Source: a virus
Direction: 5' to 3' (one strand)
Virus record (IMG/VR): IMGVR_UViG_3300049595_001665
Location: 1 to 27,995 of that record
Length of the DNA stretch: 27,995 nt
Shown in pieces: positions 1-27,995 of the stretch. The notes under the pieces are model-generated. The model was not told the origin of the DNA and made no database searches. It worked only from the letters and a program-made list of their open reading frames with translations. Each line of letters starts with the position of its first letter. The first letter of the stretch is position 1. The position numbers and the translations under genes were made by a program.

Positions 1-44
1 TTATGCGGACTTAACGGTTTGCTATCAGCGATATTCTATTTAAC

Positions 45-221
45 ATGGGAACACACGAACGAATAATTGCCGCAGGTTGGCAATTTAAGCGCGAAAGTTG
101 TGGCTGTGGTGGTGCTGAAAAGAAGCGCACATACATCAAAGGCAGCGACCAATTGATTTATCATACACGAACGAAAAAAATAACCGTAAACAATGTTATC
201 AAAGATATTCAAGAAATCTAA
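45..221 (+). CDS. Small Cys/Gly-motif protein, 58 aa, unknown function
   Basis: A short frame opens after a stop at 12-14, starts at ATG 45 and ends at TAA 219-221, overlapping the next gene by 29 bases. I do not recognise the protein. It has a compact CGCGG motif near residue 20 within a basic context (KRESCGCGG), and it is rich in Lys and Arg, with an ITVNNVIKDIQEI tail. Its place directly upstream of the tail-assembly chaperone and tape measure suggests a small structural or assembly role, but that is inference from position only. The frame could also be spurious, since it is short. The bases before it (1-14) end another frame that I cannot follow because the window begins there. Confidence 0.5.
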   Translation: MGTHERIIAAGWQFKRESCGCGGAEKKRTYIKGSDQLIYHTRTKKITVNNVIKDIQEI

Positions 222-780
222 ACCAACGTACAAAGCCGATTACGCATTGGAGTTTGCCTTTAATTGTGGCGGCATTGATTACTTTGAGTTTGTGGATAAA
301 AACAACCTACCTTACGAGCGTGGATTGGAAGCATTGACATTTTACCAAGAAATGCAAAACGGTGTCACAAATGATTACTTAAAGGCGTACAATGCAAAGA
401 TGAACCAATTGCTATCCGACCCAAAGAAAATCAATGTGAATGAAATTGCGAAGTTACAAGGGCGGTTTGAGGAACGTTGTAATTACATTGTGAGCAAGGA
501 TATTATCTACAAGGTTGCTTCGGTTGCGTTTGTTGACAAGAGTGAACCATTGACACGTTATGATTACAAGTTAAATGAGAAGAAAATCCGAAATTGGAAG
601 GAAAATGCCGGAGATAGTTTTTTTTTGTCAATGCCAGTAAAGAAGTTAATACCGTTTTTGATGAAATCAGGCGACACTTCCCTGATGTATTTGAACATCG
701 TGGAAAAAATAGACCAGATACAACAGGCCATTCTTTCATTGCAGACGTTAGAGATGGAATTTCAAGCAGAGAAAGATTGA
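193..780 (+). CDS. Tail assembly chaperone, short (gpG-like) form
   Basis: 195 residues starting at ATG 193. It sits directly in front of the tape measure gene, where siphophages encode the tail assembly chaperone pair (lambda gpG/gpGT type) that coats the tape measure during tail assembly. I see no sequence motif that proves the family. The call rests on position and on a run of nine T bases at 618-626 inside the gene, followed by a long open frame in the -1 frame that leads into the tape measure. The zero-frame product continues 52 codons past the T-run and ends with a helical, Gln/Glu-rich tail. The protein is mixed alpha/beta in composition, with no signal peptide or membrane segment. The chaperone call is moderately sure; that the gene is real is very likely. 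Confidence 0.7.
   Translation: MLSKIFKKSKPTYKADYALEFAFNCGGIDYFEFVDKNNLPYERGLEALTFYQEMQNGVTNDYLKAYNAKMNQLLSDPKKINVNEIAKLQGRFEERCNYIVSKDIIYKVASVAFVDKSEPLTRYDYKLNEKKIRNWKENAGDSFFLSMPVKKLIPFLMKSGDTSLMYLNIVEKIDQIQQAILSLQTLEMEFQAEKD
618..627 (+). promoter_or_regulatory. Putative -1 programmed frameshift site (T9 run)
   Basis: Nine consecutive T bases followed by G. In the zero frame the codons read AGT TTT TTT TTG; the heptamer T TTT TTT fits the X XXY YYZ rule for tandem -1 slippage. Its position in the 3' third of a gene immediately before the tape measure is what is expected of phage tail-chaperone frameshift sites. Confidence 0.65.
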
Positions 781-905
781 AGTTGACCGTGCTAAAATAT
801 TTGCCTGCTAATTATCCGATAAATTTATTATCTTTGTACGATTTCTTTTTCTTTGCGAATGAAGCAAAGAAGCCACAACCTAAACCACAACAAACCAAGC
901 GTTAG
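618..905 (+). CDS. -1 frameshift extension of the tail chaperone (gpGT-like)
   Basis: The -1 frame relative to the chaperone is open from 618 (stop TAG at 615-617) to TAG at 903-905. It has no ATG, which argues against independent translation. If ribosomes slip back one base on the T-run, about 144 residues of the chaperone are fused to about 93 new residues, giving a product of roughly 237 aa. The extension has ordinary protein composition (a HFPDVFEHRGK stretch, a hydrophobic LKYLPANYPINLLSLYDFFFF stretch split by charged residues, then a Lys/Pro/Gln-rich tail). Its TAG overlaps the GTG start of the tape measure (TAGTG), the same coupling used by neighbouring genes. An alternative is a sequencing indel in the homopolymer, which would fuse the frames permanently. 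Confidence 0.65.
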   Translation, partial: FFFVNASKEVNTVFDEIRRHFPDVFEHRGKNRPDTTGHSFIADVRDGISSRERLKLTVLKYLPANYPINLLSLYDFFFFANEAKKPQPKPQQTKR

Positions 906-3106
906 TGGAAAACGTAATTATTAAATTCGTTGCAGACACATCGGGGTTAGAACCTGCGATTAAGCAATTGCAATTATTGGGTAAAATTAGCGAGGAAGAT
1001 GCTGCCAAGTTTAATCTAATAAATCAAGAGCAGAAAGAGTTTATTCAACAAGTTAACAAGTCAACAACCGAAATGGGTAAGTTGTCTAATGAAGTTGAAA
1101 ACTTAACAGCAGAGATACAAGGCGGTGCGATAAACACACTTGCTGATGGATTAAAAGAAGTAACAACCGACACGGTTAATAGTGCCAAAGGTTTCAAATC
1201 GATGAAAGCCGAATTGCGTGAATTAAAAGCACAAATTGCAAGTGGTACGTTAGGCGAAAAGGAAATGCAAGCAGCTACAAGGCGTGCAGGCGAGTTGGCC
1301 GATGCCATTGAGGATGCAGGCCGACAAGTTAGAGCGTTTGCAGGAAGCAGATTTGAAAATATACTTAACAGAGTTGGCGAGGGTGCAAAAGCATTGGCAG
1401 CAGGTATGTCAATGGTTGCAGGTGCGCAAGCGTTACTTGGCACGGAAAATAAAGAATTAGAAAAGACAATGCTGAAAGTACAAGCATCAATGGCATTGCT
1501 TCAAGGTACGCAAGAACTTACAAATTTGCTACAAAAAGAAAGCGCATTGATGACTGGGCTGATGGAAGTTAAGACCTATGCTTTGTCTGCTGCTCAACGT
1601 ATAGCTGCGGCTTCATCAATGGCATTAGGTGTTGCAATATCGGAGTCAATGGTACTTGCAACAGGTGGACTTGCTGCGCTTGTTATTGGTTTGGGTGCGT
1701 TAGCGACAACAATGGATGATGCTGAAGAGGATGCTATAAAAAGAAATGAGAAATTGCAAGAATTGCAAAAAAACAATGAAGATATCCTTGATAAACTTGA
1801 TGAAGCACGTATAAAAAGAATGCTTAAAGGGCGGCAGCAAGAGTTGCAATTGCAAAAATTGCACAATGAAAAAATGCTTCAAGAGATATACAATCAAAAT
1901 GTTAATGAAGAGTTGCAAGGTAAATATTTAATTGAGTTGGCATACCAAAACAGGCAAGCTATTGATGATATCAATAAGAAGTATGATGATTTAGAGTTGG
2001 AAGCTAAAAAGAAATTAGAGGAAGAAAAATTAAAGTCTGCAAAAGAAGCGAGACAAAGGCAAAGAAAAATTGAAGAAGAAGAAGCGGCTGCATTCAAAGC
2101 AAGGCAAGAAAAGTATGCTGAATTGATGCAAAAAATGCGCGAAATTGACAATGAACGCACCGAGGATAGCATCAATAATCGCAAGAAAGAACAAAAGGCA
2201 GCAGAGGATGCTATATTGGCTAAAATGAATGCTCAATTAGCTGCAAATCAAAAAGAGATTGATGATTATTGGCGCAAAAAACAAGAAGAGATTGATGCTG
2301 AAAATAAAGCCGCTCAAAAGCGCAAAGAACTCTCACAATTTACCATCGACCAAGCACGTGTTGTTGCCGACACGGTATTCACCATCATGCAACAAAACAG
2401 GCAAGCCATATTCGATGCTGACATGGCAGCACTTGAAGAAGCGCGTGAACGTGAACTTGACAATAAAAACTTAACAGAGTCGCAACGTGCGCAAATTGAA
2501 AAGCGTTATAAATTAGAAGAAGCAAGATTAAAGCAACAAGCATGGAAGCAACAAAAGGATGCTGATTTAGCGCAAGCCGTTATCAATGGTGCGCTTGCCA
2601 TAAGTAGAGCATGGACATTAGGTTTACCTGCTGCCATCCCTGCATCAATAGCCGCAGGTGTTGCTACGGCTGCTCAAATAGCCGTGATAGCGAACACTAA
2701 ACCGCCAAAGTTTGCCGATGGTACTGAATTTTTAATTGGTGCGGGTACAGGTCGCAGCGATAACAACCTTGCATACCTATCACATGGTGAGCGTGTCGTT
2801 CCTGCTTCGGTCAATAGTGATTATTATCCTGCATTGTCGGCAATACATAACAGAGAAGTTGAGCCAACGTTTGCAAACAACATACTAACGGCATTGGCCA
2901 ATGGAACATTCGACCTTGCAGCGCAATATCATCAAGGCCAAAGCAAAGGCAAATCAACCTTTGATGTTGAGAAACTTGGCAAAGTATTGGAGAAGCACAA
3001 GACAAATGTGAACATAAACATTGATGAGAATGGCTTTAACAAGTATGTTGAGAAGTCGAACAGCAGAACGGAATTTAGAAACGCTAAATTGAGAATAAAA
3101 GCATGA
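905..3106 (+). CDS. Tail tape measure protein
   Basis: 733 residues from a GTG start that overlaps the preceding TAG. The tape measure sets tail length and helps deliver DNA. The N-terminus (NVIIKFVADTSGLEPAI) has the usual tape-measure look. Then come helical heptad-rich sequence to about residue 150, a small hydrophobic stretch near 160-178, and a strong Ala/Gly/Leu hydrophobic segment at about 231-270. A very long charged coiled coil follows (about 272-480 and again 500-565), and a second hydrophobic Ala-rich segment at about 585-625. The C-terminal part contains SHGERVVPA, a short motif often seen near the end of tape measures in phages of this phylum. By the usual rule of about 0.15 nm per residue, the tail would be near 110 nm. 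Confidence 0.92.
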   Translation: MENVIIKFVADTSGLEPAIKQLQLLGKISEEDAAKFNLINQEQKEFIQQVNKSTTEMGKLSNEVENLTAEIQGGAINTLADGLKEVTTDTVNSAKGFKSMKAELRELKAQIASGTLGEKEMQAATRRAGELADAIEDAGRQVRAFAGSRFENILNRVGEGAKALAAGMSMVAGAQALLGTENKELEKTMLKVQASMALLQGTQELTNLLQKESALMTGLMEVKTYALSAAQRIAAASSMALGVAISESMVLATGGLAALVIGLGALATTMDDAEEDAIKRNEKLQELQKNNEDILDKLDEARIKRMLKGRQQELQLQKLHNEKMLQEIYNQNVNEELQGKYLIELAYQNRQAIDDINKKYDDLELEAKKKLEEEKLKSAKEARQRQRKIEEEEAAAFKARQEKYAELMQKMREIDNERTEDSINNRKKEQKAAEDAILAKMNAQLAANQKEIDDYWRKKQEEIDAENKAAQKRKELSQFTIDQARVVADTVFTIMQQNRQAIFDADMAALEEARERELDNKNLTESQRAQIEKRYKLEEARLKQQAWKQQKDADLAQAVINGALAISRAWTLGLPAAIPASIAAGVATAAQIAVIANTKPPKFADGTEFLIGAGTGRSDNNLAYLSHGERVVPASVNSDYYPALSAIHNREVEPTFANNILTALANGTFDLAAQYHQGQSKGKSTFDVEKLGKVLEKHKTNVNINIDENGFNKYVEKSNSRTEFRNAKLRIKA

Positions 3107-5304
3107 TATGGCAATTTAGTTTAGTAGACATAACTAATATGTCAGTAATAGTTGATGAGCCAGTTGGATGGGATGGCATAGCTTGTAACTTTACACGTAA
3201 CCTAACACATCACGGTATATTCACAAATGTAACAACCAACTCATTTGAATGGGTAGAGGATGCTTATGATTTATTACTTGCCGAGTATCAAACGAATGGT
3301 GCTAACGGAACAATGGAGTTGTTAATTGAGTATGAGTGTGCAGATGGCGATGGGTTTACTACTTATTTTCAAGGAAAATTTGATTTCAATACTTTTGAAA
3401 GACAGTGTTTAGATTATTGCTTTATTAAATGCGATGTAACGGCCACAAAATGCACGGATATATTCTTATCACGTATGGGGCAGGATGTGAACGTACAAAG
3501 CACGCAAAACTTTGATGGTGATGCAATAGCACCAATGACATTCACTACCTTGAACATTGAGGGGCAGGATATATTTGTGCAAAATAAAGCGGATAACGAC
3601 AATGGAGATAACTTTGCTGGATTAACACTTGACACTTCGGGAATAACAGGAACACGTTATTATGACATACCTATATTGTTACCAAACAATCCGATAATTG
3701 AGTTTGGAGATTGGAACGTTAACAATGTTAGTCCATCAATTGTGGCAAAGAATGAGGGAATAGATAATATAGAATTCCCCATGAGTGGCAGTGATTTTAG
3801 TCAGTATTTTAATTTTATTTACTTGTATGAACCTGCCGTTGATGATTGTGTTTCAAACATTGATTACACATGGCGAACAAAGGGCAATTTCAATATTACA
3901 CCTAATTACAACGGCTTTATTGAAATTACTTTAAGAGCTATACAAATAAACCCATTTACAGGACCTGCAATAAGTTTAGGAACAACAATAATTGCAACAG
4001 GCGTTACTTTAACCAATGGTGTTCAAACAACCATTGCCTTTGATGAAACAAATTCATCATCATTTACAAATGGCACTCCATTTGATTTTGTTGCATTTTA
4101 CTTTCATTTAGAGATATTAAAAACAACAGCATCAGCACTTGACCAAAATGTAATAAGCATTGATTATGATAGTGGCGGTGTAAACTATTTCAACATGGAA
4201 GCCAATAGTGCTTGTGGTGAAACAACAACCGACTCCGTATCATTGCCCGATTTATTGGAGTGGCTACCAACTGCATACTATTCATCGGAATGTCCACAGT
4301 TGCAAATTGAAAGCGAATTGCGTGATTGTTTGGCGCGTTACTCAATAACAAAAGGTTCGTTTTTACGCAATGTAATTGAGCCAAGCGTGCCACAATTGTT
4401 TACAAGTTTTGAGTTTATGTTTGACAATTGCCGTAAGATATTCAACATCGGATGGGGGTTTGACAATAACGAAACCGAATTATTGATTGGCAACATTAAT
4501 GATTTTTACCTTGGTTCAGTTGTGGCTGATGTTGGATTGGTTAATAAGGCCACATTCACAACGGCAAAGGATTTGATTTATGGCACAATAACAATAGGTT
4601 ATAACAAGTGGGAAGCCGAAGAGTACAACGGCCTTGATGAAATGAATACCGAGCGACAATATCGCAGGAATATCAACAGCAACCCCTCGGAACTTGATTT
4701 AATGGCCGACATCATCAGCGCAGGATATACCATTGAGGTAACACGTAGAAAGAACCAAGCGGCCACAGGTACGAGTGATTGGCGTTATGATGATGATTTG
4801 TTTATCATCAATACTTTTGAAGATGAGGGTCAACTATACGCTTATAGAGGTGTTGACCTTTCGCCTGCGTTTGTTTATTCGCCTGCAACACGTATGAACT
4901 TTGCGCTCACACCTGTGCGTAACTTAATGAGGTGGTTTCGTACATTGGCAGCACCAACACCAACGGTTACAAATGAGTCGTTAAAGTTTACAAGTGGCAC
5001 AGGTAACTTTAGGGCAGGCGGTCAAATGACTACTTCATGCCCGGTTGAGGACCAACAAATATTTGAGAATAGCATTATAAATAGCACATTGTTTCAAAGT
5101 GGTTATATCAACCCCATTTGGAAAACAATCTATGCGACATTTGAAGCACCGTTATCAATGGTGCAATTTGAAGCGATAAAAACAAACGTATATGGTGCAA
5201 TTCGTTTTCGTTGTGGCAATGACCTATACCTTGGCAACATAGTAACATTGAGCCATGAACCAAACACAGGATTGGCATCATTTAAACTTTTATTGAGAAG
5301 ATAA
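3103..5304 (+). CDS. Large tail protein, probably distal tail or baseplate hub
   Basis: 733 residues from ATG 3103, overlapping the tape measure stop (ATGA). Position right after the tape measure suggests a distal tail or hub component. The sequence is rich in Asn, Thr, Phe and Tyr with many short beta-like stretches, low in Lys, and contains a Cys-bearing segment near residues 90-125 (ECADGDGF, then CLDYCFIKC) and another near 365-430. There is no signal peptide or membrane segment. I recognise no enzymatic motif. That it equals the tape measure in residue number is coincidence, since the sequences are unrelated. Confidence 0.6.
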   Translation: MIWQFSLVDITNMSVIVDEPVGWDGIACNFTRNLTHHGIFTNVTTNSFEWVEDAYDLLLAEYQTNGANGTMELLIEYECADGDGFTTYFQGKFDFNTFERQCLDYCFIKCDVTATKCTDIFLSRMGQDVNVQSTQNFDGDAIAPMTFTTLNIEGQDIFVQNKADNDNGDNFAGLTLDTSGITGTRYYDIPILLPNNPIIEFGDWNVNNVSPSIVAKNEGIDNIEFPMSGSDFSQYFNFIYLYEPAVDDCVSNIDYTWRTKGNFNITPNYNGFIEITLRAIQINPFTGPAISLGTTIIATGVTLTNGVQTTIAFDETNSSSFTNGTPFDFVAFYFHLEILKTTASALDQNVISIDYDSGGVNYFNMEANSACGETTTDSVSLPDLLEWLPTAYYSSECPQLQIESELRDCLARYSITKGSFLRNVIEPSVPQLFTSFEFMFDNCRKIFNIGWGFDNNETELLIGNINDFYLGSVVADVGLVNKATFTTAKDLIYGTITIGYNKWEAEEYNGLDEMNTERQYRRNINSNPSELDLMADIISAGYTIEVTRRKNQAATGTSDWRYDDDLFIINTFEDEGQLYAYRGVDLSPAFVYSPATRMNFALTPVRNLMRWFRTLAAPTPTVTNESLKFTSGTGNFRAGGQMTTSCPVEDQQIFENSIINSTLFQSGYINPIWKTIYATFEAPLSMVQFEAIKTNVYGAIRFRCGNDLYLGNIVTLSHEPNTGLASFKLLLRR

Positions 5305-6182
5305 TGGCATCAATATTAAACATACCTAATAGTTTTGTAACCTTTTATAATTTATCTAACAATACAGGCATACCCGAGTATGTAACCGATAGCGATTGCG
5401 GCATTCAAAAGGACTTCTGCTATCCGATTTATGATGTTGGTGATATTGCATTCCAAACACAAGTAGTATCAACAGAAGTGATTAGCAGCGTTACAGTTTA
5501 CAAGATACCACCAAGCGGAACAGGAATAATACTTAACGATGTTTTTACTAACATTGTAACTAATGGCACTCAAAACGGTGTTCCCATTTATAACATTTAC
5601 TTTTCGTTTCTTTTATCCGATTTAATGGATGGACTATTCGATGGTGATTGTTTTCAATTAGGATTTGCTTGTGGTACATCCGAGCCAAGTTTTTTCGTAA
5701 GCAATCAATGTTTTAAGAAGATTGCAGATAAATGTTTGACAACAAGGTTGCAATACTTCAATAATGAGAATGCATTTGGCTTTGTTTATCGCACTGTGTC
5801 TATTCCGTTCCCACCTATTACATTGCCTTTAAACAATTACATCCGCTTGCCATTATACCTTAAAGAACCGATTATCAGCAGTGATAAAAACGTGTATGTG
5901 CGCAGTGATGGAAGTCGTAAGTTATTATCGGCAAGATTGGCAAAGAAATACAAGGCCATTGTTGACCATGTTCCAGAGGAAACGCATCAAAACATAGTTG
6001 TTGCGCTCAACCATGATGAGGTTACATTGTTGCCTGATAACTTTTCAAACGGTATTAGATGCCGATTTGAGGATGAGTACAACAATAATTTTCCCGAAAT
6101 AATGCAAAACGTGTCGATTTGGTCGGCAGATTTTACTATCTTTGAAACGCCATTTAACAACTTCAATTCAAACTGCGGATGA
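5304..6182 (+). CDS. Tail-associated protein, unknown
   Basis: 292 residues; the ATG at 5304 overlaps the previous stop as TAATG. The N-terminal half resembles a beta-rich virion protein (alternating Val, Ile, Thr and Asn with several Cys). The C-terminal half has a basic patch around SDGSRKLLSARLAKKYKAI and an acidic end. It lies between the hub candidate and a glycosyltransferase and is translationally coupled to both, so it is probably part of the tail tip. I do not recognise the family and assign no biochemical role. Confidence 0.55.
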   Translation: MASILNIPNSFVTFYNLSNNTGIPEYVTDSDCGIQKDFCYPIYDVGDIAFQTQVVSTEVISSVTVYKIPPSGTGIILNDVFTNIVTNGTQNGVPIYNIYFSFLLSDLMDGLFDGDCFQLGFACGTSEPSFFVSNQCFKKIADKCLTTRLQYFNNENAFGFVYRTVSIPFPPITLPLNNYIRLPLYLKEPIISSDKNVYVRSDGSRKLLSARLAKKYKAIVDHVPEETHQNIVVALNHDEVTLLPDNFSNGIRCRFEDEYNNNFPEIMQNVSIWSADFTIFETPFNNFNSNCG

Positions 6183-7030
6183 CAACAGGAATATTAATAA
6201 TAGCAGTGGGGCATAAAAATTATGGGTGCATGGCCGCAAACCTTGCTATGTCATTACGTGCAAACGGTTGTGAGTTGCCTATTACATTGGTAACACAAAC
6301 CGAAACCATAACGCGTTTGGATGAATATTATAAGGCATTATTTACAGAAATAAAAGAAATACCTGCACATTGCTACACGTTAAAGGATAATGAAACGTGT
6401 TATATTAAAGCAAAAGCGCACATGGATGAATTAACACCGTATGATTATACGTTATTTATGGATGCCGATGTGATTTTGGTTAACAACAATTCAATTAATG
6501 AAGAAATTGAAAAGCTAAAAGACATTGATTTTGCAATTAAAAACAAAGGTTTAAACAATAAGTTTTCGATTTGGGCAGATATGAATGAGGTTATTAAGGA
6601 GTATCAACTTGAAAACAAAGAAGTTTACGAAATACACAGTGAGTTTATATGGTGGAAGAAAGGTCATCCTGCAATGTCAAAATGGGCATATAATTTTGAA
6701 AATTTAAAAGTTAAACCTACTAATTTTGCTGGATGTATTGCAGATGAATTGCCGTTATTTATATCCATGGCCGAAACAAATACAAAACCGCATGTAGTTG
6801 GCTATAATCCTATTTATTGGTTCAATCAAGATGCAAAGTATCAAAAGAGAATTAAAGAGGTAAAAGAAGATGGGTATTGTGGCATAAGTATAGGCGGGAA
6901 TTTAATATCGGATATACAACGTAATTCTTATGATATTTTAGTTACAATTTATGGCAAGATATTAAACATGAGATTTACTTTTAAAGCACAGCAAAAGAAA
7001 AGATGGGATGCAAATAGAAGCAACATGTAA
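6179..7030 (+). CDS. GT-A-type glycosyltransferase-like protein
   Basis: 283 residues from ATG 6179, overlapping the preceding stop (ATGA). The N-terminus (TGILIIAVGHKNYG, residues 3-16) is a Rossmann-like first strand and loop. LFMDADVIL at residues 92-100 contains a DxD-like motif (DAD, 95-97), which in GT-A enzymes binds the metal and the nucleotide sugar. A later YNPIYWFNQD segment fits the C-terminal part of the fold. The gene sits in the tail module, so the enzyme could decorate a virion protein or the host surface; the sequence does not decide. The last 20 residues (from MRFTF to the end) look like an added tail, because a very similar 20-residue peptide is encoded again just downstream (7056-7118). 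Confidence 0.7.
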   Translation: MTTGILIIAVGHKNYGCMAANLAMSLRANGCELPITLVTQTETITRLDEYYKALFTEIKEIPAHCYTLKDNETCYIKAKAHMDELTPYDYTLFMDADVILVNNNSINEEIEKLKDIDFAIKNKGLNNKFSIWADMNEVIKEYQLENKEVYEIHSEFIWWKKGHPAMSKWAYNFENLKVKPTNFAGCIADELPLFISMAETNTKPHVVGYNPIYWFNQDAKYQKRIKEVKEDGYCGISIGGNLISDIQRNSYDILVTIYGKILNMRFTFKAQQKKRWDANRSNM

Positions 7031-7118
7031 AATTATGCAAATTCAATCAATGAATATGCGATATCAATTTTTGCAGCAACCTAAAAAAAAATGGGTTGCA
7101 AATAGAACACATTACTAA
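6968..7118 (+). repeat. Two tandem 63-base units encoding similar 20-aa peptides
   Basis: Units at 6968-7030 and 7056-7118 are each 21 codons including a stop. Aligned without gaps, 10 of the 20 residues are identical, including MR, F, Q, KK, W and ANR, with further conservative changes. The first unit is the C-terminus of the glycosyltransferase, and the second is most of a 27-residue frame. The 88-base offset puts them in different frames, so the similarity is not a continuation of one gene. Confidence 0.7.
7035..7118 (+). CDS. 27-aa peptide, paralogue of the glycosyltransferase tail
   Basis: A frame of 27 residues from ATG 7035 to TAA 7116-7118, which overlaps the portal ATG as TAATG. Residues 8-27 align with the C-terminal 20 residues of the gene before it. 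The conserved core is MR-aromatic-x-F, then Q, KK, W and ANR, a strongly basic and aromatic peptide. The stop-start overlap with the portal and the similarity to its neighbour both argue that it is translated. It may only be a leader that couples the portal to upstream translation. No function is known to me. Confidence 0.5.
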   Translation: MQIQSMNMRYQFLQQPKKKWVANRTHY

Positions 7119-8830
7119 TGGACAAAAAATTTGCCATAATCAATGCCGAGATAGTATCGGAAATTATACGTAAACCACATATTGAAGCAGAAGAGTATGA
7201 GAATTTTCTATACTACTCCGACAATGAATATCCTCACAAACTTATTGATGAGAATAGGCCAAACGAACACAATATCGTAAAGGAATATCGCAAGAAAACA
7301 TACCAACCTGTGTTTAGCGAAGTGTTTGACCGTGTGTTGAACTCATTGAACAAGATACAACGTGCCGATGGTTTTATGCTGAAATTCCCTGACCAAAGTG
7401 AATTTAGCAAGATAAGTGCCGATGAAAAACTTGATGTTTATTTGACTAAAAACTTCACAGCATCAAAATCATTATTCAATTGGGCGTTTCAAGTAGGGTT
7501 AAAACAAGCAGTAATTGATGTTAATGGTGTTGTAATCGTATGGAATGAGGAAGAGGTAAGCGAAACAGAATATACAAAGCCACAAGCGTTTATAATCAAT
7601 TCCGACCGCATCATATACAGTTACGAAAACAATGCTATTGTTTACAAAGATGGTGATGACCGCAATGTTTATTATTCGATTGATAAAGTATCATGGAATA
7701 AATACAAACGTGATTACAAGTCAAACAAATGGGTTATGGTTGAGCAATACTTTCATAACCTTGGATTGTTTCCCGGCTTTACCATTGGTGGCATAGTTGA
7801 AGAAGAGGAAGAATTAGGCCGCGAATATCAATCAGTATTCCGTGCAATGTTGCCGTGGTTAAACGTGGCCACAATTGAGTTTAGTGATTTGCGTGCTGAA
7901 ATTACGCAGCACATTCATTCAACTGTTTGGATATATCAAGACCAACAATGTCCGACCTGCAACGGTAACGGATGGCTAAACAGGGATAATGAGAAAGTGC
8001 CATGTACGAATGGCGAGTGCAAAGGCGGTCAAATACCTTTATCGCCTTATGAAACATTGCGCGTAAGACCTGCTAAAACAACAATGGGCGAAGTACCTGC
8101 ACCGACACCACCAATGGGTTACATTCAAAAGCAACCCGAGATTGCAGAGTTGCAAGATAGGCGCATCAATGAAATGCGTTATCGTGCGTTGGCAGCAGTA
8201 AACATGCAGTTTTTGGAGTCAACACCAACTGCTCAAAGCGGTGTTGCAAAGGCATACGATAGAGATGAAACAAACAACACATTTTATTCAATTGCAACCA
8301 ATTTAGGTTTGTTAATGGAGCGCATTAGCTTCCTTGTTGCCAAATGGCGTTATGGTTTGCTTTATAACGATGCTGATTTACAAAGAATGTGTCCTGTTTG
8401 CATCGTTCCCAATACGTTCGATGTGTTAGGTTCACAAACTATTGTTGATGAAATTAAGAGCGCAAAGGATAGCACATTGAACGATGCTGTGTTGAGTGAA
8501 ATGGAGTTAGAATTTATTAAGAAACGTTTTCCGAACGACATCGAAATGCAGAATAAACTTCGTGCTGCCTTTGAACTTGACCCTGCAAGTGGTAAAACAG
8601 AGGAGCAAAAAGCACTATTGGTAAGCAATAGATTGATGAGCAAGGTTGATGCTGTGATTAGCACTTACATATTTGACTTTGTTGACCGTGCCATTGCCGA
8701 AAACAAGGACTTTATCAATCTAACTAAATCACAGAAGTATGCGATATTAGAGCAATACGCAACTGAAAAGATTAAGAATATTGAAGCAAAAGATAAATTA
8801 ATTGAAAGCATATTAGGTGTCAGCGAGTAA
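7118..8830 (+). CDS. Portal protein with an inserted zinc-finger-like loop
   Basis: 570 residues from ATG 7118. The portal is the dodecameric ring through which DNA enters the capsid and to which the tail attaches. Support comes from its size, its position before a Mu F-like minor head gene, scaffold and capsid, and the later segment RALAAVNMQFLESTPTAQSG followed by a long helical region. Residues 278-301 carry CPTCNGNG and then C296 and C301 with Gly around them, a DnaJ-like four-cysteine pattern probably binding zinc. The C-terminal 130 residues are helical and charged, as in portals that reach into the head. The end overlaps the next gene by 14 bases. Confidence 0.85.
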   Translation: MDKKFAIINAEIVSEIIRKPHIEAEEYENFLYYSDNEYPHKLIDENRPNEHNIVKEYRKKTYQPVFSEVFDRVLNSLNKIQRADGFMLKFPDQSEFSKISADEKLDVYLTKNFTASKSLFNWAFQVGLKQAVIDVNGVVIVWNEEEVSETEYTKPQAFIINSDRIIYSYENNAIVYKDGDDRNVYYSIDKVSWNKYKRDYKSNKWVMVEQYFHNLGLFPGFTIGGIVEEEEELGREYQSVFRAMLPWLNVATIEFSDLRAEITQHIHSTVWIYQDQQCPTCNGNGWLNRDNEKVPCTNGECKGGQIPLSPYETLRVRPAKTTMGEVPAPTPPMGYIQKQPEIAELQDRRINEMRYRALAAVNMQFLESTPTAQSGVAKAYDRDETNNTFYSIATNLGLLMERISFLVAKWRYGLLYNDADLQRMCPVCIVPNTFDVLGSQTIVDEIKSAKDSTLNDAVLSEMELEFIKKRFPNDIEMQNKLRAAFELDPASGKTEEQKALLVSNRLMSKVDAVISTYIFDFVDRAIAENKDFINLTKSQKYAILEQYATEKIKNIEAKDKLIESILGVSE

Positions 8831-9728
8831 AGACATACAAAAGGTACTTGATGCAGTTGATAATGGTTTGATTGACTTCAATGAAGCCATCCCTGCCATT
8901 CAAGAGCAGATTTACAGGCGTTTGTTGAGGTTTCAAAAGGAATTAATCGTACAAGGCGATACCATTACCAATTCAGCAAGGAATATCAAACTTTTATCCG
9001 ACCTCAAAACTGATTTGGAAAGCATTATACTTGATGACACTGATTATCTTGAAAGCGTTACTAAATTAGGCAAGTTGTATGAAAAGGTTGATACGTTAAA
9101 CAATAATTACTTTAAGGCATTAGAAAAGAAGTTTAAACCGCCAAAGGTATTAGAAGCTATACGTAAACAATCGGTTACGCTTATGGTTGAAAGCATGACC
9201 GAAAGCGGGTTAAACACATCGCTAATCACTCCGATACGTGAAATGATTATGACTTACACAACAACAGGTGGAAGCTACTCAAAGATGACAAAGGAGTTAA
9301 ACAACTTCATCAATGGCACTCCCGAAATCGATGGTGCATTGGTTAAGTACACAAAGCAGATTGCAACCGACTCAATCAATCAATACACGGCAACGGTAAA
9401 CAGCGTTATATCCTCGGACTTGGGATGGGAGTGGTATAGATATGTAGGCAGTAACATAAAGACAACACGCACGTTTTGTAAGGCATTGACACAAAAACAA
9501 TACTATCACATAAGCGAATTGCCAAAGATTATCAAAGGTAACTTTGAAGAATTTAAGGCAATGAAAGGACAGATATACGACCGAACAGGATTACCAGAGG
9601 GCATGTATGAGGACACGAACACAAGCAACTTCCCTGTTTACCGTGGTGGTTACAATTGCGGACATCAAGCATACCCAATACCAACAAGTTTAGTACCGAA
9701 AAACATTATCAATTCACTAAATAAATAA
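8817..9728 (+). CDS. Minor head protein (Mu gpF / SPP1 gp7-like)
   Basis: 303 residues from GTG 8817; no in-frame ATG lies near the start, so GTG inside the portal end is preferred. The protein is helical to about residue 130. It then enters the head-morphogenesis region: ITPIREMIMTYTTTG, a central ATDSINQYTATVN segment, TRTFCKALTQKQYYH, and a C-terminal FPVYRGGYNCGHQAYPI block with the spaced Cys and His residues usual for Mu F-like proteins. Such proteins bind the portal and act in head assembly or DNA injection. The location just after the portal supports the call. Confidence 0.82.
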   Translation: MSASKDIQKVLDAVDNGLIDFNEAIPAIQEQIYRRLLRFQKELIVQGDTITNSARNIKLLSDLKTDLESIILDDTDYLESVTKLGKLYEKVDTLNNNYFKALEKKFKPPKVLEAIRKQSVTLMVESMTESGLNTSLITPIREMIMTYTTTGGSYSKMTKELNNFINGTPEIDGALVKYTKQIATDSINQYTATVNSVISSDLGWEWYRYVGSNIKTTRTFCKALTQKQYYHISELPKIIKGNFEEFKAMKGQIYDRTGLPEGMYEDTNTSNFPVYRGGYNCGHQAYPIPTSLVPKNIINSLNK

Positions 9729-9731
9729 ACA

Positions 9732-10085
9732 ATGGAAACAAATCCGACACAAACAAAGAAGTACAAGTTACTATTAATTACTGATGCAAGGGGCAACAAA
9801 AAGCACGTGCCATCAAATCCATCAAACAAAAGTTTTTACAACGCTTACAAATCAACTTTGAGCAAAGACAAGCGTGAGAAGTACACGATTGAAGAAGTTG
9901 AACTAACAGTTGATGAAGCGGCAGAGATTGGAGTTGCAGAAGCACATGCCGAGAAGTACCCTGTGGTGCGTAAAGGTCAGCAAGCGCAGCAGTCGAATGA
10001 CATCGTTGCAATGTTATTAAAACAAAATCAAGAACTTGCCGAAAGATTGGCGGTTATTGAAGCTAAAAAAGGAGGAGCCAAGTAA
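9732..10085 (+). CDS. Small head-module protein with C-terminal coiled coil
   Basis: 117 residues. The N-terminal half (KYKLLLITDARGNKKHV, then a Lys-rich region) is compact and basic. A middle acidic helix (EEVELTVDEAAEIGVAEAHA) is followed by a Gln-rich linker and a short coiled coil (LLKQNQELAERLAVIEA) at about residues 93-110. It lies between the minor head protein and the scaffold and is coupled to a 19-residue microprotein by TAATG. An accessory role in capsid assembly is possible. I do not recognise the family. Confidence 0.6.
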   Translation: METNPTQTKKYKLLLITDARGNKKHVPSNPSNKSFYNAYKSTLSKDKREKYTIEEVELTVDEAAEIGVAEAHAEKYPVVRKGQQAQQSNDIVAMLLKQNQELAERLAVIEAKKGGAK

Positions 10086-10144
10086 TGCCAAAAGGAACAA
10101 AACCAACTAAACCACGTGGCGGGTGCTGCGGTGGAAGTCGTTAA
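10085..10144 (+). CDS. 19-aa Gly/Cys-ended microprotein
   Basis: ATG 10085 overlaps the previous TAA (TAATG), and the frame ends at TAA 10142-10144. The peptide is basic and Pro/Thr/Lys-rich at the start (MPKGTKPTKPR) and ends GGCCGGSR, with adjacent cysteines between glycine pairs. The tight overlap and the highly non-random composition suggest real translation. Function unknown; metal binding by the CC pair is only a guess. Confidence 0.45.
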   Translation: MPKGTKPTKPRGGCCGGSR

Positions 10145-10169
10145 TTAATCATTTAAAAAACATAACAAC

Positions 10170-11018
10170 ATGGCATTATTAGCTGAAATATTAGAACAAT
10201 TGTTGCCGAAAATCGGCATCGCACAAGGCACTGATGAGTTTAATTTAATCGTGCAAAACAAGGGAGTAGCGTTTGAAGTACCCGATAAGGTAAAGGAAGC
10301 ACTACCAACATTGCTTACAATTGATGAAGCGAAACACAATCCAACATTAAAAGCGCATTATTACGGTAACGCCCTTGACCCATTCAACAAAAAGGTTGAA
10401 ACGTGGCTAAAAGACAACGGTGTTAGTGAGGATGATGCAAGGGCAATAAGCGAAAACAAAAACACATTTGAAAAGATTGAAAGAGCAATCGCAGCCATTG
10501 CGGCTACGAAGCCACAAACAAAGTCGAATGATGCTGAATTGAAGCAGAAAATCAATGAACTTAACCAAATGCTATCACAACAACAACGTGAGCGTGATGA
10601 AGCGGTTAATAGCGTGCGTAATGAGTATGAGCAAAGGTTTACAGAGCAAGAAATCGATGCGATTATCGGTTCAAAACCATTGCCCGGTCAATTCGATGCA
10701 GATGTTGAACGTAGGATTGCACGTGAATTTTTGAACAAAAAGCTATCCGAAAAAAATGCAACTGTAAAAAGAATTGAAGGAAAATTAAAATTAGTTGCAA
10801 AAGATGATGAAAAAATGTTTATCTTTGACAACGGAAAGGAACTCGACCTTGACACTCTCACAAACATGGCCTTGGCCGACAATAAGTTTATAAAAGTAAA
10901 TGGCGCAGGAAGTCAAGCACAGCCGAAGCCGACACAAGGTGGTCAAACACCAAAACTTAACAACGCTGCCAACTCCGCAATGGCTGACATAGAGAAAGCA
11001 CTTGATGGCTTTAAGTAG
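10170..11018 (+). CDS. Capsid scaffolding protein candidate
   Basis: 282 residues directly before the major capsid gene. The protein is highly charged. After an N-terminal region (to about residue 110), a long coiled coil spans roughly residues 115-165 (NDAELKQKINELNQML and onward). A Lys/Glu-rich region follows, then a flexible Gln/Gly/Pro/Ala-rich linker (AQPKPTQGG) and a short terminal amphipathic helix (ADIEKALDGFK). A coiled coil, a linker and a C-terminal helix that binds the coat protein are typical of phage scaffolds. No protease motif is apparent. Confidence 0.7.
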   Translation: MALLAEILEQLLPKIGIAQGTDEFNLIVQNKGVAFEVPDKVKEALPTLLTIDEAKHNPTLKAHYYGNALDPFNKKVETWLKDNGVSEDDARAISENKNTFEKIERAIAAIAATKPQTKSNDAELKQKINELNQMLSQQQRERDEAVNSVRNEYEQRFTEQEIDAIIGSKPLPGQFDADVERRIAREFLNKKLSEKNATVKRIEGKLKLVAKDDEKMFIFDNGKELDLDTLTNMALADNKFIKVNGAGSQAQPKPTQGGQTPKLNNAANSAMADIEKALDGFK

Positions 11019-11042
11019 CAGCAATAAAAACAATAATTTACA

Positions 11043-12155
11043 ATGGCTTTAGGATATTGTCCCGCAATGCTTATGCACATGAAATTTGTGATAGGCGAAA
11101 ACGCTCCCGAGCATAAAGTTACTCCGAGCGGTTTATTACGTGCAACTTTGGAAAAAGGCGCACAAGCAACCCCAATTCAAGATGCTTTGTCTTTGGCAAA
11201 CACAGCAGGCCACATTAAGGACTTGCGCTTGAAGTATTACAACAGAACCGTACCTGCTCAAATGTCAACAAGCGACAACTGCGATGTTGATTTAGTACAG
11301 GCATACGATGAAGTTACCATCGACACAACTTCGATTGTGAAGTTTGGTTTACACTTTGATGATGCTACAATTGCACGTTACTGTGATGAAGCATCTGCAA
11401 CCGTTCAAATCGGTTCAGCACCAACACCATTTATGCAAGAACACCTTGCAGGTTTGATGGCCGCAATGAATGGATTTGTTGGTAAAATCGACCAAACTTT
11501 GTTAGGTCAAGTAGTATGGGGAACGAATGCCGTAACAGGCAACAACTCTTCTGTTACCGTTAACTTTAACGATGACAACACCGTTAACTTATTTAACGAG
11601 GGATGGACAAAAGTGCTATCCGATTATGCCGTTAACGAGGGAATGGGTAAGCCAATCGTAATTGGTAGCGGACTTGTGAACAGCGCAATGATACAAGCAG
11701 CAAACGGTGCAATGACACAGTATGCTCAATTGAACAACAACGCTGCCGCAGGTAACATTGAATGGTATCATGACCTTTATGCTGCATCATCATGGGGTTC
11801 AAACCAATTCGGAGTATTCCAACCAGGTACTTTCGGACTTGTTGAACTTGACCGTTACAGAGGTTTCCGTGCAAAGAAATTAGGCACATCAACCTTCTGG
11901 AACATGGCTGTTCCTTTGAACTTGCCGGGTGCTGATGGCATGTTAGGTATGCTTAACATCGACTTCCAATTAAAAGAAATCGATTGTCCGCAAGAAACAA
12001 CCGTTGGTTACGAAGAAACTACGCTTGGCGCAGGTTACTCATTAATCATGAGCAAGCGTTTTGCTTTGTGGCAAGTACCATCGGATGCTTACCAAGCAAC
12101 TGACCGTTTAACAGGCAACAATGGAAGTTTACGTTACACCGCAACTAACTCTTAA
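11043..12155 (+). CDS. Major capsid protein
   Basis: 370 residues from ATG 11043. The position after the scaffold candidate and before connector-type genes is the usual one. The size fits an HK97-fold coat protein. The sequence is even in composition, with many Gly, Asn, Thr and Ala, few Lys, and an aromatic C-terminal domain (NIEWYHDLYAASSWGSNQFG, then RYRGFRAKKLGTSTFWNM). Codon use looks more regular than in neighbouring genes, as expected for a highly expressed protein. I cannot verify the fold by eye. Confidence 0.78.
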   Translation: MALGYCPAMLMHMKFVIGENAPEHKVTPSGLLRATLEKGAQATPIQDALSLANTAGHIKDLRLKYYNRTVPAQMSTSDNCDVDLVQAYDEVTIDTTSIVKFGLHFDDATIARYCDEASATVQIGSAPTPFMQEHLAGLMAAMNGFVGKIDQTLLGQVVWGTNAVTGNNSSVTVNFNDDNTVNLFNEGWTKVLSDYAVNEGMGKPIVIGSGLVNSAMIQAANGAMTQYAQLNNNAAAGNIEWYHDLYAASSWGSNQFGVFQPGTFGLVELDRYRGFRAKKLGTSTFWNMAVPLNLPGADGMLGMLNIDFQLKEIDCPQETTVGYEETTLGAGYSLIMSKRFALWQVPSDAYQATDRLTGNNGSLRYTATNS

Positions 12156-12159
12156 TTGA

Positions 12160-13170
12160 ATGAGTTGCTTTGATGGAATTGTAAAACTTAAGGGTTGCTC
12201 AATTACAGAAGTGCCGCAGGCTGTTTATTCTTTGAACAGCCTGCCCGGCATTTCATTAAAATCATTTGAGCAAGTAGCGAATAGTGAGCAAGTAAATTAT
12301 ATTGGCGTATGGAATGCCATCAATGAGCGTGCCGAAGCACGTATTAAAAACCAAATCATTTCTGCAATGTCAACACGTTATGATATTAAACGTGTGCGTA
12401 GAACGGTATCGGTAACAGGCACTCCCGAAACGAATGCCATAAGTGATGATGTTTATAAGGGCATATTGTTTATGCAAGCATGGTCATTGAATGAGAATTG
12501 GGTTATTAGTCCATTTCAAACATTGCAAGTTGATAGAATATCATTTTATAAATCGGCCACAAACACGGCCACAACTGTTGATATTGAATTTATCAACTAC
12601 TTAACAAAGGAAGTATTATTCACAAAGACCTTAACAATGGCTGACTTGTCATTGGGTTGGAATGAAATCACTATATTAAAAGAATTTAATTGCGCTTTGC
12701 TTGGTATTGCGTTCACAGATACGGATATCAATGGAGTAAGCTACTTGACAACAGATGTCAATGCTAACTTTCAATCATGTTTTTATGATTGCTATGGGTT
12801 AGATGAATGCGGTTACATTTACGGCTTTGCAGAAAGCAACGGCAATTACGTTCAAAATAACACCATTAATAGTTTACGTGCAACAGTAACACTCGGTTGC
12901 TCATATAACGCTGCTGTATGCAACAATAGACTATTATTTGCCGAAGCATATTGGTATTTATTAGGCATTGAATTTTTAGAAGAACGACTTTACTCCGAGC
13001 GTGTGAACTTTTACACATCAATCAAACGTGAAGAAGCCAAGGAGTTAATTAATCTTTATAATGTACGTTATGAGGAAGCATTAAAGAACGCATTAGGTGG
13101 CTTAAAGTTTGAGTGTGATGCGTGTTTGGAGTGCAACAGTTTAGTACAAGTTTTTAGTCAAATACCTTAA
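12160..13170 (+). CDS. Structural protein with an LPGISLK motif
   Basis: 336 residues beginning four bases after the capsid gene. The N-terminus reads MSCFDGIVKLKGC and, near residue 30, SLPGISLKSFEQVAN, a pattern I recall from conserved virion proteins placed after the capsid gene in phages of Bacteroidota. The middle is beta-rich (residues 95-215) with a Cys cluster near FQSCFYDCYGLDECGYIYGF. The last 40 residues are helical and end in CDACLECNS. It may be a head-tail adaptor or a decoration protein. Function is inferred from position only. Confidence 0.6.
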   Translation: MSCFDGIVKLKGCSITEVPQAVYSLNSLPGISLKSFEQVANSEQVNYIGVWNAINERAEARIKNQIISAMSTRYDIKRVRRTVSVTGTPETNAISDDVYKGILFMQAWSLNENWVISPFQTLQVDRISFYKSATNTATTVDIEFINYLTKEVLFTKTLTMADLSLGWNEITILKEFNCALLGIAFTDTDINGVSYLTTDVNANFQSCFYDCYGLDECGYIYGFAESNGNYVQNNTINSLRATVTLGCSYNAAVCNNRLLFAEAYWYLLGIEFLEERLYSERVNFYTSIKREEAKELINLYNVRYEEALKNALGGLKFECDACLECNSLVQVFSQIP

Positions 13171-13610
13171 TGGAGATAACAAGCAACATACCATTCGTAA
13201 TTGGCACGATATTATCAAAGTTTCGTGAGTTGGATAACCCCGAAACAATATCACGTGCTGCTGCATTGGCTGTGTTGCCCGAGTTAAGAAATCGCATACA
13301 TGTTGAGGGATTGGACAGCAAGGGCGCAAAGATTGGCACTTATTCAAATTCATACATGAAAGTGCGCGAGCGTTACAATAGAACTGCCGATAAGAATGTT
13401 GTGGCATCATTGACACGTGAACTTGAAAATGGTTACACATTGAAAGCGACTGAAAACGGTTACACAATAGGCAACACATCACCAAGCAATGATGAGAAAA
13501 TTACACATTTAGAAGAAAAATATGGCGATATTTGGTTGCTTACCGAAAAGGAGCAAGATATTACACGTATAGTTGCAGAAGAAACTGCAATAGCATTGAT
13601 AAAATCATAA
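13170..13610 (+). CDS. Neck protein, HK97 gp10-like candidate
   Basis: 146 residues; ATG overlaps the previous TAA (TAATG). The central segment NRIHVEGLDSKGAKIGTYS, followed by Tyr and Arg residues, resembles small tail-completion proteins of the HK97 gp10 type, in which a short basic Gly-rich loop follows an amphipathic helix. It is the first of two small coupled genes before the tail-tube candidates, where head-tail joining proteins are usually encoded. The match is by pattern only. Confidence 0.6.
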   Translation: MEITSNIPFVIGTILSKFRELDNPETISRAAALAVLPELRNRIHVEGLDSKGAKIGTYSNSYMKVRERYNRTADKNVVASLTRELENGYTLKATENGYTIGNTSPSNDEKITHLEEKYGDIWLLTEKEQDITRIVAEETAIALIKS

Positions 13611-14161
13611 TGAATAATAAAGCAATCATAACCGAAATTGATAAGGCACTTGTTGCAGCTATTCAAATTGAGAATAGAAAGGCATTCGGCATGGCTGACT
13701 TTTATTATGATGGCGATAAAAAATACCCGGGCGTTATCGATGGCGAAAACATCATAAATCCATTCTTACAAGACCAATTTAAAATCAGTTGGTATCATAG
13801 AACCTCATCAAGTAGCTTCAATGCAATGGAGTTTGATTACGGTAACAAAATGGACAAGGTAGAGGAAACAACACCTGTTCAATTAATAATATTCACACGT
13901 GCATTAATCAACTTTGAAACAATCAAAGATTGGTTTGTAACTGCGCTTCCAAGTGTAATGAGTAAAGCAATATGTGAGAGTTTGCAGATATTCGGTTGCA
14001 CTATCGAGGTAACAAGTACAGAGATGAACAGCAATGTTGTATTCAAAGAAGAATGTACGGATGCCCAAGTGAGAGTTGGGGGTCAATATGGACTGATTGC
14101 AGTCCGATACACAATTAAATCAACATATCGTAGAGGTTGTCAAACTTTTTGCGATTGTTAA
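13610..14161 (+). CDS. Tail terminator / completion protein candidate
   Basis: 183 residues from ATG 13610, which overlaps the preceding TAA as TAATG. The reading frame extends further upstream to 13532, but that part overlaps the previous gene heavily, so the shorter start is preferred. The protein starts with an amphipathic helix (ITEIDKALVAAIQIEN) and ends in beta-like sequence with a CQTFCDC tail. Its position between the gp10-like gene and the tail-tube candidates matches that of tail terminators. I recognise no defining motif. Confidence 0.55.
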   Translation: MNNKAIITEIDKALVAAIQIENRKAFGMADFYYDGDKKYPGVIDGENIINPFLQDQFKISWYHRTSSSSFNAMEFDYGNKMDKVEETTPVQLIIFTRALINFETIKDWFVTALPSVMSKAICESLQIFGCTIEVTSTEMNSNVVFKEECTDAQVRVGGQYGLIAVRYTIKSTYRRGCQTFCDC

Positions 14162-14179
14162 ACTAAAAATTAATTAACT

Positions 14180-14722
14180 ATGGCTTACTATCCATCAGGT
14201 TGCGATACAAGCATCGCAGACCATATATGCGGAACGTGTGGCGTTGAATTATCGCGCGTTCGTTCAGTTGCATTCGTTAATAAGCAATACTATCCAACAT
14301 TGATAACAGATTTAGAAGATGTTGCATTGTGGAATGCCGGTATTGCTTCGGGCGATATTTACATTTACCCAGAGGTTCAAGGTGAATTTGATGGTGGAAC
14401 ACCAAACATGGGGCAAGGTTATGGAGATACAGAAGAGCAGCTAAACAGCTACACTTTTATGTTGACATTCAAAGACCCTAACTATGTTGGTAATCAACCA
14501 CACGCAAACACGATTAAGAACACACGCAACTTTCACGTAGCGTTTAGAAGCGAAACCGTGCTTGCAATCAGTGATGAACCTTGCACTATTGTGCCTAAAA
14601 ACCCAATCGCAAACGATTTGAAATTGGAGCGCACATGGGATTACGAGGTTAAGTGGACAAGCGAAAACTTCCCTGCTGAAGTTGAGTCACCATCAAGTGT
14701 GTTTACTTGTTATGTTCCTTAA
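14180..14722 (+). CDS. Tail tube protein candidate 1
   Basis: 180 residues beginning MAYYPSGC. It is paralogous to the next gene (14771-15364): both begin MAYYPS plus Cys, share a Cys-containing segment near residues 15-22, an R-V-R-x-V-A pattern at about 26-32, a GYG/GFGYSEE region near residue 85, a DPN/DPD-FYG-like element, and an R-N-[FY]-x-x-A-F motif. Small beta-rich proteins in this position are usually tail-tube subunits. Two copies could build the tube and a decorated or terminal form. The leader is A-rich (aattaattaactATGG). Confidence 0.65.
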   Translation: MAYYPSGCDTSIADHICGTCGVELSRVRSVAFVNKQYYPTLITDLEDVALWNAGIASGDIYIYPEVQGEFDGGTPNMGQGYGDTEEQLNSYTFMLTFKDPNYVGNQPHANTIKNTRNFHVAFRSETVLAISDEPCTIVPKNPIANDLKLERTWDYEVKWTSENFPAEVESPSSVFTCYVP

Positions 14723-14729
14723 CTAACAT

Positions 14730-14754
14730 GATTGAAACCCCGTAAGGTTTCATC
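14730..14754 (+). terminator. Intergenic hairpin between the paired tail genes
   Basis: TGAAACC at 14733-14739 pairs perfectly with GGTTTCA at 14746-14752 across the loop CCGTAA, and the stem extends by two further pairs with one bulged T. The T-tract after it is weak (ATTAATTT), so this is more likely a partial attenuator or RNA-processing hairpin than a full terminator. Confidence 0.5.
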
Positions 14755-14770
14755 ATTAATTTAACAAACA

Positions 14771-15364
14771 ATGGCATACTATCCAAGTAACTGCAACGAA
14801 ATACCAACGCATCAATCATGCACATGTGAGGCCGAAATGGGGCGCGTGCGTGGTGTTGCTTTGATACACAAATCGTTTTATAATCAAGTTGCAATTGACC
14901 CCGAAAACCCTGTTGTTTGGCAGGCAGGTGTCAACTTGGGCATGATTGTATTGTTGCCCGAAACCAATGGCGAATACAATGCCGAGCCGATAAATGGCCG
15001 TGGCTTCGGATATAGTGAAGAAACACTTGTGGCTTTGAAGCATGTTGTAACCTATCAAGACCCTGACTTTTATGGCAATATAAATCATTATAATGCGATA
15101 AATGGCAGTAGGAATTACTACATGGCATTCATCACAGAAACATTAGTACATTTAGCGCAAAGAACTTGTAATTTAACGGTAAACATGCCGATTAAAAACA
15201 GTTTAAAAGATGATATTTTGTACACAATAACGGCATCATGGACACATGATTTGATGCCAGAACAATATTTGAAACCCGATAATGTGTTTGTTTGCAACAT
15301 CAGCACAAATGTTTACGGTGCTTCATTTGACAATAGCTTTGATGACTCATTTGATATTCCTTAA
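14771..15364 (+). CDS. Tail tube protein candidate 2 (paralogue)
   Basis: 197 residues, similar along its length to the gene before it (MAYYPSNC start, ...RVRGVA..., GRGFGYSEE, YQDPDFYG, GSRNYYMAF). It differs in having a longer C-terminus with repeated FDNSFDDSFDIP-like acidic aromatic sequence. Divergence is strong enough to imply an old duplication. The two genes are separated by a hairpin that could set different expression. Function as tail tube or tail decoration is inferred from position and size. Confidence 0.62.
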   Translation: MAYYPSNCNEIPTHQSCTCEAEMGRVRGVALIHKSFYNQVAIDPENPVVWQAGVNLGMIVLLPETNGEYNAEPINGRGFGYSEETLVALKHVVTYQDPDFYGNINHYNAINGSRNYYMAFITETLVHLAQRTCNLTVNMPIKNSLKDDILYTITASWTHDLMPEQYLKPDNVFVCNISTNVYGASFDNSFDDSFDIP

Positions 15365-15366
15365 TT

Positions 15367-17571
15367 ATGGCGCAAAAGAACAGGGCGCAGATGCTCATAG
15401 ATATTACAAGTAACATTTTCAATAATGTTATTAATTATATCACAGGCCAAAACGCGCAGGATAGATTTGTAAACCTACTTGACTCATCACCGAATATTAT
15501 ATCCGATAAAGACCAAGCCAATGGTTATGTTGGACTTGATGGAAACGGTGCGATGTTTTCCTCTTATTACAACGAAAATATATCACGTGCTAACTTGCAA
15601 ACATTGCTTACTAATAATTTAGCAGTAGGTTATAAATTTTATCAAATTAACGATGCCGTTGGTGCAAGTAAAATCATATTGGTTTGCGCTGATAGCAATA
15701 TTACTTTATATCAATTCGGTATAGATGCCAACACAGGCGAAATTGGAACGTATGATATTGTTACCGATAGTTTCAACCCAATTGTAAGCACAGGCAATGC
15801 CAACATTGTTTACATTACAAATGCTGCTTTAATAACATTAGGTTCAACAAGCGGTATAAGTACAACAACGTTTTATGTTGTAACGAATGCCGCAGCAGGT
15901 CAATTATTGACAAAAGGCAAAACATCAACTACTATTGATGATGGTGTATTGAATTTAGATACAGGCGAAAGTGGCACGTATGTTTTAGCAACTGATACGT
16001 TTACGGTTTTCACCCCCGACTTACAACAAGTGTTAGATGCGGGGAGTGTAGCGACAGGCGAAATTAGGATTGATGATGGGGGAGGTGATGAAGTGCATGT
16101 TGCTGCAAGTTACGTGCGTATTATAAACCCATTAGGCGGTGCAGCTACTATCGCTTCACCAACATTAGACGAAACTGTTATTTTTGAACTGCCAGATAAA
16201 CCCGCAGGAACTCAAACCTTTGCAATGTTGAGTGATTTAACAAGTGGCGGTATCACAAAGGCAACGGCAGCGGGTACAGATACATACACAACAACAATAG
16301 TGGGCGTTACAGGTTATGCCGATGGCGATACCTACTTAATACGATTTACTAACGGAAACACAACGGCAGCAACGTTGAACATTAACACGCTTGGGGCAAA
16401 AACACTATACCGCAATAACGATGGTGCTTTGATTGGTGGCGATATATGGGATGGTGGCGAAATGCTTTGTATATTCAACTCAACTCTTAACGGTTTTCAA
16501 TGTATAGGTACTTCACCTAATAGCTTGTTTGCATACGTTACCAATGCTGAAACAAGCACTACAATTACCAAAGGGCAAGCGGTGTATGTTTTTGGTGGGC
16601 AGGGCGATAGAATTACAGTTAAATTAGCATCAAATCAAAGTGACACTACATCCGCTCAAACAATTGGTATAGTTGTAACATCAAGCATTGCAGCCAATCA
16701 AAGAGGCATTATAATTGTTCAAGGGCAGTTGGATGGGTTATCGTTGTTCCCTACATCAACTTGGGCAGATGGTGATTTTGTTTACTTGGGTGCAACAGCG
16801 GGAACGGTAACAAAGACAAAGCCATACGCACCCGACCATTTAGTTTATTTGGGTTACGTGGTTAAAGCAAGCTCAGGTTCGGCGGGGCGTATGTACGTGA
16901 AAGTGCAGAATGGTTATGAACTTGATGAATTGCATGATGTAAGTGCGCAAACGCCAAGCAATAAAGATGGGTTGTTTTATAATTCAACAACAGGTTTATG
17001 GACAGCAAGGCAAGTAGCAGCAACCGACATTGATGCGAATGTGAGCAATACCGAATTTGGCTATTTAGATGGTGTTACAAGTAACATTCAAACGCAGTTA
17101 AATTCATTGTCAAGAATTGCAAGTGTTGGTGATGGTACTGCGGTTACTGGAACAACTAATAATACACTATGTAAAACATTGACGTTATCAGCAAATGCAA
17201 GAGGGGCAAATGATGCTCCAATTGTATTTTTTCAAATTAAAAAAACAGGTACAGCAGGTGGTGCAACGGTTAGACTTTATTGGAATACAACTGCATCATT
17301 AACAGGGGCTATATTGCTTGCAAGCACAGGGTCAAACAATACTGCAACGCAATTTACAATTAGGCATTTAGGAATTGAAGTTGCTGATGGAACAGGCAAT
17401 GGAACACAAGTATTTAACGCAACAACTGCTGCTAATAATTGTTACGGTGCAGTTGCAGCAGCATTAACAACGGCTGCAATTAATTGGACTGTTTCGGGTT
17501 TCTTAATCGTAGCCATACAAAATGCTTCAACTGGCGACAGTTCAAATTGCAATATAATTTCTTTAACATGA
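15367..17571 (+). CDS. Tail fibre / receptor-binding protein candidate
   Basis: 734 residues, starting two bases after the previous stop. The N-terminal part (MAQKNRAQMLIDITSNIFNN) is helical. The rest is rich in Thr, Gly, Asn, Ser and Ala, with beta-type repeats. Near residues 520-580 is an ELDELHDVS...DGLFYNSTTGLW segment followed by TEFGYLDGVTSNIQTQLN, a motif common in phage fibre and appendage proteins. The last 150 residues form a distinct Thr/Ala-rich beta domain that ends in NCNIISLT and may be the receptor-binding tip. No chaperone gene is obvious; the next gene is only 52 residues long. Confidence 0.75.
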   Translation: MAQKNRAQMLIDITSNIFNNVINYITGQNAQDRFVNLLDSSPNIISDKDQANGYVGLDGNGAMFSSYYNENISRANLQTLLTNNLAVGYKFYQINDAVGASKIILVCADSNITLYQFGIDANTGEIGTYDIVTDSFNPIVSTGNANIVYITNAALITLGSTSGISTTTFYVVTNAAAGQLLTKGKTSTTIDDGVLNLDTGESGTYVLATDTFTVFTPDLQQVLDAGSVATGEIRIDDGGGDEVHVAASYVRIINPLGGAATIASPTLDETVIFELPDKPAGTQTFAMLSDLTSGGITKATAAGTDTYTTTIVGVTGYADGDTYLIRFTNGNTTAATLNINTLGAKTLYRNNDGALIGGDIWDGGEMLCIFNSTLNGFQCIGTSPNSLFAYVTNAETSTTITKGQAVYVFGGQGDRITVKLASNQSDTTSAQTIGIVVTSSIAANQRGIIIVQGQLDGLSLFPTSTWADGDFVYLGATAGTVTKTKPYAPDHLVYLGYVVKASSGSAGRMYVKVQNGYELDELHDVSAQTPSNKDGLFYNSTTGLWTARQVAATDIDANVSNTEFGYLDGVTSNIQTQLNSLSRIASVGDGTAVTGTTNNTLCKTLTLSANARGANDAPIVFFQIKKTGTAGGATVRLYWNTTASLTGAILLASTGSNNTATQFTIRHLGIEVADGTGNGTQVFNATTAANNCYGAVAAALTTAAINWTVSGFLIVAIQNASTGDSSNCNIISLT

Positions 17572-17726
17572 TAATATACAATTTAAAAGTAACAAGCAAC
17601 TACTTTGAGCAAGTTGATGATGTTGGATGCCATATCGAACTTGAACATTCAATTAGATATGTTTACCTTGCCGATACCGAATATAGAACAATGCAAGAAC
17701 TTAAAACAGCAGTTGAAACTTTATGA
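17568..17726 (+). CDS. 52-aa protein after the fibre gene, unknown
   Basis: ATG 17568 overlaps the fibre stop (ATGA), so I prefer it over an upstream start inside the fibre gene. The 52 residues contain a beta-like aromatic N-terminus (MIIYNLKVTSNYF) and a helical end (EYRTMQELKTAVETL). It is coupled to the holin-like gene that follows by a second ATGA. Unknown function; a fibre or lysis accessory is possible from context. Confidence 0.6.
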   Translation: MIIYNLKVTSNYFEQVDDVGCHIELEHSIRYVYLADTEYRTMQELKTAVETL

Positions 17727-18001
17727 ACCAAGACATAGCGCAAGCGCATAGCACAGTTACCGACTTGTTTGGCGGTACTATTATGGGTGCTATACTGCAA
17801 GTAATTATAGGCACAACCACTTTGTTTGTAGAGGTGTACACAAGTGGAGTTGATATGGATGAATTTACCAAATGGGCAATTAAAATCGGTTCGCTAATCG
17901 TGGTCATTCTCGGTATTGTTAACGGTTGGCTTGCGTACAAGAAGAACAAAATTGAATTGGCTAAACTGCAGAATGAGCAACGAACTAATAACAATAGTTA
18001 A
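17723..18001 (+). CDS. Holin-like membrane protein
   Basis: 92 residues with two membrane-spanning segments: about residues 16-37 (FGGTIMGAILQVIIGTTTLFV) and about 50-70 (WAIKIGSLIVVILGIVNGWLA). These are separated by a short acidic loop (SGVDMDEFTK) and followed by a charged tail (KKNKIELAKLQNEQRTNNN). Small size, two membrane helices, a charged C-terminus and a place next to a DUF5675 gene fit a holin, which would make the inner membrane permeable at the end of infection. Holins share no sequence motif, so this rests on architecture. Confidence 0.6.
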   Translation: MNQDIAQAHSTVTDLFGGTIMGAILQVIIGTTTLFVEVYTSGVDMDEFTKWAIKIGSLIVVILGIVNGWLAYKKNKIELAKLQNEQRTNNNS

Positions 18002-18122
18002 GCCATTCATTGCGGTTATCATTGTAGCCGTTGCCTTTGTAATCGTTATGCGTGCCGAGTATCGCAGGGCAGTTAAAACGGTGCTTGGGGCGGTATTGGT
18101 TTGGTTAGGTTTGCGAGATTGA
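17973..18122 (+). CDS. 49-aa single-pass membrane protein nested over the holin end
   Basis: The frame overlaps the holin-like gene by 29 bases; I start it at ATG 17973. A further upstream start would add 19 residues that overlap the holin gene. One membrane helix (residues about 8-26: IVKPFIAVIIVAVAFVIVM) is followed by a basic segment (RAEYRRAVK) and a short second hydrophobic stretch (VLGAVLVWLGL). It could be an antiholin, a second holin or a lysis accessory. The -35-like half of the next promoter lies inside its last codons. Confidence 0.5.
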   Translation: MSNELITIVKPFIAVIIVAVAFVIVMRAEYRRAVKTVLGAVLVWLGLRD

Positions 18123-18140
18123 ATTTAATTACTATCTTTG
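18110..18140 (+). promoter_or_regulatory. Bacteroidota-type promoter before 18164
   Basis: TTTG at 18110-18113 and TATCTTTG at 18133-18140 with a 19-base spacer match the Bacteroidota consensus (TTTG, 19-21 bases, TAnnTTTG) exactly. A start near 18146 would give a leader of about 18 bases before ATG 18164. Confidence 0.75.
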
Positions 18141-18163
18141 CGGCAAACTAAAACAAAAAACCT

Positions 18164-18382
18164 ATGAGCCGAAATCAAAGAAAATTATTTGAAGCGACCG
18201 TGTTTGCGGTCATTTCAGTTGTGATGAACACAGCCGTGTTGCATGACATTAAGAACATTTCGTTAGAGATTATCACAATGGAAAGCCGATTGCTTCAAGC
18301 ATTCTGCTGTTTGTCATTAAGTGCCGTGCTTGCTACGTTGCCTATTACATTATTCACTTGGTATAAAAGTATAAAGGGATGA
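18164..18382 (+). CDS. Two-helix small membrane protein
   Basis: 72 residues from ATG 18164, just after a strong promoter and an A-rich leader (aaaacaaaaaacct). Membrane segments are visible at about residues 10-28 (ATVFAVISVVMNTAVL) and about 44-66 (LLQAFCCLSLSAVLATLPITLF), with basic residues at both ends. The end overlaps the DUF5675 gene as ATGA. A lysis function such as holin is possible; two or three candidates for this role occur in this area. Confidence 0.55.
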   Translation: MSRNQRKLFEATVFAVISVVMNTAVLHDIKNISLEIITMESRLLQAFCCLSLSAVLATLPITLFTWYKSIKG

Positions 18383-18810
18383 TAACAGCCACACTAACAC
18401 GCATACCACAGCCAAGTCAAATGCTCGGTAAATTAATTGTGCGAGAAAACAACGCAGTTATATTCGAGTGCGATACCATTGAACTTCCATACTTGAACAA
18501 CAAGCCACAAGTGAGTTGCATACCCAAAGGTGCTTATCAAGTGGTGTATAGAGAAAGTGCAAAGTACCCGCAGCATTACCATGTGTTAGACGTACCCAAT
18601 CGCAGTTTTATCCTTATACACCAAGCCAACTATGTAGGCAGTAAGAACCCACGCACGCATAAACCCGATTTGCTCGGTTGTATTGGTGTGGGCAGGGGCT
18701 ATGCTGATTTGAACGGTGATGGCATAGTTGAACTAACAAGGTCAAATGCAACACTAAAACAGATGCTTGCAGTTATCGGTAAGAAATCATTTACATTGAC
18801 AATACTATGA
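18379..18810 (+). CDS. DUF5675 family protein
   Basis: 143 residues, coupled to the previous gene by ATGA. The pattern fits DUF5675: a beta-rich N-terminus ending in FECDTIELPYLNN, then CIPKGAYQVVYRES, HYHVLDVPNRSFILIH, a LLGCIGVGRGY segment and a C-terminal SNATLKQML helix. Conserved basic and His residues are grouped in the middle third. DUF5675 proteins are often found in phage lysis regions and are suspected of acting on the cell wall, but their biochemistry is not settled to my knowledge. Confidence 0.8.
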   Translation: MITATLTRIPQPSQMLGKLIVRENNAVIFECDTIELPYLNNKPQVSCIPKGAYQVVYRESAKYPQHYHVLDVPNRSFILIHQANYVGSKNPRTHKPDLLGCIGVGRGYADLNGDGIVELTRSNATLKQMLAVIGKKSFTLTIL

Positions 18811-18983
18811 TAAAAGGCAAACGATACAACTATTCGGGCAAGGTCATTACTTACCTACGCATGATAACTATACCCATTGCAGGACACATGATGCCACACA
18901 TGGAGTTTATGGCTGAAAGCGGTGCGAAGTTTACCATGACCATAAAAGAGTTTGAACGATTGAATTTACAGGAAGTGATATGA
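18807..18983 (+). CDS. 58-aa protein, unknown
   Basis: ATG 18807 overlaps the previous stop, and TGA at 18981-18983 overlaps the next ATG at 18980; this ATGA coupling on both sides is strong evidence that the frame is used. The peptide is basic at the start (MIKGKRYNYSGKVITYLRM), Met-rich in the middle (GHMMPHMEFMAESG) and ends in an amphipathic helix. I do not recognise it. Confidence 0.65.
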   Translation: MIKGKRYNYSGKVITYLRMITIPIAGHMMPHMEFMAESGAKFTMTIKEFERLNLQEVI

Positions 18984-19210
18984 GCGAAGCGGTTAATCAT
19001 CCAAAGCATTACGGTGGCAAGGACAACCCGCTTGAAGTCATTAACATCATCAATCATTACAAGTTAAACTTTGAATTGGGCAACTTAATTAAATACGTGT
19101 TACGTGCCGATAACAAGGGTAACAGAAAACAGGACTTGCAGAAAGCATTGTGGTACTTGGAATATGAAATTAATAAATATGAAAATGATGCACGAAACAC
19201 CAATCAATAA
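18980..19210 (+). CDS. DUF3310 family phage protein
   Basis: 76 residues from ATG 18980. The family signature is clear: VNHPKHYGG at residues 5-13, NPLEVINII, LGNLIKYVLRADNKGN and DLQKALWYLEYEI. DUF3310 proteins are small and common in phages of many hosts; they are sometimes annotated as nucleotide-kinase-like, but the function is not established. The gene is the last one before the cassette-like modules, whose first recognisable end begins 22 bases downstream. Confidence 0.9.
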   Translation: MSEAVNHPKHYGGKDNPLEVINIINHYKLNFELGNLIKYVLRADNKGNRKQDLQKALWYLEYEINKYENDARNTNQ

Positions 19211-19409
19211 TAAAACCGTTAATAGTGATTTGGGTGCTGTTAGCGGCAGTTTATCTCACGATATTTATTTATTTAAGGTAAAAGATTATACAACTATTTT
19301 ACTTGGTAGATACCACGATGGAAAATTCTACATTCAACGTGGAGATGGAGTAAAATATGAGTATGAAGCGTACAGAGTTGTTTGGAAACGGTTACTAAAT
19401 TGCCACTAA
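19188..19409 (+). CDS. Cassette 1 open reading frame, unknown
   Basis: 73 residues if started at ATG 19188 (ATG 19185 is equally possible). The frame runs upstream through DUF3310 coding sequence, so the start is uncertain. It crosses the module end GTTAGCGGC at 19239-19247 and stops with TGC CAC TAA inside the module end GCCACTAAC. The recognisable protein begins about at SHDIYLFKVKDYTT and includes LLGRYHDGKFYIQRGDG and YEAYRVVWKRL, a small beta-rich domain. No ATG lies within the module upstream of this, so either the product is fused to phage sequence or an unusual start is used. Confidence 0.5.
   Translation: MHETPINNKTVNSDLGAVSGSLSHDIYLFKVKDYTTILLGRYHDGKFYIQRGDGVKYEYEAYRVVWKRLLNCH
19239..19247 (+). 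repeat. Left end mark of cassette 1 (GTTAGCGGC)
   Basis: GTTAGCGGC here is complementary, with one mismatch, to GCCACTAAC at 19402-19410. It is preceded by GGGTGCT, giving GTGCTGTTAGCGGC, nearly identical to GTGCTGTTAGTGGC at 19526-19539 and sharing GTGCTGTTA with 22650-22658. The rest of the left hairpin arm is not recognisable, so this module is probably truncated on its left. Confidence 0.55.
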
Positions 19410-19539
19410 CGTTTTGCAGATTTGCGTTCGGTGGCGCATTGAACCACCGCAGTTGATTTGAAATACTAAACTTAAAATATATGGCAAAAGATAATTTGAA
19501 ACACGAACCCGCCACTGACGCAAATGTGCTGTTAGTGGC
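19402..19539 (+). repeat. attC-like hairpin site A between cassettes 1 and 2
   Basis: The site runs from GCCACTAAC (19402-19410) to GTTAGTGGC (19531-19539), which are perfect inverted copies. Inside, GCAGATTTGCG (19416-19426) pairs with CGCAAATGTGC (19519-19529) with one mismatch, and the five bases GTTTT between TAAC and GCAG stay unpaired. A further internal hairpin is CGGTGG with CCACCG around 19430-19448. The organisation (outer boxes, unpaired spacer, inner boxes with one odd base, variable centre) recalls integron attC sites, but the spacers are 5 and 1 bases, unlike canonical attC. Confidence 0.65.
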
Positions 19540-19714
19540 TGGTGCAGGAACTAATGATGGTTTATGTATAGGATTTACTTGCAAGATATGTGATGGAACA
19601 CAAACTCTACAAGCATCTTATTACAGAGCAAATGAGTTATTTCCTGTGTGTGATGAATGTTTAAAAGATTTAAAAGAGTTTGTTTTATCGAAACGTGGTA
19701 GCACTTGCCACTAA
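19481..19714 (+). CDS. Cassette 2 protein, CxxC zinc-ribbon-like, 77 aa
   Basis: 77 residues from ATG 19481, which lies in the loop of hairpin site A; no other ATG follows in frame. The first 22 residues are therefore encoded by the hairpin arm and may not be part of the ancestral protein. The conserved-looking part contains CKIC at about residues 35-38 and CDEC at about 58-61, with SYYRANELFPV between, a two-pair cysteine pattern that probably binds zinc. The stop is TGC CAC TAA inside GCCACTAAC, the same ending as the cassette 1 frame. Function unknown. Confidence 0.65.
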   Translation: MAKDNLKHEPATDANVLLVAGAGTNDGLCIGFTCKICDGTQTLQASYYRANELFPVCDECLKDLKEFVLSKRGSTCH

Positions 19715-19842
19715 CGGTTTGAGTATTGCCGAAGGGCAGAATTAGAACGACTAAATTTGCAAACAAGCACTAAAGATGATTAGAACTACAAAAATTCAAT
19801 ACAGCACGACAGCCTGCCTTTTGGCAATACTTTGTTATGGGC
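19707..19842 (+). repeat. attC-like hairpin site B between cassettes 2 and 3
   Basis: The outer boxes are GCCACTAAC (19707-19715) and GTTATGGGC (19834-19842). They pair only at TAAC/GTTA, but each matches its own module perfectly (19531-19539 and 20162-20170). The inner arms at 19723-19739 and 19814-19830 are a 17-base inverted repeat with 2 mismatches (GTATTGCC / GGCAATAC at the core). The 74 bases between the arms contain no clear gene. Confidence 0.68.
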
Positions 19843-19897
19843 TGCCGTTTCAAGATAATGCTCTGGGCGGGCTTTGTAAAACCCACAATTAAATAAA

Positions 19898-20116
19898 ATG
19901 GAAAATTCATTTTTCGACAGGCTTCTAACCGAAGCACAAGAGTTGGCGATTAAAGTAAACGCCTTAAATGACTTTATGAGAACGCAAAAATTTGTTGACC
20001 TTGACAGGCAGAACAAAGACTTGCTTTACAAGCAGTCAAGATTGATGAACGAGTATTTACAAGTACTTGGTCAACGAATTGAATTACTTGGAGAAAAATT
20101 TTCATTTCCAAAGTAA
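19898..20116 (+). CDS. acb2-like: Acb2-like (crAss001_48-related) anti-CBASS candidate
   Basis: 72 residues from ATG 19898 in cassette 3. The protein is entirely helical and matches, by pattern, the small phage family that includes Acb2 (T4 Vs.4) and crAss001_48-related proteins: FDRLLTEAQELAIKVNALNDF, then FVDLDRQNKDLLYKQSRLMNEY and the ending VLGQRIELL. Acb2 forms hexamers that bind cyclic nucleotides and so silence CBASS (and related cyclic-nucleotide) immunity. The size matches the family. The cassette setting, flanked by an inverted repeat, suggests recent acquisition. The family call is from memory and has not been checked by a profile search. Confidence 0.65.
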   Translation: MENSFFDRLLTEAQELAIKVNALNDFMRTQKFVDLDRQNKDLLYKQSRLMNEYLQVLGQRIELLGEKFSFPK

Positions 20117-20117
20117 T

Positions 20118-20170
20118 CTTGTGGGTTTCGTAGGATGGTTTTTCGGGACTGTCCTACGGTTGCCCATAAC
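20118..20170 (+). repeat. Right end of cassette 3 with hairpin
   Basis: The inverted copy of the module's left end occurs here: GTTATGGGCTGCCGT (19834-19848) against ACGGTTGCCCATAAC (20156-20170), 13 of 15 bases complementary. CTTGTGGGTTT near 20118 also mirrors AAACCCACAA near 19880. A local hairpin is formed by CGTAGGA and TCCTACG (about 20129-20158), with a 16-base loop. Confidence 0.6.
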
Positions 20171-20208
20171 TACCTACTACCCGCTACAAACATTCGCATA
20201 CACAACAA
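20167..20208 (+). repeat. 42-base element next to the cassette insertion, copy 1
   Basis: From TAAC at the cassette end the sequence TAACTACCnnCTACCCGCTA, eight variable bases, then CGC and ACAACAA is also found, with the same spacing, at 24005-24046 after the second insertion. Both copies lie just upstream of an ATG (20220 and 24054). It may be a recognised insertion target or a conserved gene leader. Confidence 0.6.
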
Positions 20209-20219
20209 AAAAAACAAAC

Positions 20220-20477
20220 ATGAAAATACTTGATAGCTTTAAGAACATAAAGGGCAACTATTCAGCACGTAAGTTGAGCGCATTCGTAGCTGTTGCAACT
20301 TCGATATACATCACAGCAAGGTTGATACCAGAAGCCGCTCAAATCGATGCGCTTTATGCTTGGTTGATATTCGCTGCCGTATGTATGGGCATTGTAACGG
20401 TTGAGCAGATAGTCAACCTACGAAGTAACACGCAACAGCCAAAGGTGGATATGAGAGAAGAGGGGGCGGGATGCTGA
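20220..20477 (+). CDS. Small two-helix membrane protein
   Basis: 85 residues from ATG 20220. An upstream start at 20067 would run back through the cassette end and is rejected. Membrane segments appear at about residues 19-37 (LSAFVAVATSIYITARLI) and 44-65 (ALYAWLIFAAVCMGIVTVEQIV), followed by a polar tail. Small membrane proteins of this shape are common near the lysis genes of phages from this phylum; a holin role is possible. The end overlaps the next gene by 7 bases. Confidence 0.6.
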   Translation: MKILDSFKNIKGNYSARKLSAFVAVATSIYITARLIPEAAQIDALYAWLIFAAVCMGIVTVEQIVNLRSNTQQPKVDMREEGAGC

Positions 20478-20893
20478 TACTCAACCCAAGAATAATGACC
20501 TTTAAGTTTACCGTGCCAGACATGCAACCGAGCGAGGGCATTCAAAAGATTGCAGGATTTAGCCGTGGGCATCATCATGTTGACAGCGTGCGCATAGGCA
20601 TCAACAGAAGCGAAGATACAAGCACTTGCCGTTTGTTTCTGTACACCTACTTAAACGGCAAACAGATAAGCAAGTACATTGGCGAGGTGCAAGTAGGGGA
20701 GTTGTGCCACGTAACATTGAAAATGAGCCGTTACGAATACTATTGCATTGTCAATGATATGACACAAGGGTTTAGCTTCCCGAGCCGTAGAACATTGCCA
20801 ATTGGTTATACTTTGAAACCGTATGCAGAGGAAGATTATACCAATAAGCGCATACCATTCAAGGTCAAAGTTGAAAACATTATATTAGTATGA
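20471..20893 (+). CDS. Beta-rich protein, unknown
   Basis: 140 residues from ATG 20471; a second ATG at residue 9 is an alternative start (MTFKFTVPDMQ), which would remove the overlap with the gene before. The protein has a FSRGHHHVDSVRIGINR segment with three His in a row, a C/H-containing middle (STCRLFLYTYLNGKQ, LCHVTLKMSRYEYYC) and alternating hydrophobic residues, which suggests a beta-sandwich. It is coupled by ATGA to the membrane protein that follows. I do not recognise it. Confidence 0.55.
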   Translation: MLILNPRIMTFKFTVPDMQPSEGIQKIAGFSRGHHHVDSVRIGINRSEDTSTCRLFLYTYLNGKQISKYIGEVQVGELCHVTLKMSRYEYYCIVNDMTQGFSFPSRRTLPIGYTLKPYAEEDYTNKRIPFKVKVENIILV

Positions 20894-21330
20894 GGGTATA
20901 TTTGCAACTTGCCGCCTTGTTACTTGTGTTGGTGGCCATGACTTACCGAACGTGCCACAGAACGCACGTAGAGCCATTTAATGTTAACCACAACCTTGAT
21001 AGTTTATTGAACCAAACCGAAGTGTTGCGTGAACGTGCAAGAATAGCCGAAAGCCAAAGCAGAATACGTGATACTATTTATGTTACAAGGGTAAAGTACA
21101 TTCGCACCATTGCACCTGCCGAGTGTGATACATTCATTCAGTTAGTGGTACAAGAATGCGATACACTCATACAGATAAAAGAAGTTGAGATAGCGGTTAA
21201 AGATAGCGTAATTGTTGCCGACTCAACGCTCATTGTAGCTCAACATAAAGAGATACGCAAACAGCGCAGGCACAAGCGCATTGCGGTATTAGGGGCGGTA
21301 ATGATATTTATTTTGTCGGTGTTAAATTAA
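20890..21330 (+). CDS. Membrane-anchored coiled-coil protein (spanin-like candidate)
   Basis: 146 residues with an N-terminal membrane segment (LQLAALLLVLVAMTYRTC, about residues 4-20), a long charged helical region (about 35-60 and 85-120, with Arg/Glu-rich coiled-coil heptads), and a C-terminal hydrophobic segment (IAVLGAVMIFILSVL, about 130-145). Terminal membrane helices around a periplasmic coiled coil suggest a spanin-like or other lysis-envelope protein. Bacteroidota phages lack well-defined spanins, so this is tentative. It is the last gene before a promoter and a terminator. Confidence 0.5.
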   Translation: MRVYLQLAALLLVLVAMTYRTCHRTHVEPFNVNHNLDSLLNQTEVLRERARIAESQSRIRDTIYVTRVKYIRTIAPAECDTFIQLVVQECDTLIQIKEVEIAVKDSVIVADSTLIVAQHKEIRKQRRHKRIAVLGAVMIFILSVLN

Positions 21331-21342
21331 TTACTATATTTG
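21312..21342 (+). promoter_or_regulatory. Bacteroidota-type promoter P1
   Basis: TTTG at 21312-21315 and TATATTTG at 21335-21342 are separated by 19 bases and match the consensus. The bases before the -7 box (AATTAATTAC) closely match those of the promoter at 18110-18140, so both may be recognised by the same factor. The box lies just after the stop codon of the previous gene. Confidence 0.72.
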
Positions 21343-21348
21343 ACCACG

Positions 21349-21408
21349 TTTTCATAGGGCGTAAAATTTGTTTTAAAGGGCAGTCAGCAATGGCTGCTTT
21401 TTTTGTTT
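21349..21408 (+). ncRNA. Putative ~60-nt terminated transcript
   Basis: If P1 starts transcription near 21349, the strong terminator at 21375-21404 would stop it after about 60 nucleotides. There is no open reading frame of note in this span. It could be a small RNA, or a leader whose terminator is overcome under some condition so that P1 also reads the genes from 21488. Only the promoter and terminator motifs are seen; the RNA itself is inferred. Confidence 0.45.
21375..21404 (+). terminator. Intrinsic terminator
   Basis: GCAGTC (21380-21385) pairs with GGCTGC (21392-21397) across the loop AGCAAT, with an A/T extension of the stem, followed by seven T bases at 21398-21404. This is a standard Rho-independent terminator ending the block that finishes at 21330 and any RNA made from P1. 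Confidence 0.75.
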
Positions 21409-21431
21409 TAACAAATTTTAACAAAATAAAG

Positions 21432-21462
21432 TTTGCAGGTATGAAAAATAGGTTGATATTTG
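21432..21462 (+). promoter_or_regulatory. Bacteroidota-type promoter P2
   Basis: TTTG at 21432-21435 and GATATTTG at 21455-21462 with a 19-base spacer; the -7 box has one mismatch to TAnnTTTG. A start near 21468 would give a leader of about 20 bases before ATG 21488. Confidence 0.6.
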
Positions 21463-21487
21463 TGCCAACAAATTAAAACAAATAACT

Positions 21488-21637
21488 ATGACAACAGCAA
21501 CAGTAAAATCAGAAGCAAAATGGAAAACACAATTTCAAATAATGTGGAACAACACACCAAAGAAATTAAGAAGAACCATCTCACAAGTAAACAACATTAA
21601 ATCACAAGCAAAATTATACGTAGCATTATGGATGTAA
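21488..21637 (+). CDS. 49-aa basic protein, unknown
   Basis: First gene after P2, with the A-rich leader aaaacaaataact before ATG 21488 and TAA at 21635-21637, overlapping the next gene by 10 bases. The peptide is basic and polar (KWKTQFQIMWNNTPKKLRR), with a helical end (LYVALWM). Its strong leader and promoter position suggest it is well expressed. Small first genes of an early phage block often modify the host, but no function can be assigned here. Confidence 0.55.
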   Translation: MTTATVKSEAKWKTQFQIMWNNTPKKLRRTISQVNNIKSQAKLYVALWM

Positions 21638-21849
21638 CAGCAAAAATGGAGCAGGGCAATATAAAAGCCCTGTTTCCTAACTTAGGGATGGAAGTAATTA
21701 CAAATGGCTGTGTTTGCCAAATTATTCAAATCACATCCCAACAAATAAAAGTGGAAATAACCGAAGCAATAAACCCTATGTATAAAGTTGGAAATCAAAT
21801 TTGGGTTGATAGCTTTTTAATACAATCAGATGAAAAAGAAAAAAAGTGA
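21628..21849 (+). CDS. 73-aa protein, unknown
   Basis: ATG 21628, overlapping the gene before by 10 bases. The composition suggests a compact beta domain (MEVITNGCVCQIIQITSQQIKVEITEA, then VGNQIWVDSFLI) with a Lys/Glu tail. The CVC pair is notable. The stop TGA overlaps the next ATG as TGATG. Family not recognised. Confidence 0.6.
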   Translation: MDVTAKMEQGNIKALFPNLGMEVITNGCVCQIIQITSQQIKVEITEAINPMYKVGNQIWVDSFLIQSDEKEKK

Positions 21850-22076
21850 TGGAAAATTTTAAAGAAAAAGCAACTCAATTAATTGATAAATACAAACCAT
21901 TATGCGGTGGTTATTGGGGAGGCAAAATAAATAAAGAATTTGCCAAGCAGTCAGCAATAATTGCGGTTAATGAAATAATTGCAGCCATACCAACTAAGCC
22001 AAGTACAAATGAAACTGAAAGGCTTGATGCTATTATGTATTGGATTAATGTTAAACAAGAAATAGAAAATATATGA
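21849..22076 (+). CDS. 75-aa helical protein, unknown
   Basis: I take ATG 21849 (TGATG overlap); GTG 21846 in the same frame would add one residue. The N-terminal half has a FKEKATQLIDKYKPLCGGYWGGKINKEFA segment split by glycine, and the rest is helical (AIIAVNEIIAAIP, then RLDAIMYWINVKQEIENI). The stop overlaps the next ATG. Probably an early accessory protein; function unknown. Confidence 0.6.
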   Translation: MENFKEKATQLIDKYKPLCGGYWGGKINKEFAKQSAIIAVNEIIAAIPTKPSTNETERLDAIMYWINVKQEIENI

Positions 22077-22321
22077 AAACAGCAGTGGACTGGTTAATTG
22101 AACAATTAACTCCTTCAATATCTTTGCAACAAAAACATATTGATGAATTAAAAGAGAAAGCTAAAGAAATGGAAAAAGGTCAAATAGTCGATGCAATAGT
22201 TTTTGCATTTCAACAAATTGATAAAACTCCATACGGAATGGAATATCTAAGCAAGCTTGATAATGCAATTTCAAATGCTGTGTATTATTATAATGAAACT
22301 TATAACAAACAAAACAAATAA
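22073..22321 (+). CDS. 82-aa helical early protein, unknown
   Basis: ATG 22073 overlaps the previous stop (ATGA). The start (KTAVDWLIEQL), a central helix KHIDELKEKAKEMEKGQIVDA and the ending YYNETY resemble a short protein I often associate with phages and mobile DNA of Bacteroidota, but I know no function for it. It is amphipathic and acidic, without a membrane segment. Confidence 0.6.
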   Translation: MKTAVDWLIEQLTPSISLQQKHIDELKEKAKEMEKGQIVDAIVFAFQQIDKTPYGMEYLSKLDNAISNAVYYYNETYNKQNK

Positions 22322-22323
22322 CT

Positions 22324-22407
22324 ATGGCATCAATCCTCTTACTAATCTTCACAACAGCAACGCTCACTTGGGCAGCAACATCACAACGTAATAACGCAAA
22401 GAAATGA
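22324..22407 (+). CDS. 27-aa single-pass membrane microprotein
   Basis: ATG 22324 follows the leader aaaacaaataact, identical to the leader of the gene at 21488. The peptide is one hydrophobic helix (SILLLIFTTATLTWAATS) with a basic, Asn-rich end (QRNNAKK). The stop overlaps the next ATG (ATGA). Good leader and overlap on both sides make it a likely real gene, despite its size. Confidence 0.55.
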   Translation: MASILLLIFTTATLTWAATSQRNNAKK

Positions 22408-22577
22408 TACGACCACACTCCGACCGAAACCAAGGCCGCAAATTAGAGCCGCCTGCCGTGCGTATACGCATACCCGAAATGTACCGTGACCACATCCGAG
22501 CCGAAATCAAACGGCTCAAAGCTACTGCTGAATACAAGGCGGTTATGAAGCGGATAAATGATGAGGATGGGGATTGA
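22404..22577 (+). CDS. 57-aa basic helical protein
   Basis: ATG 22404 overlaps the previous stop. The protein has a disordered basic start (MIRPHSDRNQGRKLEPP), a short VRIRIPEMY strand-turn that recalls small ribbon-helix-helix DNA-binding proteins, then a basic helix (RAEIKRLKATAEYKAVMKRI) and an acidic end. The DNA-binding idea is weak. The second cassette-like insertion begins two bases after its stop. Confidence 0.55.
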   Translation: MIRPHSDRNQGRKLEPPAVRIRIPEMYRDHIRAEIKRLKATAEYKAVMKRINDEDGD

Positions 22578-22578
22578 T

Positions 22579-22663
22579 TAACGTTTCGCAGATAGGCGAA
22601 GGCACAAATAGCGTTGGCATTGTGCGGTGGAATTTGGGCTTTTGCTTATGTGCTGTTATACGC
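22579..22663 (+). repeat. attC-like hairpin site C, left end of cassette 4
   Basis: TAAC at 22579-22582 and GTTATACGC at 22655-22663 bound the site. GCAGATAGGCGAAGG (22588-22602) pairs with CTTTTGCTTATGTGC (22639-22653) with 11 Watson-Crick pairs, 3 G-T pairs and one mismatch; the mismatch (the G of GCAG) is at the same place as in site A. The spacer GTTTC (22583-22587) is unpaired. The motif TAACGTTTYGCAGATWKGCG and the end ATGTGCTGTTA are shared with site A. Confidence 0.68.
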
Positions 22664-22715
22664 TGTTTGTTTTAATTTTTTGTGCGGTGGGAATTAATCA
22701 TTAAAAAATAAATAT
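22664..22715 (+). promoter_or_regulatory. Cassette 4 leader with direct repeat
   Basis: TTGTGCGGTGG at 22680-22690 repeats the same 11 bases at 22620-22630, followed by (G)AATT in both. An A/T-rich leader (aaaaaataaatat) precedes ATG 22716. I see no clear TTTG/TAnnTTTG promoter in this stretch. Confidence 0.35.
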
Positions 22716-23114
22716 ATGAAACAAGTTGATATGTTTGGTCAAGAGTTTGCACCAAATCAAGATGAAAAAAAATATTCATCAAAGATTGAAGCACCTATTT
22801 ATGAGCCGAAAAACGCAAAGCCACATTTAATGGAACTTTGCGACAAAAGCAAAACCCATAGATTAATGAGGGAAATTGATATGTCTAATTTACCTATTGA
22901 AGAAAAGAACTTTTTAATGGATGCAGCAAGGAGGCACAATGTTTTTAACTATGAGAAAGTAGCTGATTACTATGCTCACGCTACGCCCGAAATGCAACAG
23001 TTAATGGAACGAAGCGGATTGGTAATTATAGACTTTGAAAAGGCAATACAATATGGCTATGTGAAACTATGTGATGAAATTAGAAATCAATACCTTACCG
23101 AGTATGGAAAATAA
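22716..23114 (+). CDS. Partner protein of the base-glycosylation enzyme
   Basis: 132 residues from ATG 22716. The sequence is helical and charged, with YEPKNAKPHLMELCDKSK, then FLMDAARRHNVFNYEKVADYYAHATPEMQ and LMERSGLVIIDFEKAIQYGY. I recall similar domains encoded next to TET-associated glycosyltransferases in phages, sometimes within larger proteins. There is no known catalytic motif, so it may be an adaptor. It overlaps the glycosyltransferase gene by 11 bases, so the two are probably made together. The adjacency is seen in the sequence; the family link is from memory. Confidence 0.6.
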   Translation: MKQVDMFGQEFAPNQDEKKYSSKIEAPIYEPKNAKPHLMELCDKSKTHRLMREIDMSNLPIEEKNFLMDAARRHNVFNYEKVADYYAHATPEMQQLMERSGLVIIDFEKAIQYGYVKLCDEIRNQYLTEYGK

Positions 23115-23961
23115 ATATTTTGCAGTATTTATACTGACACACGGCAGACCTGACAATGTATTGACATATAAAACATTATTAAAGTGTGGATATAAAGGCA
23201 AGGTTTATTTCGTAATTGATAATGAGGATAAATGTATTGAACAATATCAAAAAAACTTTGGAGTTGAAAATGTAATGGTATTTGACAAAAAAGCAATGGC
23301 TGATAAAACAGATGAAGCCAATAACTTTGATAACAGAAAGGTTATTGTTCACGCAAGAAATTACTGTTTTGAATTAGCTGAACAATTAGGATATAAATAC
23401 TTTATTCAACTTGATGATGATTACTACGAATTTATTTATAAGTTTAGCGATACAAAGGGGCAAGTTTTATCTAAAGATATAAATAAGATTTTTGATTTGA
23501 TGTTTGCTTTTTATAAAAGCACTTCTGCTTTATCAATTTGCTTTGCTCAAACAGGTGACTTTATTGGAGGTGTTGATAACGGGAAAGGTGTTTATAGATT
23601 TGCAAAGAGAAAATGTATGAACTCATTTTTCTGCTCAACCGAAAGACCTTTTAGATTTGTTGGCTCAATTAATGAAGATGTAAATACTTATACAACACTT
23701 GCAGGAATGGGTGGACTTTTTTTAACAATACCTGTTTTTGCAATAAATCAAAAGGATAGCCAAACACAAAAAAGCGGAATGAGTGATATTTACAAGTTGC
23801 AGGGAACTTATATAAAATCATTTACAACAGTATTGATGCAACCAAGTAATGTAAGTATTTCAATGATGAATGCTTCGCATAAAAGAATACATCATTCTAT
23901 AAAATGGATAAATACAACACCAATGATAATTAGTGAAAAGTATAAAAAATTAAATCATTAA
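23104..23961 (+). CDS. TET-associated glycosyltransferase (TAGT-like)
   Basis: 285 residues; ATG 23104 is preferred to an upstream start at 23071 because the domain begins at once (KYFAVFILTHGRPDNVLTY). The features fit the TET/JBP-associated glycosyltransferase family: the THGRP start, VIDNEDK, the ARNYC element near residue 84, a LDDDYYEF motif at 103-110 (the metal-binding acidic cluster), DFIGGVDNGKG, a RPFRFVGSINEDVNTYT block and the terminal HHSIKW. These enzymes are thought to put a sugar on hydroxymethylated bases in phage DNA, protecting it from restriction. No hydroxylase or hydroxymethylase is in the window. Confidence 0.78.
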   Translation: MENKYFAVFILTHGRPDNVLTYKTLLKCGYKGKVYFVIDNEDKCIEQYQKNFGVENVMVFDKKAMADKTDEANNFDNRKVIVHARNYCFELAEQLGYKYFIQLDDDYYEFIYKFSDTKGQVLSKDINKIFDLMFAFYKSTSALSICFAQTGDFIGGVDNGKGVYRFAKRKCMNSFFCSTERPFRFVGSINEDVNTYTTLAGMGGLFLTIPVFAINQKDSQTQKSGMSDIYKLQGTYIKSFTTVLMQPSNVSISMMNASHKRIHHSIKWINTTPMIISEKYKKLNH

Positions 23962-23999
23962 ATCATTTGAGCGTGGGCAAAAAAAAATTAAAACAAATT

Positions 24000-24008
24000 G
24001 CGTATAAC
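24000..24008 (+). repeat. Right end of cassette 4 (GCGTATAAC)
   Basis: A perfect inverted copy of GTTATACGC at 22655-22663. Together with TAAC at 22579-22582 it also gives TAAC direct repeats on both sides of the inserted segment. Confidence 0.65.
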
Positions 24009-24046
24009 TACCCGCTACCCGCTAATTATTAACGCTTATACAACAA
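24005..24046 (+). repeat. 42-base element next to the cassette insertion, copy 2
   Basis: Same organisation and length as 20167-20208: TAACTACC, two variable bases, CTACCCGCTA, eight variable bases, then CGC, TTA-like bases and ACAACAA. It lies directly before the leader of the gene at 24054. Confidence 0.6.
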
Positions 24047-24053
24047 TAACCCT

Positions 24054-24248
24054 ATGAACCTACTAAAAGAAATCCGCGCTCAATTCAGCGCACGAGAATG
24101 GATGCAGGCAATATTCTGCCACATCCCAACTGCCAATGCACCACGAATAAATGGCGGTGCGAAACTAACCCAACCTCGCAGATGCAACAATTTCAATGAC
24201 CTGCATCAGCACCTTATTGAATGGAGAAAGGAGGTGGCGAATGGCTAA
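24054..24248 (+). CDS. 64-aa protein, unknown
   Basis: ATG 24054 after the leader caataaccct. The 64 residues include a helix (LLKEIRAQFSAREWMQAIF), a Cys/His pair (FCHIP), a basic Cys-containing middle (QPRRCNNF) and an amphipathic helix at the end (DLHQHLIEWRKEVANG). The stop overlaps the next gene by 8 bases. The helical ends suggest a protein-interaction or DNA-binding role, but nothing decides it. Confidence 0.55.
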   Translation: MNLLKEIRAQFSAREWMQAIFCHIPTANAPRINGGAKLTQPRRCNNFNDLHQHLIEWRKEVANG

Positions 24249-24579
24249 AAAACGCAAGACCAACCGAGTGATTACCGATGCCTACAAAGATAGCATCCGA
24301 CCTGCGCACATAACAGACCGTGATTGGTCGATGTGGCTCGAATATAACAAGGGGTTGCATTACGCTGAAATTGCAATGATACATCGCTTATCACCTGTGC
24401 AAGTAAGGGAAGTGATTGATGCTATAATTATGAAGCTAAAAAACAACGTTGTCGGCCTGTACAATGATGATTTCACAACCGCACACGAAGCGTTTAAGTT
24501 TCGGGAGCGGATAAGGAACAATGTGAAGTTAGCCGAAGCAAGTGGCATGGCGGTTGTTAATATAATGAGTGAGGTGTGA
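24241..24579 (+). CDS. HTH-domain regulator or small-terminase candidate
   Basis: 112 residues from ATG 24241; a longer frame from 24196 would overlap the previous gene heavily, and MAKKRK is a natural start. After a basic N-terminus, WSMWLEYNKGLHYAEIAMIHRLSPVQVREVIDAII at about residues 30-64 fits a sigma-region-4-like or LuxR-like helix-turn-helix (YAEIAMIHRLSPVQVREVI). A basic amphipathic tail follows (FKFRERIRNNVKLAEASG). It could regulate early phage genes or be a terminase small subunit; no large subunit is near, so I favour a regulator. Confidence 0.6.
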   Translation: MAKKRKTNRVITDAYKDSIRPAHITDRDWSMWLEYNKGLHYAEIAMIHRLSPVQVREVIDAIIMKLKNNVVGLYNDDFTTAHEAFKFRERIRNNVKLAEASGMAVVNIMSEV

Positions 24580-24580
24580 T

Positions 24581-24934
24581 ATGAGAATAGTAGGCAAGCA
24601 AGATACGCAGTTCAAAGCCAAGCTAAATACTGCACCACTCATAAGATGTGAACTTAACGGATTTCGATTTGTAATGAGCGAAAATTTATATCAGCAATTA
24701 AATTTATCCGATGCCGTTGGATGCGTTTTTATGTTTGATGATGATAACAACAAAGTGTTTATTGCATCATCGAGCGAAAATTGTTTTATTCCAAAAGCAT
24801 CAACTCATACCGGGTATAGATTTACAAGCAAAAACGCATTTGTTGAAATAACAAATATGCTTAAAATCAAGGAAAGCAACTTTTATTTGATAGCTAATAG
24901 CAACAATGAATTAAGTTTATTTAACAACTTTTAA
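24581..24934 (+). CDS. 117-aa protein, unknown
   Basis: I start at ATG 24581, one base after the previous stop; a GTG at 24569 would overlap. The protein is beta-rich: FKAKLNTAPLIRCELNGFRFVMSENL, then CVFMFDDDNNKVFIASSSENCF and a KASTHTGYRFTSKNAFVEI segment, ending in NELSLFNNF. The FDDDNNKVFIA stretch looks like a tight hairpin. No family recognised; it belongs to the early block by position. Confidence 0.55.
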   Translation: MRIVGKQDTQFKAKLNTAPLIRCELNGFRFVMSENLYQQLNLSDAVGCVFMFDDDNNKVFIASSSENCFIPKASTHTGYRFTSKNAFVEITNMLKIKESNFYLIANSNNELSLFNNF

Positions 24935-24989
24935 CACAATCGTATTACTATAAACACTATTTTCGCAACCTAATCTAAAACAAACCCCT

Positions 24990-25187
24990 ATGAGCAAACA
25001 AATCACAAAATCAGTTGACATACTTTATACGTATTCAACACCAGACAAATCAATGTCCATCGAAGTTGATGGCTTAACTACTTACTTGCGGATTGATGGC
25101 GAAATCGAAGCATCGTGGCCGACCGAAGCAAACGAATTTATTATGAACGTTTTAAACCGACATTACAATGAGCAAAATATCGCTTAA
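24990..25187 (+). CDS. 65-aa protein, unknown
   Basis: ATG 24990 after the leader aaaacaaacccct. The small acidic protein has a beta-hairpin core (VDILYTYSTPDKSMSIEVDGLTTYLRIDG) and a helical C-terminus (EFIMNVLNRHYNEQ). It overlaps the next gene by 20 bases. Unknown. The 55 bases before it (24935-24989) hold only the leader and a weak TATTTTCG box at 24958-24965. Confidence 0.55.
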   Translation: MSKQITKSVDILYTYSTPDKSMSIEVDGLTTYLRIDGEIEASWPTEANEFIMNVLNRHYNEQNIA

Positions 25188-25443
25188 CGACTACAACAAG
25201 GCATTGCTGATATGCCAACAATACCGGGCGCAGATAGATAGCGAAATCGGGCGCACACCATTGCGCTCGTTTATCGAATACAACAAGCACAGAATGAGCA
25301 AGCGGTTAATTAACGTGCTGAATAAAGCCACGGCAAAGTTTGACACGGTAGAGGATTTGACAGATGGCAAACTTTTAACCGTGCGCGGATGTGGGCAGTT
25401 GACCATTAGCGAGTTTAACGCTTTAATCAATGAGGTGCTATGA
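25168..25443 (+). CDS. RNA polymerase alpha-CTD-like helix-hairpin-helix protein
   Basis: 91 residues from ATG 25168. The first 40 residues are helical and basic. Residues about 43-91 have the pattern of the C-terminal domain of the RNA polymerase alpha subunit: MSKRLINVLNKA, then DTVEDLTDGKLLTVRGCGQLTISEFNAL, with the conserved helix, GCG hairpin and Ser-x-x-Glu-x-x-x-Leu helix. In alpha-CTD this fold binds UP-element DNA and regulators. A free phage copy could redirect host polymerase, or simply be a helix-hairpin-helix DNA-binding domain. It is coupled to the next gene (ATGA). Confidence 0.65.
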   Translation: MSKISLNDYNKALLICQQYRAQIDSEIGRTPLRSFIEYNKHRMSKRLINVLNKATAKFDTVEDLTDGKLLTVRGCGQLTISEFNALINEVL

Positions 25444-25709
25444 TAGATGTGTGGTACTCACTTGATAAACTTGGCTTGATTGCCGAGTGGTCAGCAGATT
25501 GCAGCGAGTTAAATACGCAGCTATTAGATAAGATTTTAACGCACTTCGAGGGGCGCACGGATGTCCGCATCACAATGTCGGTAAAAAGTGTCAACCGCAG
25601 CCAAGGTGATGAGCATTGGACTGAACACGAATACTCCAACGTGAGTGATGATGCCAAGGCATTGCCGAACGAATTATTTACAGGAATTATTAACCAATTT
25701 TATATTTAA
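25440..25709 (+). CDS. 89-aa protein, unknown
   Basis: ATG 25440 overlaps the alpha-CTD-like stop. It is acidic, with a YSLDKLGLIAEWSADCSELN start, an LLDKILTHFEG helix, and a beta segment VRITMSVKSVNRS. The end FTGIINQFYI is helical. Co-translation with the alpha-CTD-like gene suggests a shared role, but I can say no more. Confidence 0.55.
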   Translation: MIDVWYSLDKLGLIAEWSADCSELNTQLLDKILTHFEGRTDVRITMSVKSVNRSQGDEHWTEHEYSNVSDDAKALPNELFTGIINQFYI

Positions 25710-25714
25710 AACAA

Positions 25715-26176
25715 ATGAAAAATTACAAGCTACATTTAGCAATCTCCGACTTGTCCGAACACAAGGACATCGAACAATTTGAGTTCAGCAACATTGATGA
25801 ATTAACACACAAAATTCTTAACCATAAAGGATTGCCAGAGGATAGGGTATATTTGTGTGCAACACATTGTGCAGATGAGAATGAAACAACTGAAATTTTA
25901 ATTACTGAAAACTATCATACTATGCAGTATTTTATTTTTGCAGTTGATGAATTAACTTATGGCGAAAATACTTTAACCGTTCACGTTCATATGTATGAGT
26001 CATACGAGGATGCCTATGCCGTTGCGTTAGATATGCGCGAAGCCAATCCATTGTGCTACAACGCACCTATGGAAAAAACTATCCAGATATCACAAGATTG
26101 CATCGACATTATTAATAATATTCAAAACAACAATAAACAACTAAAAACAAATGAACACAATCACAGGTACAATTAG
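25715..26176 (+). CDS. 153-aa acidic protein, unknown
   Basis: ATG 25715. The N-terminal part (KNYKLHLAISDLSEHKDIEQFEFSN) looks like an alpha/beta domain. The middle includes a YLCATHCADENETTEILI segment and an aromatic YFIFAVDELTY stretch. The C-terminus is helical and Asn/Gln-rich (DIINNIQNNNKQ), overlapping the next gene by 26 bases. Its acidity recalls DNA-mimic or host-takeover proteins, but that is only a composition remark. Confidence 0.55.
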   Translation: MKNYKLHLAISDLSEHKDIEQFEFSNIDELTHKILNHKGLPEDRVYLCATHCADENETTEILITENYHTMQYFIFAVDELTYGENTLTVHVHMYESYEDAYAVALDMREANPLCYNAPMEKTIQISQDCIDIINNIQNNNKQLKTNEHNHRYN

Positions 26177-26480
26177 AGAAATCTACCAAACACAACAAGT
26201 AAACGACAACTTCTCCAAACGTGAGATAGTCGTAACCGTGGCCGACAAGTACCCACAACACATTACGGTGCAATTCACACAGGACAGATGCCCAATGCTC
26301 GATAAGTACATGGTGGGCGATAACGTGACCGTGTGCTACAACCTACGTGGTAAGCAATACCAAGGCAAGGATGGAAGCGTTAAATACTTCAACTCAATTG
26401 AGGGGTGGAAGATAGACAGGACAGAGAATGTACCAATAAGTGATAAAGCACCAATATCGAATGACAATTTACCATTTTAA
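26151..26480 (+). CDS. DUF3127-like single-strand DNA-binding protein
   Basis: 109 residues from ATG 26151. The N-terminal 75 residues fit the DUF3127 OB-fold family common in Bacteroidota: TGTIREIYQTQQVNDNFSKREIVVTV, then HITVQFTQDRCPMLDKYMVGDNVTVCYNLRG and GKDGSVKYFNSIEGWKI. The end is acidic-hydrophobic (NDNLPF), like the C-terminal tip of bacterial SSB that recruits partners. It would coat single-strand DNA for the recombinase encoded next. It overlaps the previous gene by 26 bases. Confidence 0.8.
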   Translation: MNTITGTIREIYQTQQVNDNFSKREIVVTVADKYPQHITVQFTQDRCPMLDKYMVGDNVTVCYNLRGKQYQGKDGSVKYFNSIEGWKIDRTENVPISDKAPISNDNLPF

Positions 26481-26504
26481 TAATAACAACTAAAAACAAA
26501 ACCT

Positions 26505-27350
26505 ATGGAAACAATTAAATTAAAAAAGGCAACACGCCAACAAGTTAAATTAAGATTAAACATATCTGCTCCAAGCGGTGCCGGTAAAACATTTTCAGCA
26601 CTTCGTATGGCTTATGGCCTTTGTGGAGATTGGAACAAAATCGCAGTGATTGACACCGAGAATGGTTCCGCATCCCTTTACTCGCATTTAGGACCGTTCA
26701 ATGTTGTGGACTTACAACCGCCTTTTCAGCCAGAGAAATACACAGAAGCGTTAAACGCTTGCACCAACGCAGGAATGGAAGTAATTATTATTGATAGCAG
26801 TTCACATGAATGGAATTGTTTATTAGATGAAAATGAAGTTTTGGCACAGACATCATTTAGAGGTAACACATGGTCGGCTTGGTCCAAAACAACACCCCGA
26901 CATGATAAGTTTGTTGCATCGGTATTGCATTGCAATGCACATGTGATAACTTGCACACGTTCCAAAATGGAAACTGTAATGGGTGAGGGTAAGAAAGTTC
27001 ACAAGGTAGGAATGAAAGATGTGCAACGCGAGGGGTGGGAATACGAATTGACTGTATCTCTTAACTTGGACCGTGATACACACCTCGCAACACCATCAAA
27101 GGACCGTACTAATTTATTTGAGGGTAAGCAACCGTTTTTAATTACAGAAGAAACTGGTCAAGCCATAAAACAATGGTGTGAACAAGGGTTGGAACCTGCT
27201 GATGTTAGATTAAACAAATGCACCACAATAACTGAACTTGCTAATGTGTTTCAGTCCTTAACTTTGGATGAGAAAAAAACACATGCAGCGTTAAAGGACC
27301 AATTGAAAGCTAAATTTACAACCACAACAGAAGTAATCACTAACCAATAA
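26505..27350 (+). CDS. RecA/Sak4-like P-loop ATPase
   Basis: 281 residues after the A-rich leader aaaacaaaacct. Walker A is APSGAGKT at residues 22-29, and the hydrophobic strand MEVIIIDSS (about 87-95) is the Walker B. The fold fits phage AAA-type, RecA-like single-strand annealing ATPases (Sak4 group) often found with an SSB gene. It would pair single-strand DNA in phage recombination or replication. Size fits the group. The neighbouring SSB-like and Gp157-like genes support a replication/recombination block. Confidence 0.75.
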   Translation: METIKLKKATRQQVKLRLNISAPSGAGKTFSALRMAYGLCGDWNKIAVIDTENGSASLYSHLGPFNVVDLQPPFQPEKYTEALNACTNAGMEVIIIDSSSHEWNCLLDENEVLAQTSFRGNTWSAWSKTTPRHDKFVASVLHCNAHVITCTRSKMETVMGEGKKVHKVGMKDVQREGWEYELTVSLNLDRDTHLATPSKDRTNLFEGKQPFLITEETGQAIKQWCEQGLEPADVRLNKCTTITELANVFQSLTLDEKKTHAALKDQLKAKFTTTTEVITNQ

Positions 27351-27363
27351 TAATTTAAAAACT

Positions 27364-27858
27364 ATGAGAATTTCTATCTATCAAATCGAACAAAGCTATA
27401 ACCAATTAGCAGAAGAATTAATCGACAATGGGGGTGAATTAACCACCGAATTGTCCGAAGCATTAGCCATAACCGAAGAACAACTGCAAAATAAATCAGT
27501 AGCCTATTCTTTTGTAATTAAAGAAATGGATGCCGAAATTGATATTATTGATGCTGAAATCAAACGTTTGCAGGCAATGAAAAAAACACGTGAAAACGCA
27601 TCGGAACGCTTAAGGGCAAACATCAAGCACGCAATGGAATTGTTTAACATTGATGAAATCAAAACACCTTTGGTTAAGATTAACTTTCGAAAATCCGAAG
27701 CCGTTGAGGTGGATGATGTAAACCAACTTCCTGCACCTTACAAAGTGGTTAAAGTTACCGAGCAAGCAGATAAGATGGCAATCAAGGAAGCTATCAAGAA
27801 CGGTGCTGAAATACCTGGGTGCAGAATAGTTGCAAATCGCAACTTGCAGATTAAGTAG
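27364..27858 (+). CDS. Siphovirus Gp157-like protein
   Basis: 164 residues from ATG 27364 (leader taaaaact). The protein has the Gp157 pattern: SIYQIEQSYNQLAEELI, a helix bundle with KSVAYSFVIKEMDAEIDIIDAEIKRLQAMKK, KHAMELFNIDEIKTPLVKINFRKSE, then LPAPYKVV and the DKMAIKEAIKNGAEIPGCRIV ending. Gp157 proteins are known from siphophages, and one in a Streptococcus phage is linked to resistance; its mechanism is unclear. It is the last gene of the early block. Confidence 0.8.
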   Translation: MRISIYQIEQSYNQLAEELIDNGGELTTELSEALAITEEQLQNKSVAYSFVIKEMDAEIDIIDAEIKRLQAMKKTRENASERLRANIKHAMELFNIDEIKTPLVKINFRKSEAVEVDDVNQLPAPYKVVKVTEQADKMAIKEAIKNGAEIPGCRIVANRNLQIK

Positions 27859-27868
27859 GGAATAACAC

Positions 27869-27908
27869 AAGCCCGCAGTAACATAAAACGCTGCGGGCTT
27901 TATTATGT
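27869..27908 (+). terminator. Strong intrinsic terminator closing the early block
   Basis: AAGCCCGCAG (27869-27878) and CTGCGGGCTT (27891-27900) form a perfect 10-bp stem with a 12-base loop, followed by TATTAT. The same hairpin could act on the opposite strand too, though its T-tract is weaker there. Confidence 0.8.
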
Positions 27909-27995
27909 CTAATCTTATACAGTTATACACATTGACCCCCTTATTTATATACATATTTAATTTGAGCGTTTTTTTACTTTTTGAAATATTTTTTA
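27909..27995. other. AT-rich intergenic end of window
   Basis: No gene is visible in these 87 bases. They are very AT-rich with T-runs and end with the window. A weak TTAATTTG box near 27957 is not a convincing promoter. Confidence 0.4.

Follow-up and report, generated by a model that had tools for sequence, protein, structure and literature searches.

Putative integron-like cassettes in Bacteroidota phages and a XerA-like recombinase as their probable mover

Results

Cassette-like modules in a phage record

The window, by which we mean the whole stretch of DNA analysed here, is an entire IMG/VR virus record of 27,995 bases. Profile matches to portal-like, tape-measure-like, virion, Sak4-like and Gam-like proteins identify the record as that of a phage. 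Two arrays of cassette-like modules lie within it, with the following features.

19230..19242, + strand: right-arm remnant of a hairpin, TTGGGTGCTGTTA, preceding module 1; the left arm was not seen
19239..19410, + strand: module 1, framed by GTTAGCGGC (19239-19247) and GCCACTAAC (19402-19410), 8/9 matching
19407..19534, + strand: site A, attC-like hairpin TAACGTTTTGCAG...GTGCTGTTA; covariance model match at 19398-19543
19411..19715, + strand: cassette 2, consisting of hairpin A, a gene and GCCACTAAC
19481..19714, + strand: gene of cassette 2, 77 amino acids, with its start codon within the hairpin
19712..19837, + strand: site B, hairpin of a different sequence type, recognized by boxes and folding
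19716..20170, + strand: cassette 3, consisting of hairpin B, a gene and GCCCATAAC
19898..20116, + strand: gene of cassette 3, 72 amino acids, crAss001_48-related protein (PF21825)
20167..20187, + strand: right border of the first array, TAACTACCTACTACCCGCTAC
22579..22658, + strand: site C, attC-like hairpin of the fourth cassette; covariance model match at 22572-22667
22655..24008, + strand: body of the fourth cassette, framed by GTTATACGC (22655-22663) and GCGTATAAC (24000-24008), a perfect match; two open reading frames
23071-23961: TAGT-type glycosyltransferase (PF20691) in the fourth cassette
24005..24022, + strand: second right border, TAACTACCCGCTACCCGC, similar to the first

That the first array comprises three modules, each framed by a GTTAnnnGC box and its inverted copy and separated by two long hairpins, had been proposed in the first-pass annotation, and all of the boxes and both hairpins proved to be right to the base, as did the outer spacers of 5 and 1 bases. 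The fourth module (22579-24008) lies beyond the range that had been given there. The boxes of cassette 2 (GTTAGTGGC at 19531-19539 and GCCACTAAC at 19707-19715) and of cassette 3 (GTTATGGGC at 19834-19842 and GCCCATAAC at 20162-20170) each match at 9/9 positions, and both arrays terminate in a similar right border, TAACTACC..CTACCCGC. The small open reading frame of module 1 matches phrog_31837 (unknown function), while Pfam returned only weak zinc-finger-type matches to the gene of cassette 2, every one below the cut-off. The glycosyltransferase carried by the fourth cassette is of a DNA-modification type.

On the + strand, the folding of 19402-19539 (z -4.8) was equalled by none of 200 dinucleotide shuffles and that of 19707-19842 (z -2.9) by one of 200; the hairpin of site C (22579-22658) is weak when folded alone (z -1.9; 10/200 shuffles as good). 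A covariance model built from relatives, R1, recognized site A (59 bits, E 4e-12) and site C of the fourth module (54 bits, E 6e-11), and gave no match at site B (19707-19842). At gathering scores the window had no match in Rfam, and thus the hairpins are explained by no curated RNA family. The record also contains no PF00589 match and, by tblastn, no relative of the recombinase described below. With at least two attC-type sites and no integrase, the record has the composition of a CALIN, its sites being attC-type by structure only (A and C by the model, B by boxes and folding).

The hairpin belongs to a covarying family

The pattern of site A recurs in at least 119 stretches of the viral collection; a second, two-ended pattern matched just 8 stretches across 84,980 genomes of bacteria and archaea, the two numbers coming from different patterns and not being directly comparable. 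A relaxed two-ended search of the loci returned 224 sites, compared with 1 in a shuffled copy, although, as the loci were mostly fetched by part of the same pattern, the 224 sites show that the other end is present and not how frequent it is. Among 46 diverse sites there are 239 two-sided compensatory cells, compared with 86.7 +/- 6.6 in shuffles, a count for which the structure had been read from those same sequences; 87.5% of cells are paired versus 65.6% in shuffles, and when the structure is slid along the alignment the compensatory cells reach 58-92. The hairpin is a member of a large covarying family in phage contigs.

Members of the family have outer spacers of 5 and 1 bases. At two adjacent pairs of the stem exactly one is non-Watson-Crick in 37 of the 46 rows, none in 8 and both in 1; one T is invariant across all 46, with a G opposite in 33. 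Of 179 distinct sites, 156 fold better as the + strand and 8 as the - strand, and the strand so favoured is the equivalent of the bottom strand of an integron attC. Canonical attC sites have a central spacer that is unpaired on both arms and extrahelical bases that pick the bottom strand (available text of PMC2727003), and the polarity seen here would, by analogy, fit the folded-strand mechanism of integrons described in that text.

Long arrays lie upstream of a XerA-like recombinase

A PF00589 recombinase is present in only 8 of the 50 longest site-bearing viral records. By eye, seven of these eight proteins are of one kind, six with open frames of 265-301 residues and the seventh with one of 171; five of these seven have a site no more than ~2.5 kb away in the loci examined. 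In loci fetched by the recombinase protein alone (best 80 of 91), R1 identified 219 hairpins (E <= 0.1), each of them on the strand that encodes the recombinase; the 541 kb of upstream sequence contain 215, of which 64 are within 1 kb of the recombinase, and the 629 kb of downstream sequence contain 4. At least one hairpin occurs in 59 of these best 80 loci. The 21 with none include nine distant or partial protein matches (L231-L239) and ten others with <2 kb of upstream sequence; L162 and L206 have a close recombinase, ample upstream sequence and no hairpin. The suggestion made at the outset, that a covariance search should recover the hairpins beyond chance, is borne out: they lie far below chance by E-value, on one strand and on one side of the recombinase gene, E-values and this asymmetry of strand and side being the control for the search.

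The large-terminase model PF03237 matched in 15 of 48 recombinase-bearing records, above the cut-off in 12. Five of the terminase-positive records measure 195 to 465 kb, and those with no PF03237 match may be fragments or may encode another terminase family.

In 25 aligned rows of the recombinase, R134, K159/K162, H218-x-x-R221, H244 and Y253 are invariant. We take these columns to have catalytic roles, and, as in integrons, a tyrosine recombinase with what appears from its sequence to be a complete catalytic set stands at the array. In 62 of 65 phage proteins (the remaining 3 were not measured) KGxKDR and HxLRH are spaced by 52-54 residues; the spacing is 53-59 for 24 chromosomal relatives, 62-70 for the 7 Xer proteins measured and 100 for the one of eight IntI proteins measurable by the strict motif; a looser motif gave 105 in 4/8 IntI and 30-33 in the other four, where it matched a later place. 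The IntI model TIGR02249 scored three proteins at 151-176 bits, compared with a cut-off of 265. Closest by sequence are XerA-type proteins (PDB 4a8e), followed by IntI4, which aligned in two pieces; the phage protein has nothing of that length opposite residues 182-258 of IntI4 (PDB 2a3v), where the extra domain lies. An additional domain between conserved patches is what sets IntI apart (available text of PMC9668308 and PMC9024848), and, judged by sequence, the phage recombinase is devoid of this IntI-specific domain.

The predicted structure (mean pLDDT 86) has the usual fold, with XerA as its best match (Z 20.5) and IntI4 at Z 18.1. XerH, XerC-like proteins and IntI4 are tied within one Z unit, below XerA, and the fold does not tell these three apart. 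A tree was built from 75 proteins (midpoint-rooted, with an unsettled bootstrap, 18 open forks and no archaeal XerA); in it the 8 IntI rows form a clade of their own (100/100) and the 25 phage rows group in another (100/100) with two rows from bacterial assemblies. On this midpoint rooting the phage recombinases stand outside the IntI clade, and the tree gives no claim that they are ancestral to IntI.

An attI-like sequence adjoins the recombinase

On the recombinase side of the array, the final cassette terminates in its box and TAAC, and what follows is a TAYTATATATA-type sequence instead of a hairpin. The strict motif is found 40-122 bases before the recombinase match in 43 of 61 loci and, with the end base relaxed, in 54 of 61, compared with ~0.8 expected from random windows of the same loci. 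An attI site likewise lies beside the integrase gene in integrons, and the corresponding place is the variable joint in the Freya phages considered below. On sequence grounds, TAAC-TAYTATATATA can be regarded as a putative attI-like site adjoining the recombinase. The right border of the window, TAACTACCYRCTACYCGCTAC, was also considered as a general attI and was rejected: it occurs in only 8 stretches of the viral collection, all in contigs of relatives of the window phage.

Hairpin and downstream gene form the cassette

Among pairs of similar hairpins with room on both sides (n = 1263), sharing extends downstream only in 179 and upstream only in 3, both neighbours are common in 29 and neither is in 1052, and the alignment starts at the T of TAAC or one base earlier in 861 of 1305 alignments; overlapping copies of the same records are among the loci, and neither count (1263 pairs or 1305 alignments) is of independent observations. 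As sharing is almost always downstream, from TAAC, the cassette consists of the hairpin and the gene downstream of it. Movement of the hairpin with its upstream gene, as in ordinary integrons, was rejected (3 versus 179). The 1052 pairs that share the hairpin only indicate that hairpin types also spread across unrelated genes.

The end boxes point to the same unit. For neighbouring sites <1.5 kb apart, with 6 sites lacking exact boxes and six near-duplicate loci left out, the first three box bases match within the cassette in 82 of 124 pairs, rising to 44 of 48 when the sites are <300 bp apart; 500 shuffles of the pairings gave a mean of 13.8 matches and a maximum of 26. Across a single site the boxes match in 20 of 188 cases. 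Not all three bases match in the other 42 of the 124 adjacent pairs, and because matching drops with length it is likely that intervening sites were missed. The sites share with attC a variable sequence, a conserved hairpin and inverted R boxes that pair within the cassette.

The orientation of the genes is distinctive. In 79 of 81 box-matched phage cassettes the longest open reading frame is on the hairpin strand with the hairpin at its 5' side, and the attC-directed gene orientation of integrons is thus absent from the phage cassettes. In hairpins of 120-139 bases the start codon of the longest frame is inside the hairpin in 23 of 40, as in cassette 2 of the window. Ten cassette proteins, chosen among the longest, were scanned against Pfam; the six with matches comprise three DNA methyltransferases, an RNA ligase, a YopX protein and a PARP-like match below the cut-off.

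Whole cassettes differ between related phages

The gene to the right of the first array of the window is common to twenty contigs. Where these contigs have both flanks in common, there is no cassette in L286, L298 or L300, while L284 has module 1 alone, its GCCACTAAC joined directly to the border by an exact joint, with cassettes 2 and 3 absent. Three other cassette sets occupy the same place, in L287, in L288/L289/L291 and in L290/L292/L296. Every set in these relatives ends at TAAC and is followed by a close version of the window border; in the sequence inspected, the cassette of L288/L289/L291 has no matching box pair. The comparison of related phages that the first-pass annotation had called for thus yields exact joints at TAAC and modules that are present or absent as wholes.

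Similar differences are found in Freya, a Polaribacter phage represented by ten isolates from one host, with genomes of 44.0-48.9 kb (available text of PMC8776804, in which neither 'integron' nor 'cassette' occurs). The span before its recombinase measures 46, 888, 1790, 2262, 4086, 4681 and 4988 bp in 7 of the 10 genomes. Freya_5 and 6, and likewise Freya_9 and 10, differ in one segment at the recombinase end, and one internal segment is absent from Freya_8. The joints are exact at AAC, the differences consist of one or more whole segments, and long shared blocks are 98-100% identical, falling lower only where the alignment crossed a joint; gain and loss of a segment are indistinguishable. 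The stretches examined of Freya and of another cultured phage, Ingeline, contain no R1 match under E 1. As the Freya recombinase, though related, is in addition only 37% identical, Freya has a sister version and not the same system; it was identified from the joints, the linkage and a small number of box pairs, among a Freya list of box pairs that also includes many chance matches. A blastn search of annotated phages with one hairpin type found nothing.

These differences bear on two other explanations. Related recombinases in the cultured phages Ingeline, Freya and Leef are annotated as 'integrase', and the enzyme might simply be the phage's own lysogeny integrase, with accessory genes gathering at its attachment site for other reasons. 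The Ingeline stretch, with no R1 match, would be in keeping with such a role; however, the arrays, the matched boxes, the attI-like motif and the whole-cassette differences in Freya argue against it, and we regard this explanation as very improbable. The recombinase may nonetheless have a dual role, in lysogeny and at the cassettes. Alternatively, the hairpins might be regulatory, or REP- or IS200-605-like, the modules being shuffled by homologous recombination between similar hairpins, a proposal that would account for hairpin types lying beside unrelated genes (1052/1263 pairs share the hairpin only) and for the start codons in many long hairpins. It should be emphasized, however, that the joints are exact at TAAC where the neighbours have nothing else in common, that the boxes agree within cassettes and not across sites, and that the joints in L284 and Freya_1 fall at TAAC or AAC with no hairpin remaining. 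Moreover, a Y1 transposase (PF01797), the mark of IS200/IS605/REP elements sought here, was found in just 1 of 30 recombinase-bearing viral records. Shuffling by homology is, in our judgement, exceedingly improbable.

Chromosomal relatives and bacterial IntI loci

Relatives of the recombinase at E <= 1e-40 are encoded in 85 of 296 sampled Bacteroidota genomes, the best sharing 47-48% identity across most of the protein length. Hairpin matches at E <= 0.01 occur in 8 of 20 chromosomal loci (taken from the 22 best), and a direct R1 scan of the 296 genomes, with 16 candidates scored per genome, gave a match at 1e-5 in only 11. One locus, L345, contains seven sites, and the boxes match at 5 or 6 of 6 bases in all six of its intervals; across all chromosomal loci checked, the boxes match to this degree in 16 of 19 intervals. 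The longest open reading frame is opposite the hairpin strand in 13 of the 16 box-matched intervals (one of the 13 with trivial frames). Chromosomal relatives mostly keep the ordinary orientation, with the gene directed toward its hairpin; Flavobacterium fragile HXWNR69 has mixed orientations and 1/3 intervals box-matched. The hairpin is the recombinase-distal end of the cassette in phages and in most chromosomal loci, and it is the gene inside the cassette that is turned round between phage and chromosome.

IntI-family genes above the TIGR02249 cut-off occur in 57 of 198 sampled Bacteroidota genomes, and the modules could be host integron cassettes (CALIN) moved by a bacterial IntI, the XerA-like gene being a mere neighbour. 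The attC-like box logic and the hairpin topology would agree with this, as would observations on Polaribacter phage P12002L, of which IntI1 recombines 1/2 tested attC sites (Qi et al. 2023, available text of PMC9892861). P12002L contains three weak R1 sites (28.1, 19.9 and 16.7 bits; E 0.00017, 0.016 and 0.09), each directly preceding a methyltransferase gene and thus inverted in orientation, and the boxes around one of them match at 9/10 bases; a fourth match (19.4 bits, 32290-32260) was left out of the count because it lacks a real stem. This orientation fits a remark on divergent directions in the available text of that paper, and the weak sites indicate that part of the family has probably already been seen, as bacterial-type integron pieces. 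In contrast, R1 detected no site at E <= 0.5 in eight IntI loci (117 kb), compared with the 215 upstream of the XerA-like recombinase, and it is the latter that the attI-like motif and the cassette differences adjoin. A strict RYYYAAC/GTTRRRY attC finder returned nothing near the eight Bacteroidota IntI genes, and a looser finder gave little above shuffles except at L278 (9 versus 1). Mobilization by a host IntI is, in our view, unlikely.

Discussion

Integrons are gene-collecting devices known from bacteria. The hairpin structure, the boxes, the exact joints, the gain or loss of whole cassettes, the linkage to a recombinase and the attI-like motif, as read from sequence, argue that the modules of the window are very probably mobile cassettes of an integron-like system in Bacteroidota phages, moved most likely by a XerA-like recombinase. 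The integron-cassette-like reading of the first-pass annotation is therefore supported, neither of the outcomes that it had set against itself (imprecise joints, or hairpins at chance frequency) having occurred when tested. Its further idea, that this might be a different cassette system, accords with the absence of the IntI-specific domain and with cassette genes that are inverted relative to the hairpin. The recombinase, the attI-like site and the relatives on chromosomes lay beyond what that annotation had in view.

Under the mechanism we propose, a cassette would consist of a hairpin site, a gene and an inverted end box, and cassettes would move singly or a few together by site-specific recombination between GTTAnnn and nnnTAAC ends, within which the cut would presumably fall. 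The most likely catalyst is the small XerA-like tyrosine recombinase encoded directly downstream of long arrays in related phages, and cassettes would come and go, in whichever direction a given change may have run, at the attI-like site TAAC-TAYTATATATA next to it. Recombination of the hairpin site most likely proceeds through a folded single strand, the equivalent of the attC bottom strand, and the proposed partners would be this folded strand and the TAACTAYTATATATA site. Because the 28-kb record of the window contains no recombinase, its cassettes would have been placed by an enzyme that a co-infecting phage, the host or a lost or unsequenced part of the phage's own genome supplied. Indeed, with PF00589 in 8/50 long carriers and absent from the window, most carriers would need an outside enzyme, unless the records are fragments.

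More broadly, we think it reasonably probable that an integron of a second kind, with a XerA-like recombinase devoid of the domain regarded as necessary for recombining attC as a folded single strand, is spread through Bacteroidota phages with records of up to 465 kb and has sister versions in cultured siphoviruses and Bacteroidota chromosomes, that the phage cassettes are inverted, and that the viruses exchange single counter-defence and accessory genes via a pool of their own. If this is right, viruses own an integron platform, and there is a specific and testable cause for the mosaic accessory regions found in many environmental Bacteroidota phages. Hairpin attC-type recombination would then need no IntI-specific domain, which bears on the origin of integrons. 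IntegronFinder calls IntI by PF00589 together with a profile of the IntI-specific domain (available text of PMC9668308), and such arrays should thus escape it as complete integrons. The sister version in the cultured Polaribacter phages Freya_1-10 is directly testable.

Clusters of attC sites with cassettes were described in 21 phages by Qi et al. (2023), through IntI and attC models, and IntI1 recombines 5/6 of the phage attC sites tested there (available text of PMC9892861). These CALINs and integrons resemble the present arrays in being attC-site clusters with cassettes in phages; they differ in that the available text describes no dedicated non-IntI phage recombinase, attI or inverted-gene rule. 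The terms 'Bacteroid', 'Flavobacter' and 'phage' do not occur in the available text of PMC8352920. No report of the recombinase, the attI or the inverted arrays was found in the literature searched, subscription papers and preprints lying outside it. As far as that literature extends, the phage recombinase, the attI-like site and the inverted-gene rule appear to be new, as do the differences in cassettes among cultured phages and the relatives on chromosomes.

XerA and XerH are chromosome-resolution recombinases that act at dif. Recombinases of this type (PDB 5hxy, 4a8e and 5jjv) are the nearest known relatives, closest by sequence (4a8e) and top by fold, whereas the phage recombinase sits at cassette arrays. 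IntI4 of Vibrio cholerae (PDB 2a3v) has the same fold and differs by its residues 182-258. With integrons of the sedentary chromosomal type (IntI, attI and attC cassette arrays), the phage system shares a tyrosine recombinase at one end with an attI-like site beside it, a hairpin at the recombinase-distal end of the cassette, end boxes that are complementary within the cassette, sites that vary in sequence and are conserved in structure, and cassettes present or absent next to the recombinase. In contrast to integrons, the phage system is virus-borne, its recombinase has no IntI-specific extra domain, its outer spacers are 5 and 1 bases, and its genes are inverted, with the hairpin 5', often containing the start codon, and are read toward the recombinase. 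Thus, to judge from these sequence comparisons, the system appears to be integron-like in its working, yet departs from integrons in the IntI domain, the clade of its recombinase and the orientation of the phage genes.

Cargo and placement of the arrays

One gene inside the fourth cassette of the window suggests a cargo that serves DNA modification:
23071-23961, TET-associated-type glycosyltransferase (PF20691)

Elsewhere, the arms of hairpins of 120-130 bases (L193, L168 and L221, among other loci) code for similar N-terminal peptides, for example ..LGIGAVS or ..NGNKSKPLL. As the hairpin site itself supplies the start codon, small proteins that are otherwise unrelated come to bear these resembling N termini.

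The tree clade of the XerA-like phage recombinase also takes in two enzymes from bacterial assemblies (L146, 3468-4268, and L337), which may be prophage-borne. Among the best 80 of 91 loci, the only hairpins found downstream of the recombinase gene are four in L160 (18572-20385), possibly a second array within one record.

Comparison with cultured phages and integrons

In the cultured Polaribacter phages Freya_1-10 (MT732463-MT732472; L382-L394 and L402), whole small-gene segments 5' of the integrase gene vary between genomes. The consulted passages of the paper describing these phages (PMC8776804) state their size range and pass over cassettes without comment; the paper also gives genomes of variable size, 47.2-48.2 kb, for the Polaribacter phages Danklef, which belong to the same genus as Freya.

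Genes of the IntI family that score over the cut-off of TIGR02249 are carried by 57 of the 198 Bacteroidota genomes sampled, yet the surroundings of the eight examined (L276-L283) revealed no clear attC-type site. In Polaribacter phage P12002L (KR136259, L401), weakly matching hairpins, one of them with matched boxes, precede methyltransferase genes on the minus strand at 29.0-39.7 kb. This stretch is probably the CALIN, an attC cluster without an integrase, of Qi et al. 2023.
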